Position numbers and translations under genes: made by a program. From assembly GCA_903875575.1 (NCBI GenBank), contig CAIQWJ010000074.1:62001-126000 (forward strand): DNA of 64,000 bases. The letters are read 5' to 3'. This DNA is from an uncultured Acidobacteriia bacterium. GTDB lineage: Bacteria; Acidobacteriota; Terriglobia; Bryobacterales; Bryobacteraceae. Shown here piece by piece: positions 1-64,000 of this stretch. The stretch's first letter is position 1, and the number at the start of each line of letters is the position of its first letter. Under the pieces are notes generated by a model. It was not told where the DNA came from and searched no databases. It saw nothing but the letters and a program-made list of their open reading frames with translations.

Positions 1-1376
1 TCCAGCAGTTCCTCAAATTTGCCATTTCCCAGATTGCGGAAAATCACCCTGGGCGTCTTGTCTTCCATGGCGGGCAATTTCTTCTCAATACCGGGATAGG
101 GGCTCCCTGTCACCACGAAAAGATCCGGCCAGCCGTCGTTATCCAGATCCACAATGCCGGTGCCCCAGCCTACATATCTCGTCTCCACACCAAGTCCCGC
201 GCGCAGGGTGGCCAGTTCAAAATTTCCCGTGCCGTCATTGAGGTAGAGTTCCGTCGTGTCCTCGGCGAAGTGCGTCTTTACCAGATCCAGATTCCCGTCC
301 AGATTGAAATCGCCGATCGCCACCCCCATCCCCGCCTGCACCTGGCCATTCTCAGCGAGAGCGATACCCCGCTCCAGCGCATCGTCGTGAAACGTGCCAT
401 CATGCCGATTGTGAAAGAAGAAGCTCGGCGTGGAATCGCACGCCACAAACACGTCGGGCCAGCCGTCGTTATCCAGATCGGCCGCGAGGGCGCTCATGCC
501 GAAGCCGTTGCGCCCTTCCAGAATCCCGAAAGCTTCCGTGGTCTCGCGAAAGGTTCCGTCGCCGTTGTTGTGATACATGTACTGCCGCGGCGTTGTCAGC
601 CCGCGAGGCCCGCAAAATACGGGATACGTCTGGTACGTGCAGCCCCGGTTGGCACCCGGTTTCCCCACTTTCGCGACTTCGAAATCCACGTAGTTGCCCA
701 CGAACAGATCCAGATGCCCATCCCGGTCGTAATCCACGAACGTGCAGCCGGAGCCCCAGCGAATCCCGTCGTGCAGCAGCCCGGCCGCCTTCGTGACGTC
801 GGTAAAGGTGCCATCCCCGTTGTTGCGGTATAGGACGTTCTGCCCGTAGTACGTGATGAAGATGTCTTCAAAGCCGTCGTTGTTGTAGTCGCCGATGGTG
901 ACGCCAGCCGCCCAGCCGGTCTTCACCAGGCCCGCTTTCTCCGTTACATCCGTAAACGTGCCATCGCGATTGTTTCTGTAAAGGCGATTCGTGGTATTCG
1001 CAGGTACCGTGGCTGGGTCTAACCGGCTGCCGTTGAGCACCAGAATGTCCAGCCAGCCGTCGTTATCGTAGTCGAAGAAGGCAACCCCACATCCGGTGGC
1101 TTCCAGAATATAATCGGCCCGCTCGGTCCCGCCGTAGATTACCGGATGCGTCAGACCAGCCTGGGCTGCAACATCGGTAAATTGTGCCAGAAAAGGAATG
1201 CCGGAAGGTTTACCGCGGGCCTGTGCCCGTACGCCGCGCGAGGCTGAACCCTGCACGGGCCCCATACCTGAATTGTTCGAAGGCGGCGAGTCCTGGGGAA
1301 AAGCGGCCTGCGCGAGCAACGACCCGCTCACCGCGACCGTACGCCGCAACAGATGGCGTCTGGAGATAGGTCTCAT
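1..1376 (-). CDS. Exported FG-GAP/VCBS-repeat protein, CRTAC1/ASPIC-UnbV type (3' end outside window)
   Basis: The frame reads leftward from the ATG at 1376 and stays open to the window edge, so the C-terminus is missing. The N-terminus has a Tat-like motif, SRRHLLRR, then a hydrophobic stretch and AQA, suggesting twin-arginine export. After a linker come at least six repeats pairing a FFDYDNDGWLDI-type calcium-binding loop with an RNNGDGTFTDVT-type strand, the pattern of FG-GAP/VCBS beta-propellers. The order (FTDVAAQAG first, then the propeller) matches CRTAC1 homologues, which usually end in an ASPIC/UnbV domain that would lie off the window. Such proteins are exported and common in acidobacteria; their ligands are mostly unknown. 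Confidence 0.85.
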   Translation of the reverse strand, partial: MRPISRRHLLRRTVAVSGSLLAQAAFPQDSPPSNNSGMGPVQGSASRGVRAQARGKPSGIPFLAQFTDVAAQAGLTHPVIYGGTERADYILEATGCGVAFFDYDNDGWLDILVLNGSRLDPATVPANTTNRLYRNNRDGTFTDVTEKAGLVKTGWAAGVTIGDYNNDGFEDIFITYYGQNVLYRNNGDGTFTDVTKAAGLLHDGIRWGSGCTFVDYDRDGHLDLFVGNYVDFEVAKVGKPGANRGCTYQTYPVFCGPRGLTTPRQYMYHNNGDGTFRETTEAFGILEGRNGFGMSALAADLDNDGWPDVFVACDSTPSFFFHNRHDGTFHDDALERGIALAENGQVQAGMGVAIGDFNLDGNLDLVKTHFAEDTTELYLNDGTGNFELATLRAGLGVETRYVGWGTGIVDLDNDGWPDLFVVTGSPYPGIEKKLPAMEDKTPRVIFRNLGNGKFEELL

Positions 1377-1413
1377 GGCCGGCCGCACTCAAACCGCGAA
1401 ACCGCCGGGCGTT

Positions 1414-1716
1414 CTACGACTGTACTTCTTCTTCGGCGGTAATCCGCAGAGCCTTCAGGAAACGCTGGTCCTGAGTGGTAAAGCGTGTCTTGCCGACTGA
1501 CGTAAGCTCCTTGGAATCAATGGAACCGCCAAGGTCCTGGCCAGCTTCACCGTCGTCACGCTTGTTGAAGCCAATCGTGGCCTCCAATACCAGGAACACG
1601 TCATAGCCCGCGCTCTTGATCTCCCCGATCGCTTCCGCAATGCGCTCGGAATCGGATAACGATTCGTTGATCGCGTTCCCCAGATCCTGCATCAGGGACT
1701 TCAGATTTTCTTCCAA
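1414..1716 (-). CDS. Small conserved-looking hypothetical protein (100 aa)
   Basis: The start appears to be TTG, with a GAGGAGAGGAA purine tract just upstream as ribosome-binding site. The product is acidic and mostly helical, with no signal peptide or membrane segment; the N-terminal half (ENLKSLMQDLGNAINESLSDS) looks like an amphipathic helix. I recognise no family. It ends about 40 bases upstream of the VCBS gene on the same strand and is divergent from the membrane protein at 1888, with an AT-rich 170-base intergenic region that probably holds both promoters. Confidence 0.6.
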   Translation of the reverse strand: MEENLKSLMQDLGNAINESLSDSERIAEAIGEIKSAGYDVFLVLEATIGFNKRDDGEAGQDLGGSIDSKELTSVGKTRFTTQDQRFLKALRITAEEEVQS

Positions 1717-1887
1717 AGCGGGTTCCTCTCCTCAACGTCCAAATCGCTTACCAACTCGTAAGATGCAGTTCGGGTGCCAAACGTTCCACCGTCCCTCAAT
1801 TTTTGCATATTTCGGTTTTCTTGATTGTACAAACGATTGTGTGACGGAACAACTTCTTGTTTCACTTTGTTTTGGTAGGATGAAGGC

Positions 1888-2217
1888 GTGGACAACGACC
1901 AGATTCGCGCGGCGGGACGGGTGGCCGGCAAAATGGCCCGAAATGCCGGAAAAGAATGGATGCCGGCCGTCCGCAACTCCGGTACTTTCGTAAAACACGT
2001 CGTCCCGGCTGCCGTCAAACCCCTCCATTCCCTCTGGCATGAACTCCTGGGCTTTCTTTTTCTGATGTTTGCCTCTATCGCCGGTTTCCGCATGTGGAAA
2101 GAGGCGGGCAAGATGTCCCCCGTCAAATTCGCCATGATCGGCATCTTCGTCGTCGTCATGGCAGGCTATGGCCTGTCCTCCATCCTGAAAGCCAGACGCA
2201 TCTCCCGAAAGCCCTGA
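1888..2217 (+). CDS. Small two-TM membrane protein of unknown function (109 aa)
   Basis: The GTG start follows TAGGATGAAGGC, a weak Shine-Dalgarno. The first 45 residues are basic and soluble; two hydrophobic segments follow ([15 protein letters not shown] and [16 protein letters not shown]), separated by a short basic loop, and the C-terminus is Arg/Lys-rich. By the positive-inside rule both ends would be cytoplasmic. It lies 31 bases upstream of the mutase gene and may be co-transcribed with it. No family recognised. Confidence 0.6.
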
Positions 2218-2248
2218 AGCCCCTCGCCGGCGTCCCCAACCCCAGAAT

Positions 2249-3748
2249 ATGGCGCTGCCCCCCAAGCCCGGCGAATTCCCCTTCACCCGCGGCATCTACC
2301 CCGGCATGTACCGCGACCGCCTCTGGACCATGCGCCAGTACGCCGGTTTCGGCTCCGCCGAGGAAAGCAACGCCCGCTACCGCTATCTCCTGAGCCAGGG
2401 CACCACCGGCCTGTCGGTCGCTTTCGACCTCCCCACCCAAATCGGGCTCGACCCCGACCATCCCCTCGCCACCGGCGAAGTCGGCCGCGTCGGCGTCTCC
2501 ATCGCCTCCCTGAATGACATGCGACGCCTCTTCGAAGGCATCTCCCTCGATCAGGTTTCCACCTCGATGACGATCAACTCCACAGCCGCCATCCTGCTGG
2601 CTTTCTACTACCTCATTGCTAAAGAACAGGGTGCAAATCCGAACAAAATCTCCGGCACGATTCAAAACGACATCCTGAAAGAGTACATCGCCCGCGGAAC
2701 TTACATATATCCGCCGCGCGCCGCCCTCCGGATCGTCACCGACATTTTCGCCTGGTCTGCCACCGAAGTCCCGGAGTGGAACACCATTTCGATCAGCGGG
2801 TACCATATTCGCGAAGCTGGTTCCACCGCCGTGCAGGAGATCGCCTTCACCTTTGCCAACGCGATCGCCTACATTGAGGCCGCGATTGCGACTGGTCTCG
2901 ATGTGGACGCTTTCGCCCCCCGGCTATCGTTTTTCTTCAACGCCCACATGGATTTCCTGACGGAGATCGCGAAGTTCCGCGCCTCGCGCCGCCTTTACGC
3001 AAGACTCATGAAGGAACGCTTCGGAGCCAAAGATCCCCGTTCCTGGATGTTGCGCTTTCATACGCAAACGGCGGGTTCCAGCCTCACCGCGCAACAACCC
3101 GAAGTCAACATCGTGCGAACCACCCTCGAAGCCATGTCAGCCGTGCTCGGCGGTACGCAGTCGCTGCATACCAACAGTCGCGACGAAGCTCTCGGCCTCC
3201 CCACCGAAGATTCCGCCCGCCTCGCGCTGCGCACCCAGCAGGTGATTGCTTATGAAAGCGGCGTAACGGCGGTGCCAGACCCCTTCGGCGGCAGCTATTA
3301 CATGGAAGAGATGACGGACCGCATGGAGAGCGAAGCGGAGGACTACATCCGGCGGATCGACGCCATGGGCGGTGCCCTCGCGGGCATCGAAGCCGGTTTC
3401 CAGCAGGGCCAGATCCAGACGGCGGCCTACGATTTCCAGCGCAGCATCGAATCCGGCGCGCGCGTGATCGTCGGTGTGAATAAATTCCAATCGTCAGACG
3501 GTGGCGACGTGCCGGTCTTCCGCGTCAATCCGGCAATCGAGCGTGCCCAGGTGGAGAGTGTTACCAAACTCCGCGCCAGTCGCGACACCACCAGATGGCG
3601 CGAAACCATAGACGCACTGGAAGCAGCCGCGCGCGGCACTGACAACCTGATGCCGCGAATCCTGGCAGCAGCGGAAGCCTCAGCGACGGTCGGCGAAATC
3701 TCCGACGCCCTCAGGCGTGTGTTCGGCGAATACCGCGAACGGGGGTAG
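2249..3748 (+). CDS. Methylmalonyl-CoA mutase family, large (catalytic) subunit
   Basis: This 499-residue protein covers only the acyl-CoA-binding TIM-barrel half of the mutase. Visible signatures are [75 protein letters not shown] and [20 protein letters not shown], all typical of the family. There is no C-terminal cobalamin domain (no DxHxxG motif), so it is the split-subunit type and needs a separate small B12-binding protein, which is not in this window. The reaction would be adenosylcobalamin-dependent interconversion of (R)-methylmalonyl-CoA and succinyl-CoA; isobutyryl-CoA or a related branched substrate cannot be excluded. Confidence 0.92.
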
Positions 3749-3751
3749 GTA

Positions 3752-3878
3752 GCAACTCAGGGAATGTGTTTTCGGGTATCGCGCCAACGACCTGGTAAGT
3801 ATACTCGGCCCGTTATTCGGCTGGGACCGCGCGCCGGCACGGTGTGCCCTGATCCAGCAACTCGAGGTAGATATTCAT
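3752..3878 (-). pseudogene. Remnant of a short hypothetical gene
   Basis: An ATG at 3878 opens a short frame (MNIYLELLDQGTPCRRAVPAE) that hits TAA. Shifting one base gives a second protein-like stretch ending in YTYQVVGAIPENTFPE. The two together read like one small protein interrupted by an indel, just downstream of a toxin-like gene on the same strand. The reading rests only on the protein-like look of both halves. Confidence 0.3.
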
Positions 3879-3897
3879 CCGGCTCACGATTCAGCGA

Positions 3898-4263
3898 CTA
3901 TTCGGGCCTTCGCTCATCAAGGCGCCTGCGCTTTGGCAACGGCTTAATGTCGATGAACTCGAAAGACCCCGGGGCCGCCCTGTTCACCGCCTCCACGATT
4001 CCACCAACCCGGGGCTTCATTGCAGGCCAAATGTTGGAGCCGAGCACGACCATCGCGATCTTTCTGCCCGTCAGATTTTGTTGGTACTGGATATTCTGAT
4101 CGCAGGTGACCATGAGTTCGTAGCCCGCCTGTTCCGAAGCGTGTATCAGTTCACCGTTCGTGATCTGTCCCCAGCCCTCATCTTCAGCAGTCCGAACAAC
4201 ACAGCCGACCAGATACCGCCTCAGCGAGTACGGTACGTTCTTATCAAACAGAATGCGCAGCAT
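3898..4263 (-). CDS. DUF5615 (PIN-like) putative toxin
   Basis: The start of the protein (MLRILFDKNVPYSLRRYL) has the first acidic motif of DUF5615, and TCDQNIQYQQNLTGRKIAMVVL has the second conserved patch (Asp near position 55). DUF5615 proteins resemble PIN-domain nucleases and usually form pairs with DUF433 proteins. Here the gene overlaps its DUF433 partner by 20 bases (its start at 4263 lies inside the partner's 3' end at 4244). The C-terminus is unusually basic (KPLPKRRRLDERR). Nuclease activity is inferred from the family, not seen. Confidence 0.75.
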   Translation of the reverse strand: MLRILFDKNVPYSLRRYLVGCVVRTAEDEGWGQITNGELIHASEQAGYELMVTCDQNIQYQQNLTGRKIAMVVLGSNIWPAMKPRVGGIVEAVNRAAPGSFEFIDIKPLPKRRRLDERRPE

Positions 4264-4465
4264 CCTGATGCCTTGCAGCCCAGGACAGAATGGTCTGGAC
4301 CTGTTCTATCGGAATCCCGAAATCGTCCGCAATAGCGGACTCCTCAACACCGGCTTCCCAATTTTCAATGATGTCATCGGCAGGCATACGCGTTCCCCGC
4401 AGGACCGGTCGGCCACGCTGCACTCCAGGCTTCACTTCCACAAGCGGGCATTCCGTCCAATCCAT
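4244..4465 (-). CDS. DUF433 protein, putative antitoxin
   Basis: The start was placed at the ATG at 4465 because GGAGG lies eight bases upstream; a longer reading from 4531 is less likely. The 73 residues contain the DUF433 pattern, GRPVLRGTRMPADDIIENWEAG followed by a helix-turn-helix-like segment (DFGIPIEQVQTILSWA). DUF433 proteins are the usual upstream partner of DUF5615 PIN-like toxins and may bind DNA. Same arrangement as the pairs at 30.4 and 40.6 kb. Confidence 0.75.
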   Translation of the reverse strand: MDWTECPLVEVKPGVQRGRPVLRGTRMPADDIIENWEAGVEESAIADDFGIPIEQVQTILSWAARHQDAAHSV

Positions 4466-4738
4466 ATGAAAAGCCTCCGTACCTGTCCTGATTCTAGCCC
4501 ATTCTCGCTCAACGAATTTGCCCGGCTGCATACCGCCCGGAGATCTGAACGTGACCGAAATTCACGGAATACAATGAATACAATCGGTCTGGCAAAAAGA
4601 TGTCTTCGGGATCTACCTTGAGCGATTTCCAAAGCACCATCCAATAGAAGTCATGATGCGTCTCGATAACTCCGGGAGACCCGGGGAGAACTTGCTTTGC
4701 TGGCAGTCCCCTGTGCGCTGGCGAAAGCCGCCCAGCCC

Positions 4739-5707
4739 CTATCCCCGCAGTTCTTCCGCCACTTCCGCCGCAATCCGTCGCGCCTCATCCACCTGCCCCG
4801 GCTCCAGACTGATCGCGCCCACTCGCGCGTGTCCCCCGCCGCCATACCGCTCGCAGATACTCGCCAGATTATGCTTCGGCTCCACCGGTGCCCACGGGTT
4901 CGACCCCACAGAAATCTTCGTCCGGAAACTCGACGGACTCACCGAAACGGTGTAAGTCCCCTCCGGATGCAGGTAATACGGAATGAACTTGTTATAGCCT
5001 TCCAGGTCATAACCCGTCAGATCGAACGTGATCACGCCGCCCGCTTCCACTGACTTCTCGCGAATAATCTGCACCGAATTCACATGCCTCTGATACAGCG
5101 GCTGATAAACCTGCTGAATCTCCGGCAGCTCAATAATCTCCGCCAGCTTCTTGCTCTGCATCAGCTGGATAATCCGCTGCACGGTTTCAGAGCCCTTCGA
5201 CCCTTCAATCGCCAGCGTCAGCTTCATCGCCGGCTCGCCCAGTTCCACCGCCGTCTTCGCATCGGAATACAGCGCGCCGTCAATAATCGTCGCCCAGTGG
5301 ACCAGATCTTCCAGATCCGGCGCGGTAAAGCCCCACCGGTCGCGCGCCATGTCGCGAATATAGCTCGTGCAGGATTTGTACGTCGTATCGTACATCTTCT
5401 GCGGCGTCTTCGTCGCCTCGTAATACTTCTGGTCTTCCGGCGTCAGAAACGCGCTCTGGTGATGATCGAACCACCACGTCAGCCGCGGATTGTTGGAGAA
5501 TTTGAAATCGACAATCGCATTCTCGTCGCCATCGAACAAACTGTCTTCGAAGATCTGCGAGGCGCGATGGGCCATGCCCGTATAAGCAAATTCCGCGGTC
5601 GCCCGATCCGCTTCGGAAAGGATCGCCCCGCGATAGAACCGGCTGAAAAAAGCAGCGGATGCCGCGCCGTCGAAACAGTGGTCGTGATAGAGGACTCGTA
5701 CGCGCAT
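4739..5707 (-). CDS. DHH/DHHA1-family phosphoesterase
   Basis: The 322-residue protein starts with a DHH-type motif I (YHDHCFDGAASAAFF), followed by VDFKFSNNP, the signature WWFDHHQSAFL, and a C-terminal DHHA1 motif (GGGGHARVGAISL). These residues bind Mn2+ in RecJ, NrnA and related exonucleases and nucleotide phosphodiesterases. The size fits the NrnA/oligoribonuclease-like group rather than RecJ, but the substrate (nanoRNA, cyclic dinucleotide or other) cannot be read from sequence. It stands alone; the neighbours give no pathway hint. Confidence 0.85.
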   Translation of the reverse strand: MRVRVLYHDHCFDGAASAAFFSRFYRGAILSEADRATAEFAYTGMAHRASQIFEDSLFDGDENAIVDFKFSNNPRLTWWFDHHQSAFLTPEDQKYYEATKTPQKMYDTTYKSCTSYIRDMARDRWGFTAPDLEDLVHWATIIDGALYSDAKTAVELGEPAMKLTLAIEGSKGSETVQRIIQLMQSKKLAEIIELPEIQQVYQPLYQRHVNSVQIIREKSVEAGGVITFDLTGYDLEGYNKFIPYYLHPEGTYTVSVSPSSFRTKISVGSNPWAPVEPKHNLASICERYGGGGHARVGAISLEPGQVDEARRIAAEVAEELRG

Positions 5708-5794
5708 TCGTATCCGTTTATGGAATCGGGGTGAAAACCTTCCATCGTGCCTGAATACGCGGCAAATTGCAACACCAAACGCAAAATAAATGCG

Positions 5795-6823
5795 TCAGCG
5801 CGAAAAACCGGTAGTCCTGACCCGAAAGCTTTCACTCCATTCGCCGCCCGGTTCCACCGTCTGAAGAGCCCCATATTTGCCCTCCGCGGCCAGATTCACG
5901 CCATTCGTAATCGCCGCCATAGGCTCAAAACAGATGTATTCATGCCCGCGCGGCGCGTAAACGATGCCCACCTGCCACTTCGGCCCGAAAACAACCTCCA
6001 CACGTCGCCCCCCGCCCTCCAGCCAGAATGTCGCCAGACCGTCCGTTTCCCGAATCAGATCGGTAAACCCGTCGTCCAGCGTGTTTGTGGCTAGAGGCGT
6101 GGGGTCGGGCAGCGTATTTGCGCGCATCTCGCCCGTTGCGCAAAGCTTTTCGTCCACTACAACCGAAGTGCGCGCCGGAATATGCGCCGCGCATGTGTCT
6201 CTGGGCACTCCAGGAATCGTAAAGTACGGATGGAAGCCGATCACCACAGGCATCGTGTCGCTACTCAGGTTCCGCACCTTCACGAAGGTCTCGAGTTGGC
6301 CCTTGGCCAGCCGGTACGTCATCTCATACTCGTGCGCAAATGGCCAGTTCGCCATCAGATCCGGATACCGCCAGAACTCAAACCGGCTGGTCACCCACGC
6401 GCTCTCCGCATCCGCACCCACGGCGACCACCTGCCACCGGTCCGAAGCCGTGATCATGCCGTGAATAGCCACATGTTCCGGATGCATTCGCAACACGCCC
6501 AGCGTTTCATTGAACGCGTACCACTTGCCATTCGCCCGGAAGCCGCCGCCGGGAATCCGGTTCGCCCACGGCGCCAGAAACGGAATACCACTCAGTTCCC
6601 GCAATTCCGCAATGCTGGCAGCAGGCATGTGCAGAATATTGGATCCATGCACATTCATGGCGTAGGCGCGGTTTCCCAGCGAAGGTGCAATCAGAACCTC
6701 CACGCCGTTGTCCTCATCGGCCAGACGAATCACGTCAACGCCATGATCCGCTGTTTGAAGACCTGAATAGTTGTTTCCGCTCATGAACCCGGCTCCGCGC
6801 GTTAAGAACATAGTGTAGTCCAT
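5795..6823 (-). CDS. Aldose 1-epimerase (galactose mutarotase family)
   Basis: The ATG at 6823 is preceded by GGAGG with eight-base spacing, so this start is preferred over the Met at residue 14. The family landmarks are present: FLAPWANRIPGG, an active-site region HPEHVAIHG, GFHPYF with the second catalytic His, and the C-terminal EYICFEPM segment carrying the catalytic Glu. At 342 residues it has the normal length. The enzyme interconverts alpha and beta anomers of aldoses. No signal peptide is evident, so it probably acts in the cytoplasm. Confidence 0.88.
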   Translation of the reverse strand: MDYTMFLTRGAGFMSGNNYSGLQTADHGVDVIRLADEDNGVEVLIAPSLGNRAYAMNVHGSNILHMPAASIAELRELSGIPFLAPWANRIPGGGFRANGKWYAFNETLGVLRMHPEHVAIHGMITASDRWQVVAVGADAESAWVTSRFEFWRYPDLMANWPFAHEYEMTYRLAKGQLETFVKVRNLSSDTMPVVIGFHPYFTIPGVPRDTCAAHIPARTSVVVDEKLCATGEMRANTLPDPTPLATNTLDDGFTDLIRETDGLATFWLEGGGRRVEVVFGPKWQVGIVYAPRGHEYICFEPMAAITNGVNLAAEGKYGALQTVEPGGEWSESFRVRTTGFSR

Positions 6824-6866
6824 GCGCCACCCCTCCGTGCGGTAGAGTGAATCTACCCCTCACCCG

Positions 6867-7769
6867 ATGCAAAAGGCCCGAAAAATCGCCAGAATGGGGA
6901 TGGTCGCCAGCGCCCTGCTGGCCATCCTCAAGATCGGCGTTGGCTGGGCTGCGAACTCCGCGTCCGTCATGGCGGACGGCTTCGAATCCGCCTCCGATGT
7001 TCTGACTTCCGGTCTCGTGCTGGTCGGCATGACCATTGCCGCGCGCCCGGCCGACGAAAACCATCCCTACGGCCATGGTCGCGTCGAAATTCTCACCGGC
7101 CTCCTGCTGGGCTTTCTTCTGTTTGGCGCCGGCGTGCTCATTTCCGTCCATGCGTGGACCACCGCCGACCAGGTGCCCACCACACCCGAAGCCTACGCGG
7201 TTTGGGCTGTCCTGATTTCCATCGCTGTCAAATCGGGTCTGGTCATTGTCAAGTACCGCCACGCCAGGCGACTCCGTAGCTCCGCCCTTCGGGCCGACGC
7301 CGCCAACGATGCCGTCGATATCGTCTCCGGCTTCGTCGCAATGTCTGCGCTGCTCCTCAACGTCACCCTGCCGGAACGCTTTCCCCGCGCCGATCACTAC
7401 GGTGCGTTCGTCGTTGGCCTCATCGTCATCGCCACAGCCATCCGCGTCGCTTACGAGGCCGCAATGCACCTCATGGACACCATGCCGGACGACGCGGCAA
7501 TGGACGACATCCGCCGTACCGCCGCCAGCGTGCCGGACGTCGCCGGTATCGAAAAATGCTTCGCCCGCAAGACTGGCCTGAAGTATCACGTGGATCTGCA
7601 CCTCGAAGTCGATCCCGAAATCACCGTCCGGGCTTCCCACGATATCGCCCAGAGGGTGCGCGAACGCGTCTGTGAAGCGCTCCCCTGGGTGGCGGACGTC
7701 CTGGTCCACGTGGAACCCGCTCCGGGTCCCGATGGCAGGCGCGACTGGCAGACCCATAACGGCCAATAA
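6867..7769 (+). CDS. Cation diffusion facilitator (CDF) family metal transporter
   Basis: The 300 residues carry about six hydrophobic segments and a C-terminal cytoplasmic domain with the CDF fold (YHVDLHLEVDPEITVRASHD). The transmembrane site looks unusual: where zinc transporters have HxxxD in TM2 and TM5, this protein has ExxxD (FESASDVLTSG) and NxxxD (AANDAVDIVSG). The loop HPYGHGRVEIL, seen in many family members, is intact. The protein should export a divalent metal in exchange for protons; the metal cannot be assigned. Confidence 0.88.
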   Translation: MQKARKIARMGMVASALLAILKIGVGWAANSASVMADGFESASDVLTSGLVLVGMTIAARPADENHPYGHGRVEILTGLLLGFLLFGAGVLISVHAWTTADQVPTTPEAYAVWAVLISIAVKSGLVIVKYRHARRLRSSALRADAANDAVDIVSGFVAMSALLLNVTLPERFPRADHYGAFVVGLIVIATAIRVAYEAAMHLMDTMPDDAAMDDIRRTAASVPDVAGIEKCFARKTGLKYHVDLHLEVDPEITVRASHDIAQRVRERVCEALPWVADVLVHVEPAPGPDGRRDWQTHNGQ

Positions 7770-7834
7770 ACCGCGTTCCGAAACACGTACGTGCGGAACC
7801 TTAACGTTCCTGCCATAATATACGGATCAACGGC

Positions 7835-9502
7835 ATGAAAGAACTACAGATCCTCTCCCCCGATGGCCATTCCCGCATGATCCCGTTCGAAGGGGATCGC
7901 CTTTGCCTCGGACGCTCTACCACCGTCGCCCTCAGCTACCCCAACGATTCCGGCCTTTCGCGCCAGCACACCCTCTTCGAACGCGACGGCGCCGAATGGA
8001 CTGTAGTCGATCTTGGCAGCAAGAACGGCACCATGCTGAACGGCCAGCCCCTCACCGCAAAAACAACTCTGAAGAGCGGCGACCGCGTCATGGCCGGCCA
8101 TTTGATCCTCATCTGCGACGGCATGGCCTCCCGCCCCTCACCGGTTGTCGTTTTCGACGCTGCGGACCCCGGCATCGATGAATCCAGTTCCACCACCGTC
8201 ATCACCAACCTCGAAAGCATCATGCGCGCCGATGCCGAGGCCAAAAGCTCACAGGATTCCACAAAAACGCAGGCCTCCGGCTTCGCCTCCAATCAGGTTG
8301 CAGCCCTGATTCGCGCCGGCAACGAACTCTCGGGCAACCGCCCACTCCCGGAACTCTTCCGTTTCATCCTCGAGCTCTCCATCGACGCCGTCAAGGGCGA
8401 CCGCGGCATTCTGCTGACCCTCGAAAACGGCGAACTCGTCCCTCAGGCTAATAAGGGCGAAGGCTTCCGCATCTCCAGCACTGTGCGCAACCGGGTCATC
8501 GATTCCGGCGCTTCCGTACTGGTCTGCGACACCGCCAACGATGAGGCCCTGCGTGAAAGCAAAAGCATCGTCGAGCAGAATATCCGCAGCCTGATGGCTG
8601 TGCCGCTGCAAACGGGCAAGGAAATCATCGGCATCATCTACGTGGATTCGCCCTCTATCCTCCGTCAATTCTCGAAGGACGATCTCAACCTGCTCACCGT
8701 GATGGCAAACGTCGCCGCCGTGCGCATCGAGCACACGCGTCTGGCCGAAATGGAGCGGGCCAAACAGATCATGGCGCGCGATCTCGACCAGGCCGCCGAG
8801 ATCCAGCAGCGCTATCTGCCCGCGGTGGCCCCGAAACTCAAAGGGCTCGACCTCGCCGGTCATAACGCGCCCTGCCGCACCGTCGGCGGCGATTATTTCG
8901 ACTTCTTCCCCTACGAAGGCAGCCGCGTCGCCATGGTGCTCGGCGACGTTTCCGGTAAGGGCATGCCCGCTTCGCTGCTGATGATGGGTCTCCAGGCGCG
9001 TGTCCAGGCCCTCGCCGAAGAGCCGAAGAACCTGGCGCACGTCATGACGCGCCTCAATCGCCTGACCAGCGCCAATTGCCCGGCCAACCGCTTCATCACG
9101 GTCTTCTTCTGTATTCTGAACGGCGAAACCGGCGAACTGATCTTTTGCAACGCCGGCCACAACCCACCCGTCATCGTCCGCGCCAATGGCGATCATGAAT
9201 TGCTCGAGGGCGGTGGCCCTGTCATCGGCATTCTCCCGTCAATTGAATATCAGGAATACCGCCAGATGCTGGAAGTGGGCGATACCCTCGTCATCTACAG
9301 CGACGGTGTCACCGAAGCTGCCGACGCCACCGATGACGAGTTCGAAACCGATCGTCTGGCGGAAGCCGTTCGCAGGGCGCGCCTTCTGCCAGCCACAGAA
9401 ATCGTCGAGACGATCAAGAACGCGGTCACCACACACGCCGCCGGAGCCCCGCAATCGGACGACATCACAGTGATTGTCGCCCGCCGCATACCTGTCGAAT
9501 AG
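7835..9502 (+). CDS. FHA-GAF-SpoIIE (PP2C) signalling phosphatase
   Basis: Three domains are visible in 555 residues. Residues about 18-95 form an FHA domain (LCLGRSTTVALS, SGLSRQH, DLGSKNGTMLNG), which binds phosphothreonine peptides. Residues about 165-305 form a GAF domain (MAVPLQTGKEIIGIIYVDS). A linker helix leads to a SpoIIE-type PP2C phosphatase from about 325 (VGGDYFDFF, VLGDVSGKGMPASLLM, NAGHNPPV, YSDGVTEA), with the metal-binding Asp residues retained. This architecture matches RsbU-like partner-switching regulators or phosphatases opposing Ser/Thr kinases. It is soluble and cytoplasmic. Confidence 0.92.
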   Translation: MKELQILSPDGHSRMIPFEGDRLCLGRSTTVALSYPNDSGLSRQHTLFERDGAEWTVVDLGSKNGTMLNGQPLTAKTTLKSGDRVMAGHLILICDGMASRPSPVVVFDAADPGIDESSSTTVITNLESIMRADAEAKSSQDSTKTQASGFASNQVAALIRAGNELSGNRPLPELFRFILELSIDAVKGDRGILLTLENGELVPQANKGEGFRISSTVRNRVIDSGASVLVCDTANDEALRESKSIVEQNIRSLMAVPLQTGKEIIGIIYVDSPSILRQFSKDDLNLLTVMANVAAVRIEHTRLAEMERAKQIMARDLDQAAEIQQRYLPAVAPKLKGLDLAGHNAPCRTVGGDYFDFFPYEGSRVAMVLGDVSGKGMPASLLMMGLQARVQALAEEPKNLAHVMTRLNRLTSANCPANRFITVFFCILNGETGELIFCNAGHNPPVIVRANGDHELLEGGGPVIGILPSIEYQEYRQMLEVGDTLVIYSDGVTEAADATDDEFETDRLAEAVRRARLLPATEIVETIKNAVTTHAAGAPQSDDITVIVARRIPVE

Positions 9503-9560
9503 CCCGCATTTATGCCGGTGAAGCCCGCTGCTTCGCCGGTACGGAGCCCCTGATCCGCAT

Positions 9561-10562
9561 ATGCTCAACGTAGCCGTCATCGGTCTTGGTTTCATGGGTG
9601 CCACCCACCTGAAAGCGTGGGCGGCAGTCCCTGACGCGCGCCTCGCCGCAGTCGTGGATGCCGACCCTATCCGCCTCACCGGTGACCTCTCCTCCGCCGT
9701 CGGCAACCTCGCCACTACCGAAACCCATTACGATTTTTCCGGTCTCCGCGCCTACACCACTCTCGAACAGGCTCTGGCCGATCCCGCAATCGACGCCGTA
9801 GATATCTGCCTCCCCACAGACCGCCACGCCGCTGCCGCTACCGCCGCCCTGCGCGCCGGCAAACATGTCCTTTGCGAAAAACCCCTGGCGCTCGATTCCG
9901 ACACTGCGGAAGAACTCTGCCTCGAAGCCGAACGCTGCGGCCGGGTCCTGATGGGTGCCCATGTACTCCGCTTCTTTCCCGCCTACCAGCAACTCGCGGC
10001 GCGCCTTCGCGGCGGTGAGCAGGTCAGATCAGCCCTTTTCCGCCGCCGTTGCGCCGCGCCCACCTGGGGAGCCTGGCTTTCCGACCCCGCCCGTAGCGGC
10101 GGAGCCATCATGGACCTCCTCATTCACGATATCGATTTCTGCGTTTCTCTCTGGGGCGTGCCGGAGTCCGTTCACGCTCGCGGCGATCGCGATCCCCAAC
10201 ACAATGTCGACGTTATCCATGCCGAACTGCGTTATCCCGGCAGGGGACCCGTGCTGATTACCGGCGGCTGGCACCACCCGCCGTACCCCTTTTCCATGGA
10301 GTTTACGGTTGTCACCAACTCCGGCACGCTCGATTGGTCCAGCCCGATGACAGACCTGCGCGAATATTCCGAAGGTGAACTGCATTCCATCCCGCTGGGG
10401 GACGCCGATGCGTTTGCCGCCGAACTGACTTATTTCAGTGACTGCGCCACCCGAAACGTCCATCCCGATGCCTGCCCGCCGTCGCAATCGGCCATGGCCA
10501 TCGCCGTGGCCGAAAATATTGTGAAATCCCGCAACAGCAATGGAGCTAAAGTCTTGTGCTGA
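9561..10562 (+). CDS. Gfo/Idh/MocA-family NAD(P)-dependent oxidoreductase
   Basis: The N-terminus is a Rossmann fold (VAVIGLGFMGATHLKAW) and the family motif HVLCEKPLAL, with the catalytic Lys of the EKP triplet, is present. A Gfo/Idh C-terminal alpha/beta domain follows. Family members oxidise sugars, inositols or related polyols with NAD(P). The stop codon overlaps the start of the next gene in the string GTGCTGA, so the two are translationally coupled and likely act on the same sugar. Confidence 0.9.
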   Translation: MLNVAVIGLGFMGATHLKAWAAVPDARLAAVVDADPIRLTGDLSSAVGNLATTETHYDFSGLRAYTTLEQALADPAIDAVDICLPTDRHAAAATAALRAGKHVLCEKPLALDSDTAEELCLEAERCGRVLMGAHVLRFFPAYQQLAARLRGGEQVRSALFRRRCAAPTWGAWLSDPARSGGAIMDLLIHDIDFCVSLWGVPESVHARGDRDPQHNVDVIHAELRYPGRGPVLITGGWHHPPYPFSMEFTVVTNSGTLDWSSPMTDLREYSEGELHSIPLGDADAFAAELTYFSDCATRNVHPDACPPSQSAMAIAVAENIVKSRNSNGAKVLC

Positions 10563-11407
10563 CATCTTCACCGCAACCCTTCGAATCCGCCGTCATGTTC
10601 TGGGCAGGTGGCGACCCTTCCCTAACCATAGCCGAACTTATGCGCCTGGGCGTTCGTTCCGGGCAACTGGGCTTCCCCGGCAACCTGGACCTGTCCTGCG
10701 CTCCACAATGGCGGGACGCATTAGACGCCGTCGGTTTCCGTGTTTTCACGGTCTTCGCGGCCTATGACGGGGAAAGTTATGCCGATATCCCTACCGTCCA
10801 GCGAACCGTCGGCTTTGTGCCCCCGGTGACACGCGGGGAACGCGAACGCCGGACCTGCGAAGTCAGCGACTTTGCGGCGGTTTTAGGTGTCCCAGGCATC
10901 GCGACGCATATCGGGTTTGTGCCCGAATCTCAGGATGATCCGGACTACCTGCCCGTCCGGGACATGGTCCGCCGGGTTTGCGACCATGCCGCGCGCCACA
11001 ACCAGACCTTTGCCCTCGAAACCGGTCAGGAACCGGCCAACGTCCTGCTCCATTTCCTGCAAGACGTGGACCGGCCCAATCTCGGGATCAACTTCGACCC
11101 CGCCAATATGATTCTCTACGGAACGGGCGACCCCATCGAAGCGCTCGGCATCCTGGGCCCCCGGGTCCTCACCGTCCACTGCAAAGATGGCAACTGGCCT
11201 GATCCGGCCCAACCCGGCTCGCTCGGCAAGGAGCAACCCCTCGGTTCCGGTGACGTGGGAATCCCGCGCTTCCTGGCCAAACTGAGGGAAATCGGCTACC
11301 AGGGACCGCTCTCCATTGAACGGGAAGCCAGCGATCCCATACGCAGAGTGAAGGATATTGAGGGTGCCCTGGCGCTTTTGGCCAGCCTGTCGCCAAATCC
11401 GGCCTGA
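10556..11407 (+). CDS. Sugar phosphate isomerase/epimerase-like TIM-barrel protein (AP endonuclease 2 fold)
   Basis: A GTG start overlaps the end of the upstream oxidoreductase gene. The 283-residue protein has the xylose-isomerase-like pattern: RSGQLGFPGNLDLS, FALETGQEPANVLLHFL with the metal-binding Glu, GINFDPANM, VHCKDGNW with His and Asp ligands, and a final GPLSIERE with Glu. These residues typically coordinate a divalent metal in sugar isomerases and epimerases. Together with the Gfo/Idh/MocA enzyme it suggests a small sugar or inositol catabolic unit; the substrate is unknown. Confidence 0.85.
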   Translation: MLTSSPQPFESAVMFWAGGDPSLTIAELMRLGVRSGQLGFPGNLDLSCAPQWRDALDAVGFRVFTVFAAYDGESYADIPTVQRTVGFVPPVTRGERERRTCEVSDFAAVLGVPGIATHIGFVPESQDDPDYLPVRDMVRRVCDHAARHNQTFALETGQEPANVLLHFLQDVDRPNLGINFDPANMILYGTGDPIEALGILGPRVLTVHCKDGNWPDPAQPGSLGKEQPLGSGDVGIPRFLAKLREIGYQGPLSIEREASDPIRRVKDIEGALALLASLSPNPA

Positions 11408-11578
11408 GAACCCGTAATGGACCGCTCAACATATGCCGATCTACTCTTGAACAGGTGGCAACCCGCGTGGGGAAGGTGCCATTAGTACTGAGTAGTGATG
11501 CACTTCGCGCGTCACCGTCACACAGTGGTGTCCGCTGGACTCTGATTTGTAGGACAATGAGAAAGTAAGACTTTGAAT

Positions 11579-14056
11579 ATGCGACATCTGATTATTGCCT
11601 TAGCCGCCATTACGCTCGTTTCCTGCAGCGGGGATCCGGCCTATCAAAAGCAGAAGTATCTGGACAGTGGCAAGAAGTACCTTGAGCAGAAGCGCTACAA
11701 GGAAGCCTCGATCATGTTCCGCAAGGCGATCGAGAAAGACCGAAAATTCGGTATGGCTTACTATGAGCTTGCGCTTGTGAACATCGAGCTGCAACTCGTG
11801 CAGGATGCCTACCAGAATCTGCGGCGCGCCGATGAACTTCTGAATCCGAAGCTGGTGGCCATGGACGCCATGCTTGCGGACGCCAAAAAGAAAGCGAATG
11901 ACCCGGAGACGTTCGAGCCGACTTTACAGGACTACATTCGCATGGCGAAGGATGCCAAAGCCAAAGATAACGGCCCGGAGGCGGACGACGCCAGGCTGAA
12001 ACTCTGCGAGATCCTGCTGCTCGCCGCCCAGAGTAACACCGGCGGCGACAATTCGGCGCTGACGAAGGAAGTGCGCCAAAAAGTGGGCGAACTCCTCGCC
12101 TCCAATCCAAATAATTGGCAGGGTCACAAGCTCAGCGGCGATTTGGCGCTGATCGATGTGGTTGCCAAATTCCGCGCCGGCGATACCGCCACGGCCAAGC
12201 GGGAAGTTGGGGAGGCTGTTCAGGAATACCGCACGGCGCTGACCGGCAAGCCGGGCGACTACACGGTATCCCTGGCTCTTGCCCGGACGCTGGTGCTGGA
12301 TGGCGAAGCAGCCGAGGCAGAGACGTTGTTTAAGGCCCTGATTGCAAAGGATAAGTCCAACGAGAACGGTTATCTCGAACTCTACACGCTGTACGTCGGC
12401 CAGAAAAAACTCCCGGAAGCCGAAGGCATCCTGAAATCCGCAATCGCCGCCGTCCCCAAGGACGCGAACCTTCGCCTGAGACTCGCGCAGTTTTATTTCG
12501 GCACGAAGCGAAACGACGAACTCGTCGCCCTGCTCAACGACATGAAGAAGGATCTGAAGATGTTCCCGCAAGCCTATATTCAGGCGGGCGACTTCTTTCT
12601 GCGCGTGAACCAGCCCGATAGCGCCATCAAAGAGTACGAGGCAGGCATCAAGAACGATTCCGACAACAAGAACAACTACCTGAAGAAGGAGATTGAGGTC
12701 TATATTCGCCAGAACAATATGGTGATGGCGCAGTCGAAGAACGACCAGATCCTCCACAACGACCCCAAAGATCCCGAAGCGAAAGGTCTCAAGGCCACTT
12801 TCATGCTCGATCACGGCCAGATTGCCGAAGCCATGGGCGATTTGCAGACCGTCGTCACCGCCCGCCCCAATAACTGGGTCGCGCGCTTCAATCTGGGCCG
12901 TGCCTACTTCGCTCAGGGCAAGTTCGAGCAGGCTCGCCAGGAGTTCGACAAGTGTATCGACCTCAACGCGGGCTATCTGCCGGCTCGCTATGCTCAGACA
13001 CAGGTCGCCATTATCAGAGGCGACTTTGACGCGGCATCGCACGATGCGGACGAAATCCTGAAACTTCAGCCCAACAACGTGCAGGGCAGGGTCATGAAGG
13101 CCGCCGCGCTCCAGCGGCTTAACAAGTACGATGAAGCCCGCAAGCTGCTGAATGAAGTACTCGAAAAGAACCCGAATCAGGAGGAAACGCTCCTCGAACT
13201 CGGCGTGCTGGATCTGAATCAGAAAAGGACCAAAGACGCGCTCGACCACTTCAGCCGCGCTTACAAAGCCCAGCCGCAGAATATTCGCGGGCTGTTGGGC
13301 CAATCGAAAGCCCTCCTGATGGATGGCCAGATCGATAAGAGCGTGGCCGTGATCAAGGATGCGTCGCAGGCGGGGCCACCGTCGCTGGAAATGCAGCGGG
13401 AGCTGGGTAATTCGCAAATGGCCGCCCGGCAGTTCGACGCGGCCATTGCCACCTATCAGGCATTGATCGGTAACTCCGGCGTCGACATGAAAAACAAAGG
13501 CGATCTTTGGAGCCGTATCGGCGAGGCCTATCGCTACAAAGGCGACTATCCGAAGAGCATTGAGTTCATGGAACTCGCGGCCAAGGCGCTTCCGGATAAT
13601 GCTGCCATCGCCACCAATCTGGCCCTGTTGTATGAAGCGGGCAAAGACCTTGCCCGCGCTCGTACAAATTACGAACGGGCGCTGAAGATCGACGCCAAGA
13701 ATCCGCTGGCGCTCAATAATCTGGCCTATCTCATCACTGAAACCAACGGCGATCTGACAACCGCCATGAGCTACGCGACACAGGCAAAACAGCAACTGCC
13801 AAACTTCCTGGAAGTCAGCGATACCATCGGCTGGATTTATCTGAAGAAGAACAATCCGGACGGCGCAGTGGAGGAATTCAAGCGGCTCGTCGCTCAGGCT
13901 CCCGCCAACGCTATCTATCACTACCACTACGCGATGGCACTACAGCAGAAGGGCGATGTCACCGGTGCCAAAGCCGAGTGTGAAGTGGCTCTGCTGAACC
14001 GGCCCCAGAAGGACCTTGCGGACGAGATCCACGCACTCCAGAGCCGCCTCAAGTAA
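11579..14056 (+). CDS. Large TPR-repeat lipoprotein
   Basis: The ATG at 11579 was preferred over the TTG two codons earlier. A short signal sequence ends in a lipobox (LVSC, Cys near residue 17), so the protein should be lipid-anchored. From about residue 30 to the end it is a long run of TPR-like helix pairs (YLEQKRYKEASIMFRKAIEK, ARFNLGRAYFAQGKFEQA, LALLYEAGKDLARARTNYE). At roughly 825 residues it resembles PrsT-like TPR proteins associated with export or exopolysaccharide systems, but no such genes are adjacent. It ends at a strong terminator. Confidence 0.85.
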   Translation: MRHLIIALAAITLVSCSGDPAYQKQKYLDSGKKYLEQKRYKEASIMFRKAIEKDRKFGMAYYELALVNIELQLVQDAYQNLRRADELLNPKLVAMDAMLADAKKKANDPETFEPTLQDYIRMAKDAKAKDNGPEADDARLKLCEILLLAAQSNTGGDNSALTKEVRQKVGELLASNPNNWQGHKLSGDLALIDVVAKFRAGDTATAKREVGEAVQEYRTALTGKPGDYTVSLALARTLVLDGEAAEAETLFKALIAKDKSNENGYLELYTLYVGQKKLPEAEGILKSAIAAVPKDANLRLRLAQFYFGTKRNDELVALLNDMKKDLKMFPQAYIQAGDFFLRVNQPDSAIKEYEAGIKNDSDNKNNYLKKEIEVYIRQNNMVMAQSKNDQILHNDPKDPEAKGLKATFMLDHGQIAEAMGDLQTVVTARPNNWVARFNLGRAYFAQGKFEQARQEFDKCIDLNAGYLPARYAQTQVAIIRGDFDAASHDADEILKLQPNNVQGRVMKAAALQRLNKYDEARKLLNEVLEKNPNQEETLLELGVLDLNQKRTKDALDHFSRAYKAQPQNIRGLLGQSKALLMDGQIDKSVAVIKDASQAGPPSLEMQRELGNSQMAARQFDAAIATYQALIGNSGVDMKNKGDLWSRIGEAYRYKGDYPKSIEFMELAAKALPDNAAIATNLALLYEAGKDLARARTNYERALKIDAKNPLALNNLAYLITETNGDLTTAMSYATQAKQQLPNFLEVSDTIGWIYLKKNNPDGAVEEFKRLVAQAPANAIYHYHYAMALQQKGDVTGAKAECEVALLNRPQKDLADEIHALQSRLK

Positions 14057-14075
14057 CTTCGGTGGTCAAAGCTGA

Positions 14076-14113
14076 AAAAGGGCCTGTCGCGGATATCCGC
14101 CACAGGCCCTTTT
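14076..14113. terminator. Bidirectional rho-independent terminator between convergent genes
   Basis: A 12-base inverted repeat (AAAAGGGCCTGT / ACAGGCCCTTTT) encloses a further palindromic GCGGATATCCGC loop. The runs of A on one side and T on the other let it work on both strands. It lies between the ends of the TPR lipoprotein gene and the sigma-factor gene. Confidence 0.85.
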
Positions 14114-14132
14114 CGTTTCCTGCTGTAGCTTT

Positions 14133-14804
14133 CTAGGCCGCCAGTTTGTACCGTCGCAGAACGTGGGCCAGCATCCCGCGCCCGCGGTTCAGCCTGGACT
14201 TCACGGTACCGATCGGAATACCCAGCCTGCCCGCGATCTCGCAATAGCGGAGTTCGTGCAGGTCGTAAAGAGTAATGATCTCCTGCAGATCAGGCGCAAG
14301 TTTCGACAAGGCTGCCTGCATGATCGCGTTCGCCTCGCGTCGGGCAAACACCTCATCGGGACATCGCCCGTGGTGTGGGAGATTCTCGATCCAGCGTTCG
14401 TGCCCGTCTATTGAGATCGTCTGGCGCGCTCTCCGGGTCCTCCGGTAATTATCCAGCAGAAGATTCCTCGTCACCAGAGTGAGCCACGCGACAAAGGATA
14501 GTTCGTCCACCCGAAAACTCTCCAGCGTTCGAAACACGCGCAGAAAAACCTCCTGCGTCATGTCCCTCGCGTCGCACTCCCGTCCAATGAAGCGATGACA
14601 CATCCCATAAACCCGGCGCGTATGGCACTGGACCAGCTCTTCCCATGCGGCGGCATCGCCATTTTGACATCTCCTGACGAATCTGTTTTCCTGCTCACGA
14701 AGCTCAGCGGGGGAATTAGCGCGCGCAGTTACCCCGGCCTGACCTCCGTGCAGCGGATGAATGGGACGCGGCCCGCGAAGTCGACGAGCAGTATTCAATG
14801 GCAT
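14133..14804 (-). CDS. ECF-type sigma-70 family RNA polymerase sigma factor
   Basis: Region 2 is clear (DARDMTQEVFLRVFRTLESF, then FVAWLTLVTRNLLLDNYRR), as is region 4 with its helix-turn-helix (LHELRYCEIAGRLGIPIGTVKSRLNRGRGML). There is no region 3, which fits the extracytoplasmic-function class. The N-terminal 30 residues are basic and may be overpredicted; the Met at 14804 is the only good start nearby. No anti-sigma gene is adjacent, so its trigger is unknown. It converges on the TPR gene. Confidence 0.92.
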   Translation of the reverse strand: MPLNTARRLRGPRPIHPLHGGQAGVTARANSPAELREQENRFVRRCQNGDAAAWEELVQCHTRRVYGMCHRFIGRECDARDMTQEVFLRVFRTLESFRVDELSFVAWLTLVTRNLLLDNYRRTRRARQTISIDGHERWIENLPHHGRCPDEVFARREANAIMQAALSKLAPDLQEIITLYDLHELRYCEIAGRLGIPIGTVKSRLNRGRGMLAHVLRRYKLAA

Positions 14805-14903
14805 GATCTATTCTGAGTAAACGACATTTCCAGGACCGGCCACTCTTAAGTTTTGTAAAGTAGCTGGTTTGCCACCTGCATTATGAGCTACAACTAACTT
14901 GGG

Positions 14904-15617
14904 ATGAATACAGCAACATCGGTACTTCTGGCGGATGACGACACCGAGCTGTGCGCTCTCATGGCCGACTTTTTCATGCCCCATGGTTTTCGCATGAAAG
15001 CGGTCCATAATGGTCGCACCGCCGTCAGTAACGCACTGGAAGGCAAATTTGACCTGGTGATTCTGGACGTCATGATGCCGGAACTCGATGGCTTCCAGGT
15101 GCTGCAACAGATTCGACGGCACAGCGCGATCCCGGTGATCATGCTGACGGCGCGCACCTCCCGAAGTGACCGCATCGAAGGCCTGAATGGTGGGGCAGAC
15201 GATTATCTGCCGAAGCCGTTCGCCCCGGACGAACTGTTGGCACGAATCCGCGCGGTGCTGCGGCGCGCCGGCCCCAGGAGTCCCGCGGACGAAGCACTCG
15301 AATGTGGTGCCCTGTTACTGAAACCTGCCACCCGCGAAGTCTTCCTGCGGAATGCGCCGATAGTGCTCACGGCGATCGAATTCGATATTCTCGAATGCCT
15401 GGCCCGCTCCACCGGCAAGGTTGTCTCCCGGGACTCCCTTTCAACCGCTCTCTACCAACGCGAAGCGTCTCCCTTTGAACGATCTCTGGATGTCCACATC
15501 AGTCACCTTCGCAGAAAGCTCAATAATGACGAGGAACCGTTTATCCATACGGTGAGAGGCACTGGTTACCTGCTCGCCTCCCAGAGGCGTAACCAGTTGC
15601 CGGAGACGACCCAATGA
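14904..15617 (+). CDS. OmpR/PhoB-family response regulator
   Basis: The receiver domain has the acidic triad DDD at residues 11-13, the phosphoacceptor Asp55 (LVILDVMMPELDG) and the conserved Lys (LPKPFAPDELLARI). The C-terminal winged helix is of the OmpR type (LTAIEFDILECLARSTGKVVSR, DVHISHLRRKL, IHTVRGTGYLL). The stop codon overlaps the start of the histidine kinase gene as ATGA, so the pair is translationally coupled. Domain order and length are normal. Confidence 0.95.
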   Translation: MNTATSVLLADDDTELCALMADFFMPHGFRMKAVHNGRTAVSNALEGKFDLVILDVMMPELDGFQVLQQIRRHSAIPVIMLTARTSRSDRIEGLNGGADDYLPKPFAPDELLARIRAVLRRAGPRSPADEALECGALLLKPATREVFLRNAPIVLTAIEFDILECLARSTGKVVSRDSLSTALYQREASPFERSLDVHISHLRRKLNNDEEPFIHTVRGTGYLLASQRRNQLPETTQ

Positions 15618-16909
15618 GATCCGTCTATGCCAAAATCCTCGCGTGGTCGGTCGCCACTCTGATTATTTCGATGGGCCTGTTCTTCGTCATCAGCCGCCAG
15701 ATTGAAATGAACCTGGGTGCGGGGGACGTATTCAGGCATATTCAGGCATTGGAACTGGAGCAGACCACCCGTGCTTATGAAGCCGGCGGACAAAACAGCG
15801 CCGCCGATGTCGTCGCGCAACTGGATCGCGTCATGAAATGGCGTCACTACATTCTGGATTCGAATGCCCGCGAACTGTCCACAGGAGCCGATCTGTCTGC
15901 ATTGGTGGCGAGGCTCGAAGGGCACTGGGGCCGGCCAATCTCAAGCCCAAATGGCCTGATATTTGGAACCCGCGCACCGGATGGCCGCTATCTGCTGATC
16001 GTGGAAGCACCATTCTCTATCGAACTGTGGACCCTGCTCCCTTATTACGGCCTGATCCTCATCACCGTTGCGGCACTCTGCTGGCCCCTTGCATTTCATA
16101 TCGGCTCCCCCCTCCGTTCTCTCACCCGCATGGTCGATCGCTTCGGCCAGGGAGATCTCTCGATTCGCGCACGATCAGGGCGGCGCGATGAAATCGGAAC
16201 CCTTTCCAGATCATTCGATCGGATGGCCGACAGAATCGAAACCCTTCTGACTGCGGAGCGGCGTCTGCTTCAGGACGTTTCACACGAACTCAGGTCGCCT
16301 CTGGCGCGCCTCAGTTTTGCCACCGAACTGGTCTCCACGGAACCCGATCGCGACAAGGCCGTGATGCGTATCCGGAAAGAAGTCTCTCGTCTTTCGACCC
16401 TGGTGGACGCGCTGCTGCAGATGACACGGGCCGAAGGCGACCCCGACTCAGGACAACGCAAAGATTTCCTGCTGGATGACCTGGTAAGGGAACTGGCGGA
16501 GGATTGCACGGTGGAAACCCATGCACGCGGTTGCCAACTGGCCCTTTCCTGTGCAGGCAACATCTCCATGAGGGGCGACCGCGAATTGATTCACCGGGCC
16601 ATTGAAAATGTTCTGCGCAACGCCATCCGCTACTCGCCGAGCGGCGGGTCTGTGACTGTGCACGCACGCACGGAAGGCGACGACGCCTGGATCAAAATCG
16701 AAGATGCCGGACCAGGAGTCCCCGAAGAGGAACTCCCGCGGATCTTCGATCCTTTTGTCCGGGTGGATAATTCCAGGACCTCGGCCACCGGGGGCGTGGG
16801 CCTCGGCCTCGCCATCGCGATGCGCGCGATACGACTGCACAATGGCTCAATTGAAGCCAGGAACATTCACCCGGGCTTGTCCGTCACGATTCGCATACCC
16901 CTCGCCTGA
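15614..16909 (+). CDS. Membrane sensor histidine kinase, partner of the upstream regulator
   Basis: Residues about 7-27 form the first membrane segment and about 138-160 the second, enclosing a periplasmic sensor of about 110 residues. A HAMP domain (SPLRSLTRMVDRFGQGDLSI) follows, then the phosphoacceptor His224 in DVSHELRSPLARL, and the ATP-binding boxes N (VLRNAIRYSP), G1 (EDAGPGVPEEEL) and G2 (GGVGLGLAIA). The layout is that of CpxA/EnvZ-like kinases. The signal sensed cannot be told from sequence. Confidence 0.95.
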   Translation: MRSVYAKILAWSVATLIISMGLFFVISRQIEMNLGAGDVFRHIQALELEQTTRAYEAGGQNSAADVVAQLDRVMKWRHYILDSNARELSTGADLSALVARLEGHWGRPISSPNGLIFGTRAPDGRYLLIVEAPFSIELWTLLPYYGLILITVAALCWPLAFHIGSPLRSLTRMVDRFGQGDLSIRARSGRRDEIGTLSRSFDRMADRIETLLTAERRLLQDVSHELRSPLARLSFATELVSTEPDRDKAVMRIRKEVSRLSTLVDALLQMTRAEGDPDSGQRKDFLLDDLVRELAEDCTVETHARGCQLALSCAGNISMRGDRELIHRAIENVLRNAIRYSPSGGSVTVHARTEGDDAWIKIEDAGPGVPEEELPRIFDPFVRVDNSRTSATGGVGLGLAIAMRAIRLHNGSIEARNIHPGLSVTIRIPLA

Positions 16910-17050
16910 GTTTCCCGCCTGACGGGCTGCCGACAAACATCGGAAGACGCCCGCTCACCTGCGCGGACCGGAAAACGGCTATTGATTCGACGCTTCTCAC
17001 CGAACTGTGACTGTAAGGAGCGGCACACAGACTTACTTTTTCAGCACCTG

Positions 17051-18118
17051 CTAGAAACTTCTCGGTCGATAGCCAGGCCGCGCCCGTACTCTGTACCTCT
17101 TCGCCGCGTCCGTCACAATCTCTACGTTGATTCTCCGGTATCCTTCGTTGGGGTTTGGTGCCGGGTAGTAGGTCACGGCGTAAGAGTTACCGATATCCTC
17201 GCGGATCGCGTCGAAAGCCTCCACCTGCTTCTGCCAGGTCCTGGCCCAGTAGGCTTTTCCACCGGTGCTTCCTGTGATGCGCCTGAAGACACTGCTCGAA
17301 ATCGGATCTTTGTTCACGTCGTTCGTCGAGATGACATAGATGGGAATCCCTTCGTCCTCGGCTACGGTCCGGACATCGTCTGGTGCCACCATGCTGGCAT
17401 TGTCCGGCCCGTTCGAAAACACGATCACGACTTTACGTCCAGCCACCTTAGCCGCATCCCGCAGCGTCAGCAGTAACCCGTTGTAGAGAGCGGTGTCATC
17501 GCCGGCCACCGCCTTGTGCAGGCCGCCGATCGCGGTGTAGCGATCATTTGTCAGTTCGGCGGCGCGCGATAGATTCCGGCTAAAGGTATAAACGGCCACG
17601 GAATCCGCTTTATCCAGGCCACGCACGAAGTCGGCGATCGCGTCCTCTGCGTAAACGAAACCCTTGTACATAAAGTTGCTCGTATCGAAGAGGACAAATA
17701 CGCTGGTACCGACAAAACTCTCCGTGGGCTTATCCGCGTTGACGGATGCGACGGCTGCGGCAGCCTGCGGAGAAAGTGGTTTCAGAATACCGCCATCGCC
17801 CACTTCCATGGCTGGCCGGTCGCCCTCAGCAAATGTCGAGAGCTTCTGCGCAATTCCATCTTCGGTGATCTTAAAATCCGACGGCTTCAGTCCGTTGACA
17901 TACTTTCCCTTGCTGTCGGTTACCGTGAACGTCAGCACCACCAGATCCACGTTGGCCTTGAATTTGGCCACGGACGATTCCTGCGCCAGCAGCCAGGAAC
18001 CGGACGTGAATGTGGCCAGCGCCACGCCCCCCGCAACGGTGGTCGCAACCGCCAGGCGCGAAAGCCGACGCCGCGCCCTCTCATTCACTCTCGTGCTCAA
18101 TACGCTGTTCAGCCTCAC
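17051..18118 (-). CDS. VWFA-related exported protein (acidobacterial type)
   Basis: The GTG at 18118 was chosen as start: it lies two bases after the stop of the upstream gene and GAGGA sits about nine bases before it, inside that gene. The 355-residue product has one membrane-spanning or signal segment (VATTVAGGVALATFTSGSWLLAQ), an Ig-like strand-rich part (VVLTFTVTDSKGKYVNGL), then a von Willebrand A domain whose metal site reads DTSNF rather than the full DxSxS. It ends in an SYAVTYYP-type segment common to the VWFA-related family of acidobacteria. Confidence 0.88.
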   Translation of the reverse strand: MRLNSVLSTRVNERARRRLSRLAVATTVAGGVALATFTSGSWLLAQESSVAKFKANVDLVVLTFTVTDSKGKYVNGLKPSDFKITEDGIAQKLSTFAEGDRPAMEVGDGGILKPLSPQAAAAVASVNADKPTESFVGTSVFVLFDTSNFMYKGFVYAEDAIADFVRGLDKADSVAVYTFSRNLSRAAELTNDRYTAIGGLHKAVAGDDTALYNGLLLTLRDAAKVAGRKVVIVFSNGPDNASMVAPDDVRTVAEDEGIPIYVISTNDVNKDPISSSVFRRITGSTGGKAYWARTWQKQVEAFDAIREDIGNSYAVTYYPAPNPNEGYRRINVEIVTDAAKRYRVRARPGYRPRSF

Positions 18119-18120
18119 GG

Positions 18121-21100
18121 TTAGTTCCTCGTCGTCTTTAACTTGCCCGTCCGAACATCTTCCCCGACTGATCGCAGACTGCGCAGCATGGCTGGCCAGT
18201 CTTCCAGATGCGAGGCAAAAATTCGTTCCAGCGCCGTCTGCGTCCATTCGGGAATCAGCAGCGCAAGCCGGGCCGGTGGGACGCCCGCCTCATCGGCCAC
18301 ACTGGCAAAGTAAAGCTGGTTCGATTCCCAACTCTCCGCCATGATCCGGCTGGAGTAACCCATCAGACTGGGAAACGTACGCAGATCGAGCAGTTCCTGC
18401 CGATACGAACCGGTCAGCGTAGGCTTGGGCGTTCCCCAAACGCGCGAAATTGATTCCGTGCCGACCTGTTTCGCCGCCTCCGCACGCAGATGCGCTAACT
18501 GCCGTCCGCCAGGATCATCGCCGGACGCCGACAGGTTCTGGCCGACCACGTAAGTCTCCGAGGGTGTCAATAAATCAATCGCCGCCCTGACATTGCCCTC
18601 CGCCACTGCGCGGCCGACTGCCTCTGACCGAATCAGGCTGGCGGCGTTCCCAACCGCATCAAGAACACGACTGCGCACACCCGGATTGACGGCGGCCTCC
18701 GCCAGCATCGCCTCGGTGTGGCGCATACTTGCCGATACCCATTGCATCTGCGCCTGCGTCACATCCCAATAGCGGGGTATCGTCGCGGAGAGGATCATCT
18801 GCGGTACCAGATCCCCCCAGATCAGGGCCTGTGTTTGGGAAGGCACCAGAAAGTCTTTCTCCGCCTCAGCGAGCGCATAAGGCAGGCCGGAGAGCGAACC
18901 CACCAGCCTCCCACCCGCGTTCGAAGGCCACCCGGCACCATACAGGCTGGTGGCCGACCATGCGTGGTCGGCACCCTGTGCCCCTACGAAATCGTGTCCG
19001 CGTACAAACAGAGGATTCGTCAGCAGGATCTGCGCGCCCGGTGGCGCATACCGGACATAGTTGTATCCGAGAATCGTATCCCGCAACGCCGGTGCCAGTT
19101 GCCCGCGGATGTCACGAAGCTTCTCCGGATCCTTTGCGGCTTTATCGATCAGCGCGCGCAGGTTCAGCTTTCGCTGATCCTGTATGTGCCGGTCCACCCA
19201 GTAGCCGAAGGCCTGGGAACCCTTCTCGTCGAAGGTCATGGAAGCGCGCGGCATCTGGATATCAGCGGCCCTCGCGGCCAGCCTCGCGGCAAGTTGGGAA
19301 TTCAGCGCCCCGCCTTTTGCCACGGCTTCCAGATTGTCCGCCAGTTCAAAGATGACGTCGGGAGCAAAGAGAGCCTGGGCATCGAAGAACCGCTGTTGCT
19401 GCCTGATGACTTCCGTGCGGGCTTCGAGTTCATCTGCTGAGCCAGTCCCCGCAATTGCCCCGCCGGCCAGCAGCGCCATCGCGCGCTCCTGAATCACTCC
19501 GGCAGCCTGGCCCGTCTTCGCGCCAACCGGGGTGGCCGCCCGCGCGGCCAGCGGAACGCCGCCACTGCCGGCGCCGATTAAGCCCGTCAGACCGGTGCGC
19601 CCCGCGTCAAAGAGTTCGCGATTGGTTTTCAGAGCGGAGAACTGGCCGGTCAACGCCATGAGAGTTGCATCGGCTTCGCCCTGCGGGATATTTCCCTGGC
19701 GTGAGAAGATCTGCCAGAGTCCGGTCAGCCCCTGGTACATGGCGATCGCGTCCTGACGGAAGCCCTGATCACGCTGCTTGTCAAGGACCGCCGCTGTATC
19801 CATCCACGCGAGGATCGTGCGATCCGTCAGCCCTGCAGTCTCAGCGAAGACACCGTACTGCGAGCCATAGACCGCCCAGTCGCGAGCCAGTCGCTCAATG
19901 GTTGCGGCCTGCAGAGGCTGCGTACGGATGCGATCCATATCCGTAAAGGTCATGAACAGTTTCAGCGGCTCATTTTCGACCTGCCTCCGGCAGAGCGCGA
20001 ACAGGGCTTCGACGACATCGTCGGCATCCTTCCAGTTCGCAGCCGCGGTACTGAGTTTGAGATCATACTTGTCTTTCGAGCCCTTCATGAAAAGGCTCTT
20101 CCATACATCGAGGCCGCCCGGAAGATGCGGCTTACCGCCGGCGTCCATCTGCATGCGGGTGGTGAGCAGCATCAAATCGGCATTGGAGTTGAAGACGGGG
20201 CGGGCAGGGCCGGGTGTGGTGAGCTTGCCACGAATGGCCGCATAGAACCGCTTCATGCGGACTGGGTCCGTGAGGTAGTCGAGAACGGGGCCGTGGATGC
20301 GGGCCAGTGCATCGTAGAGCCCGGCGAGCCAGCCATCGTCTTTACTGAGGAGCTTATCGAAGAAGTCCGTGCCCTTGTCAGGCGAGGCACCCGCAAGGTC
20401 TGACCAAGCCGACGCGGCCTTAGCGCCGCCGGGTGCGATTGCCTTGCCCTGGCGGATCTGAAAGTTGCCGCCGAAGAAGTCGAGAATCGCCGCGAAGCCG
20501 CGCAGGCGAACCGGTGCCATGGCTCCACGAAGGTCGTTCGCGGTCTCCGGGTCGAGCTTCGACATTCCGAGATAGAAACGACACAGCCCGGGGTCGCCGA
20601 TCACAGCTTCCAGGAAGTCACCCTGCGCCTTCTCTTTGGGCGACATCCAGTAGTCGGCGGTATAGAGGACCTCGACGCGGGTGGATGTATAGGGATAGCT
20701 GAAAGGCTTTTCGGTCTGGAGGGCCTGCTCCAGTTCTGAGAGCGGGAAGCCCGAGTCCGTCGTCAGGAACGCACGGGCGGCGTTGACGGTTTCGAGCACC
20801 ACTTCGCTGCCGCAACCGCCGCGCATCCGGTAGCCCAGCACACGGAGCAGATCATTGGTCTGAGAAGATTCGCAGGTGGGTACTTTAATGACGTGCTCGG
20901 CACCGGCCAGTTGGTCGAGCTCTTTGACCTGGGAGAGATAACGGCGGACCAGCTTGAGGTACTCGGTGGCCTCCAGTATTTCGCCGCCCCGGGAGGCCTG
21001 ATAGCCGCTGGTCACGATGTTGCGTGCCAGCGCGGGCAGGATGTCGGCGGGGCCGGCATCGGGTGCGAGTGCTGCCATGCGGGCGAAGGACCGGTAAGGG

Positions 21101-21642
21101 CCGGGGATCTGAATGCTTTCGTGTTGAACTTGCGAGGATGACGCCTGTGCGTCGGGTAGGGCGAGGTCCGTGCCTCCCAGCGCCTGGTACTCGGCGAGGT
21201 CTGACTGGGCCATCGTGCGATCTCCGGCGATCAGATCAAGCAGGACGGCTCGGCGTTGGGCCGCGGCGGCATTCGAAGGTTTGTTCTGCCGCTTCCAGAG
21301 TGCGGCGGCGTTTCGGAAGGTCTCCCTGGCCGCTGTGTCGTGGCGGCGCTCCAGAAAACCTGCGTAGCCCGTCAGTAGTTCCGCATCAGTGGAGGCGCTG
21401 CGCACGGCCTGGGCGAGAAGATCACGCGCGGCGGCGGCGTTGCCCGCGTCTTCCATTTGCTGCGCGCGGTCCAGTGTGTCGCTTGCAGTCGAGGCGAACA
21501 GGACACCTGATGTGAGGAACGCGGCAAGAGCGAGGGCCCCCACCACTCCACAGTTCTTACGGCGCGATACCAAAGATGTCACGATCAAGCGCTGCATCCT
21601 CCGAACCAGACTAAATTGCAACAGGGATCGTCGCGAACTCAC
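18121..21642 (-). CDS. Very large exported protein of unknown family (up to 1173 aa)
   Basis: The longest frame starts at a GTG (21642); an internal ATG at 21597 is also possible. A hydrophobic segment (VVGALALAAFLTSGVLFA) near the N-terminus suggests export or membrane anchoring. It is followed by TPR-like helices (TLDRAQQMEDAGNAAAARDL, AELLTGYAGFLERRHDTA). The remaining 1000 residues are mostly alpha-helical with few Cys and match no family I recognise. It is tightly coupled to the downstream VWA gene (two-base gap), which suggests the two products work together at the cell envelope. Confidence 0.75.
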   Translation of the reverse strand: MSSRRSLLQFSLVRRMQRLIVTSLVSRRKNCGVVGALALAAFLTSGVLFASTASDTLDRAQQMEDAGNAAAARDLLAQAVRSASTDAELLTGYAGFLERRHDTAARETFRNAAALWKRQNKPSNAAAAQRRAVLLDLIAGDRTMAQSDLAEYQALGGTDLALPDAQASSSQVQHESIQIPGPYRSFARMAALAPDAGPADILPALARNIVTSGYQASRGGEILEATEYLKLVRRYLSQVKELDQLAGAEHVIKVPTCESSQTNDLLRVLGYRMRGGCGSEVVLETVNAARAFLTTDSGFPLSELEQALQTEKPFSYPYTSTRVEVLYTADYWMSPKEKAQGDFLEAVIGDPGLCRFYLGMSKLDPETANDLRGAMAPVRLRGFAAILDFFGGNFQIRQGKAIAPGGAKAASAWSDLAGASPDKGTDFFDKLLSKDDGWLAGLYDALARIHGPVLDYLTDPVRMKRFYAAIRGKLTTPGPARPVFNSNADLMLLTTRMQMDAGGKPHLPGGLDVWKSLFMKGSKDKYDLKLSTAAANWKDADDVVEALFALCRRQVENEPLKLFMTFTDMDRIRTQPLQAATIERLARDWAVYGSQYGVFAETAGLTDRTILAWMDTAAVLDKQRDQGFRQDAIAMYQGLTGLWQIFSRQGNIPQGEADATLMALTGQFSALKTNRELFDAGRTGLTGLIGAGSGGVPLAARAATPVGAKTGQAAGVIQERAMALLAGGAIAGTGSADELEARTEVIRQQQRFFDAQALFAPDVIFELADNLEAVAKGGALNSQLAARLAARAADIQMPRASMTFDEKGSQAFGYWVDRHIQDQRKLNLRALIDKAAKDPEKLRDIRGQLAPALRDTILGYNYVRYAPPGAQILLTNPLFVRGHDFVGAQGADHAWSATSLYGAGWPSNAGGRLVGSLSGLPYALAEAEKDFLVPSQTQALIWGDLVPQMILSATIPRYWDVTQAQMQWVSASMRHTEAMLAEAAVNPGVRSRVLDAVGNAASLIRSEAVGRAVAEGNVRAAIDLLTPSETYVVGQNLSASGDDPGGRQLAHLRAEAAKQVGTESISRVWGTPKPTLTGSYRQELLDLRTFPSLMGYSSRIMAESWESNQLYFASVADEAGVPPARLALLIPEWTQTALERIFASHLEDWPAMLRSLRSVGEDVRTGKLKTTRN

Positions 21643-21703
21643 GGTTCGCTTTGCTGTACTTTACCACGTCGAGGGAGGCTGTGTGTAGCGCGGAGACGCT
21701 TTT

Positions 21704-22411
21704 CTACGGCGTCTGCATCGCCGCGAGTTCGGCCAGATCCAGACGGCCGGTGTAGATGGCCATGCCGAGGGCGCAGTTGATGTTCATGGCGGTGAGGGCG
21801 CGGATATCGTCCATGGTGGTGATGCCGCCGGCGGCGGTGATCTCCATGTCGGTGGCGGCGCGCAGGCGGGCGAACCAATCGAGATCGGTGCCCTGCATCA
21901 TGCCTTCCTTATCCACGTAGGTGCAGAGGAAGCCCGAACAATAGGGCTCCATCTGCCGGATCACTTCTTCGGCGGTGAAGTTCGTCGCTTCCTGCCAGCC
22001 TTTGATAGTGATGCGGCCAGCCTTCGTGTCGAGGGCAAGAACGATCTTCTCGCGCCCCACTGCGTCGACCAGGCTTCGGAGGAAGGCGTGATTCGGACCT
22101 TCGGCATTGAAGGCCGAGGTGCCGACGATGACGCGGAAGACACCCTGGGCCAGGAGAGCCTGCGCGCGGGCCACGGTGCGGACGCCGCCGCCAGCGCGGA
22201 TGACGGCCTTCGAGGCCAGCATTTCGACGAGGTCGTCATTGGCACCGCGGCCCATGGCGGCGTCGAGGTCGATCACCTGGATCTGGGGGAACGCGGCGAA
22301 CTTGCGCAGCATTTCATCGGGGCTGTCGCCTTCGAGAGCCTTCTCGCGGCCCTGCACCAACTGGACGACTTTGCGATCCATCAGATCGATACAAGGGACG
22401 ATTTTTGCCAT
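21704..22411 (-). CDS. hisA: HisA: ProFAR isomerase
   Basis: This TIM-barrel protein (235 aa) catalyses the Amadori rearrangement of ProFAR to PRFAR in histidine synthesis. The two catalytic Asp are visible: Asp9 in VPCIDLMDRKVV and the one in LALDTKAGRITIKGW. Phosphate-binding loops are present (AGGGVRT, GTSAF, AAGGITTMDD). Some segments (TYVDKEGMMQGTDL) differ from the usual enterobacterial enzyme. It starts immediately after the hisF stop codon and is the last gene of the operon. Confidence 0.9.
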   Translation of the reverse strand: MAKIVPCIDLMDRKVVQLVQGREKALEGDSPDEMLRKFAAFPQIQVIDLDAAMGRGANDDLVEMLASKAVIRAGGGVRTVARAQALLAQGVFRVIVGTSAFNAEGPNHAFLRSLVDAVGREKIVLALDTKAGRITIKGWQEATNFTAEEVIRQMEPYCSGFLCTYVDKEGMMQGTDLDWFARLRAATDMEITAAGGITTMDDIRALTAMNINCALGMAIYTGRLDLAELAAMQTP

Positions 22412-23176
22412 TTAGTGAGTTTTCCTGACCGGTATGCCTTCGCGATCGAGATACTCTTTGAGATCGTCGACCGTGTAGGTGCCGTAATGAAATATGGAGG
22501 CGGCGAGGGCGGCATCTGCTTCGCCTTCGGTGAGTACTTTGAGGAAGTGCTCGGGCTTGCCAGCGCCGCCGCTGGCGATGACCGGCACTTTGGTGGCGCG
22601 AGACACGGAGCGCGTGAGTTCGCAGTCGAAGCCTGTCAACACGCCATCGGTGTCCATCGAAGTCAGCAGGATCTCGCCGGCTCCGAGGGCTTCGCCGCGC
22701 GCGGCCCATTCGACGGCGTCCATCCCTTCATCCACGCGGCCGCCTTTGGTAAAGACATGCCACTGACCGGGGGCGTGACGGCGCGCATCGATGGCGAGCA
22801 CGACTGCCTGTGCGCCAAATTCGTTGCTGAGTTCGGTGATGAGTTCCGGGCGGCGCACGGCCGAGGTATTCACGGAAACTTTGTCGGCACCGGACATGAG
22901 GATGAGGCGGGCATCGGCTACAGAGCGAATGCCGCCACCGACGGTGAGCGGAATGAAGACCTGGCGGGCAGTGCGGGCGACGACGTTGGCCATGATGTCG
23001 CGGGCGTCGCTGGAGGCGGTGATATCGAGGAAGACGAGTTCGTCCGCACCCTGCTGGTTGTAGCGGTCGGCGAGTTCCACGGGGTCACCTGCGTCACGCA
23101 GGTTGACGAAATTGATGCCTTTTACTACGCGGCCCGCGGTGACATCGAGACAGGGGATGATGCGTTTGGCGAGCAT
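22412..23176 (-). CDS. hisF: HisF: imidazole glycerol phosphate synthase, cyclase subunit
   Basis: The ATG at 23176 overlaps the hisH stop as TAATG. The product ([20 protein letters not shown]) has catalytic Asp11, the second Asp in VLAIDARRH, and the phosphate loops GGGIRSV and [11 protein letters not shown]. HisF closes the imidazole ring using ammonia delivered from HisH through the barrel. The 254-residue length is typical. Confidence 0.95.
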
Positions 23177-23772
23177 TATGTCAGCTCCACAAAGTTGCGC
23201 ACGATGGCGAGACCGAGCGGTCCGGATTTCTCGGGGTGGCACTGGACGCCGAAGGTGTTGCCGGATTCAAGCACGGCGGTGTAAGGAATCGAGTAAGTGC
23301 AGGTCGCGGCGGCCTGTTCCACAACCGGTACGTAATAGCTGTGCGCGAAGTAGAGATGCGGGCGTTCCGGCAGGCCTTTCAGGAGGCGCGAGGGGCGGAC
23401 CAGATCGAGCTGATTCCAGCCCATGTGGGGGACGCGTTCTTCGATGGCGAAACGCTCCACCTTGCCGGGGAAGATACCGAGACCGGGTTGGCCTGGGGCC
23501 TCGGCGCTCGATTCAAAGAGACCCTGAAGGCCGAGGCAGATTCCGAGGAACGGGACGTCGGCTTTGATGCGCGCGATGAGAGTTTCGCGGACGTTCATTT
23601 CATCGAGAGCGCGCAGCATCTGGCCGAAGTGGCCGACGCCGGGCAGGATGATTTTGGGGGCGCGTTCGAGACCGACGGCGTCGCGGACGAGTTCGTAGGG
23701 GGCGCCGATTTCGTCGAGCGTGTTTTGGACCGAGCGCAGGTTGCCGGCACCGTAGTCGAATATCGCGATCAC
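23176..23772 (-). CDS. hisH: HisH: imidazole glycerol phosphate synthase, glutaminase subunit
   Basis: The start was placed at the GTG at 23772, which overlaps the hisB stop as GTGA and gives the family N-terminus [15 protein letters not shown]. Class I glutamine amidotransferase residues are present: the nucleophile in [12 protein letters not shown] and the His and Glu in QCHPEKSG. HisH supplies ammonia to HisF. The 198-residue length is normal. Confidence 0.94.
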
Positions 23773-24362
23773 AACAACCCCTTGGTGGAGGGCAGGAGGT
23801 CTTTCAGTCTGGCGTCGGTGGAGGCTGCGTAGCGCATGGCGCGGGCCCAGCATTTGAAGATCGCCTCTATCTTGTGATGATTGGAGCGACCGTAGAGAAC
23901 TTTGGCGTGCAGGTTGGCACCGGCGTGGTGCACGAAACCGTCGAAGAAGTCCGTGAGGAGTTCGGTCTGGAGATCGCCCACGAGGCGGACTTTCACCAGA
24001 TCTTTGTAGACCAGCGCGGGACGGCCGCCGAGATCGACTGCGACGACGGCGAGAGTCTCGTCCATCGGCAGAACGAAGTAGCCGGCGCGGTTGATGCCTT
24101 TGCGGTCGCCGAGAGCCTTGGCGAAGAGCTGACCCATTACGATGCCGACGTCTTCCACGGTGTGGTGCTGGTCGACGTCGAGATCGCCATCGGCTTTCAG
24201 CTTGAGGTCAAAACCGCCGTGCTTTGTGAAGAGCTCCAGCATGTGGTCGAAGAAACGAATTCCGGTGGAGATCTCGTAACGGCCTTTGCCTTCGATGCGA
24301 AGTTCCGCGGCGATGCGCGTTTCCTTCGTGTTGCGTTCGATCTTAGCTGTGCGTATCGCCAA
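23769..24362 (-). CDS. hisB: HisB: imidazoleglycerol-phosphate dehydratase (monofunctional)
   Basis: A TTG start at 24362 is preferred: GGAGG lies about six bases upstream, and translation from there gives 197 residues, the normal size. It overlaps the HAD gene by 20 bases. The signature metal-binding regions are present ([31 protein letters not shown], and [11 protein letters not shown] near the end). There is no N-terminal phosphatase domain as in enterobacterial HisB, so histidinol-phosphate phosphatase must be encoded elsewhere; the HAD gene upstream is a candidate. Confidence 0.94.
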
Positions 24363-25038
24363 TGACGGCCTCCAGTGAGTTGATATCTTCGAGCACTGCG
24401 ATAGCGCCTTCGTTGCGCAGCAACTGCACGAGTTCGTCGCGTCGCGGCGAAGTTGGGGCGGCAATCCCGATGAAGGGCACGCCGGCGGCGCGGGATGCGC
24501 GGGCGTCGTCTACCGTGTCGCCCAGGTACCAGGCTTTACCGTGTGGCACCTGCTCGCGGATCTTGTGCAACCCTTCGGGGTGGGGTTTGGCGTGCGAGAC
24601 GTGATCCACACCGACGACCGGATGGAAGATCTCTTTCGCGAAGCGGTCGAGAGTGAGCTGGGCTTCCCAGCCGAGGCGGCCGGTGAAGATGGCGAGGGTG
24701 TGATTCGCGGCGAGGCGATCGAAGAGACCTTCCGCTGCGAGCCAGCGCTCCCGCAGAATGAGGCCGCCGGCGTTGCCGTTTTCCCGATCGCCGAGGAAGA
24801 TTTTCTGGAAGCGTTCGACAACATCGTCGTAGGCGACTTCTTCTCCGAGTTCCTGAATCATGCGATGGGAGAGCTTCCAATCGTCGTTGAAGCCGCCGCG
24901 ATTTTTCCAGCTCTGGACATCGTCATTGGTCGGCTCAGTGCCGGTGAAGTGCAGGACTGTAGCCTGGATGGCGGCGCGGTAGGATTCGCTGACGTCCACG
25001 AGGACGCCATCCATGTCGAATACGATCAGGTTCTTCAC
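24343..25038 (-). CDS. HAD-family phosphatase in the his operon (candidate histidinol-phosphate phosphatase)
   Basis: The start is the GTG at 25038, which overlaps the upstream repeat ORF as GTGA and has GGAG eight bases before it. The 231-residue protein has HAD motif I ([17 protein letters not shown]), motif II (IFTGRLG), a motif III Lys in SHAKPHPEG, and motif IV ([16 protein letters not shown]), with a helical cap of subfamily IA. HAD enzymes of this type hydrolyse small phosphate esters. Its place between hisC and hisB, in an operon that otherwise lacks a histidinol-phosphate phosphatase, points to that role; this is inference. Confidence 0.85.
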
Positions 25039-25649
25039 CGGGAGGTCTCCAGTCGGGTGGGGGTGAGAGTGGTTTCGCCGTGGGCGTCGGCGGGGGTTGC
25101 GTGGCCGGGGGGGCGCGTGGCTTGTTGCCGCGTGCTGGATGCGGCCGCGCGTGCGTGGGTAATGGTGCGGGCGGTCTGTGCGCGCTGGACGGCGGGGCCG
25201 CGCGGGTTCGCGGCGGAGGAGGCCGCAGGAACGAAATTGGGTGCGATCGCTCCCTTGCGGTCGCGGCTCATAATGGCGTACCGTGTTATCGGAATCGGTG
25301 CGGATAGTGTCGTTGCGTGCGTTACGGGAGTGAGTGCGGACAGTGTAGGTACGCGCGTTACGGGAGTCAGTGCGGATCGTGCAGGTACGTGCGTTACCGG
25401 AGTGAGTGCGGATAGCGTAGGTACGTGCGTGACCGGAGTCAGTGCGGATAGCGTAGGTACGTGCGGGACCGGAATCGGTGCGGATAGTGTCGTTGCGTGC
25501 GTGACCGGAGTCGGTGTGTATTGTGCAGGGACGCGGGTGACCGGAGTTGGTGCGGATAGCGCAGGTACGTGCGTAGCCGGATTCGTTGCGGATAGTGTCG
25601 TTAAGTGTGTTACCGGAATCGGGCCGGATAGTGTCGTTGCGTGCGTCAC
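25035..25649 (-). CDS. Possible Thr/Pro/Ala-rich repeat protein inside the his operon (204 aa)
   Basis: An open frame runs from a GTG at 25649, overlapping the hisC stop as GTGA, to a TGA at 25037-25035, overlapping the HAD start as GTGA. The first two-thirds consist of ten 12-residue units of the form THVPTLSALTPV; the rest is Ala/Arg/Pro-rich without recognisable domains. Coupling to both neighbours by four-base overlaps and the exact 36-base period without indels favour translation. Against it, other frames of the repeat are also open and I know no homologue. It could be a real linker-like protein or a minisatellite that happens to be open. Confidence 0.4.
   Translation of the reverse strand: MTHATTLSGPIPVTHLTTLSATNPATHVPALSAPTPVTRVPAQYTPTPVTHATTLSAPIPVPHVPTLSALTPVTHVPTLSALTPVTHVPARSALTPVTRVPTLSALTPVTHATTLSAPIPITRYAIMSRDRKGAIAPNFVPAASSAANPRGPAVQRAQTARTITHARAAASSTRQQATRPPGHATPADAHGETTLTPTRLETSR
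25285..25644. repeat. Ten tandem 36-bp repeats (minisatellite) between hisC and the HAD gene
   Basis: Ten consecutive units of exactly 36 bases begin at 25285, 25321, 25357 and so on; the last ends at 25644, two bases before the hisC stop codon. On the + strand each unit resembles GTKACCGGARTCRGTGCGGA followed by a variable TAGYGTMGKTRCGTGC part. Two sub-types alternate irregularly, one ending TCGTTGCGTGC and the other AGGTACGTGC. There are no indels between units, only substitutions. Confidence 0.95.
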
Positions 25650-26698
25650 CAGACCTTCTCCAGTTCTTCGAGGACACGGGCGGCCTGTTCGCGCGTGCCT
25701 ACGGTGATGCGGACGCCGCCGGGGATTTCGTAGCTGCGATCGCGGACCAGAATCGCCTGTTCGCGGAGGGCGTCGCGGATCTCGACCGCACGGTCTCCGA
25801 AGTAGCCGAGGACGAAGTTGGCGGAACCCGGTACGTAGTCGATGCCCAGCTTTTCGAGTCCGACTTCCAGCATCTCTCGGGCGGCCAGGGCTTCCGAAAC
25901 ATAGGTTTCGATGAAGCCGGTATCGGCTACGGCTGCTTCGGCGGCTATGGCGGCGAGCGCGTTCACGCTGTAGGGCGACTGCGCCTTATGCAGATACTTC
26001 ACGTTGGCGGCCTGCGAGAAGAGGCAGCCCATGCGGAGAGCGGCCATGCCGTAAACCTTCGAGAAAGTCCGACTAACGAAGAGCTGCGGATACTTCCAGA
26101 TCAGGTTGAGCGCGGTGACGCCGAAGAATTCGTAATAGGCTTCGTCGATCAGGACCGCGGCGTGGGGAGCGGCTTTGAGGATCTGTTCGATCGCCGACAG
26201 ATTGATAGCTGTTCCGGTCGGGTTATTGGGGTTTGCGATCAGGATGGCGCGGGTGCGCGGCGTGATGGCGGCCAACAGTTCATCGAGCGGAAACTTCAGA
26301 GCGGGCGGCTGGTAATCGACTTCCACGATCTTCGCGCCCGCCACTTCGGAGTAGAAGCGGTACATGGCGTAAGAGGGACGGAGGGCGATCACTTCGTCGC
26401 CATCATCGACGTAAGTGTTGACCAGAACCTGAATGGCCTCATCGGTCCCATTGGTGAGCAGGAGCTCATCGGGCGAGACTCGGAAGAAGTTCGAGAGCGC
26501 GGTCTTGGCGCGGGCGTAGTCGGGATAGACGGTGAGCAGGCCGGCGTCGAGAGTTTCCTGGAGGCGGCGGATCACCCAGGGCGAGCAGCCGACGGTGTTC
26601 TCATTGAAATCCAAACGGAGCTTATCGAGACGGTTGCCGGTGGGCGGCGAGTACGGCGCCATGCCCAGAACGGCTTTGCGGGGTAACAACTCAGACAA
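25646..26698 (-). CDS. hisC: HisC: histidinol-phosphate aminotransferase
   Basis: The likely start is the TTG at 26698, which follows GAGGTG and overlaps the hisD end by eight bases; a TTG four codons earlier is possible. It is a fold-type I PLP enzyme: LRLDFNENTVGCSP at the N-terminus, NPNNPTG, DEAYYEF with the cofactor-binding Asp, and the PLP Lys in SRTFSKVYGMAALRMG. About 350 residues, normal for the family. It transfers an amino group from glutamate to imidazole acetol phosphate. Its stop codon abuts the 36-bp repeat array. Confidence 0.94.
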   Translation of the reverse strand: MSELLPRKAVLGMAPYSPPTGNRLDKLRLDFNENTVGCSPWVIRRLQETLDAGLLTVYPDYARAKTALSNFFRVSPDELLLTNGTDEAIQVLVNTYVDDGDEVIALRPSYAMYRFYSEVAGAKIVEVDYQPPALKFPLDELLAAITPRTRAILIANPNNPTGTAINLSAIEQILKAAPHAAVLIDEAYYEFFGVTALNLIWKYPQLFVSRTFSKVYGMAALRMGCLFSQAANVKYLHKAQSPYSVNALAAIAAEAAVADTGFIETYVSEALAAREMLEVGLEKLGIDYVPGSANFVLGYFGDRAVEIRDALREQAILVRDRSYEIPGGVRITVGTREQAARVLEELEKVW

Positions 26699-27932
26699 GG
26701 CGCACCTCAACAGAACGAGCGTGGGCTTCGAGACCTTCGGCTCTCGCGAGCGTGGTGACGGACGGCGCGATCTTTTTCAGGGCGCGGGCGTCGAGTTGCT
26801 GCACAGAGATGACCTTGACGTAGTCGGCGGCTGAGAGACCTCCGCGCAGACGCGCCACACCGTTGGTCGGCAGAACGTGATTGGGGCCGGAGGCGTAATC
26901 GCCCGCGGCTTCCGGACTGAACGGGCCGACGAAGATGCTGCCGGCGTGGCGGATCTTCGGGATGAGCTCTTCGTGGTAAATCGCGAGGTGTTCCGGCGCG
27001 AAACGGTTGGAGAGTTCTACGGCTTCATCGAGCGAATCGACAATGATGATGGCGCTGTTCTTGTCGATGGCCTTGCGGGCTACCAGCGCGGTGGTGAGGG
27101 TTGAGAGTTGCTTCTCGATTTCCTTCGCTACTTTGTCAGCAAGTTTGCGCGAGGTGGTGAGGAGGATGGCGCTGGCGTCGGTATCGTGTTCGGCCTGGGC
27201 GAGCATGTCGGCGGCGAGGAAGCGCGCGTCGGCATCGGCGGCGATGATCAGAATTTCCGTTGGGCCCGCGACAAAGTCGATGCCGACTTCACCGGCGAGC
27301 AGGCGCTTGGCCGCGGCTACATAGATGTTGCCCGGGCCAACTATGCGGTCTGCGCGGGGCACGGTTTTGGTGCCGTAGGCGAACGCGGCTATCGCCTGTG
27401 CGCCTCCCATCTGGAAGACCTGATCGAGACCGAGGCGGTGGGCGACGCCGTAAACTTCGTCGACCGGCTTTGGGCACGCCACACATATATTCGGAACGCC
27501 GGCTACCTGCGCGGGAACCGCCGTCATGATGAGAGTGCTGGGCAGCGGGTAGCGGCCGGCCGGAATGTAGGCACCCACCGTGTCGAGAGGGCGAACGACC
27601 TGACCGAGTTTGTGGCCGGGACCGTAGCTACTGAAGGACTCTTTGGGGAGTTGCTTCTGCGCGTAACGACGAACGTTGTGAGAGGCTACTTCGACGGCGT
27701 CAATAAAGGCCGGAGTCAGGCGATTGGCGGCGGTGCCGAGTTCGGCCACCGGCACGCGCACGGACTTGCGGGTCAGGCCGTCGAACTTGCGGGCGTACTC
27801 CATCAGGCCTTTGTCGCCATGCTTGCGGACGGCTTCGAGGATGGGGCGCACTATCGCTTCGGCTTCCGTCATGCGGGCCGAGCGGCGGGCGAGGAGGCGG
27901 CCGGTGTCGCTGGATTTGAGGATGCGGATCAT
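26691..27932 (-). CDS. hisD: HisD: histidinol dehydrogenase
   Basis: The 413 residues have the family features: GAYIPAGRYPLPSTLIM, VGPGNIYVAAAKRLLAG, AGPTEILIIAADADARF, QAEHDTDASAILLT with the catalytic Glu-His pair, and FAPEHLAIYHEE. It performs the last two NAD-dependent oxidations from L-histidinol to L-histidine and needs zinc. It lies 12 bases after hisG. Confidence 0.96.
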   Translation of the reverse strand: MIRILKSSDTGRLLARRSARMTEAEAIVRPILEAVRKHGDKGLMEYARKFDGLTRKSVRVPVAELGTAANRLTPAFIDAVEVASHNVRRYAQKQLPKESFSSYGPGHKLGQVVRPLDTVGAYIPAGRYPLPSTLIMTAVPAQVAGVPNICVACPKPVDEVYGVAHRLGLDQVFQMGGAQAIAAFAYGTKTVPRADRIVGPGNIYVAAAKRLLAGEVGIDFVAGPTEILIIAADADARFLAADMLAQAEHDTDASAILLTTSRKLADKVAKEIEKQLSTLTTALVARKAIDKNSAIIIVDSLDEAVELSNRFAPEHLAIYHEELIPKIRHAGSIFVGPFSPEAAGDYASGPNHVLPTNGVARLRGGLSAADYVKVISVQQLDARALKKIAPSVTTLARAEGLEAHARSVEVRLV

Positions 27933-27944
27933 TTTGAGGTCACC

Positions 27945-28817
27945 CTACATCACTATTTTGTTGAGCGGGTATTCGACGATGCCTTCGGCTCCTGCCGCCT
28001 TGAGGCGCGGGATGATGGAACGCACGGTGGATTCGTCGAGGATGGTATTTACAGCCAGCCACTCGCCATCGCTCAGATGAGAGACCGTGGGGCGCTTGAG
28101 AGCGGGCAGGACGCCGAGGACGGCTTCGAGACTGTCCTTATGGACGTTGAGCATGAGACCGACTTTGCCGAGGGCAGCGATGGCGCCATCGAGCAGGAGT
28201 TTCAGATCCTGAAGTTTGGAGCGCTTCCAGGCGTCTTCCCAGGAAGCGATATTTGCTATTAGCTGGGTGTTGGATTCGAGGACGGTTTCGACGATGCGGA
28301 GCTTGTTGGCGCGCAGGGAGGAGCCGGTTTCGGTGACTTCGACAATGGCATCGGCGAGCACAGGGGGCTTGACTTCAGTGGCACCCCAACTGAATTCCAC
28401 CTTGGCTGTTACGCCATTCTTTTCGAGATAGCGCTTCGTTGTGGCGACGAGTTCGGTGGCGATGGTCTTGCCTTCGAGATCCTTCGCGCAGTTGATGTCG
28501 CTTGATTCGGGAACAGCGAGGACCCAGCGGACTTTGCCGAAGCTCTGCTTGGCGTAAATGAGGTCGGCCACGGCGACGACGTCGGCACCAACTTCGGAGA
28601 CCCAGTCGAGACCTGTGAGGCCGGCGTCGAGAATGCCGTCCTGAACGTAGCGGGCCATTTCCTGAGCGCGGATGAGCATGCACTCGATTTCGGGATCGTC
28701 AATGGAGGGGAAGTAGGAGCGCGAACTGGTGCTGATGTTGAAGCCGGCGCGGCGGAAGAGATCGACGGTGGCGTTTTCGAGACTACCTTTGGGGATACCG
28801 AGTTTGAGCTTAGCCAT
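27945..28817 (-). CDS. hisG: HisG: ATP phosphoribosyltransferase, long form
   Basis: The start ATG overlaps the hisI stop as TAATG. At 290 residues this is the long, hexameric form with a C-terminal regulatory domain (from about 215: [20 protein letters not shown], ending with [20 protein letters not shown]), so it needs no HisZ and is probably inhibited by histidine. The catalytic part shows [30 protein letters not shown] and a PRPP-loop-like [16 protein letters not shown]. It carries out the first step of the pathway. Confidence 0.95.
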
Positions 28818-29200
28818 TACTTTGTTCCTCCGTAGACGGCGTTGGGGTCATAGGTGGGTTTTTCGGATTCGACCCACTCGTTGTTTTCGAGTTTGCGATA
28901 GAAGCAGCTTTCGTAACCGGCGTGACAGACGCCGGGGCCGATGGCGTCGACGGTGATGAGGAGGGTGTCGTTATCGCAATCGTTGAAGATTTCTTTGACG
29001 ATGAGGCGGTTGCCGGAGCTTTCGCCTTTCATCCAGAGTTTGTTGCGGGTGCGGCTATAGAAGGTGACGCTGCCGGTTTCGAGGGTTTTGCGCCACGCCT
29101 CTTCGTTCATGAAGCCGAGCATGAGGACGCGGTGCGAAGTGGCGTCCTGAACGATGGCCGGGAGGAGTCCGTCTAGTTTTGAGAAGTCTAGTTTCGTCAT
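28817..29200 (-). CDS. hisI: HisI: phosphoribosyl-AMP cyclohydrolase
   Basis: A 127-residue single-domain cyclohydrolase with the family pattern: [35 protein letters not shown], and metal-binding residues in DCDNDTLL and [12 protein letters not shown]. There is no C-terminal HisE (pyrophosphohydrolase) domain, and no separate hisE was found in this window. It is the first structural gene after the attenuator. Confidence 0.95.
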
Positions 29201-29257
29201 TTTGTGTTGCCGCCGCTGGGCTGGTGTTTCGCTCTCGGGGAGGAGGGCGAGGGCAAG

Positions 29258-29285
29258 AAAAAAGCCCGCCAGTGTTGCGGCGGGC
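29258..29285 (-). terminator. Attenuator terminator of the his operon
   Basis: On the minus strand GCCCGCC-(8-base loop)-GGCGGGC is followed by six T. It lies 28 bases downstream of the leader-peptide stop and before hisI. The 5' arm (CGCCCGC, 29286-29280) can instead pair with GCGGGTG inside the leader peptide (29329-29323), giving a seven-pair antiterminator that excludes the terminator. Confidence 0.9.
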
Positions 29286-29313
29286 GTCCTTTCGTTTGAA
29301 TCGTTAAATCAAA

Positions 29314-29367
29314 TCAGGCCAGCACCCGCGCGGTTGTGGAGCGATGGTGGTGGTGATGTAAGGCCAT
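29314..29367 (-). CDS. hisL: HisL: his operon leader peptide with five consecutive His codons
   Basis: The frame reads M-A-L-H-H-H-H-H-R-S-T-T-A-R-V-L-A-stop (17 residues). The five His codons occupy 29344-29358. The peptide ends 28 bases before a rho-independent terminator, the layout of classical transcription attenuation: when charged His-tRNA is scarce the ribosome stalls at the His codons and an alternative hairpin prevents termination. A possible -10 box (TACACT) ends about eight bases before the ATG and no Shine-Dalgarno is evident, so the transcript may be leaderless. Confidence 0.9.
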   Translation of the reverse strand: MALHHHHHRSTTARVLA

Positions 29368-29473
29368 AAAGGGATAGTGTAGCAAATGTGGGTTTATGGC
29401 CACAGATGAACCTGGACAAGGCAAAGACACTTAGGGCATTTGATGGGGTCATGGGTTGCGGTTTGAGCGGCAT

Positions 29474-30166
29474 TCAGGCTGCTTTTTTCGGATTATCGGG
29501 TGTGATGCCGGGGAAGTGTCGGTCCTGGTATTTGAAGCGGTCACGATCTGTCGGGTTTTTGCGGTGGTGGCGGTAGGTGTAGCGCTCGATTGCTTCGAGC
29601 GAAAAAACGAATCCGTCGTCGGAGGGTTGCCAGGGTAAGTCCCTTGTTTTGCTGAACTCGTAGAGGATGCGGGCTTCTTCGAGTTCGGCGAGATGCTTCG
29701 CTTCCCGGTCGGCCTGGGCCTGTTTGAGCTGGGCCATGAACCTTTCGAAGGATTTCTGGATGCGTTGCTCGTAAAGCGAGAGGCGTTCGAGAGTCTCGGC
29801 ACGATTGGCGACGGAGGCAGCTTCGATGACGGCGGCCTGGATTTCAGGATGGTCGGAATGGAAGAGTTTTTGGGTGCCATCGAAATGGCCGAGCATGACG
29901 ATGTTCTGGCAGTGGGCCGGGATGGTTTGGAGACGCCATGCCTGGTTGATGGCTTGACCGGCCAGGAAGGTTTCTTCTTCGCCGATTGGGGCTAGTGATG
30001 CCAGGAAGTTGTTGAAGAAGAGGGTGTAGCGTTCGCGGTCTTCTTCGGCGATGAGGAGAGTTTTGCCTGTCAGGCCGTGACGGTACGCGTTGAGACAGGT
30101 CTTTGCTTTGGCCTCCGGGGTCTTTGGGCCCGGGAGTTTTCTTTCGATGGAATGAAGGTTGTTCAT
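29474..30166 (-). CDS. Hypothetical protein with N-terminal NAYRHGLTG motif (230 aa)
   Basis: The N-terminus (GPKTPEAKAKTCLNAYRHGLTGKT) carries a KxxxxxNAxxHGLTG motif that I associate with a multi-copy family in acidobacterial genomes, often near other accessory genes; its function is unknown. The middle is helical and charged (ERLSLYEQRIQKSFERFMAQ), possibly a coiled coil, and the C-terminus is basic with RYTYRHHRKNPTDRDRF. There is no signal peptide. It lies upstream of the his leader on the same strand. Confidence 0.65.
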   Translation of the reverse strand: MNNLHSIERKLPGPKTPEAKAKTCLNAYRHGLTGKTLLIAEEDRERYTLFFNNFLASLAPIGEEETFLAGQAINQAWRLQTIPAHCQNIVMLGHFDGTQKLFHSDHPEIQAAVIEAASVANRAETLERLSLYEQRIQKSFERFMAQLKQAQADREAKHLAELEEARILYEFSKTRDLPWQPSDDGFVFSLEAIERYTYRHHRKNPTDRDRFKYQDRHFPGITPDNPKKAA

Positions 30167-30423
30167 GCCCTACGAGTAACATGCGGGTCGAGCAGGACTG
30201 GCGCATTTATTTTGCATGCTGTTGATTTCAGGGGAGATATATTTCAGAAATCGACCGCAACGCATTTCGCGGTACTGAAACGTGTCGAGATAGGAGGTCG
30301 GCGGGAGCGCGGCAGGGTGATCGTAAACGGGCCCGTCTCGTTGACCACACTGTACCCCGCCGGAAAGCCGAAAGAGCGCCGGATCGGGGTGGAGAGGTTG
30401 GGGGTGCGCCGCGCCGGTTGAGA

Positions 30424-30768
30424 TTAGAAATTCGACAAGTAGTAGATTCCGCCAGATAGTTCGAGGCCGGATGTCGTCAGGCGCAGGAAGCGCCGGACAA
30501 TTTCTCCCGTGGAGTATCGCTGCTGCGGAATGATCAGGATACCGGAGTGGGAACGGCCTCGCTCCAGCCACTCGCAATGAAGTGCCGCGAAGTCACGGGT
30601 ATTGGCGCTTACGAGAATCCGGCCCTGCGCGCTCGCAAGCATGAGTTGGGATTCGTCGTCACGAGCCTTCATTCCGGAGTCGAGGAAAGTCGTCACGTCA
30701 ATAGCGTGGCTACGCAAGGCTGCGACGAGCCGATGCTGGGCGGAATCCTCGTCGAAATAGAATTTCAC
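30424..30768 (-). CDS. DUF5615 (PIN-like) putative toxin
   Basis: The N-terminus MKFYFDEDSAQHRLVAALR and the central ILVSANTRDFAALH patch match the DUF5615/PIN-like family, with the acidic residues retained (Asp6, Glu7, Asp8 and the Asp of TRDF). The gene follows its DUF433 partner by three bases. Probably an RNase toxin by family analogy. Confidence 0.75.
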   Translation of the reverse strand: MKFYFDEDSAQHRLVAALRSHAIDVTTFLDSGMKARDDESQLMLASAQGRILVSANTRDFAALHCEWLERGRSHSGILIIPQQRYSTGEIVRRFLRLTTSGLELSGGIYYLSNF

Positions 30769-30771
30769 GTG

Positions 30772-31068
30772 TCAGGGCCGAGACGGCAGACGGGAGGAGC
30801 GAACACCCTCGTCGTAGGCCTGCTCCTCGGCTTCGATGTCGGCGTCGATCTCCTGCTTGTTGGCGTGATAAAAGGCCAGACTGGCGTAGACCTGCGCAAG
30901 AGAAAGAGGCGGGCGGTCCGCCGCTATCTCTTCAGGGGATAGGCCCCTGTTGTTTTCGATGGCGATGGTTCGCACGCACAGGCCGGTTCCGGCGATAATC
31001 GGGCGGCCACCGCGCAGGGCGGGGTCGCGCGTTATCAGGGCACCGATTTCGGCGAAGGCGACGGGCAT
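30772..31068 (-). CDS. DUF433 protein, putative antitoxin
   Basis: The 98 residues contain the DUF433 core (ALRGGRPIIAGTGLCVRTIA, then LSPEEIAADRPPLSLAQVYASLAFY) with a helix-turn-helix-like middle part. The C-terminus (QEIDADIEAEEQAYDEGV) is acidic, as often seen in antitoxin tails that contact the toxin. Directly upstream of the DUF5615 gene on the same strand. Confidence 0.75.
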   Translation of the reverse strand: MPVAFAEIGALITRDPALRGGRPIIAGTGLCVRTIAIENNRGLSPEEIAADRPPLSLAQVYASLAFYHANKQEIDADIEAEEQAYDEGVRSSRLPSRP

Positions 31069-31148
31069 CTTGACCTCAGTATAGCGCCGAACGGGGATCT
31101 GAATTTGTGCAGCTTCAGCTTTTCGTTAAGGGCGCAACGAAGATCAGT

Positions 31149-31808
31149 ATGATGGGATTACCTTTGCCCTCGAACGACTTTGCGATTGAATTGGACGCTA
31201 TTTTGCCTGGCGATTTGCCTCGGCGGGAGATTGTGATTGCCTGTGCTTCGCGGCATTTGGAGATGATTGTGGAGATCAATGAGGTGATGAACCTCACCAG
31301 GATCACGACGCCTCGGGATGCAGCGATTAAGCATGTTCTCGATTCGGTGATGCCGTGGCGGTTGTTTGCCGGGGCGAAGCGCGTGCTCGACGCTGGGACC
31401 GGGCCGGGGTTTCCTGGGTTGCCACTGGCTCTGGTGTTGCCTGAGACTTCGTTTACTCTGGCGGAGTCGACCGGGAAGAAGGCGCGGTTTGTGGAGAGCG
31501 TGATTGCCGATTTGAAGATTGAGAATGCGCGGGTGCTGGCGGAGCGTGTGGAGGATATCGGGAAGCGCGAGAAGTTTGAGATTGTGACGGCACGGGCGTT
31601 TGCTCCGATGCCGAAGGCGTTGAAGATGCTGGCTCCGCTGCTGAAGAAGGGCACGCGGGCTCTCCTTTATAAGGGGCCTGAAGTTGCCACTGAGATTGCC
31701 GAGGCGGAACGGGAGGCGAAAGCGCTGGGGGTCGCGTTTGAGATCGTGATGCGGTATGAACTGCCGGACGGGCTGGGTACGCGGAATATCGTGCAGATTA
31801 CGCGGTAG
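31149..31808 (+). CDS. rsmG: RsmG: 16S rRNA (guanine-N7) methyltransferase
   Basis: The SAM-binding motif is clear (VLDAGTGPGFPGLPLAL) together with LTRITTPRDAAIKHVLDS, typical of RsmG (GidB), which methylates G527 in 16S rRNA. The Met at 31149 gives a 219-residue protein of usual length; a GTG at 31107 would add 14 residues. No mnmG neighbour is present, unlike in many bacteria. It stands alone between two toxin-antitoxin pairs on the opposite strand. Confidence 0.9.
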   Translation: MMGLPLPSNDFAIELDAILPGDLPRREIVIACASRHLEMIVEINEVMNLTRITTPRDAAIKHVLDSVMPWRLFAGAKRVLDAGTGPGFPGLPLALVLPETSFTLAESTGKKARFVESVIADLKIENARVLAERVEDIGKREKFEIVTARAFAPMPKALKMLAPLLKKGTRALLYKGPEVATEIAEAEREAKALGVAFEIVMRYELPDGLGTRNIVQITR

Positions 31809-31927
31809 CCAGTTTGTGGATTCGGTGGAGCATTGTCCCAGGTGAGCTTGCGGAAGGATGCCGCGCATCAGGTCAGGGTTTCGCGGGCCCTGCATTTTCC
31901 GGCAAGTCGACTGGCACCGGGATTTCC

Positions 31928-32205
31928 CTATCGATAAACTTCGGATCGGTGCCGAACACGGGCGATGACGATCTCCCGGGGCATGATTTGAAAGATCACC
32001 CGATAATCCCCGACACGCAGGCGGAAGTAGCCGTCCCAGGTCCCCGAAAGAGCCTTGATGTCGCCCTCGCCGGATTCACCATACCGGGTCAGCGCCAGAA
32101 GTATGCGCCGCGCATTTTCCCTTTTGCTCATAGACGCTCTCGCGTCCCTGCCGGGTCCACGCCACGCAGTTCGGAGCGCGCGGACTCAGGCCACGCAAAC
32201 TTCAT
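31928..32205 (-). pseudogene. Frameshifted RelE/ParE-type toxin
   Basis: An ATG at 32205 overlaps the antitoxin stop as ATGA and begins MKFAWPESARSELRGVDPAG, a RelE-like N-terminus, but this frame ends in TGA after about 25 codons. The rest of the toxin continues in another frame from about 32131 (ARRILLALTRYGESGEGDIK, then YFRLRVGDYRVIFQI, the RelE core). One indel near 32130-32140 would restore one protein of about 92 residues. Translation from the internal ATG alone would give a 67-residue protein without the first strand. Confidence 0.7.
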
Positions 32206-32444
32206 TGAAGTCCGAATTCGCGCAGCATTTCGTCGTGTGAAACTACCCTGCCTGCCTGAATGTCTTTTCGGGCGCGGGCGATCGCTTCCGCATCCCCGGC
32301 AGTAACCGGTTCATCGTCCAGAGGCGCGGACATTGCAGCCCGGAAGGCGGCATCCCTGGCCAGATACTCCAGGGCGCGCTGTGTCACGGCAATCTCGCCC
32401 TCGGGGATGCGGTCGATCAGTTCATGCAATGCTTCGCGGGTCAT
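32202..32444 (-). CDS. Antitoxin of the RelE-type pair
   Basis: The ATG at 32444 is preceded by GAAGGAAG, a good Shine-Dalgarno; longer readings add an unlikely tail. The 80-residue protein is acidic and helical (MTREALHELIDRIPEGEIAV, then VVSHDEMLREFGLQ). The position directly before the toxin with a four-base overlap and the small size fit an antitoxin. If the toxin is dead, this may be an orphan. Confidence 0.65.
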   Translation of the reverse strand: MTREALHELIDRIPEGEIAVTQRALEYLARDAAFRAAMSAPLDDEPVTAGDAEAIARARKDIQAGRVVSHDEMLREFGLQ

Positions 32445-32516
32445 ATGTCTTCCTTCAGGGTATTGCACCCGGCAGGCAGTCTGCGAGCCTGTAAGGCACC
32501 GAAGCGCGCGACACAC

Positions 32517-35248
32517 TTACCAGGGGAGCATTTCGCGGAGTCGCATGGCCCAGCCGGGCGGGTCGAAACCTTCCAGCATCCAGAGGCTGCTGATGGTTTT
32601 ATAGGACGCGAAGAGGACGCTCTTGCCATCGGGTGAAAGGGTTAGGCGGATGCCGGGGACACGGTAGGTATTGGGCGTGGCATCCTTGCCGAGATCACCG
32701 ATGACCTTCTCCTTGCCGGAAGCGATGTCAAAGGAAAACAGATAATTGTGATCGGGCTCAGTTCGGATGCCATAGACGCGTTGCGAGTCGGCAGAAAACG
32801 TGAGAGCGGGAACCGACGAATCGCGACTGGTCTGCAGGAGTCTGCGAACGGTCTGACCATCGGGCGAGATCAGGTTCCAGAAGACCGCGGTAGTGTCTTT
32901 CGCCGACTCAATGAAAGTAATCCATTTGCCATCCGGCGACCATGACGGTAGCGGGTTGCCTGCAAGTTTTTCGCGCAGGACGACGGGCGTGGCTTCACCG
33001 CTCGTCTTCGCGAGCATCAGCGAAAACCCGACATCCCCCCGGCGGGCGAGGTATACGAAACGGTTGCCATCCGGCGACCAGACACCTCCGGCCTCCCAGG
33101 TGTTCCTGTCGTTCGTCAGCCGAACAGGTGGTCCGCCGGAGACGGAAGAAATCCAGTCCAGCGCATGTTGATCCCGATCAAGTTGGGAATAGACGATCCG
33201 GTCCGTTCCCGGGGATAACGCCGGGCTCATAAATCCTCTGGTAGTTTGGGGAGGGAAATCAGACGCAGTGACGATTTGCCGGTCCCAGCCTTCCGCGCGC
33301 ATCCAGATGGCGGACGCACCGTTGCGAGCGCTCTCGTAAACGAACTTGTCCTGGTGCAGCGCCCATGCCGGCATGCCCATGGGCACAGTTGACGAGACGA
33401 CGCGCTGAAGGGTGGCATCGCTCAGCGATGCGGAGAGTATGATGTATTCACCGCCGTTCTGCGTATAGAGAATCTTCTTTCCGTCGGGCGAGACAGAGGG
33501 CGATGTTTCGCCCGAATTGCCTGCACCGGATGTAATTTGGCGCCGCGCGCCCGAATGAAGTCCGGCGAGCCACAGGTGTACGGGTTGATCTTCTCCTGCA
33601 GTCCATGCGAGCACGCCGGTGCGCCCGTCCGGAAACCAGGATAGCTGGGGTGTGCTCCCGTAGCTGCGCAGACCTCTCAGAAATTGTTGTGGAACGCGTT
33701 GTCCGGCGGGGAACGGAAGCCTCCATGCCTGTTTCTCGCCGGGGACGTCCACGAGAAGCGTGAGCGACTGGCCGTCCGGCGAAAAGCGGAGGAGGGGTTG
33801 ACTAAAATTGATGGTTGCTTCGAAAGGAGCTGGCGCGTACCGCATCAACGGAGCATCCGGGGGAGTAGCAAAGAACACGGCAAACTTCCCGTCGTCCGCC
33901 CTGCGCAGGACGGCAAAAGTCTTGCCGTCCGGCGAGACTGTCGCGACAATAAAACCATTGCCGGCGGAAGCGTCCACCGGGGCGATAAATTCCGGCACTC
34001 CGCCGGTCACAGGCACTGAGAGCAAGGCGGACGGAGGGGTTTTGGCCTGCGGATTTGGCCCGACAATCCAGACTCGTTTGCTATCCGGGGTCCAGCCCAC
34101 TGGCACCCACCTGTTTGCAGCGGAGGTCAGCGGTGTGGCGTCGGACGAGTTCAGGTAACGCAGGAAGACGCGGCGCTGGTTGGCGGCACCGGCGGCGTAG
34201 ACGAAGGCTTTGCCATCGGGCGACCAGACAGCAGAGGTCGGGTTTTCCCAGGACACCTCCATGGGAGTGAACTTGTAGCTCCCTGCGCTCGCGACGGGTC
34301 GGAACGCCCAGACTGCGATGCCGCCCAGAATGATCCCCGCGGCGAGGGTGAGCCACAGGAGGTTTCGGCGCGTTTTGGGGGGAGCCTGTGTGGTTTCGGA
34401 GGCCGGAGTGGCACTGGCCGAGACGGATTCGGAGAGGCGGTCGCGGAGTTGGCGGAGTTCGCGGTAGAGGTCTCGGGTGGAATCGTAACGCTCGGCGGGT
34501 TCTTTGTGGAGGAGGCGTTCCACGATCCAGCGCAAGGGCGCGGGTACGGTGTTCGGCAGCGGTTCGGGATCTTCGCGAATGATCGCCGTCATGGTCTCGG
34601 CGGCGCTATCGCGCTGGAAGGCGCGTTTCCCGGCGGCGAGTTCGTAGAGGACCAGGCCGAGGGAGAACTGATCGGACTGCGCGGTGAGGTTGGCCTGGCC
34701 ACGCGCCTGTTCCGGGCTCATGTAGGCGATGGTGCCGACGGTGCTGCCGGGGTCGGTGAGGTTGAGGGCTACGGTGCGGGTGGCGTCGTCCTGGGAGATT
34801 TCGGCTTCTTCCCGTGCCGTCGCTTTGGCGAGGCCGAAGTCGAGGATTTTGATGCGGCCATCGCGGGTGATGAGGATGTTATCGGGCTTGAGGTCGCGAT
34901 GGACGATGCCGGCGGCGTGGGCGGCGGCGAGACCGTCGGTGATTTGCGCCGCGACATCGATGAGCTTGCGCGGGTTGTCGACAGGCGCTATGGGGGCGCC
35001 TCGACGTATTCCATGACGAGGTAGTCCGGGCCGACGTCGTAGAGCTGGCAGATGTTGGGATGGTTGAGGGCGGCGACGGCGCGGGCTTCGCGGTTGAAGC
35101 GGTCAGAGAATTTGTCTTTGGAGATTTTGACGGCGACGGTGCGGTCGAGACGGGTGTCGCGGGCTTTCCAGACTTCGCCCATGCCGCCGATGCCGAGGCG
35201 GGAGAGGATTTCGTAGGGGCCTAGTTTGGTGCCGGGGGCGAGTTCCAT
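32517..35248 (-). pseudogene. Ser/Thr protein kinase with TolB-like beta-propeller, broken by a one-base frameshift
   Basis: The N-terminal part (35248-34988) has the kinase P-loop (GPYEILSRLGIGGMGEVWKA) and VAVKISK, and ends at a TAG just after YLVMEYVEAPP. In the next frame the kinase resumes without loss: IVHRDLKPDNILI, ILDFGLAKA and MSPEQARGQANLT. A single missing G near 35000 (GAGGCGCC where GAGGGCGCC is expected) explains the shift. After the kinase come one membrane segment (LLWLTLAAGIILGGIAVWAF) and about 580 residues of WD40/TolB-like repeats of the SPDGKAFVYAAG type. Repaired, the protein would have about 910 residues. This may be a real mutation or a sequence error. Confidence 0.88.
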
Positions 35249-35358
35249 TTATGCCAGTTCCATGAGGACGGGTGGTTGATTTATTCTACTGGAGGGCAGC
35301 TCAGACCCTCGGCGAGGGGGAGGCGGAAGTAAAAACTCATCTCAGTCGGAATTGGCTT

Positions 35359-35589
35359 CTATGCGCCAAACTCGTACACCGGCGTTTCGATGGCGCGCAC
35401 GGGCGGTTTGGTGCCCCAAACGGTGCGTTGAACGGATGAGGCGACCTGGGGTGCGATGCTGATCTCGCCGCAGTGGCTACAAACTGAGGCAGGTACGTGC
35501 TCCACGACCACGAGCTTACCGTCGAGCTCTACGTGGTAACGGATGAGTTCTTCGTGCCTTTCTCCGACCGCGCAAACATCGCATTTCAT
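35359..35589 (-). CDS. YgiT-type zinc-finger protein, putative antitoxin
   Basis: The ATG at 35589 follows GGTGAGGAGACTGCA and overlaps the stop of the upstream DUF4258 gene as ATGA. The 76 residues contain two CxxC pairs (MKCDVCAVGE and SVCSHCGEI), the zinc site of the YgiT/MqsA N-terminal domain. It lacks the helix-turn-helix of full MqsA. Its partner is the DUF4258 gene just upstream. Confidence 0.8.
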   Translation of the reverse strand: MKCDVCAVGERHEELIRYHVELDGKLVVVEHVPASVCSHCGEISIAPQVASSVQRTVWGTKPPVRAIETPVYEFGA

Positions 35590-35894
35590 TGCAGTCTCCT
35601 CACCCGGAAGTCCGTCCAGCGAACTGGGTCCGGCTGGTACAAGGTTATCACTTTGACCGGATATCGATCCGGCGTTGTGCAATGAATGTGGAGCGGTCGC
35701 CCGGCCGCGGTGCGTCCGAAAATGAGGCAGCTGGGACCGTATTTGTCCGACGGATAGTTCTCAATTACCTCGCCCGCCGCTATGGCTTCTTCCACTTCGA
35801 GGACTGATATCCGACGCTGGAGGGACTGATCGAGGGCATGAAGCGAGTATTCGTAGTCGATGCGGCGAAAGCACTCGCGTATTCGGTCGATCAT
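35586..35894 (-). CDS. DUF4258 protein, putative toxin
   Basis: The 102-residue protein matches the DUF4258 pattern: a His-containing helix start (YSLHALDQSLQRRISVLEVEEAI), a conserved NYPSDKYGPSCLIFG and a beta-rich end with VKVITLYQPDP. DUF4258 proteins are RelE-like and usually pair with YgiT-type zinc-finger antitoxins, as here with a four-base overlap. Confidence 0.8.
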   Translation of the reverse strand: MIDRIRECFRRIDYEYSLHALDQSLQRRISVLEVEEAIAAGEVIENYPSDKYGPSCLIFGRTAAGRPLHIHCTTPDRYPVKVITLYQPDPVRWTDFRVRRLQ

Positions 35895-35959
35895 TGGCTC
35901 CCTTCGATGTTACGTGATCTCTTGCTATCGGGCGAAAGCGTCAGACGAATGCCGGAAAT

Positions 35960-37267
35960 TCAGTGCGCGTTCTTCGGCTTGAGCGATTGCAGATCGACCG
36001 ACATTCCCATCGCCATGTAGCCGGCGCGATTGGGGTGGAGTTTGTCGCCTGCACCGCCGGTGGTGCTTTCGGGAACGAACTCGGGACGAAGGCCGCCGGT
36101 TTGGGGATCGAGGGTGGCCTTGTCGAAATCGGCCACGCCGTCAAAGAGGCCGGAGGTGCGGATAAAGGCGTTTAGTTTTTGGCGGTTGGCTTCCTGATCC
36201 GGGGCTGCGGTGGCGTAGCCTACGGCTGAAGTTACTGTCGCGCCGATGATGCGAACGCCGGGGATTTTGGCTCGCAAGGTGGCGACTGCTTCTTTCATGC
36301 CCGCTTCAACCGCTTCGGCGGTGGCGTTGCCGTTACGGCTGAAGTCGTTAATGCCTTCGAGCCAGATGACGGCGGAGACAGCGGAAAGACTGAGGATGTC
36401 GCGGTCGAGACGCTGGAGGGCGGAGGGTCCGCCGGAGAAGGGCGCGGTGGCGGTGTAGTTTGCGGGACCGATCACTTGATTGCCTCCGATGCCCGCGTTG
36501 ACGACGGAGAATCTGATGCCGTAGGTGCCGTGGATGCGGCGGGAGAGAACATCGGGCCAGCGGTCATCACCGTTGAGGGTGGAGGCTGTGCCGTCAGTGA
36601 TGGAATCGCCGAAGGCTACGACGGCGTGCGTGTCGGCGGGGGCCAGCATGTCGATGGCGTCGAGGAAATACCAGGAAGTGGTGGAGAACGGGAAGGAGGC
36701 TTCGCCTTGTTCGATACTTCTTGCGCCAGTGCCGGGTGCGGATATGTAGGAAGTGGTGAGGGCTTTGGCATGCCAGGTCATGGGTCCGCTTTCACCGGCG
36801 ATGTGGAAGCTGACGGCGAGTTTGCGGCCGGTGAGTTGGGACTGCGTTTCGGGGGTGAGCAGGATGGGGTCGCTCCAGGCGGATTGGCCGGGCGCGATGG
36901 TGATGGTGGCTTTTTGGCTGAAGGCGACGGGGTGGTTGGTGCCTGCCAGAATGGCCGCGCCGCTTTGCTGGATGCCGATAAAGACGGCGTCGAAAGTCAC
37001 GGGTACGGTGCCGAAGACGTTGGAGAGGCGGATGCGGGTTTGTGGGCCCCAGATGTCGGGACGGACGATGAGACGGAAGGACTGGTCGTGTGCGCCGGTG
37101 GCGGGAGTTGGGAAGGCGAAGGTGAGGTTGGGTTGCGCGGTGGCGTTGCCTGTTGGGTAGGGGCCCTGCACTGAGGCGGTCCAGGCGGTGACGAAATGAG
37201 TGGCGGGAGCAGCTGTCGCGAGCGAGGCGAAAGCGAGGCAGAGTGAGGGCAGACGCTTGAACATCAC
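35960..37267 (-). CDS. Secreted SGNH/GDSL-family hydrolase
   Basis: A signal peptide (MMFKRLPSLCLAFASLATAA) leads into about 190 residues of beta-rich domain, then the SGNH hydrolase. Catalytic blocks are visible: the nucleophile Ser in AFGDSITDGTAS, Gly in VNAGIGGNQVIG, Asn in EGINDFSRNG and Asp-His in DKLHPNRAGY. These enzymes de-esterify polysaccharides or other secreted substrates; the exact substrate is unknown. The size (435 aa) fits the bidomain SGNH esterases of soil bacteria. Confidence 0.9.
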   Translation of the reverse strand: MMFKRLPSLCLAFASLATAAPATHFVTAWTASVQGPYPTGNATAQPNLTFAFPTPATGAHDQSFRLIVRPDIWGPQTRIRLSNVFGTVPVTFDAVFIGIQQSGAAILAGTNHPVAFSQKATITIAPGQSAWSDPILLTPETQSQLTGRKLAVSFHIAGESGPMTWHAKALTTSYISAPGTGARSIEQGEASFPFSTTSWYFLDAIDMLAPADTHAVVAFGDSITDGTASTLNGDDRWPDVLSRRIHGTYGIRFSVVNAGIGGNQVIGPANYTATAPFSGGPSALQRLDRDILSLSAVSAVIWLEGINDFSRNGNATAEAVEAGMKEAVATLRAKIPGVRIIGATVTSAVGYATAAPDQEANRQKLNAFIRTSGLFDGVADFDKATLDPQTGGLRPEFVPESTTGGAGDKLHPNRAGYMAMGMSVDLQSLKPKNAH

Positions 37268-37367
37268 ACAATTCTACTCGTTGCGGCAGGTTATTCGCGC
37301 ATTCGGTCCGACGTTATCGCCGGAGCGCGTTGCGGCGATACGATGGAGTTGCAAAGAGGTGCTGGCC

Positions 37368-38003
37368 GTGGATCTCAGGCAAATAGTATTTTTTCCGGTG
37401 GTGGCTGCATTTTCCGCACTCTTGTGCGCGTGCAGTTCCAACGCTGACATGTCCGCGCGACAGGCAACCGTGGTTCTCAATGAGAGTTTCGCGAAGACCC
37501 CGGATACGCGGAAGGTTCTTACCGGAATGAACAACATCGGCAGGCAGGCGTTGTCCGATCTTTGGAACACGCCGGATGGCAAGTACCAGAAGGCCATGGA
37601 AGCGGCGGGCCTGCTGACGATTGTGCCTCCAAAAGGCAAGATCTACAATCCGGCGAATCCAAGGCAGTGGATGTATGCGCTGGATGTGAAGCTCACCGAA
37701 CGAGGGAAACGAATGGTGCGGGGAACGCCGCAGATTATTCCAGCGCCATCGAAGAATACCTGGAATACAGTTTACGAGAACGTAGTCTTCTGTACGAAAC
37801 AGGTAACGAAGATCACTTCGATCTCCACGAATGACGAAGTCGCGAGTGCCGAGTATACGTGGGAGTACGGGAGTTTCACGCCTTTTTACGACGCTTATCA
37901 TCTGGCCCAGCCGACGGACACAAGCACCTGCTCAACTCAGCCACAGACGGCGTCGGCATCGTTTGTGCGCAGGAACGGTGTCTGGAGTCTGTCGACTCAG
38001 TGA
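37368..38003 (+). CDS. Putative lipoprotein of unknown function
   Basis: The GTG at 37368 was chosen because AGAGGTG lies just upstream and translation begins with a lipoprotein signal (LRQIVFFPVVAAFSALLCACSS). The mature part of about 185 residues has no recognised domain; it has a central Pro/Asn-rich segment and two Cys near the C-terminus (VVFCTKQVT and DTSTCSTQP) that could form a disulfide. It is divergent from the SGNH hydrolase gene. Confidence 0.6.
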   Translation: MDLRQIVFFPVVAAFSALLCACSSNADMSARQATVVLNESFAKTPDTRKVLTGMNNIGRQALSDLWNTPDGKYQKAMEAAGLLTIVPPKGKIYNPANPRQWMYALDVKLTERGKRMVRGTPQIIPAPSKNTWNTVYENVVFCTKQVTKITSISTNDEVASAEYTWEYGSFTPFYDAYHLAQPTDTSTCSTQPQTASASFVRRNGVWSLSTQ

Positions 38004-38186
38004 GTGGTGATTTCGCTACGGCTCCGTTGGGAGATCGGGATGGGTGGTGGTGTTGGCTGGCGATGGACGGCTACCGTGCCGCTCCTTCCTGTTTGAATGG
38101 GTAGGTAAGGGCTTGCAGTGTGCGCCCGTGGCCTGTCGCGGATCCCAGGAAAAAGTGGTGGCGGACAGGACTGAGCGGCGGGCAGG

Positions 38187-39260
38187 TCAGCGGATGGTGA
38201 AGGGTAGGGTGACCGACTTGCGGTCGATGGTTTTCGTTACCTTATCGAAGATGTCGATATCGAAAGCAGCGCCGATGTGGTTGCCTGCGAGGTCTTCGAT
38301 GTTGGTGTCGATCACGACCTGGTAATCACCGGGTTGCCACGGCGTGTTGGGGGTGAAACGCCATTGGGTTTCGTGACGGTCGAGAGAAATCCTGCCGGCG
38401 ATATTTGTTTGGCCTCGCGCGACCTGAATCATCTTCTGGAGAAGGGCATAGTTCATCGGATCCGGGAAGTCGATGACGAGTGCACTGGTGGTGCCTTTGG
38501 CCGGTGCGGTGATATGCCATTGCGCTGGATCCGGCGGGGTGCGGTCTGGTGGGGCTCCGACGAATGCTTTAGTGAAACCTTCCAGCATGGGGACACCGCG
38601 GGCATCGGGCCAGTCGCGATCGATGACCAGGTAGTAATGTTTGCCTTCGGTGATCGGTGGACCGATGGTTTGATTCGAGGTGAGGCCGCGCTTGATGCGG
38701 CCTGGATCAAACGTCATGGTGAGGCGCTGGAAGGTGGGGTCCCAGAGTTCCTGGCCGGGGAGAAGTTCGTCGGGGATGATTTTGCCTTTGTCGTCTTCCA
38801 CGTGGATGTGGGCTGCGGCTTCACCGCGGCTCATGGGCGCGGAGAAGACGATGTAGATGCGGAGAAGGTTGGAGGGCAGCGTGTCTGCGGTCGGATAGAT
38901 TTGTTCGACGCGCGCGATGGGATTGGTGGCGCGGGCGGGGCCATCGAAATCGGCGGTGATCATGGTGCCGGATGACGTGCGGAAGACCGCGTGATAATGG
39001 ACGCCGGCGGTGACGGGATAGCGCGGGTGGAAGGCGAGAGTGGCGTTGTCAACGGACCAGTTGCCGACCAGCGCGGGGACGTTACCAGTGCCTGCGTAGA
39101 CGAGCAGGACCGTGCCCCAACCGCCGTTGGGTTCCTGCTGCGGCGCTTTCCAATTCGTGACTACGAACGCGCCGTTCTGGAGTTCGATTTTTGGGGATTG
39201 TGCAAACGCGGCCACACCCGTGAAGAGTATGGCCGCGATTGCGAGGACTGACTTCAACAC
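38187..39260 (-). CDS. Secreted protein with Ig-like (SbsA/Big_5 type) segments
   Basis: A signal peptide (AIAAILFTGVAAFAQ) is followed by a beta-rich protein. The strand pattern ARVEQIYPTADTLPSNLLRIYIVFSAPM (27 residues, 38.85-38.94 kb) and ITAPAKGTTSALVIDFPDPMN further on resemble the Big_5 Ig-like modules that precede enzymatic or adhesive parts in secreted proteins. A C-terminal segment (PGDYQVVIDTNIEDLAG) repeats the theme. It starts at a GTG directly after the stop of the gene at 39261, so the two may form an operon. Confidence 0.7.
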   Translation of the reverse strand: MLKSVLAIAAILFTGVAAFAQSPKIELQNGAFVVTNWKAPQQEPNGGWGTVLLVYAGTGNVPALVGNWSVDNATLAFHPRYPVTAGVHYHAVFRTSSGTMITADFDGPARATNPIARVEQIYPTADTLPSNLLRIYIVFSAPMSRGEAAAHIHVEDDKGKIIPDELLPGQELWDPTFQRLTMTFDPGRIKRGLTSNQTIGPPITEGKHYYLVIDRDWPDARGVPMLEGFTKAFVGAPPDRTPPDPAQWHITAPAKGTTSALVIDFPDPMNYALLQKMIQVARGQTNIAGRISLDRHETQWRFTPNTPWQPGDYQVVIDTNIEDLAGNHIGAAFDIDIFDKVTKTIDRKSVTLPFTIR

Positions 39261-40418
39261 TTACGGAAGGGCGATCGTCTTGAGGGCCATCGGTCCGACT
39301 GACGGGCCGGGATTGAAGGCCGGACCGGGGCCGGCGGTGGCGGTGAGCACTACGGCGTTCGACGAATCCATCTGCGCCAGCTGCTTCACATTGGTCACGC
39401 TGGTGATCTTGTCGAAAGGCATGCCAGCGGTGCCGGGGTTCTTCGTGGGCGAGTCGATGGTGGCGTAGGTTTCGAGGTGGTCGGTCTGGACCTTCAGGAG
39501 ACCGAAGGCGGAGTTGGCGACCAGGATGAATTCCTTGCCGTCCTTCTTATAGGGCACCATGTCGAGGGGCTGGTTGCCCGCGCCGAGATCGGCGATGGTC
39601 TGGCCTTTGACTTTGGCACCGGCCTTGAGATCGCTCACCGGGATCTTGACCAGCGGCGTGCAGGTGTAGGCGGCAATCACGTACTGCGTGCCGCCGATGG
39701 TGTACGGGACGAAAGTGCGGACCGGGGATTCGGTTTCATAGCGACCGTGCGAATCGTGCCAGATCTGAACCATAGCGCCGAGGTCGGCAGCCTTGAAGGG
39801 AACCGGGATGCTACCCAGCGCGGAGTTCCACTCTTCGTTGGACATGCCGGCGACCATCAGGTTGCCGTTGACGTAGCTCATGTCGGTGATGGTGGTGGTG
39901 CGGGGGTCCTGACGGGCTGTGGGGTTGGAGGCGGGGGCGTCGATCAGGCTGACCTGAGCGAACTTCACGTTGTCGAGCGAGACGCTGGAGACGGTGCCGG
40001 CGGTATCGACCTTAATGATGAGCGGCTGCGCGTCCGGACCCTTGCCGCGCGAGGCGGAAATGTAGACATTCTTCGACAGAGGATTGACCTTCATGTCGTT
40101 GATGACGAGCTAATCGGCGGGGACGCCAACGAGGGCGGCGATTTTGGTATCAAGGCCATCGACGTTGATGGCAGCGGCACCTTTGGGAGATGTGTGGTCA
40201 TTGGTGTCGATAGCGGCGATGGAGCCACCGAGGGAATCGCCAACGAAGAGGACGCCTTCAGGGCCGAAGGCGAGAGCTCCGGCGGATTTGAGCTGGAGTT
40301 TACCGGCCTTAAGGCTGGACGTCAGATTGGCGGGGGTATCGGCGATGGCGATGATGGCCACGGCTGCGACGGCCGCTGTTGCGAGCGCGGTGCGACGGAA
40401 TGTTTTGCTTTTGAACAT
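39261..40418 (-). pseudogene. Exported beta-propeller-like protein interrupted by an amber codon
   Basis: Translation from the ATG at 40418 (preceded by AGGGAGAGC) gives a signal segment (TALATAAVAAVAIIAIADTP) and about 80 more residues, then TAG at 40112-40110. The same frame continues without shift as LVINDMKVNPLSKNVYISAS and on for about 280 residues to 39261. A CAG or GAG to TAG substitution would explain this. The body (repeated YISASRG, YVNGNLMVAG and LVANSAFG strands) looks like a propeller; no catalytic motif was recognised. Confidence 0.75.
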
Positions 40419-40572
40419 GGTGCTCTCCCTGGAGTTTGGTGCGATTGGACCGAAACCAGGAGTCTAGCACTAAATTGGGGCCGAGGTGTTGCGGGCGACA
40501 TGCGGGCGATATGGAGAAAAGGTTCGGCCCGACGATTCTCCGATGGTCCGGAAACGCGCTAAAATCGAATCG

Positions 40573-40791
40573 ATGAGCACCGCGACCTCGATCATCGTCA
40601 GCGACCCCGACATCATGGGAGGGACGGCGTGCTTCCGCGGCACGCGCGTACCGCTGAAGAACCTCATCGATTACGTGGAAGGCGGATACCCCCTCGCCGA
40701 GTTTCTGGAAGACTTTCCGACGGTAAGTCGCGACATGGCGATCGAGGCACTGGAAGAAGCGAAGAACTCCCTGCTCGCGCGAATTGCATGA
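40573..40791 (+). CDS. DUF433 protein, putative antitoxin
   Basis: Translation from the ATG at 40573 gives 72 residues starting MSTATSIIVSDPDIMGGTAC, then FRGTRVPLKNLIDYVEGGYP, the DUF433 signature, and a helix-turn-helix-like DFPTVSRDMAIEALEEA. The stop codon overlaps the next start as ATGA. The third DUF433/DUF5615 pair of this window. Confidence 0.8.
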   Translation: MSTATSIIVSDPDIMGGTACFRGTRVPLKNLIDYVEGGYPLAEFLEDFPTVSRDMAIEALEEAKNSLLARIA

Positions 40792-41129
40792 AGGTTCTGC
40801 TCGACGAGTGCGTACCTGAAAGATTTCGGCGGCACATTCCGGGACATGATGTACACAGTGCCCGTTATGCAGGTTTCAGCGGCAAAAGAAATGGCGAGTT
40901 GCTTCAGCTGACCGAAGCCGCCGGTTACGATGTTCTGCTCACGGTTGACCAGGGGATCCCCTTTCAGCAAAAAATATATGGCCGCAGGATCGCGCTGATT
41001 GTTCTGCGTGTACCGGGGAATGATATCGGCACTTTGGCTCGGCTGGCGAATGCCGTTCTGCAGGTTCTGAAAGAGATCGCGCCAGGCCAGGTCGTCGAAT
41101 TGGAGTTTCCGGCCGGTCCGGAAGCGTGA
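40788..41129 (+). CDS. DUF5615 (PIN-like) putative toxin
   Basis: The ATG overlaps the DUF433 stop. The 113-residue protein begins MKVLLDECVPERFRRHIPGH, with the first acidic motif, and contains YDVLLTVDQGIPFQQKI, the second Asp patch of DUF5615. All expected acidic residues appear present, so it could be an active nuclease toxin. Confidence 0.8.
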   Translation: MKVLLDECVPERFRRHIPGHDVHSARYAGFSGKRNGELLQLTEAAGYDVLLTVDQGIPFQQKIYGRRIALIVLRVPGNDIGTLARLANAVLQVLKEIAPGQVVELEFPAGPEA

Positions 41130-41210
41130 GACAATCCGGGTCAGGATTTCGTTGGGGCAGGCGACCGGGAATTCTGGCCGCTCCTGAGCGCGACGCCTGA
41201 TTGCGGAGTT

Positions 41211-41543
41211 TTGAGTACCGCTCTCTCACGGTCATGGCTCGGGGAAATGAGTTATCACATGGTGCCCACGCTGGCCGGAGGCAACGTCGGAATTCAGGTT
41301 GAACCGGCCTGCCCAGCCTATTTGTGCAGGAGCGCGGGCCAGTTCTGGATGAGGACGAGCAGCTCGGCGCTGAAGATCCTGCCACTGACCATCGAGATTG
41401 CCCGCGAGACGCCGCCGCTCGCGTCTGTTCTGCGCGACCCTGCCGATTGCCTTATTGTGGCGACGGCACGAGTGCATGGGTTGCGATTGCTGACTTCAGA
41501 CGAGAGAATTGTAGCGTCGAAGCTGGCGCAGATCGTGGACTGA
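41211..41543 (+). pseudogene. Decayed VapC-type PIN-domain toxin
   Basis: The last 60 residues (ILPLTIEIARETPPLASVLR, then DPADCLIVATARVHGLRLLT and SDERIV) are a recognisable PIN C-terminal half with the conserved Asp residues. The N-terminal half in this frame is not PIN-like; protein-like stretches (LNRPAQ, QERGPVLDEDEQLG) appear in the other two frames. Several indels are likely. No VapB partner was found upstream. Confidence 0.5.
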
Positions 41544-41563
41544 ATCCGCCCGGAAAGTTGCGT

Positions 41564-41950
41564 TCAGGCGATGTCCGCGCCGCGTTCGGCGAGGAGTTCC
41601 CGCAGGATGGAGCGATGGCAGCGGGTTTCGTCTTCGCAGTAACATCCCAGGGAGAGATTTGCCTGGTGGGAGAGGGCTGCGAGTAAGTCCAGTTCCCTGC
41701 TCCGATCGGGCTCGTTCATCTCATGCCGGAACTTCCGGCTGAAGGCTGCCCAGGCTCGCTGGTCCGCCGCTGTCAACGCCTCTTTGACCAGTTCGGCACT
41801 GGGCGAGAGGTTTGGGAACCAGACGTCGTAGTAATCGAGGCGGGCGAAGTCGACTTTCGGGACGCCACGCGGAGGTCTGCGTACCGTGCCGAGGCGCAGG
41901 CCTTCACCTGGCTTTCGCGGAGTGCCGAGCTGGACGATGAAGATCGACAT
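41564..41950 (-). CDS. DUF488 family protein
   Basis: The 128-residue protein has DUF488 features: MSIFIVQLGTPRK at the start, YYDVWFPNLSPSAELV and the Cys/His-containing LGCYCEDETRCHRSILRELL near the end. Members of this family are of unknown function. It lies between the PIN remnant and an exported protein without clear operon links. Confidence 0.82.
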   Translation of the reverse strand: MSIFIVQLGTPRKPGEGLRLGTVRRPPRGVPKVDFARLDYYDVWFPNLSPSAELVKEALTAADQRAWAAFSRKFRHEMNEPDRSRELDLLAALSHQANLSLGCYCEDETRCHRSILRELLAERGADIA

Positions 41951-41984
41951 GGTTTGAAGGCACCCACATGCGGGGCTGCGACGG

Positions 41985-42956
41985 CTAGTGCTTTTTGCGC
42001 GTGATTTTGCGGGCGACGAACTCCTGGAAGAGATTGCCGAGCGATTCGAAACCGAGACCCATGGCTGCGTGCCGCAGGACGTCGCTCGTCTTGTCCCGAT
42101 CCGCCGTCGGATAGTAATAGTTGGTTGCGAAGTCGGTGCCCACGCCGCTGATCAGGCGTGAGATGCAGAACTGGTCCTTCTTGTTATCGCCCCGGCAGAT
42201 GAAAGTCCGGCTGATCGCGTAGAGGGCGCGCGACGTCTTTGTGCCCGTCCCTTTATAGAAGTAGCGGGGGTCCTGTTTAAAGATCGTGGTGGTGATGACT
42301 CTTTCGACAAGAAGGCGCGTACCGTAGTCGACAAAACCTGCACCGTAGCGTTTCGCGTAGCCCTGTGCCCCCTGGCCGAAACCTTTGTGGGAATTCTGAA
42401 GCTGCCCCACTCCCGCGATGATGCCTTCGATGACGAATGAAGAAGGGTCAAACCAGGATCTGGCGGTGAGTTTCAGCTTTTGCGTGGCGTTGAGGGGTTC
42501 TGCGTCATGGTTGTACTCGGCGAAAAAGTTGGGGAAGAGCCCGATGAGACGCTGCTGTTCGTCCAGTTTGATTTGGGCGTCGGCCAGTTCGGCGCTCGTC
42601 TGGGTGACGGTGACTTGCGTGGTGAGAGTATCCAGGGCCAGAGCGACGGGAGCGAGGTTCAGACTTTCATCCGGGTGCAGTTCACCGGAGATGGTTTTCA
42701 GCGCGAAGCCTTTGGCTATGAAGGAAAGACTGTAGGGACCGGGGGCCACATTGGCGAAGGAGAAGTCGCCAGTTGGGGTGGACTGGGTTTCCTGGTCGGG
42801 TGCGCGCCCGTTGAGTGCGAGTTTGACCTGGGTATGGGCGATGGAGGCACCGGTGGCGTCCACAACGGTGCCGCTGATGTTGGCCTGCTGGGCGGATGCC
42901 AGGGGAGCCATGGCCAGAAGCAGAAGCAACAAAGGGTTGTGACGGTTCGCTGTCAT
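41985..42956 (-). CDS. Secreted protein with carboxypeptidase-regulatory-like domain
   Basis: A signal peptide (LLLLLLAMAPLASAQ) is followed by a carboxypeptidase regulatory-like beta-sandwich (ISGTVVDATGASIAHTQVKL to the PGPYSLSFIAKGF strand), the module that usually precedes TonB-dependent receptor barrels in acidobacteria. The remaining 200 residues do not form a TonB receptor; they include RYGAGFVDYGTRLLVE and QDPRYFYKGTGTKTSRALYA, a pattern I associate with acidobacterial envelope proteins. Function unknown; probably periplasmic or outer-membrane associated. Confidence 0.8.
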   Translation of the reverse strand: MTANRHNPLLLLLLAMAPLASAQQANISGTVVDATGASIAHTQVKLALNGRAPDQETQSTPTGDFSFANVAPGPYSLSFIAKGFALKTISGELHPDESLNLAPVALALDTLTTQVTVTQTSAELADAQIKLDEQQRLIGLFPNFFAEYNHDAEPLNATQKLKLTARSWFDPSSFVIEGIIAGVGQLQNSHKGFGQGAQGYAKRYGAGFVDYGTRLLVERVITTTIFKQDPRYFYKGTGTKTSRALYAISRTFICRGDNKKDQFCISRLISGVGTDFATNYYYPTADRDKTSDVLRHAAMGLGFESLGNLFQEFVARKITRKKH

Positions 42957-43025
42957 CCTTACTTCGATGCAGGAGGGACGTGGCGGGCTGCATGAATTTG
43001 GCGTGACGGGTCCGATGGGGGGCCA

Positions 43026-43190
43026 TCACTCACCCGAACTGGTGCAGTCTTCACACTCGATGTAGCGTTCACGATCCGGGTGGAGACCGTGTTCCGCAAC
43101 CGCGGCGTCGGTACATTCGCACCTGTTCGGCGGTTTTCCGCAGATATCGCAAATAAGCCCCGTGCCTTCACAGCCAAAGCAGTGTGTCAT
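43026..43190 (-). CDS. Small Cys-rich protein, zinc-finger-like (54 aa)
   Basis: The short frame reads MTHCFGCEGTGLICDICGKP, then a CECT turn, and ends ECEDCTSSGE. It has eight Cys, six of them in CxxC or CxC spacing, similar to a DnaJ-type zinc module. It lies about 70 bases downstream of the exported protein's start region, just before the divergent metallothionein-like gene, which supports a metal-related role. No Shine-Dalgarno is obvious. Confidence 0.5.
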   Translation of the reverse strand: MTHCFGCEGTGLICDICGKPPNRCECTDAAVAEHGLHPDRERYIECEDCTSSGE

Positions 43191-43314
43191 GTCGATCGGC
43201 TCCGTGTTTGCAACCTCACCAATAACACCTCAACAGTAACTCCTGAAGCGGGACATGTCCAGCGATCGCAAATACCTTTTGCAGGCTGACCGCTTTTTGT
43301 GTAGCGTATAGGTG

Positions 43315-43731
43315 ATGGCACTCTACAAAGACGACGCTCCGCTTGAGCAGACCAACGATTCTGTGTTTGACGCGGATTACGCGCCGGGGGAGGCTGCGGC
43401 CTATGCCGGTATATACGGGTGCGCCGTTTGCGGTCGCGAGGTGGTGGCTGCTGAGGGATCACTGCTTCCGGCGTCAGACCATCACGAACACGCCGCCGGT
43501 CAGGGAGAAATCCGCTGGAAGCTTCTGGTGAATGCGGACGCGGAGCCGAAGTCCGGAGCGCCGGTCAACCGGTCAAACGACAGGCGGTGTGGCCATCCCG
43601 CCTGCAACTGCGTTGTTGCGAAAGACAGAAAGTTTTGCAGCGAATACTGCCACGACGCGGGCAAGACGCTGGAACTCTCCTGCAACTGCGGCCATGCGGG
43701 CTGTGCGGCCGAGTTAACGCACCGAAGCTAA
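43315..43731 (+). CDS. YjzC-like/metallothionein-like fusion protein
   Basis: The ATG at 43315 is preferred over the GTG one codon earlier. The N-terminal part (GEAAAYAGIYGCAVCGREVV, with Cys36 and Cys39, then a His-rich DHHEH) resembles the small YjzC-type zinc-binding domain. From residue 92 the protein has the spacing of cyanobacterial SmtA metallothioneins: CGHPACNCV, FCSEYC and CNCGHAGC, i.e. ten Cys and several His in total. Such a C-terminal domain binds Zn, Cd or Cu ions. Confidence 0.75.
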   Translation: MALYKDDAPLEQTNDSVFDADYAPGEAAAYAGIYGCAVCGREVVAAEGSLLPASDHHEHAAGQGEIRWKLLVNADAEPKSGAPVNRSNDRRCGHPACNCVVAKDRKFCSEYCHDAGKTLELSCNCGHAGCAAELTHRS

Positions 43732-44120
43732 TACCAGGAAGAACAACAACCGAGGGGGCACCTGTGCAGAACTGCGCTTCTTTGTGGGCCGAACCTCAGA
43801 GAACGACTCCGCAGCCCGGAATTGTGAGGGTCCCGCGTCCGGAAGGGCTACAGAGGCTGTGAACTGAGCCTTTGCGGGCTCCCAGCGGCCAAACGAGTGT
43901 AAAGATACGTGTAGTTCAGCATTTCTGAGAGGCAATCCGTAGAAATCAGGGGTGGATGGGAGTAAACTGGGTTCGGTCGGACCTTCTTAATAAGGTCCTG
44001 ACGCTTTCGGGGTTGCCCGGCGTGTTCAGGCGCGCTGCGGGTGGCTGGTCGGGAAAGGAACGAAATACGGGAACGCGGGGTGTTTGCTCCGGATTCCCTT
44101 TTCAACACTCAGGACATTCC
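43732..44120. other. Intergenic stretch without a supported gene
   Basis: No open frame here has a start, ribosome-binding site and protein-like composition at the same time. The part just before 44121 holds the cytochrome gene's ribosome-binding site (AGGA). The middle is GC-rich and could fold, but I see no recognised RNA family and no terminator. Confidence 0.5.
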
Positions 44121-45047
44121 ATGATTTCAAAGAAATCTCTCATAACAGGTTGTATGGCCGGGCTGGTTTTGACCTGTCTGGCGATTGCACAGGGGCCGCC
44201 GGCTGGCGGTCGCGGCGGAAGCGGGGCGGCTCGTGCTGCCGGCGGACGTGGCGGAGGAGGTGGTGGCCGGGCTGGCGGGTTTACGCAGTACACGCGACCG
44301 CTGGCCTCTGCAGACGTGATTGCGCGCGGCAAGGCGCTCTATGACTCCAACTGCTCTTCCTGCCACGCGACGGATCTTCGCGGCGTGCCGGGAAAGGGAA
44401 TCAATATCCTTCGCCAAACGTTGGCCGATAAACAGGGCGAACTGGTCACGGCGCAAATCAAGAAGCACAACCCGACGATCAACTTCAGCGATCCCGATTC
44501 GCTGGCAACGGCGGAGTACATTCACAGCGTTCTGGCCAGAATGGGCGGCCAGGGCAGCCCGCCCCGGTCCGATGAAACGCCGGAACTCAACATTCTGGTG
44601 GGTAACGCGAAGGACGGCGAAGCCTACTTTGCGAAGAACTGCACCAGTTGCCATTCGCTCACGGGCGACATGAAGGGCATTGCTTCGAAGTACGCCGATG
44701 CGCGCGCACTGCAGAACGGCTGGGTTGGCGGGACATTGCCGATCGCCGGCGGTGGCGGACGCGGCCCCGGTGGTGGCGGACGCGGCGGCGGTGCCGGCGG
44801 TCAGGCCACGGTGACGATGCCGAACGGAACGAAGTTTGAAGGCAGACTCGTGCGCAAGGACGACTTCCTGGTCATCCTGACGCTGGCCGATGGTACGCGC
44901 AAGGTATTCCCGATGGATGTAGCGGGTGCGCCCAAGGTGGACGTGGTGGATCCTCAGGCAGCACACAAGAAGATGGTGCTGGCTCTGGACGATCCGGACA
45001 ACAAGAACCTGCACGACGTGACAGCGTACCTGTGGACGCTCAAGTAA
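44121..45047 (+). CDS. Diheme c-type cytochrome with Gly-rich segments, likely partner of the quinoprotein
   Basis: Translation from 44121 (AGGACATTCC upstream) gives 308 residues with a signal peptide (SLITGCMAGLVLTCLAIAQ) and a Gly/Arg-rich stretch (residues about 28-50). Two heme-binding motifs follow, NCSSCHA near residue 78 and NCTSCHS near 178. Between and after them lie a second Gly-rich loop (about 215-235) and a small beta domain (TKFEGRLVRKDDFLVILTLA). The gene lies 24 bases upstream of the PQQ dehydrogenase, so it probably takes electrons from it in the periplasm. Confidence 0.9.
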   Translation: MISKKSLITGCMAGLVLTCLAIAQGPPAGGRGGSGAARAAGGRGGGGGGRAGGFTQYTRPLASADVIARGKALYDSNCSSCHATDLRGVPGKGINILRQTLADKQGELVTAQIKKHNPTINFSDPDSLATAEYIHSVLARMGGQGSPPRSDETPELNILVGNAKDGEAYFAKNCTSCHSLTGDMKGIASKYADARALQNGWVGGTLPIAGGGGRGPGGGGRGGGAGGQATVTMPNGTKFEGRLVRKDDFLVILTLADGTRKVFPMDVAGAPKVDVVDPQAAHKKMVLALDDPDNKNLHDVTAYLWTLK

Positions 45048-45071
45048 CGGAAACTCAGGCAAAAAAGGAAA

Positions 45072-46814
45072 ATGAACAGAACCATGAAAAAGACAATTCT
45101 CCTCTCCTTGCTGGCGGTGCCCGCGATGCTTGTCGCACAGACCGGGGGGCTGGATCCAGCGGATATTAATAAGCCGTTAGCGGATCAGTGGACCTCGTAT
45201 TCGGGCGACATGAGCGGCAAGCGTTACAGCTCTCTCAAGCAGATTAATACAAGCACGGTGAAGAACCTGAGCCTGAAGTGGCTGCAGACCGGCATCACGA
45301 GCGGTTGCGGCCCGACGGGCACGGGCCCAGCAAATGCGGCTCCGGCTGCCGGCGGCGGCTTCGGCGGTGGCGGCGGGCGGGGTGGCGGTGGCGGTGGAGC
45401 CGCGGCACCCATCATCGTCAGCGGTTTCGGCACAGGTGACGCGAACAATTGCGGTCCGGCGCGTATCGGCGGCGGCATCCTGTTTGTGGACAACACCATT
45501 TACGCGTCGGCCCCGGACAACGTCTGGGCAATCGACGCGCGTGACGGCACAGTGCTCTGGCATTACTACTGGAAGTCGCGCGGCGGCACCAGCCTGCAGA
45601 CCCGCGGCATCGGCATGTGGCACAACTACATTTTCTTCGAGCTCCATGACGACTGGGCGGTCTGCATTGACGCCAAGACAGGCAAGGAAGTCTGGAAGAA
45701 GGAAATTTCGAACTTCGATCAGCAGTACTTCTCCTCGAACGCTCCGATGGTGGTTGGAAACCACATCATCATTGGAACGGGCAACGACACGGACCAGCCG
45801 GCCTACATCAAGTCGCTTGACCCGGAAACGGGCTCGGAACAGTGGAGACTCTATTCGACCGCGCAGAATGCGGGCGAACCGGGTGTGGACACGTGGGCCA
45901 GCCTGGATGCCGCGCGTCATGGCGGTGGCACTTCCTGGATTCCGGGTTCCTATGATCCGGACACGCACCTTTATCTGTTTGGCACCGGTAACCCGACTCC
46001 CGCTTACACGGGCGGCCGTGGCGACGGCGACAACCTGTACACGGGCTGCCTGCTGGCAGTGAACGTGGATACGGGCAAGATGGTTTGGTACTTCGGGACC
46101 TCACTGCACGACACGCACGACTGGGATTCGACACAGACGCCGATCCTGGCCGACGCGATGTTTGGCGGCCGGATGCGCAAACTGGTCATGATGGCGACGC
46201 GCAATGGTTACTTCTACGTGCTTGACCGCGTGACAGGTGAACACCTGATCACGAGCAAGCTCGGTCTGGTGAATAATTACGCATCGGCCATTGCACCGGA
46301 TTCCCCGCTCCATCTGAACAAGCGCGGCGAAGTGCAGCGCAATCCCAACAAGGACGCGCTGATCGCCGGCTCGCTGGTCAACAACGATGTACTGAACTAT
46401 CCGCCGGCGACGTTCTCGCCGGACAGCGGATTGTTCTATGTGCATGAACAGAACAACCTTCGCCTCTATTACCTGATGGACCCGGATCCCCGCGGTTCCA
46501 TGGGTCTGGGCGGCACGGGCGGCGGCGCGAGCTTCAGCTGGCCGACTTATATCGACGCGATCGACTACACCACGGGCAAGATCAAGTGGAAGCACGAAGT
46601 GAGCGGCAGCGTGGGCCTGCTTTCGACGGCTGGCGGCGTGATGTTCCTGAGCGACGCGGGCGGTCTGGTGGCATGGGAAGCGAAGACGGGCACGCCGCTG
46701 TGGCATACACAGATCGGCGCGCTTTCGGCTCCGCCGGAGACGTTCATGCTGGACGGCAAGCAGGTGGTACTGGCTGCGACCGGTACCGGAATGTTCCTGT
46801 TCCAGTTGAACTAG
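45072..46814 (+). CDS. PQQ-dependent dehydrogenase (quinoprotein, acidobacterial type)
   Basis: A signal peptide (TILLSLLAVPAMLVAQTGG) precedes a beta-propeller of the quinoprotein alcohol/sugar dehydrogenase fold: DQWTSYSGDMSGKRYSSLKQ, DNVWAIDARDGTVLWHYYW, TGKEVWKKEISNF, DTGKMVWYFGTSLHDTHDWD and KIKWKHEVSGSV. It has no fused cytochrome domain. A Gly-rich insert (residues about 90-110) interrupts the first blades. The enzyme should oxidise alcohols or sugars in the periplasm with PQQ and pass electrons to the upstream cytochrome. A strong terminator follows. Confidence 0.9.
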   Translation: MNRTMKKTILLSLLAVPAMLVAQTGGLDPADINKPLADQWTSYSGDMSGKRYSSLKQINTSTVKNLSLKWLQTGITSGCGPTGTGPANAAPAAGGGFGGGGGRGGGGGGAAAPIIVSGFGTGDANNCGPARIGGGILFVDNTIYASAPDNVWAIDARDGTVLWHYYWKSRGGTSLQTRGIGMWHNYIFFELHDDWAVCIDAKTGKEVWKKEISNFDQQYFSSNAPMVVGNHIIIGTGNDTDQPAYIKSLDPETGSEQWRLYSTAQNAGEPGVDTWASLDAARHGGGTSWIPGSYDPDTHLYLFGTGNPTPAYTGGRGDGDNLYTGCLLAVNVDTGKMVWYFGTSLHDTHDWDSTQTPILADAMFGGRMRKLVMMATRNGYFYVLDRVTGEHLITSKLGLVNNYASAIAPDSPLHLNKRGEVQRNPNKDALIAGSLVNNDVLNYPPATFSPDSGLFYVHEQNNLRLYYLMDPDPRGSMGLGGTGGGASFSWPTYIDAIDYTTGKIKWKHEVSGSVGLLSTAGGVMFLSDAGGLVAWEAKTGTPLWHTQIGALSAPPETFMLDGKQVVLAATGTGMFLFQLN

Positions 46815-46845
46815 TCAGACGCTGGTTGGTTTGGTTGTAAGAGAG

Positions 46846-46882
46846 GCCGGTGGCGGGTGAATCCCGCTGCCGGCCTTTTTTC
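46846..46882 (+). terminator. Rho-independent terminator after the quinoprotein gene
   Basis: A 13-base-pair stem (GGCCGGTGGCGGG / CCCGCTGCCGGCC, with two G-T wobbles), a five-base loop and six T follow the stop codon by about 32 bases. Confidence 0.88.
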
Positions 46883-47289
46883 GTTGAGGCTGGGTTCTGT
46901 GGCCGAGGCTACGACTGGACACCGCGCATGGCCCGCTGGGCTAAGTGCCTCGACGCCGGGATCTGTTGCTTTCACGAATACCAACGGTGGCGGCGTCTGG
47001 GAATTCACCGGTGCGACTTTGGCAGCGAAACACCGGTTTTTTCTATCTGGACACGGCATGCAACGGCCCTGAGGTCTTGGTTTCATTTTCAAATGTGTAT
47101 GCGGACGGACAAGCGTCTCAGGCAAACGGGACGGCAGCGTCATACGCTGGCGCGGCGACTGCTGACCTTCGATTTGCGCTGACAGGGAACACGGCCAGTG
47201 CCACCCCGGAGCCGGGCACATTGTTTCTGGCGGGCGGCGCCGCGGCGGCGTATGACGCTGCTCCGGCACCGGCAGGCCTGAGCAACTGA
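46857..47289 (+). pseudogene. Remnant of a secreted PEP-CTERM protein
   Basis: The first part reads in one frame (GSVAFTNTNGGGVWEFTGAT), the rest in another (FFYLDTACNGPEVLVSFSNV through SATPEPGTLFLAGG). The PEP-CTERM sorting motif TPEPG with its hydrophobic segment is followed by AAAAYDAAPAPAG instead of the usual basic tail, so the end seems shifted too. One or two indels are likely. No exosortase gene is in this window. Confidence 0.4.
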
Positions 47290-47359
47290 TTCAGCAGACG
47301 GCAGCCATGGAGGCCCCAATGAAATGATTTTATCGGGCCTTTTGGGTGTGCCGGACGCG

Positions 47360-49009
47360 TCAGCGGGCGGTCAGGGCAATGTCGGCTTCGGTGCCACGAT
47401 TGAGAGCGCTGGGGACGTGTTCGAGGCGGACCACCATGAGGGTTTGATCGTCATGCGGGGGCGTGTCGCCGAGGAATTTGCGGACGTCGGCGAGGACGCC
47501 ATCGCAGACGCCACCGGCGGTATTACGGAATTCGCGCTTCACGCTTTCGATGATGCCTTCTTCGCCGAATTCGTCGCCGGCGGCGTTGGCAGCTTCGGAG
47601 ACGCCGTCGGAGAAGATCACCAGAAGATCGCCGGGTTCCACGTCGACTTCAGCCTGTTTGTAACGAGCGATGGAAAGGACGCCAAGGACAGGGCCGCCGC
47701 CCTGTTCGAGACGCCAGACGTCGGGACGTCCGAAGCGTTCGCGGACGAGCAGGGCCGGGAGATGGCCGGCATTGATGTAGCTGAGGCGGTTCCCTTCCTT
47801 GTTGAGGTAGCACCAGAAGAGACTGACGAAGCGCTCGCGGGCGGTCTTGGCGCAGATCAGGTGATTGAGTCGCTCGGCGGCGTACTCGTGGCGCTCGGCC
47901 AGTTCGGCATCGCTGGAGGTGCGGACGGCACCCTGGACGACACCCATTAGCAGAGCGGCGGAGAGTCCTTTGCCGGAGACGTCGCCGAGGACCATGGCGA
48001 CACCGCCATCGTCGGTTTCGAAAACGTCATAGAGGTCGCCGCCGACTTCGCGGGAGGGAATGAAGCGGGCGGCGAATTCGACATGGCCGGTGGGGGTGCC
48101 TTCGGCGGGGAAAAGATCGTGCTGGACACGGCGGGCGAGGGCGAGTTCCTCTTCATATTGCTTGCCCGCGATGTAGTGGGGGAAGCGGAGACCGATGAGG
48201 ATGACGGCTCCCAGAAGGGCGAGAGCTGCGGTGGAGCCTACGCCGAGGGGCATCAGAAGCGGGGAAAAACTGACGGAGACGCCGTCGAGGTAAATGGCGG
48301 TTTCGACGTAAGGGCCGTTGGGGCCGCGACCGCGACCGTTGTCGCCGGAGGTACCGCGACCGCCATTGAAGGCGGCGGGGCCGGAGGCGGCTTGCGGGAA
48401 GGGGCCGTTGGGGCCGAAATCGGGACCGCCACCGCGTCCGAAGTCAGGGCCACGTCCGAAATCCTGCGGGGGGCCGCCACGGCCGAAGTCTGGCTGGGGG
48501 GCGCCTGGATTTCCGCCGCGATCTCCACCCTGGTTATTGCCAAAGCCGTTGAAGCCACCGCGACCGAAGCGGGGCAAAGGACTGACGGCCAGGAGAATGT
48601 CGCCGTTTTCGGTGGTGCGGACGTCCTGTCGCGGGCCGCGACCGTTCGTGGCGGTCCGGAGGGCATCCGAGGTCCATTGCGGGGCAGATTTGAGATTGCC
48701 TGCTCCGGCAATGACCTTTCCATCGGCGCTGATGAGGCGCATCCAGGCAATCTTTTCGGGCGCTTCTTTGATCTGCTCCTCGATGGCCGGATTGAAGTTG
48801 GCGGCATCGCGGGCACCGGTGCGGGTGGCGGTGGAAAGCGCGCGGACACGGCGGTCGGCCTCATTCTGGGCTTCCTGGCGGACCATGCTGCGGGAAACGT
48901 AGCGATAGGTGCCGACGGTTTGCCCTAAGAGCAGCAAGCCGAGCAGGAGCCCGCCAGCGATGGAGATCTTGACCCAGATGTAGCCCGCGAATTTTCCCTG
49001 ACTGGCCAT
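47360..49009 (-). CDS. Membrane SpoIIE-type PP2C phosphatase with Gly-rich periplasmic domain
   Basis: The first membrane segment is about residues 13-33; then comes a periplasmic sensor of roughly 200 residues whose latter half is low-complexity (repeats of FGRGGPP and DFGRG). A second membrane segment (LGVGSTAALALLGAVILIGL) is followed by a SpoIIE phosphatase with LARRVQHDLFPAEG, REVGGDLYDVFE, VLGDVSGKGLSAALLMG, NAGHLPAL and FSDGVSEA; the metal-binding Asp residues are retained. It may sense envelope conditions and dephosphorylate an anti-sigma antagonist or other phosphoprotein. Confidence 0.88.
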   Translation of the reverse strand: MASQGKFAGYIWVKISIAGGLLLGLLLLGQTVGTYRYVSRSMVRQEAQNEADRRVRALSTATRTGARDAANFNPAIEEQIKEAPEKIAWMRLISADGKVIAGAGNLKSAPQWTSDALRTATNGRGPRQDVRTTENGDILLAVSPLPRFGRGGFNGFGNNQGGDRGGNPGAPQPDFGRGGPPQDFGRGPDFGRGGGPDFGPNGPFPQAASGPAAFNGGRGTSGDNGRGRGPNGPYVETAIYLDGVSVSFSPLLMPLGVGSTAALALLGAVILIGLRFPHYIAGKQYEEELALARRVQHDLFPAEGTPTGHVEFAARFIPSREVGGDLYDVFETDDGGVAMVLGDVSGKGLSAALLMGVVQGAVRTSSDAELAERHEYAAERLNHLICAKTARERFVSLFWCYLNKEGNRLSYINAGHLPALLVRERFGRPDVWRLEQGGGPVLGVLSIARYKQAEVDVEPGDLLVIFSDGVSEAANAAGDEFGEEGIIESVKREFRNTAGGVCDGVLADVRKFLGDTPPHDDQTLMVVRLEHVPSALNRGTEADIALTAR

Positions 49010-49157
49010 AGTTGATAACGTGATGCGTTTTTTGTTTGTTCCGCCCCGCAGTACTGGTAACAGGTACAGCGTATCGCATTACCCTGCGTTTCCGTGTGAA
49101 GTTTTATGATTGACAGCCTTTTACACGAGGCACGACAAAATGCGGTAAGCTGGCCCC

Positions 49158-49580
49158 ATGCGTTATTCCATTATCCTTTTGCTGGCATTTGCCGGCATCA
49201 CACTTGCACAGGGGCCACCTCCAGGAGGTCCCGGGGGGCCAGGCGGGGGGATGCCTGCACCGAAGAATCTTAAGGTCCTGACGCCGCAGAACTACATGGG
49301 CGTGATGTTTTCCATTCCGGCCGGGTTGGGCGTGCGCTGTGATTTCTGCCACAACATGGAAGACCGGGCCAGCGACGAGAAACCGCAGAAGGTTACAGCG
49401 CGCAAAATGATGGCGATGGTGAAGAACATCAACGATACACAGTTCAACGGTGAACAGAAGGTGAGTTGCTATACGTGCCATCACGGCGAGCAGAAACCGG
49501 CGGCACCGCCGGCACCGGCTGGCCGTGGTCCGGGTGGACCTCCGGCGGGCGGACCGCCTCCGGCAGCTCCTGCGCGGTAA
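49158..49580 (+). CDS. Small diheme c-type cytochrome
   Basis: The 140-residue protein has a signal peptide (SIILLLAFAGITLAQ), a Pro/Gly-rich start and two heme motifs: CDFCH (residue about 60) and CYTCH (about 102). NYMGVMFSIPAGLGVRCDFC and the spacing resemble the photosynthetic-reaction-centre cytochrome-like family widespread in acidobacteria. The C-terminus is again Pro/Gly-rich. It probably carries electrons in the periplasm; its partner is unknown. Confidence 0.85.
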   Translation: MRYSIILLLAFAGITLAQGPPPGGPGGPGGGMPAPKNLKVLTPQNYMGVMFSIPAGLGVRCDFCHNMEDRASDEKPQKVTARKMMAMVKNINDTQFNGEQKVSCYTCHHGEQKPAAPPAPAGRGPGGPPAGGPPPAAPAR

Positions 49581-49713
49581 GTGTTCCGTCCGGTTGCGGC
49601 GGGAGAGTGCAAAAGGGGTGGATCTCTGCCGTTGCTCCCCTGCGGTCGCGGTCCACTAAGGACACGAGGCTGTAACGGAACCACTTGAAGTTCGGAGTTT
49701 TAATGAATTGATG

Positions 49714-49748
49714 ACCCGGTTGCCGCTTGTGCGGCGGCCGGGTTTTTT
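49714..49748 (+). terminator. Rho-independent terminator
   Basis: A 13-base-pair stem (ACCCGGTTGCCGC / GCGGCGGCCGGGT, two G-T wobbles) with a four-base loop is followed by T6. It ends the cytochrome transcription unit and lies before the MFS gene. Confidence 0.88.
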
Positions 49749-49829
49749 GATGGGCGCTGAACACGGGCGTGGGCGGGAACGTATTGCGGGATGTTGTGGC
49801 GCGGAGCGTGACAGAGTAGAATTCTCTTC

Positions 49830-51050
49830 ATGCCCATTTCTATACGCGTGCGCCTGAGCGTCATGATGTTCCTCAATTACGTGATCTGGGGAGCGTGGTA
49901 CGTCACGCTGAGCACGTATCTCACGAGTACGCTCCATTTCACAGGGACGCAGGCGGGGGCAATTTTCGGCACCACGGCGCTGGCATCGATCATTTCGCCG
50001 TTTTTTGTGGGGCTGATTGCGGACCGGTTCTTTGCGACCGAGAAGGTGCTGGCGGCACTGCACTTCCTGGGCGCGATCCTGCTGTGGCAGGTAGCGGGGG
50101 CACAATCGTTTGGGATGGTTTACGGCCTGCTGCTGGCGTATTGCCTTTGCTACTTCCCGACGATCGCGCTGACAAATTCGCTGACGCTGCAGCATATGAC
50201 CGACCCTGGGCGAGACTTCCCGCTGGTCCGGGTATTCGGAACACTGGGTTGGATTGCGATCGGGCTGATTGTGGGGGCGATGGCAGTGGAGAAATCGGCC
50301 ACGCCGTTTCTGCTGGCGGCGGGAGTTTCGGTGGTGATGGGGCTCTTCAGTCTGGTGCTGCCGCATACGCCGCCGGCGGGTAAGAGCGAGCCTTTCAGCG
50401 TGCGGCGCGTGCTGGGACTGGATGCGCTGGTCATGCTGAAGGACAAGTCGTTTTTTGTCTTTGCGATTGCCTCCGTGCTGGCGTGTATTCCTCTGACGTT
50501 TTACTTTTCATTTACGAACGACTATCTGAACGACGTGCATGTGGTGAATGCGGCGGGGAAGATGACGCTGGGGCAGGCATCGGAAGTGGGGATGATGCTG
50601 GTGATGCCATGGATTCTGCGGCGCATGAGCGTGAAGGGGATTCTGGTGATGGGGCTTTCGGCGTGGGCGATCCGGTATGCGCTGCTGGCGTTTGGCGACG
50701 CCGGACCGGGCGTCTGGATGTTCTATGTTGCAATTTTGCTGCACGGCGTTTGCTACGATTTCTTCTTCATGACGGGACAGTTGTATACGGACCAGCAGGC
50801 TCCGGCGCATCTGCGGGGCGCGGCACAGGGCTTCATTACGTTCATCACATATGGTGTGGGAATGTATGCGGGGTCGTTGATTTCAGGCAACGCGCTGGAC
50901 TACTTCACGACCGGGACTGGCGCGGCGGCGGTGCGGGACTGGAAGCACTTCTGGATAAGTTCGTCGCTGGGCGCGGCGGCGATTCTGCTGATTGTGATTT
51001 TGATGTTCCGGACCAAGGCGAAGATTGAGGCGACGCCGGAGAGCGTCTGA
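49830..51050 (+). CDS. MFS transporter, nucleoside/H+ symporter-like (NupG-type)
   Basis: The 406 residues carry about twelve membrane segments. The N-terminus (MFLNYVIWGAWYVTLSTYLT), GTTALASIISPFFVGLIADR and the C-terminal half with GVCYDFFFMTGQLYTDQQAP are typical of the nucleoside permease branch of the major facilitator superfamily. Substrate is inferred only from family resemblance. No catabolic nucleoside gene is adjacent. Confidence 0.85.
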   Translation: MPISIRVRLSVMMFLNYVIWGAWYVTLSTYLTSTLHFTGTQAGAIFGTTALASIISPFFVGLIADRFFATEKVLAALHFLGAILLWQVAGAQSFGMVYGLLLAYCLCYFPTIALTNSLTLQHMTDPGRDFPLVRVFGTLGWIAIGLIVGAMAVEKSATPFLLAAGVSVVMGLFSLVLPHTPPAGKSEPFSVRRVLGLDALVMLKDKSFFVFAIASVLACIPLTFYFSFTNDYLNDVHVVNAAGKMTLGQASEVGMMLVMPWILRRMSVKGILVMGLSAWAIRYALLAFGDAGPGVWMFYVAILLHGVCYDFFFMTGQLYTDQQAPAHLRGAAQGFITFITYGVGMYAGSLISGNALDYFTTGTGAAAVRDWKHFWISSSLGAAAILLIVILMFRTKAKIEATPESV

Positions 51051-51090
51051 CAAGCACGCCGGCCGGGAAGTCATTCACACGTGCGACCTG

Positions 51091-51127
51091 GGCCGGTTGG
51101 AAACCGGCCTGCAGGCTGGAAGCCTGC
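51091..51127. repeat. Paired REP-like hairpins downstream of the transporter
   Basis: Two adjacent perfect hairpins, GGCCGGTT-GGA-AACCGGCC and GCAGGCT-GGA-AGCCTGC, share the same GGA loop. The design (two short stems in tandem with identical loops) is that of bacterial REP/BIME elements. There is no T-run, so it is probably not a terminator alone. Confidence 0.55.
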
Positions 51128-51173
51128 CCCACACATCGCTACCTGGTCGAAATCAGGGGCTGGTAATACATCG

Positions 51174-52940
51174 CTACTTTTCGCCTTCAAAAGTGATGTT
51201 GGTTTCCGCGCCGTACTTCTTATAATTGCGGAAGTCCGTGGTGTTGCGGGAACAGTCCGATGTGCCTCGGGTGCAACTGAGCGACTCCGAATGGGCGGGC
51301 ATCAGGACCTTCTTATCGCCGATGAGAACGAAGTCGTAATCGATGGAGGATTCCGCCGTATCGAGCGGGAAAGTGCGCGGCAGATTGCGGGCTGCTATTT
51401 CGATCCGCAGGACGCGCGAGGTTTCTTTGTCGATCCAGATGGCCCCGGTGTAGGAGGGCGAGTAGGTCTGGCCATCGGCATGGAGGCTCCATGTGGAGCG
51501 TGGCTGCTCGATCGTGTAGTCGTAGCGGTAGGCCGTGCGATTGACGATTGTGGTGGTTCGCTGATTATGGAAATCGGCAAAACTGGCGGGCGAGAGGATG
51601 GCCTGCTGCATGCTGCCGAATTCGCCCTCAGACCAGGAGCCGGTCTGCTCCACGTATTTCGTGGGTTTCCCGTTGACCATGATGTTGGTATAGCGTTCCT
51701 TGCCATCTTCGTAAATCAGATCCGTAGTGACGATATCGAGGGGCTGCCATGAGGTGCGTCCGCCACGCGCGGCACCGGACTGGTAGCGACTGGTGAACTG
51801 TTTGACGACATAGTTGGGGAGGGATTCGCTGAAGGAGAGCGCTTCTTCGCGGGCCTGATCGATGACGGGGTCGCTGCCGGGCATGACGGTTGGCAAATTG
51901 GGACGAGTCTGCCGCGACGGTCCGCCGGCGTTGTCAACTGAACCGGGAGGGGGGATTTCGGGGAGGCGGGTGACGCCGTTGACGTCGTCGGCGGAGAGAG
52001 TTGGGCGAGTGACGGAGGCGGACTGGGTGGGGACATCCGGGCTGGCGCTCGGGGATGCCGCGCGTCGCAGGGTTGGGGCGCTGGAATCGTCAGAGGATGA
52101 AGGGTAGCTGGTTGGTGAGGGTTGGTAGACGCCGGGGCGTCGGGGTGCGACGGTTGTGCTGGAGCCGACGGTATCGGAGCCAGTGATGAGCGGCGGCGAG
52201 GTCACCGTTGCGGAGTCAGTGTTCGAAGTCGAGCGGCGTACCGCGGGGGCGTAGACCGGGGCCTGATCGTCAACGCGCGGTGGGGCGTCGGAAGTGTTGC
52301 GGCGCAGGCGAGGGCGGTCGGAGTTGTCGCTGGAGTCGGATGGCGGCGGGGCGTTGCGGGCGACCGGGGAGTTGTCGGACGAAGGTGAGGTTACGGAGTC
52401 GGAACTGGAATCGCCACGGCGAAGGCGTGGGCGTTCGGGATCGGAATCCGGGGTGTTGCCAGCGGCGGATGCGGTGGAGACGGCGGCGGCCTGCATGGCG
52501 GCGGATTTCTCTTCGGCGGTCCCCTTCTTGTTCATGGTGACGGTTTTGGAGTAGTAGTGGTCGTTTTCGTCACGGGTGGCGTCGATGGTGACGTGGTCGC
52601 CGGGATCGAAGTCGGTGGCCTTGACCTTGCCCATAGTGGAGAGGTACTTTGTGCCGGTCTGGATCTGGATGAGGACGATTTTGTCATCGCCTGCGTCGAG
52701 TGTGAGGCTGGTGGAAGAGACGTCGCGGAGGGTGCCGGTGAGAGTCTCGGTGGGACCGAAGACTTTACGGGCGGGGGCGTCCTGGGGGCCACTTTGACCG
52801 CGGCCGCCACCGTTGTTGCCGCCGCGTTGCCTGCCCTGGCCGGGCAACTGAATGCCGCCGAATTGCGGGAGGGCAGGGAGCGCGAGCACGACGAGAAGCA
52901 GCGCGGTTCGGAGTGGTGAGGGTTTCGACCAGCGAAGCAT
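51174..52940 (-). CDS. Large secreted low-complexity protein of unknown function
   Basis: The ATG at 52940 gives the best signal peptide (TALLLVVLALPALPQ); a start at 52967 is possible. After a Gly/Arg/Gln-rich stretch comes a beta-barrel-like domain (TLTGTLRDVSSTSLTLDAGD, similar to DUF5666), then about 200 residues rich in Ser, Pro, Asp and Arg with repeated RPRLRR. The last 230 residues are folded (SLPNYVVKQFTSRYQSG, TTDLIYEDGKERYTNIMVNG, TGAIWIDKETSRVLRIEIAA), like an outer-membrane lipoprotein-sorting type sheet. The gene converges on the transporter gene and is divergent from the RNase T2-like gene. Confidence 0.7.
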   Translation of the reverse strand: MLRWSKPSPLRTALLLVVLALPALPQFGGIQLPGQGRQRGGNNGGGRGQSGPQDAPARKVFGPTETLTGTLRDVSSTSLTLDAGDDKIVLIQIQTGTKYLSTMGKVKATDFDPGDHVTIDATRDENDHYYSKTVTMNKKGTAEEKSAAMQAAAVSTASAAGNTPDSDPERPRLRRGDSSSDSVTSPSSDNSPVARNAPPPSDSSDNSDRPRLRRNTSDAPPRVDDQAPVYAPAVRRSTSNTDSATVTSPPLITGSDTVGSSTTVAPRRPGVYQPSPTSYPSSSDDSSAPTLRRAASPSASPDVPTQSASVTRPTLSADDVNGVTRLPEIPPPGSVDNAGGPSRQTRPNLPTVMPGSDPVIDQAREEALSFSESLPNYVVKQFTSRYQSGAARGGRTSWQPLDIVTTDLIYEDGKERYTNIMVNGKPTKYVEQTGSWSEGEFGSMQQAILSPASFADFHNQRTTTIVNRTAYRYDYTIEQPRSTWSLHADGQTYSPSYTGAIWIDKETSRVLRIEIAARNLPRTFPLDTAESSIDYDFVLIGDKKVLMPAHSESLSCTRGTSDCSRNTTDFRNYKKYGAETNITFEGEK

Positions 52941-53062
52941 ACGATATAGGGACGCCGGGTGGGGCATGTTGGTTGCTCGGATTTGGTGCGCGACTGTTGG
53001 GGTACTGCAGCTGCATGTTTATTATCGCCTGGTTTGGCGGCAACGTTATGATGGGGGTGCTT

Positions 53063-53713
53063 ATGACCTGCTTGCGTGGCTGGATTTCCGGTGTTTTGCT
53101 CGCGGCGATGGTGGCCGGGGCGAGTTGGGGACAGCGCGCGGTTTCGGCTTCGTTTGACCACTTTGTGCTATCGCTTTCGTGGTCGCCGGAGTACTGCGCG
53201 TTGGCTGGCGATACGGGGGCGAGTTCGCGGGAGTGCGTATTCGGGCGACGGATTGGCTTTGTGGCGGATGGGTTGTGGCCGCGGACGAGCGCGGGCGGCG
53301 GTCCGGAGGCGTGCGGAGGGGCGAAGTCGGTTGCGAAGGGTCTGATCAACTCTTTGCCTGGGACGATGCCTGGCGCGGACCGGATCCAGCGGGATTGGGT
53401 AGCGCACGGGACCTGTACGGGGATGACGACCAACGAGTACTTCACGTCGTTGTTACTGGCGCGGGCAGCAGTGCTGATTCCGGTGCAGTTTTCGACGATT
53501 GCCGAGACCACACAGGAATCGCCAGCTCAGATTGAGGCGCAGTTCGCCGGGGCAAATCCAGAGGTGCCGGAGAAGGCGTTTCGAACCGTGTGCAGGGGCG
53601 GCGCACTGATGGAAGTGCGGGTTTGCTTTGGCAAGGACCTGAAGGCGCAGGCTTGTCCGGTAGGCGAGGAGGAGTGTTCCGCGGCTACGGTTTCCGTGCG
53701 GCAGTTGCGGTGA
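53063..53713 (+). CDS. RNase T2-family protein with altered catalytic residues
   Basis: The ATG at 53063 follows GGGGGTG and begins a signal peptide (GWISGVLLAAMVAGASWG). FDHFVLSLSWSPEYCA is a typical RNase T2 start. The first catalytic motif HGLWP is here DGLWP: Asp69 replaces the catalytic His. In the second motif (normally HEWxKHG) the sequence is RDWVAHG: only His115 is kept and Glu has become Asp. Several Cys pairs remain. The fold should be intact, but activity is doubtful. Confidence 0.85.
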   Translation: MTCLRGWISGVLLAAMVAGASWGQRAVSASFDHFVLSLSWSPEYCALAGDTGASSRECVFGRRIGFVADGLWPRTSAGGGPEACGGAKSVAKGLINSLPGTMPGADRIQRDWVAHGTCTGMTTNEYFTSLLLARAAVLIPVQFSTIAETTQESPAQIEAQFAGANPEVPEKAFRTVCRGGALMEVRVCFGKDLKAQACPVGEEECSAATVSVRQLR

Positions 53714-53810
53714 AGGTTTTGCCTTTGAGTTCCTGAGGTACACGCGCCGTGAAGTGGACGGCGACGCGATCTCCATCGTGCGCAGTTTCTCTCTCAGATG
53801 ACAGCGGCGC

Positions 53811-53840
53811 TTGACATGACGAAAAAACTCGTCATACTGT
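53811..53840 (+). promoter_or_regulatory. Promoter with BlaI-type operator for the gene at 53845
   Basis: A -35 box TTGACA (53811-53816) and a -10 box TACTGT (53835-53840) are separated by exactly 18 bases, which are the dyad TGACGA-AAAAAC-TCGTCA. The start codon lies four bases after the -10, so the mRNA should be leaderless. The same arrangement is found before the blaI-like gene at 55230. Confidence 0.75.
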
Positions 53841-53844
53841 AGCT

Positions 53845-55185
53845 ATGAATGACGAAAAGCCTCGTCAAGAGGCACATCACACAATAAGCGGAGTGGTCCG
53901 GTGGCTTGGCCGTGCGGCTTTGGCCCTGTCAATAACTACATCGATTTTGGCGCAAACCACTCCAGCTACGCTGCAGACCTGGAAAGATGGGGAAGCACAG
54001 GTGGGTCTTGCGGCGCAAAGCGAGACGGATCCGGCGAAGCAACTGGAGTTGTTGAAGACGTGGGAACAGCAGTATCCGTCCTCTGAGTTCATGAACCAGC
54101 GAACGCTGATGACGGCGAGTGCGTTGCTCAATATTGTAGGGGCGGCTTTCGCGAAGACGGACGCGGCTGGTATGGAGGCGGGGCAGAAGGCCGCGCATCA
54201 GCTCATCGATCATTTCGGTGTGTATTTCGCGGCGCCGGTGAAGCCGGTTGCGACTTCTGAAACGCAGTGGAGTGCAATTCAGAAGACGGCAGAGATGCAG
54301 TCGCACGCGCTGCTGGGGCAATACGCGATCGCGAAGAAGGACGATGCGACGGCGGAGGCGGAATACAAGCTTGTCCTGACAGTGGAGCCGACGCAGGCGT
54401 TGGCTTCGTATCAGGTGGGTGGCGCGATTTTACGGCAGATGGCGAAGAGTCCGGAGGTGGATCCGGCGCGGTATTCGGAGGCGCTTTACGATTTAGCCAG
54501 ATCCGTGACCGTTACCGGGCCGAACGCTTTGCCTCCGGCCGGCCTGACAGCTGCGCTGAATCTGCTGAAGAAGCACTACGCGAATTATCACGGCGACGCG
54601 TCGGGGATGGAAGACCTGATGCGGCAAGTTGCGGAATCGGCAGTGGTGCCCAGCGGTTTTCACATTCAGAGCAAGGTGGATCTGGAGGCTATCAAGGAGA
54701 AGAATCACGAGGAATGGGCGCGGCAGCATCCGGATCTGGCTTTTTGGGAGGCGATCCGGACACAACTGGAACAACAGGGCGATTCGTTCTTTGAAGCGCA
54801 TTTGAAGGGCGTTGGTTTTCCGCCGCCAGCCGGCGATGCGTATGCGGGCCCGGCGATGTTCAGCGGCACGGTGGTTTCGGCCAACGCAAAGCTGATCCTG
54901 GTGAACGTGCAGAACGTGGCGGGCGATGCGGCTCTGAAGATTGGGGAAGACGCGAAGGTGAGCCTGAAAGGTGAGATTCCGGCGGGGACCGCGATTCGGT
55001 TTCGGGGCGTGGTGGATTCCTGGACGAAAGCCCCCAGCTATGTGCTGACTCTGGAGATTCAGGAGCCGAAGACCGACATTACAGGACTTCCCGAGGGCGT
55101 CAGCTTTGTGGCCGATGCGGTAGTGAAGAAGCCTGTTACGGTGCACAAGCCTGCTCCTAAGGCTGGCACCAAGGCGACGAAGTAA
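53845..55185 (+). CDS. Exported helical-repeat protein, paralogue of the M56 protein's C-terminal module
   Basis: A hydrophobic segment (LGRAALALSITTSILAQ) suggests export. The mature part begins WKDGEAQVGLAAQSETDPAK and contains TPR-like helices (QYPSSEFMNQRTLMTASALL), PEVDPARYSEALYDLARSVT and a C-terminal beta domain (YAGPAMFSGTVVSANAKLIL). The same order, and many of the same residues, recur in residues about 440-800 of the M56 protein encoded at 55613. The gene has its own BlaI-type operator and is presumably repressed by the BlaI-like protein. Molecular role unknown. Confidence 0.75.
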   Translation: MNDEKPRQEAHHTISGVVRWLGRAALALSITTSILAQTTPATLQTWKDGEAQVGLAAQSETDPAKQLELLKTWEQQYPSSEFMNQRTLMTASALLNIVGAAFAKTDAAGMEAGQKAAHQLIDHFGVYFAAPVKPVATSETQWSAIQKTAEMQSHALLGQYAIAKKDDATAEAEYKLVLTVEPTQALASYQVGGAILRQMAKSPEVDPARYSEALYDLARSVTVTGPNALPPAGLTAALNLLKKHYANYHGDASGMEDLMRQVAESAVVPSGFHIQSKVDLEAIKEKNHEEWARQHPDLAFWEAIRTQLEQQGDSFFEAHLKGVGFPPPAGDAYAGPAMFSGTVVSANAKLILVNVQNVAGDAALKIGEDAKVSLKGEIPAGTAIRFRGVVDSWTKAPSYVLTLEIQEPKTDITGLPEGVSFVADAVVKKPVTVHKPAPKAGTKATK

Positions 55186-55195
55186 CTTTTTTTGT

Positions 55196-55225
55196 TTGAC
55201 TTGACGAAGGATTTCGTCATAATGG
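55196..55225 (+). promoter_or_regulatory. Promoter with BlaI-type operator for the blaI-M56 genes
   Basis: TTGACT (-35, 55196-55201), an 18-base dyad TGACGA-AGGATT-TCGTCA (55202-55219) and TAATGG (-10, 55220-55225) are followed by AGCT and the ATG at 55230. Layout, spacing and the AGCTATG junction are the same as at 53811. Autoregulation by the encoded repressor is inferred. Confidence 0.75.
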
Positions 55226-55229
55226 AGCT

Positions 55230-55616
55230 ATGAAAGCGGAAAGGCCTCGCCCTACGGAAGCGGAACTCGGAATCCTGCGGATTCTCTGGGAGGGCGGGCC
55301 GCAATCAGTCCGGGCGGTTCTGAAGAAACTGAATGAAGAAAAACCGACGGGGTATACGAACGTCCTGAAGGTAATGCAGATCATGACGGAGAAGGGTCTG
55401 GTGGTGAAGGACGATTCGTGCCGGCCGCAGATTTACAGCCCCGGAGTTCCGCAGTCCCGGACGCAGCGTCAGTTGCTGCGGCACCTGATGGAGCGGGCGT
55501 TTGGCGGGTCGGCGCGGGCGATGGTGATGCAGGCTTTGTCGACCGAGAAGACGTCGCCGGCGGATCTGAAGCGGATCGAGAAGCTGCTGGACAAGATAGA
55601 GGACGAGAAGAGATGA
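55230..55616 (+). CDS. BlaI/MecI/CopY-family transcriptional repressor
   Basis: The 128-residue protein starts RPRPTEAELGILRILWEGGP and has the winged-helix segment (NEEKPTGYTNVLKVMQIMTE, KGLVVKD) and the C-terminal dimerisation helices (FGGSARAMVMQAL) of the family. BlaI proteins repress their own operon and are inactivated after cleavage triggered by a BlaR1/M56 sensor. The stop overlaps the next start as ATGA. The conserved cleavage region cannot be assigned with certainty. Confidence 0.92.
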   Translation: MKAERPRPTEAELGILRILWEGGPQSVRAVLKKLNEEKPTGYTNVLKVMQIMTEKGLVVKDDSCRPQIYSPGVPQSRTQRQLLRHLMERAFGGSARAMVMQALSTEKTSPADLKRIEKLLDKIEDEKR

Positions 55617-58066
55617 CTCCCCTCGCGCAGGCGATCAGCGAGGCTCTGGTTCAGTTTGCCTGGCAGGGTTTCGTGGTATCACTGTGCGCGTGGGTGGCGA
55701 TGTATTTGCTGCGGCACGGTAGCCCGCAAACGCGGTATCTGGTGTGTTGCGCGGCGCTCTTTGTGGCAGGTGCTTTGCCGGTTGTAACCGCGATTTCGGT
55801 TTACGATTCGCGGCCGGTGTCTGGCGGCACTGCGGCGGTGACGCTCACCATTCGGGCGCTCTGGAGCGGTTCAGCGCCGGCGGCGGCGCGGTGGCTGGAG
55901 GCTTCGCGACCCTGGGTACTGTTGGCGTGGGGACTGGGAGTCGCGTTTCTTTCACTGCGGCTGGCGTGGCTGGGTGCGGGTGTTCGGGCGATCCGACAGT
56001 CTGGCAGTGTGCCGGATGAATGGGTTATGACGATGGCGGCGCGTCTGGCGCAGCGGATGGGTCTGCGTCGCGCGATGCGTGTGGTGGTGTCGGCTATTCC
56101 CGATGGGCCGAGCGTAGCGGGGTGGTTCCGACCCGCGATTCTGCTGCCGGCCGCCGCGATTCTGAATCTTACGCCGGAACAACTGGAAGCCGTGTTGGCG
56201 CACGAGATGGCGCACCTGCGGCGCTACGACGATTACGTGAACATTGCTCAGGCCGCGGTGGAAACGTTGCTGTTCTATCATCCGGTGGTGTGGTGGATAT
56301 CGAACCGGATTCGTCGCGAGCGGGAGTTGTGCTGCGACGATCTGGCGGTGCGCACGTGTGGCGACGCGGTTTGTTATGCGCGGGCGCTGACGGCGCTGGA
56401 GAAGTTGCGCATCGCGGCACCCCAATTGGCGCTCGGAGCGTTGGGTCTGGCGGATGTGCCGCTGGAGTACCGCATCCGGCGTATTGTGGGGGCCGGGAGC
56501 GGGGAAACGATGACGTCGGGAGTTTCCGGTGTTTTCGCGCTGGGACTCGCGATGGCTTGCGCGGTGGTGTATTCGGGGCCGGTACACGGAGGAATGTCAC
56601 GCGTTCCGGCGCTGGTGCGTTACCCCGAAGCGGCGCGGGTGAACGGCATTCAGGGTACAGTGCCGGTGCAGGTCACAGTGGACGCTGACGGCCGGGTGGA
56701 TGAGGCGCGCGCGGTGGGCGGGCCGAAGGAGTTGCGGCAGGCTGCGGTGGAATCCGCCGCGGGTGTACAGTTTGAACCTCGTGCCGCGACGACTACGAAG
56801 CAGGTGAACGTGGAGTTTCAACTGGCAACGGCCGCGATACCGGTGCCGACGGTCGCTTCGCCCGCGCCGGTGATATCGGTGCCGCAACAGCAGAGCGTGG
56901 GGCCCCGGTGGGTGGATCAGGGGGAGGCGGAGCTGGGGACTTCGGCGAACGAGGAGAAAGATCCGGCGAAGAAGCTTTCATTGCTGAAGGAGTGGCAGCT
57001 GCAGTATCCCGCTTCGGCGTTTGAGAAGCAGCGGACGGTATGGACGGCGCAAACGCTGATGACTGTGCTTTTCGCAGCTTACGGAAAATCGGCGGCGAAT
57101 GAAGAAGCGCTGCGCGCCGGGAGGCAGGCCGCGCTTGAATTACTGGACGATTTCGAGGGGTATTTCAACGATTCGGTTCGGCCGGACAACGTTACACCTG
57201 CGGCGTGGGCGCAGGTACGGCGGGCGTCCGAGTTGCAGATCCACACCTTGTTCGCTTACATCGCGAGAACGGAGAGGGATCATCCGACGGCGGAGGCGGA
57301 GTATCGCAAGGTACTGGAAATCGACCCTGGGCAGGCTTTTGCCTCATATGAAATGGGAGCGACGATTGTTCGCGAGATGTCGGCGAGCGGAGATTTGCGG
57401 CGGTATCCGGAGGCCTTGTACGACATGGCGCGGTCGCTGACGGTGACCGGGCCGGGCGCTTTGGCGGGAGAGGCGAGAGGCACTGCGGAGGCCGCGCTTC
57501 GGAAGTGCTACGCGAGTTATCACGGGAGTGAGGATGGGCTGGACGAGTTGCTGCTGAAGGCTCCGGTTGATGATTCGCTGCCGCCTTCGGGCTTTCATAT
57601 TCGGAGCGTGGTGGAGGAACAGAGTGCGAGGCGACCGGATCTGGAATTGTGGAGTCGAACGGAAGCGGCGCTGGCGGCGCGGGGAGATGAGTATTTTCAG
57701 ACGATCCGGGGAACGGGCTTCCCTTCCCGTTCGGATGTGGGTTATGCGGGGCCGGAGATGTTTACAGGGACGGTGGTCTCGCAGTTATCTTCGCGCGAGT
57801 TGCTGGTGAACGTGGGTGGCAATGCAGGGGGCGATGCCGTGCTGAAGTTTAGCGAGAAGATCCGGGGCCGGGTAAGCGCAGGGACCGTGGTGCAGTTCAG
57901 GGGTGTCGTGCAGGCTTACCGGGCGGATCGATATTTGCTGACGCTGGGGGTGGCTGAGCCAGCGAAAGATGTGGTGGGGTTGCCGATGGCGTTTGGGGTG
58001 AAACGGGGGAATCTGGTGAGCCGGTTCTTTGGGCGAATCTTTCATGGGGTACGGCGGGCGGGGTAA
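55613..58066 (+). CDS. M56 (BlaR1-like) membrane metallopeptidase fused to TonB-like and helical-repeat modules
   Basis: The ATG at 55613 overlaps the repressor stop. Residues 1-310 are the M56 part: several membrane helices and the zinc site HEMAHLRRYDDYVN with RRERELCCDDLAV. Residues about 340-410 are a TonB C-terminal-like domain (YPEAARVNGIQGTVPVQVTV, VQFEPRAATTTKQVNVEF). The rest (from about 435) is a paralogue of the protein encoded at 53845 (DQGEAELGTSANEEKDPAKK, YPEALYDMARSLTVTGPGAL, YAGPEMFTGTVVSQ). In known BlaR1 proteins the C-terminal part is the periplasmic sensor; here it could be this helical module. Confidence 0.9.
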   Translation: MTPLAQAISEALVQFAWQGFVVSLCAWVAMYLLRHGSPQTRYLVCCAALFVAGALPVVTAISVYDSRPVSGGTAAVTLTIRALWSGSAPAAARWLEASRPWVLLAWGLGVAFLSLRLAWLGAGVRAIRQSGSVPDEWVMTMAARLAQRMGLRRAMRVVVSAIPDGPSVAGWFRPAILLPAAAILNLTPEQLEAVLAHEMAHLRRYDDYVNIAQAAVETLLFYHPVVWWISNRIRRERELCCDDLAVRTCGDAVCYARALTALEKLRIAAPQLALGALGLADVPLEYRIRRIVGAGSGETMTSGVSGVFALGLAMACAVVYSGPVHGGMSRVPALVRYPEAARVNGIQGTVPVQVTVDADGRVDEARAVGGPKELRQAAVESAAGVQFEPRAATTTKQVNVEFQLATAAIPVPTVASPAPVISVPQQQSVGPRWVDQGEAELGTSANEEKDPAKKLSLLKEWQLQYPASAFEKQRTVWTAQTLMTVLFAAYGKSAANEEALRAGRQAALELLDDFEGYFNDSVRPDNVTPAAWAQVRRASELQIHTLFAYIARTERDHPTAEAEYRKVLEIDPGQAFASYEMGATIVREMSASGDLRRYPEALYDMARSLTVTGPGALAGEARGTAEAALRKCYASYHGSEDGLDELLLKAPVDDSLPPSGFHIRSVVEEQSARRPDLELWSRTEAALAARGDEYFQTIRGTGFPSRSDVGYAGPEMFTGTVVSQLSSRELLVNVGGNAGGDAVLKFSEKIRGRVSAGTVVQFRGVVQAYRADRYLLTLGVAEPAKDVVGLPMAFGVKRGNLVSRFFGRIFHGVRRAG

Positions 58067-58071
58067 GGCGT

Positions 58072-58872
58072 TTACGCAAGCAGGACTTCTACGTTCTGGC
58101 TGCGCAGCAGTTCCTGGTATTCTTCGTTCAGGCCGGAATCGGAGATGACGTAGTCGGCGACTTCGAGCGGCGCGAGATGGATCATCGCGTTGCGGCCGAA
58201 TTTCGTGTGGTCCGTGACGATGATGACTTTGCGCGCTACCTCAATCATCTTGCGTTCGGAGCCGACGACAAGCGAATTCCCGTTACTGAAGCCATCCGCT
58301 GTAACTCCGCCAATGCCCATGATGAGGACGTCCGCCGAGACGCCGTCCAGCATCTGTTCGCAAAGCGGACCAAGAGTGACACGCAGCCGGGGATAGAGGT
58401 AGCCGCCGGTGAGTGTGACTTCGATCTGCCTGGCATCATCGAGCGCAAGCGCAATCGGCAGGGAGTTGGTGATCACGTGCAGGGAACGATTGCGCAGCGC
58501 CTGAGCAACCGCCGCTACCGTGGAGCCGCCATCGAGGATAACTGTCTGGCGGTCTTCGATGAGCGTCGCAGTCTTCGCTGCGATGAGACGTTTCTCTTCG
58601 GACTGGCGGGCGCTTTGCCAATCGAAATCCAGGCCCTGTTCGCGGAAATGTTCGCGGGCGATATCGCGGGTGTTACCGTCGCGAACGGCTTCGCGCATCG
58701 CCATGGCACCGCCATAGACGCGACGCAATGCGCCTTCGGATTCGAGCTGAACAAGATCGCGACGCACGGACGATTCCGACGCGTCGAGTTCACGGCAGAG
58801 CGTCTCCAGATCGACAAACTCCTGGGCGTCGAGCAGTTCGCGGATTTTGAGGTGCCTTCCGGGCGCCTTCAT
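58072..58872 (-). CDS. DeoR/GlpR-family transcriptional regulator of the BMC locus
   Basis: The N-terminal helix-turn-helix reads LDAQEFVDLETLCRELDASE followed by SSVRRDLVQLESEGALRRVYGG, the DeoR signature. The C-terminal sugar-phosphate-binding domain shows VILDGGSTVAAVAQAL, TNSLPIALAL, LTGGYLYPRL and MGIGGVTADGFS. DeoR-type regulators usually sense a phosphorylated sugar intermediate. Its place at the 3' end of the BMC genes, next to the aldolase, suggests it represses the locus in the absence of a deoxysugar phosphate. Confidence 0.9.
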   Translation of the reverse strand: MKAPGRHLKIRELLDAQEFVDLETLCRELDASESSVRRDLVQLESEGALRRVYGGAMAMREAVRDGNTRDIAREHFREQGLDFDWQSARQSEEKRLIAAKTATLIEDRQTVILDGGSTVAAVAQALRNRSLHVITNSLPIALALDDARQIEVTLTGGYLYPRLRVTLGPLCEQMLDGVSADVLIMGIGGVTADGFSNGNSLVVGSERKMIEVARKVIIVTDHTKFGRNAMIHLAPLEVADYVISDSGLNEEYQELLRSQNVEVLLA

Positions 58873-58897
58873 TCTTGTGCGGACCCGTCTTTAGTGA

Positions 58898-60016
58898 TTA
58901 CGACTTGCCGCTGAATGCCGCCATCACGGCGTCGGTGACCGACTTGACGATCGATTCCATTTCTGTCGATGAAGGTGCCGATGAGGCGTTCGACGGACCA
59001 CCGGAGACCGAAGCTGGCATGACCGCGATACCGCCGGGGAATTCCGGCAGATCGCAGAGGGAGCATTCCTTCAGGGCTTCGGCATCGTGACGAATGTCCG
59101 GCAGGCCGAGCTTCTTCTTAAGCTGGAGCAGATCGTCATTTTTTTCCGGAGAAATATGCGTGATGGGCGAGCCCAGCTGGTTGGCCAGCATGAGCGTCCA
59201 GCAGTAAGTATCGGTCACTTCGACATACCATTCGGCGTGGGTGACGGTATCGGCCCAGCAGATGATGCCGTGGTTGGCGAGCAGCACGGTGTTGTGCTTC
59301 TTCACGAAGGGAATGACGGTTTCGGCGAACTTCTGGGTGCCGGGAGTTTCGTAGGGCGAGAGCGCCACTTTGCCGACGAAGACTTCAAATTCGGGGATGA
59401 CACATGTGATGGGCACGCGACCGGTGATGGCGTAGGCGGTGGCATGCGCGGGATGGCAGTGGACACAGGCCTTGGCTTCCGGGACGGCCTTGTAGATTTC
59501 GAGGTGGAGCAGAATCTCGCTGGTACGCGCGGCGCTGCCGGCGAGCTGCTTGCCGTTGAGGTCAACCAGGCACATGTCACTGGCTTTGAGGTCGGCCTTG
59601 CTGGTGAGAGTGGGGGTGCAGATGACGGCGTTCTCGGCGATGCGGTAGGAGATGTTGCCACCGTTGCCATCGACATACTGGCGCATCCAGAGCTTCTTGC
59701 CGACGGCGACGATTTCGTCCTTGATCTTCTCGGCTTCGGGCGAGTTGAGGATCTTATCCCATTCAGTGGCATTGGGTGCGCTCGCGGAGCCGCCGGACTT
59801 TCCTGAGCAACTGACGCAGCCGCCGCCACCTGTGGTGGAGCAACTATCGCAGCAGCCGCCTTTGATGGAGAGGCCCTTCGCCGTGACACGATCCTTCGCC
59901 GAGGGCGTCAGGATGGCTCTGGGCTGGACGAGCAACTCCTTCGCGCCGGCGCGGACGGCGTTGTCCACATCTTCGAGGGTAATGACGCGAAATTCACGGA
60001 GATCAAAACTGTTCAT
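58898..60016 (-). CDS. BMC-associated class II aldolase (fuculose/rhamnulose-1-phosphate type)
   Basis: Residues 1-50 form a small domain (FRVITLEDVDNAVRAGAKEL, AILTPSAKDRV) met in other BMC proteins. Residues 55-70 are a Cys cluster (CC-x2-C-x7-C-x2-C). The aldolase domain follows: YVDGNGGNISYRIA, the zinc ligands in CVHCHPAHATAYA, VLLANHGIICW with a third His, and AEWYVEVTDTYCW. The C-terminus (residues about 350-372, EMESIVKSVTDAVMAAFSG) is an amphipathic helix like known encapsulation peptides. It should cleave a deoxysugar-1-phosphate to lactaldehyde and dihydroxyacetone phosphate inside the compartment. Confidence 0.88.
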   Translation of the reverse strand: MNSFDLREFRVITLEDVDNAVRAGAKELLVQPRAILTPSAKDRVTAKGLSIKGGCCDSCSTTGGGGCVSCSGKSGGSASAPNATEWDKILNSPEAEKIKDEIVAVGKKLWMRQYVDGNGGNISYRIAENAVICTPTLTSKADLKASDMCLVDLNGKQLAGSAARTSEILLHLEIYKAVPEAKACVHCHPAHATAYAITGRVPITCVIPEFEVFVGKVALSPYETPGTQKFAETVIPFVKKHNTVLLANHGIICWADTVTHAEWYVEVTDTYCWTLMLANQLGSPITHISPEKNDDLLQLKKKLGLPDIRHDAEALKECSLCDLPEFPGGIAVMPASVSGGPSNASSAPSSTEMESIVKSVTDAVMAAFSGKS

Positions 60017-60028
60017 AAGAAGAATCCT

Positions 60029-60379
60029 CTATTGCGAAACGGCCTTCCGTTTCGGCTTTGTGGTCTTAGCGATGGGTTTCGCGACTGGCTTGCCCGGCGG
60101 AGTGTATTCGAGATTCTCCACGATCAGGCAACAGTACGCATCCACCGGAATATCGTTCGGATACCAGGGACTGGCGGCAGTCCGGCCTTCCGCAAAACCT
60201 ACCATTTGTCCAATGCCCGGCCCCAGTTGATCGGCCGCAATCAGGCACTTCCCGCCGCCCGGATTGCCCGCCGCCAGCCTTTCGGAAGTCACGGGTTCCA
60301 GGATCACGAGGCGCACGCCCCTGAGAGACGGCACCGCATGGCTCAAAACGACCGTGCCGCGGACAACGCCAAGTCTCAT
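60029..60379 (-). CDS. BMC-P shell vertex protein (EutN/CcmL family)
   Basis: The 116-residue protein has the pentamer fold pattern: MRLGVVRGTVVLSHAVPSLR, KCLIAADQLGPGIGQMVGFA, and VDAYCCLIVENLEY. Pentamers cap the vertices of the icosahedral shell. The C-terminus is basic and Pro/Lys-rich (KPVAKPIAKTTKPKRK). Its start overlaps the stop of the upstream BMC-P gene as ATGA. Confidence 0.88.
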   Translation of the reverse strand: MRLGVVRGTVVLSHAVPSLRGVRLVILEPVTSERLAAGNPGGGKCLIAADQLGPGIGQMVGFAEGRTAASPWYPNDIPVDAYCCLIVENLEYTPPGKPVAKPIAKTTKPKRKAVSQ

Positions 60380-60657
60380 GCGGCGGCTCCGGGCTCGGGA
60401 TAAACCGAATCCACAATTCCCATCACGGCGAGGCGCACCGGCGTGGTGTTCGAAGATGCCTTGCGCACCACTTCGTTATCCGTGGTGACTAAGACTCGTG
60501 AGCCAACGCGGGCGCCGATCGTATCAACAACTATCTGGGGCTCGCCGCTATCGCTGCCGTCACCTTCGAGCCTCTGCGCGATCAGGAAACGAAACGAACC
60601 AAGGGTTTCGTGTTTGATCGTGGAGGTCACAGTGCCGTCGATGCGCGCGAGATACAT
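60376..60657 (-). CDS. BMC-P shell vertex protein (EutN/CcmL family)
   Basis: The 93 residues begin MYLARIDGTVTSTIKHETLG and contain IVVDTIGARVGSRVLVTTDN and AVMGIVDSVYP, the strands and central-pore loop of the EutN/CcmL family. It is the second of three different pentamer genes in the locus, as is usual for this type of BMC. Confidence 0.9.
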   Translation of the reverse strand: MYLARIDGTVTSTIKHETLGSFRFLIAQRLEGDGSDSGEPQIVVDTIGARVGSRVLVTTDNEVVRKASSNTTPVRLAVMGIVDSVYPEPGAAA

Positions 60658-60663
60658 AGTTTG

Positions 60664-62106
60664 TTAGATGATCCTCAAGGCGCCGCGACCGAGGACGATC
60701 TGGCGTTCGCGGGTAAAGGTCATCGGAGTGGTGATGCCTTCTCCCGTTGGGGTGGCGATGCTGAAGCTGAGATAACCGGGGCTGTCACTGCCGAGCGCGG
60801 CCGTGCAGGGCCCGTTCTGCACGAACAGCGTGGTGTTCATGGCGCGGGCCATTTTGGTCACGGTGTCCATGTTCTGCGAGTGGATGATGGCGGTGTGGCG
60901 GTAGCCGTGTTCGGCTTCGACAGCGGCGGCGATACCGGCATCAGCATCGCGCACGCGGACGATCGGCACGAAGGGCATCATCTGCTCTTCCACGACAAAG
61001 GCGTGGTCGGCTTTGGTTTCGCCGAAGAGGAGATCCGTACCTGCGGGGATGGTGACACCGGCGGCGGCGGCGAGGTCGGAAGCGTTCTTGCCGACGAGGT
61101 CGCGCTTGAGATGCGCGCGACCGCAGCCCTTGCCGGGGCCGTCGAACTTGAAGGCCGCATCGGAGAGGCGTTCCACGGCGGTGGAGTCGAGTTCAAAGGC
61201 ACCAGCGCGCTTCATGGCGGCGCGGAAGGCTTCGAAGACGCTTTCGACGACGAAGATTTCTTTTTCGCCGATGCAGAGAAGGTTGTTATCGAACGAGGCG
61301 CCGGCGATGATGGATTTCGCGGCATGATTGAGGTCGGCAGTTTCGTCGACCAGGACGGGCGGATTGCCGGGGCCGGCGGCGATCACGCGCTTGCCGGATT
61401 TCGAAGCTGCCTTCACGACGAAGGGACCGCCGGTAACGCACAGAAGCGCAATGCCGGGGTGGTGGAACATTTCTTCAGCGGACTTGATGGTGGGGTCTGC
61501 CATGGTGCAGAGCATGTTGGCGACGCCGGTTTCGCGTTCGATTTCGCGATTGAAGGCGCGCAGGGCCATGGCCGCGCACTTCGCGCCCGCAGGGTGGGGG
61601 CAAAAGACGGCGGTGTTGCCGGAGGAAATGATATTGATGGCGTTGCTGGCGAGAGTAGGTACCGAGTGCGTGGCGGGAAGCGCCATGCCGATGACGCCCC
61701 AGGGGGCGCGTTCGATGAGGCAGACGCCGGTGGTATCGGCGCGAATATCGCTGCGCATCGCTTCCACACCGAGGACCTGCTTTACGATTTTGAGTTTGTC
61801 GATCTTGTGATCGACACGGCCGATCTGGGTTTCGTTGAATTCCTGACGGCCCCAATCCTCGGCGTTCTCTTCGCACATGCGCTTGATGATGGAGACGGCC
61901 TTGCCGCGATCCGTCAGACTCAACTGGCCGACCTTCAACTGCGCCGCCGCGGCTGCTTTCACCGCCGCATCAACCGTTGGAAAAACACCGTCCCGGATCT
62001 CAGCGCCGCCGGAGGGCGCGCTCGCGGGCTTCGTCTGCATCTGGGCCTGCAGGCGCGCGACGACTTCGCGCGTAATTTCCGCTACCATTTCCTGATTCAA
62101 CGTCAT
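60664..62106 (-). CDS. BMC-associated CoA-acylating aldehyde dehydrogenase (PduP/EutE type)
   Basis: The N-terminal helix (MTLNQEMVAEITREVVARL) is a likely encapsulation peptide, followed by a linker and the dehydrogenase: VGMALPATHSVPTL-like segment near 62000 (GVIGMALPATHSVPTLASN), VTGGPFVVKAASKSGKRVIA, AAGPGNPPVLVDETA, and the catalytic Cys in SFDNNLLCIGEKEIFVVE. The 480-residue length matches PduP/EutE. It should oxidise the aldehyde made by the aldolase (probably lactaldehyde) to acyl-CoA using NAD and CoA inside the shell. Confidence 0.92.
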   Translation of the reverse strand: MTLNQEMVAEITREVVARLQAQMQTKPASAPSGGAEIRDGVFPTVDAAVKAAAAAQLKVGQLSLTDRGKAVSIIKRMCEENAEDWGRQEFNETQIGRVDHKIDKLKIVKQVLGVEAMRSDIRADTTGVCLIERAPWGVIGMALPATHSVPTLASNAINIISSGNTAVFCPHPAGAKCAAMALRAFNREIERETGVANMLCTMADPTIKSAEEMFHHPGIALLCVTGGPFVVKAASKSGKRVIAAGPGNPPVLVDETADLNHAAKSIIAGASFDNNLLCIGEKEIFVVESVFEAFRAAMKRAGAFELDSTAVERLSDAAFKFDGPGKGCGRAHLKRDLVGKNASDLAAAAGVTIPAGTDLLFGETKADHAFVVEEQMMPFVPIVRVRDADAGIAAAVEAEHGYRHTAIIHSQNMDTVTKMARAMNTTLFVQNGPCTAALGSDSPGYLSFSIATPTGEGITTPMTFTRERQIVLGRGALRII

Positions 62107-62133
62107 GGCTTGCCTTTTCCCTTACGAATCTTC

Positions 62134-62430
62134 TTACGGCTTGGCTACTGTTGTGCCTTCCACGTCGACCGAGTCCACAATGCCGACGATCACGGCGTCG
62201 ACCGGCGCGCCCTTGGTGTTGTGGGTTAAACGCGCGGAACTGCCCTGCGTGAACATGACGCACTCGCCGATGCCCGCACCGACGCTGTCGACGGCCACCA
62301 CGGAACTGCCCGAGGCGACCAGCACTTTGTCTTTGTTGATATACGGCTGGATCAGCAGAAGCGTCATCCCGTTGAACTCCGGGCTCTTCTGCGTCGCGAC
62401 CACGTTGCCGATGACCTTCGCCAGAAACAT
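62134..62430 (-). CDS. BMC-P shell vertex protein (EutN/CcmL family)
   Basis: A 98-residue EutN/CcmL homologue: MFLAKVIGNVVATQKSPEFN, VVAVDSVGAGIGECVMFTQG and VDAVIVGIVDSVDVEG. Third pentamer gene of the locus, directly upstream of the aldehyde dehydrogenase gene. Confidence 0.9.
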   Translation of the reverse strand: MFLAKVIGNVVATQKSPEFNGMTLLLIQPYINKDKVLVASGSSVVAVDSVGAGIGECVMFTQGSSARLTHNTKGAPVDAVIVGIVDSVDVEGTTVAKP

Positions 62431-62505
62431 TTTTCCTCTTTGAAAATCCAGGTGGGACGCGGGGCGATTGCGTTGCCCGCCGCCGCGTCCCTCAAGGACG
62501 ATTAC

Positions 62506-62778
62506 TTACTTGGGGAGGACAGAGCCGAGATCGTCATGCGGACGCGGAATCACGTGCACACTGACGAGTTCGCCCACCGGGCGGGCAGCCGCGGCACCGG
62601 CGTCAACCGCCGCTTTCACGCTGGACACATCGCCGGCGACAAATGCCGTGCAGAGACCGCTGCCGACTTTTCTCCAACCCTTGTACTGAACCTTAGCCGC
62701 TTTGAGCATCGCGTCCGTCGCGATCACGAGCGCCACAAGGCCCTTTGTTTCGATCATTCCGATTGCCTGATTTTCCAT
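62506..62778 (-). CDS. BMC-H shell protein
   Basis: One BMC domain of 90 residues ([56 protein letters not shown]). It forms hexamers that tile the shell facets, with a central pore from the VGSGL loop. Very similar to the first half of the tandem-domain protein upstream. Confidence 0.94.
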
Positions 62779-62802
62779 TGTTTAATCTCCTTGTGGGTGC
62801 TG

Positions 62803-63375
62803 TTAGCGCAACAAACCGTCGTTCAAGCCGTCGCCGGGGCGCGGGATCACGTGCGAAGAAACGAGTTCGCCGACACGCTTGGCCGCAGCCGCACCGGCGT
62901 CCACCGCGGAGCGGACACTGCCGACGTCGCCACGAACGATGGCGGTGACGAAACCGCCGCCGATTTCGACCTGCTTGACGAGACGGACATTGGCCGCCTT
63001 GCACATGGCATCGCTGGCTTCAATGAGACCGACGAGGCCGCGGGTTTCGACGAAGCCGACTGCGCCGAGCTTGTCGTTTTCACCGGCGGGGCTGGGGTCT
63101 TTCTTGAGCGCGGGGGCGAAGGCGCCAAGCTCATCGTGTGGCCGGGGAATGACCTGTACGACGGATACTTCGCCAATGCGCTTGGCAGCGGCGGCACCGG
63201 CGTCGATAGCCGCCCGCACTGCCGCAACGTCGCCTTCAATGAACGCCGTGACCAGGCCGCTACCGACCTTTTCCCAGCCCGTGAGTGTGACGTTGGCCGC
63301 TTTCAACATGGCATCGGTCGCTTCCGACAACGCGACGAAGCCCTTGGTTTCGATCATTCCTAACGCTTGCTTCAT
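62803..63375 (-). CDS. Tandem BMC-domain shell protein (two BMC-H-like repeats)
   Basis: Residues 1-90 ([20 protein letters not shown] to [13 protein letters not shown]) and 100-185 ([20 protein letters not shown] to [12 protein letters not shown]) are two complete non-permuted BMC domains joined by a Pro/Gly linker. Proteins of this type form pseudohexameric trimers. The halves resemble each other and the single-domain BMC-H gene next door, indicating local duplication. AGGAGAG precedes the start. Confidence 0.9.
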
Positions 63376-63396
63376 ATGTTTGGGTTCTCTCTCCTG

Positions 63397-63482
63397 CTAC
63401 CTGAACAACTTGATCTCTTGGTTCGCCCTACTTGAACAGCTGTATCTCTTTCGCTCTATTTGAAAAGCTCAATTTCTTTCGC
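63397..63482 (-). repeat. Three tandem imperfect copies of the pduL 3' end
   Basis: The last 27 bases of pduL (AKEIELFK-stop, 63482-63456) are followed by a near copy, AKEIQLFK-stop (63454-63428), and by a more diverged copy, ANQEIKLFR-stop (63427-63397). Each copy keeps a TAG. They fill most of the spacer before the tandem BMC gene. Confidence 0.75.
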
Positions 63483-64000
63483 CATGTGCAAACCGCAGGC
63501 GTTTGCCTCGTCTGTATCCATGTGGACGTTCAGCAGTACCGTCTTGTCGATACGCACATGGACCTTTTCAAAAGTCACCGAAGCGGGGCCGCCCACACGC
63601 AACTTCATGAGGTCGCCCTGCTTTACACCGTAAAATTCCGCGTCTTCCGGGTTCATGTGAACATGAATGGCCGCCCGAATGATTCCCTGCTTCAGCTGGA
63701 CCATGCCTTTTGGGCCCATGAGCCACGCACCCGGCGTATCTTTGACATTGCCCGATAGCCGCACGGGAACGTCTTCCAGACCGAGGCTGATGACGTCTGT
63801 ATAGGCGAGTTCGATCTGCGATTCCGGACGCAGGGGGCCCAGTATGCGCAGGTTCGAGATCACGCGACTGCGGGGGCCGATCAGCGTGACCATTTCCTTT
63901 GCCGCGAAATTGCCGGGCTGATAGAGCGGCCGGTATTCCGTCAGTTCGTAGCCAGGGCCGAAGAGAGCGTCGATATCTGCGCGGCAGAGGTGCATGTGGC
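63456..64000 (-). CDS. pduL: PduL-type phosphotransacylase, 5' end outside window
   Basis: The frame is open to the window edge; the HMHLCRADID segment at the edge corresponds to the internal HVHL zinc motif of PduL, so the true start and any encapsulation peptide lie beyond 64000. Other signatures: ELTEYRPLYQPGNFAAKEMV, AIHVHMNPEDAEFYG (second zinc site) and NVHMDTDEANACG. PduL converts acyl-CoA and phosphate to acyl-phosphate and free CoA inside BMCs, recycling CoA for the aldehyde dehydrogenase. It is the first gene of the visible BMC operon. Confidence 0.93.
   Translation of the reverse strand, partial: HMHLCRADIDALFGPGYELTEYRPLYQPGNFAAKEMVTLIGPRSRVISNLRILGPLRPESQIELAYTDVISLGLEDVPVRLSGNVKDTPGAWLMGPKGMVQLKQGIIRAAIHVHMNPEDAEFYGVKQGDLMKLRVGGPASVTFEKVHVRIDKTVLLNVHMDTDEANACGLHMAKEIELFK

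Follow-up and report, generated by a model that had tools for sequence, protein, structure and literature searches.

Upstream of hisI in this acidobacterial DNA, a short open reading frame with a run of His codons is followed by a hairpin and a run of T, and a -10-like element lies close before its start codon. The question raised by this locus is whether these parts form a ribosome-mediated attenuator of the his operon and, if so, whether translation of the leader peptide begins on a leaderless transcript. Our analysis makes this combined reading highly likely, and such a device would very probably let the soil-type bacterium switch the his genes on only when histidine is short.

Leader, terminator and his genes in the window

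The initial annotation had described a 17-residue leader with five consecutive His codons, ending 28 bases before a 7-bp GC hairpin with six T upstream of hisI, and this description matches the sequence base for base. On the minus strand, the leader ATG occupies positions 29367-29365 and the TGA positions 29316-29314, with the 28 bases that separate the stop from the hairpin at 29313-29286 (Table 1). In the window (the whole stretch of DNA that was analysed, 64 kb in length), MALHHHHHRSTTARVLA was the only ORF of up to 60 aa that showed at least five His in six codons on either strand, and the same search on 20 dinucleotide shuffles of the window yielded none. The fold of the leader region, in addition, gave a z of -3.2 against shuffles.

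The genes hisI-G-D-C-HAD-B-H-F-A are all encoded on one strand, so a single leader precedes most of the pathway. The HAD-family hydrolase is possibly a histidinol-phosphate phosphatase; its listed ORF begins upstream of 25065 (minus strand), and the boundary given in Table 1 is provisional. The true starts of hisB, hisH, and hisF are probably located downstream of the listed TTG, ATG, and GTG, respectively. Between hisC and the HAD gene (around 25065-25650, minus strand), short similar units (e.g., ARTYAIRTDSG) follow one another in the spacer and form an apparent tandem repeat within the his operon.

Table 1. Positions of the proposed control elements and of the his genes in the window.
Feature	Position	Strand	Remarks
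Extended -10 element TGC-TACACT	29376..29384	(-)	ends 8 nt before the leader ATG
Leader peptide ORF MALHHHHHRSTTARVLA, 17 codons and TGA	29314..29367	(-)	sequence reading; probably leaderless
His codons 4-8 (CAT CAC CAC CAC CAT), proposed stalling site	29344..29358	(-)	sequence reading
Antiterminator 5' strand GCGGGTG, in the last leader codons	29323..29329	(-)	own-arm pairing beats permuted arms
Antiterminator 3' strand CGCCCGC, overlapping the terminator 5' arm	29280..29286	(-)	folds
Intrinsic terminator hairpin GCCCGCC-loop-GGCGGGC	29264..29285	(-)	8 pairs counting a G-U
Terminator T-run, six T (TTTTTT)	29258..29263	(-)	sequence reading
hisI, phosphoribosyl-AMP cyclohydrolase, first structural gene	28817..29200	(-)	NCBIfam NF000768, 148 bits, cut-off 126
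hisG, ATP phosphoribosyltransferase	27945..28817	(-)	TIGR00070 over cut-off
hisD, histidinol dehydrogenase	26691..27932	(-)	TIGR00069 over cut-off
hisC, histidinol-phosphate transaminase	25646..26710	(-)	TIGR01141 over cut-off
HAD-family hydrolase between hisC and hisB	24343..25065	(-)	TIGR01548, 124.7 bits, below cut-off 140.2
hisB, imidazoleglycerol-phosphate dehydratase	23769..24464	(-)	NF002111 over cut-off, match from residue 37
hisH	23176..23853	(-)	TIGR01855 over cut-off, match from residue 29
hisF	22412..23242	(-)	TIGR00735 over cut-off, match from residue 23
hisA-like isomerase	21704..22411	(-)	best match TIGR00007, 178.6 bits, below cut-off 228.95

Conservation of the leader and terminator among relatives

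Of 150 genomes searched in the window's family, 142 gave a HisG match. From these, 130 loci were taken (the 12 others being seven gene fragments, two contig ends, and the genomes G080, G121, and G125), and four that lacked hisI or its start were set aside, which left 126 usable loci. A His-rich leader, defined here as an upstream ORF with at least three His in six codons, was found in 119 of the 126, a terminator by strict scan in 116, and both in 111; several of the loci missed by the strict scan present longer or imperfect hairpins that can be read there. Outside these 126, G080, G121, and G125 all showed the leader and, 8 or 9 nt ahead of its ATG, a TATACT. In genus g11, three loci (L104, L116, and L122) presented no His run, and one of them, L122, keeps TATACT and an ATG at the right spacing, as if regulation was lost. 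An SD-like motif preceded hisI in 36 of the 126 family loci.

At the level of the phylum, HisG matches were obtained in 153 of 247 genomes, and the loci read were an initial 30, 28 of them outside the family, plus a further 37, with G332 (68% HisG identity) among those left out. The leader was present in 27 of the 28 first loci outside the family, the exception being L138 of family f53. Where HisG was 63-68% identical, 15 of 17 loci showed a leader, and 14 of these 15 carried TAnnnT 6-11 nt before its start. The families with a leader were nine (f1, f2, f15, f24, f33, f44, f46, f58, and f62). No leader was found in the seven loci with a HisG identity of 57-59% (families f28 and f72) nor in the two loci of family f20. 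The comparison with relatives that had been proposed for the His run and the hairpin thus came out in favour of both, inside the family as well as outside it.

Among 13 loci with a distant HisG (32-37% identity), some short His-rich ORF was detected in 10 as a raw count, and only L316, L318, and L322 showed by eye a hairpin and T-run after the His ORF. In these three, the His leader lies directly before a distant hisG (33-37% identical). A -10-like box at leaderless spacing was seen in L322 only, and L316 and L318 have none; the phylum thus contains other His leaders, not all of which look leaderless.

In a separate collection of named relatives, a His-rich ORF was found in 70 of 80 loci, one of them (L197) probably spurious, and five of the ten misses had too little upstream sequence. 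The titles of these records were mostly Acidobacteria, Bryobacterales, or Bryobacteraceae, together with a single record each of Vicinamibacteria and Thermoanaerobaculia and several that bear the names of other phyla, so that the description of the operon as acidobacterium-like fits its best-matching named relatives.

For the analyses that follow, the family, phylum, and named collections were pooled after removal of identical 120-nt upstream stretches, with near-identical ones kept and with G080, G121, G125, and the 37 later phylum loci left out. Leader and terminator were both present in 190 of the resulting 207 non-duplicate loci, and by scan the other 17 lacked one or the other. Across the leaders, CAT was used 512 times and CAC 373 times, and 170 of the 190 leaders mix both codons, which argues that the run is preserved as amino acid rather than as DNA. 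His density is the main thing kept among the leaders, and the remaining residues vary.

In a quick HisG tree of 204 rows, in which 83 of the 201 inner branches are open, the leader was present throughout. The rows lacking it need 14 changes and comprise, among others, the three-row clades L104/L116/L122 and L207/L212/L233; the label for absence of a leader (18 of the 204 rows) overstates the losses: L213 has a leader, its upstream sequence having been dropped as a duplicate, L131 is cut by a contig end, and hisI of L093 is only partly aligned. Two loci labelled Acidimicrobium and Ferrithrix (L206 and L211) also carry a His leader, with HisG 79% and 77% identical to that of the window, and fall inside the acidobacterial family in the tree; they represent either a transfer of operon and attenuator or mislabelled bins.

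Start of the transcript and pairing of the leader tail

The TACACT at 29381-29376, with TGC directly before it, is separated by exactly 8 bases from the leader ATG, and it was on this spacing that the initial annotation had suggested a leaderless leader. A generic scan of 28800-30200 found no two-hexamer sigma-70 promoter, and the promoter of the window is recognisable only as an extended -10 and by its conservation in relatives. When spacing was counted from the in-frame ATG nearest the His run, a choice in which promoter sequence played no part, TAnnnT was found 8, 9, and 10 nt before the leader ATG in 88, 53, and 20 of 179 loci (a locus can be counted more than once), against 5, 3, and 4 of 1957 other ATGs of the same regions. 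At 7 nt, the control ATGs (15/1957) were as well supplied as the leader's other spacings. With the start chosen by the motif instead, 182 of the 190 leaders presented TAnnnT at 6-11 nt, 72 of these as exact TATACT. The box was preceded by TGn in 121 of the 182, and a -35-like hexamer stood at matching spacing in 63, compared with 20 of 182 in a shifted control, so the boxes look like promoters. Part of the sequence upstream of the leader promoter (window 29395-29500) recurs at five other places in the genome with 73-92% identity, as a dispersed repeat.

SD-like four-mers were found before the leader in 18 of 179 loci, compared with 140 of 179 before hisG. Pyrimidines make up 80-86% of positions -3 to -1 of the leader (80% at -1), and because they dominate there, the RNA most likely begins with the A of the leader AUG; a 5' UTR of 1-3 nt is possible as well, since an ATG 8 nt after the -10 would be at +3 with a 6-nt discriminator. 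The leader thus combines a -10 about 8 nt before the start codon with no SD, the pattern taken here to mark leaderless genes. In the accessible part of PMC3160421 (Zheng et al. 2011), TA-like signals located about 12 bp ahead of the start are interpreted as leaderless, and leaderless genes appear there in all three of the Acidobacteria listed. No acidobacterial start-site data were found in the literature searched. On the position of these boxes and the rarity of SD-like motifs, the suggestion that the his leader is leaderless, with the RNA starting at or near its AUG, is well supported.

The alternative that attenuation is right and the leader is not leaderless, its RNA starting further upstream and its translation being leadered and SD-independent, seems unlikely to us. 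It agrees with the outcome of the generic promoter scan, with the eight of 190 leaders in which none of the in-frame starts is preceded by TAnnnT at 6-11 nt, and with L316 and L318, distant His leaders that precede another hisG type and have no box. However, it does not predict the sharp TAnnnT peak at 8-9 nt, the TGn and -35-like hexamers that make the boxes promoter-like, or the scarcity of SD-like motifs before the leader.

As for termination, the segment GCGGGTG inside the leader had been proposed to pair with the 5' arm of the terminator as a mutually exclusive antiterminator, and in the window the pairing GCGGGTG:CGCCCGC is possible with one G-U. In the stalled state, modelled with the 3' arm still unmade and the ribosome edge 12 nt past the first base of the last His codon, the window RNA folded into the antiterminator (-19.3 kcal/mol). 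Placing the ribosome at the stop gave the terminator instead (-17.7 kcal/mol). The full-length RNA at equilibrium is also the terminator (-25.0 kcal/mol), so antitermination must be kinetic. Antitermination by timing is the same in known attenuators.

The position of the pairing segment is shared by relatives. In 153 of 190 loci, the start of the best helix falls 8-24 nt ahead of the last base of the stop codon (32% with shuffled tails). When a ribosome is placed on the last His codon, the fold pairs 4 nt or more of the arm with the tail in 169 of 190 (67% with shuffled tails); 59 of the 190 leader tails beat 95% of their own shuffles. Measured back from the end of the stop codon, the last His codon starts at a median distance of 36 nt, a geometry that, with ribosome footprint sizes taken from general knowledge, places the paired segment just past a ribosome stalled at that codon and under one at the stop.

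Tails and arms also fit each other locus by locus. The duplex energy of each tail with its own arm, compared with permuted arms, gave a z of -12.5 for all loci (n = 180), under a permutation that ignores shared ancestry. The loci of the family (n = 111) gave -6.5 and those from outside it (n = 26) -4.5, likewise uncorrected for ancestry; in each of the three sets, none of 3000 permutations was as low as the own pairs. Controls with one partner reversed or shuffled gave z values of -1.2 to -2.1, and neighbouring segments -0.9 and +2.6. An ungapped best-helix version of the permutation test gave a z of 6.6 for all loci and was not significant inside the family (17.04 vs. 16.75, sd 0.19). The leader tail therefore covaries with the terminator arm, which supports ribosome-mediated attenuation, and the mutually exclusive antiterminator of the initial annotation is upheld at the sequence level by the folds, the position of the helix, and this covariation with its controls.

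A protector-type hairpin (1:2) is present in the MFE fold of the window. Pairing between the His run and the tail exceeded that of shuffles (p ≤ 0.05) in just 13 of 186 loci, and a conserved protector of this kind was consequently dropped, although the window can form one. Without a conserved pairing of His run and tail, the attenuator may work with two states. The claim that the locus holds the full logic of attenuation is therefore borne out as to its parts and their conservation, and is slightly too strong in that no conserved pause or protector hairpin was found and the histidine response is inferred.

Two further alternatives deny attenuation altogether. The His-rich ORF might encode a functional small metal-binding peptide, with the his genes and the terminator nearby by coincidence; poly-His does bind metal ions and the ORF is conserved, but it is mainly the His density that is kept among otherwise variable peptides, 190 of 207 loci have the ORF together with his genes and a terminator, and the nucleotides of its tail covary with the terminator arm, all of which leave this explanation very improbable. 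Slightly less probable still is that the hairpin simply ends transcription coming from upstream, that the His run is a product of chance, and that the his promoter is located downstream. Intrinsic terminators are indeed common; nevertheless, the window shuffles produced no such ORF, the arrangement recurs in those same 190 loci, and the distance from the last T-run to the hisI start has a median of 14 nt in the 126 family loci, leaving little room for another promoter.

Proposed mechanism and comparison with known systems

In the proposed leaderless attenuator, RNA polymerase would start at the A of the leader AUG or a few bases from it, and this 5'-terminal AUG would serve a ribosome for initiation without a Shine-Dalgarno sequence. 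With charged His-tRNA in ample supply, the ribosome would pass the five His codons, reach the stop, and cover GCGGGTG; the 5' arm GCCCGCC could then pair with GGCGGGC, and transcription would terminate at the T-run before hisI. With charged His-tRNA scarce, the ribosome would stall on the His codons, and the exposed GCGGGTG would pair with CGCCCGC before the 3' arm is made, so that no terminator would form and hisIGDC-HAD-BHFA would be transcribed. The sequence comparisons establish the parts themselves, their conservation, the covariation of tail and arm, and the spacing of the -10; a single transcript for all these his genes, its exact start site, the stalling, the termination, and the response to histidine are predictions.

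A broader proposal, plausible to us and a little short of probable, is that the leaderless his attenuator is old and widespread in Acidobacteriota, predating the parting of at least nine families and lost in others; that it is a minimal two-state device with no conserved protector, in which loading at the 5' AUG couples ribosome and polymerase; and that other lineages may have acquired it together with the his operon. The related families without a leader weaken this proposal somewhat.

The hisL system of Escherichia coli and Salmonella has, like the window, a His-run leader, a terminator before the first his gene, and a mutually exclusive antiterminator. In enterobacteria, the leader is preceded by a 5' UTR that contains a ribosome binding site, and a pause hairpin forms; the leader of the window, in contrast, appears to be leaderless, and a protector hairpin on the His run is not conserved. 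The hisL peptide is 18 aa long with seven consecutive His, as given in the available part of PMC3896937. Leaderless leader peptides have been described by RNA-seq in S. lividans (LeuL, TrpL, IlvL, and others; accessible part of PMC8079986), and the mycobacterial polycysteine ORFs are a further case, as cited in the portion of PMC9031893 open to us. As far as those portions go, the leaderless attenuators of Actinobacteria share with the window the lack of a 5' UTR, the amino-acid codons and, in several cases, a hairpin with a U-rich terminator, and differ in the amino acids and the phylum concerned; in addition, the Streptomyces starts come from RNA-seq, whereas the acidobacterial his start is deduced from the position of the promoter.

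In Firmicutes, comparative genomics has proposed candidates with 3-5 consecutive His codons, a terminator, and an antiterminator ahead of his operons in the Bacillus cereus group, Eubacteriales, and Erysipelotrichales (17 genomes), which the available text of PMC9413887, unlike our reading of the window, does not describe as leaderless. A His leader before hisZ/hisS paralogs of bacilli is reported in PMC2965389, and in the accessible part of that study almost no predicted attenuator with a function is attributed to Acidobacteria. Within the literature searched, no acidobacterial his leader was found, most subscription papers being outside our reach and an earlier prediction being possible. The mechanism is classical, and leaderless attenuators are already known in Actinobacteria; it is the phylum and the leaderless his version that are new, as far as the literature searched reaches.

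A comparison with Rfam 15 gave no match at the gathering score, either for 28500-29900 of the window or for 20 chosen loci that included distant ones. The Thr_leader family (RF00506) matched weakly across the whole leader (20.3 bits, E 0.58), and this identity was rejected, as the gathering score is 55 and the peptide has a His run; we regard the match as a resemblance of layout at chance level.

If the proposed attenuator is right, the phylum has a concrete control device for one amino-acid operon, with about 190 example loci. Since most loci, across diverged families, keep the leader start about 8 nt downstream of a -10, they offer a natural test of leaderless initiation in the phylum, and also of whether leaderless loading replaces the pause hairpin. 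The breadth over nine families, together with the leaderless start, makes the system worth a short study.

Scans of the same genome around matches to trpE-like, leuA-like, and ilvB-like genes and pheS revealed one attenuator candidate, before ilvB. Both trpE matches lie inside long open frames whose starts may be beyond the scanned part, and the two Trp-containing ORFs found in that scan are inside such a long open frame. The ilvB candidate (L251, on the reverse strand of contig 73 of G000) is a leader containing PVVSITVVVVSGPV, located between 296 and 194 nt ahead of the ilvB family match and followed by GGCCATCAGC...GCCGATGGCC and a T-rich run, with GGAGG before an internal ATG; it is a probable branched-chain attenuator, and as an SD-led leader it would provide an internal contrast to the leaderless his leader of the same genome.

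The pattern TATACT-N7-9-ATG occurred 33 times in the genome, compared with 19 times for the reversed pattern, and no other leader with a run of amino-acid codons was found in the 30 of these 33 loci that were read. Finally, two small adjacent ORFs are located at 30424-30768 and 30772-31068 of the window (30424-31068, minus strand), neither of them with an NCBIfam match, which by eye resemble a toxin-antitoxin-type pair. The ORF at 30772-31068 starts 9 nt after a TATACT box and may, by this spacing, also be leaderless.
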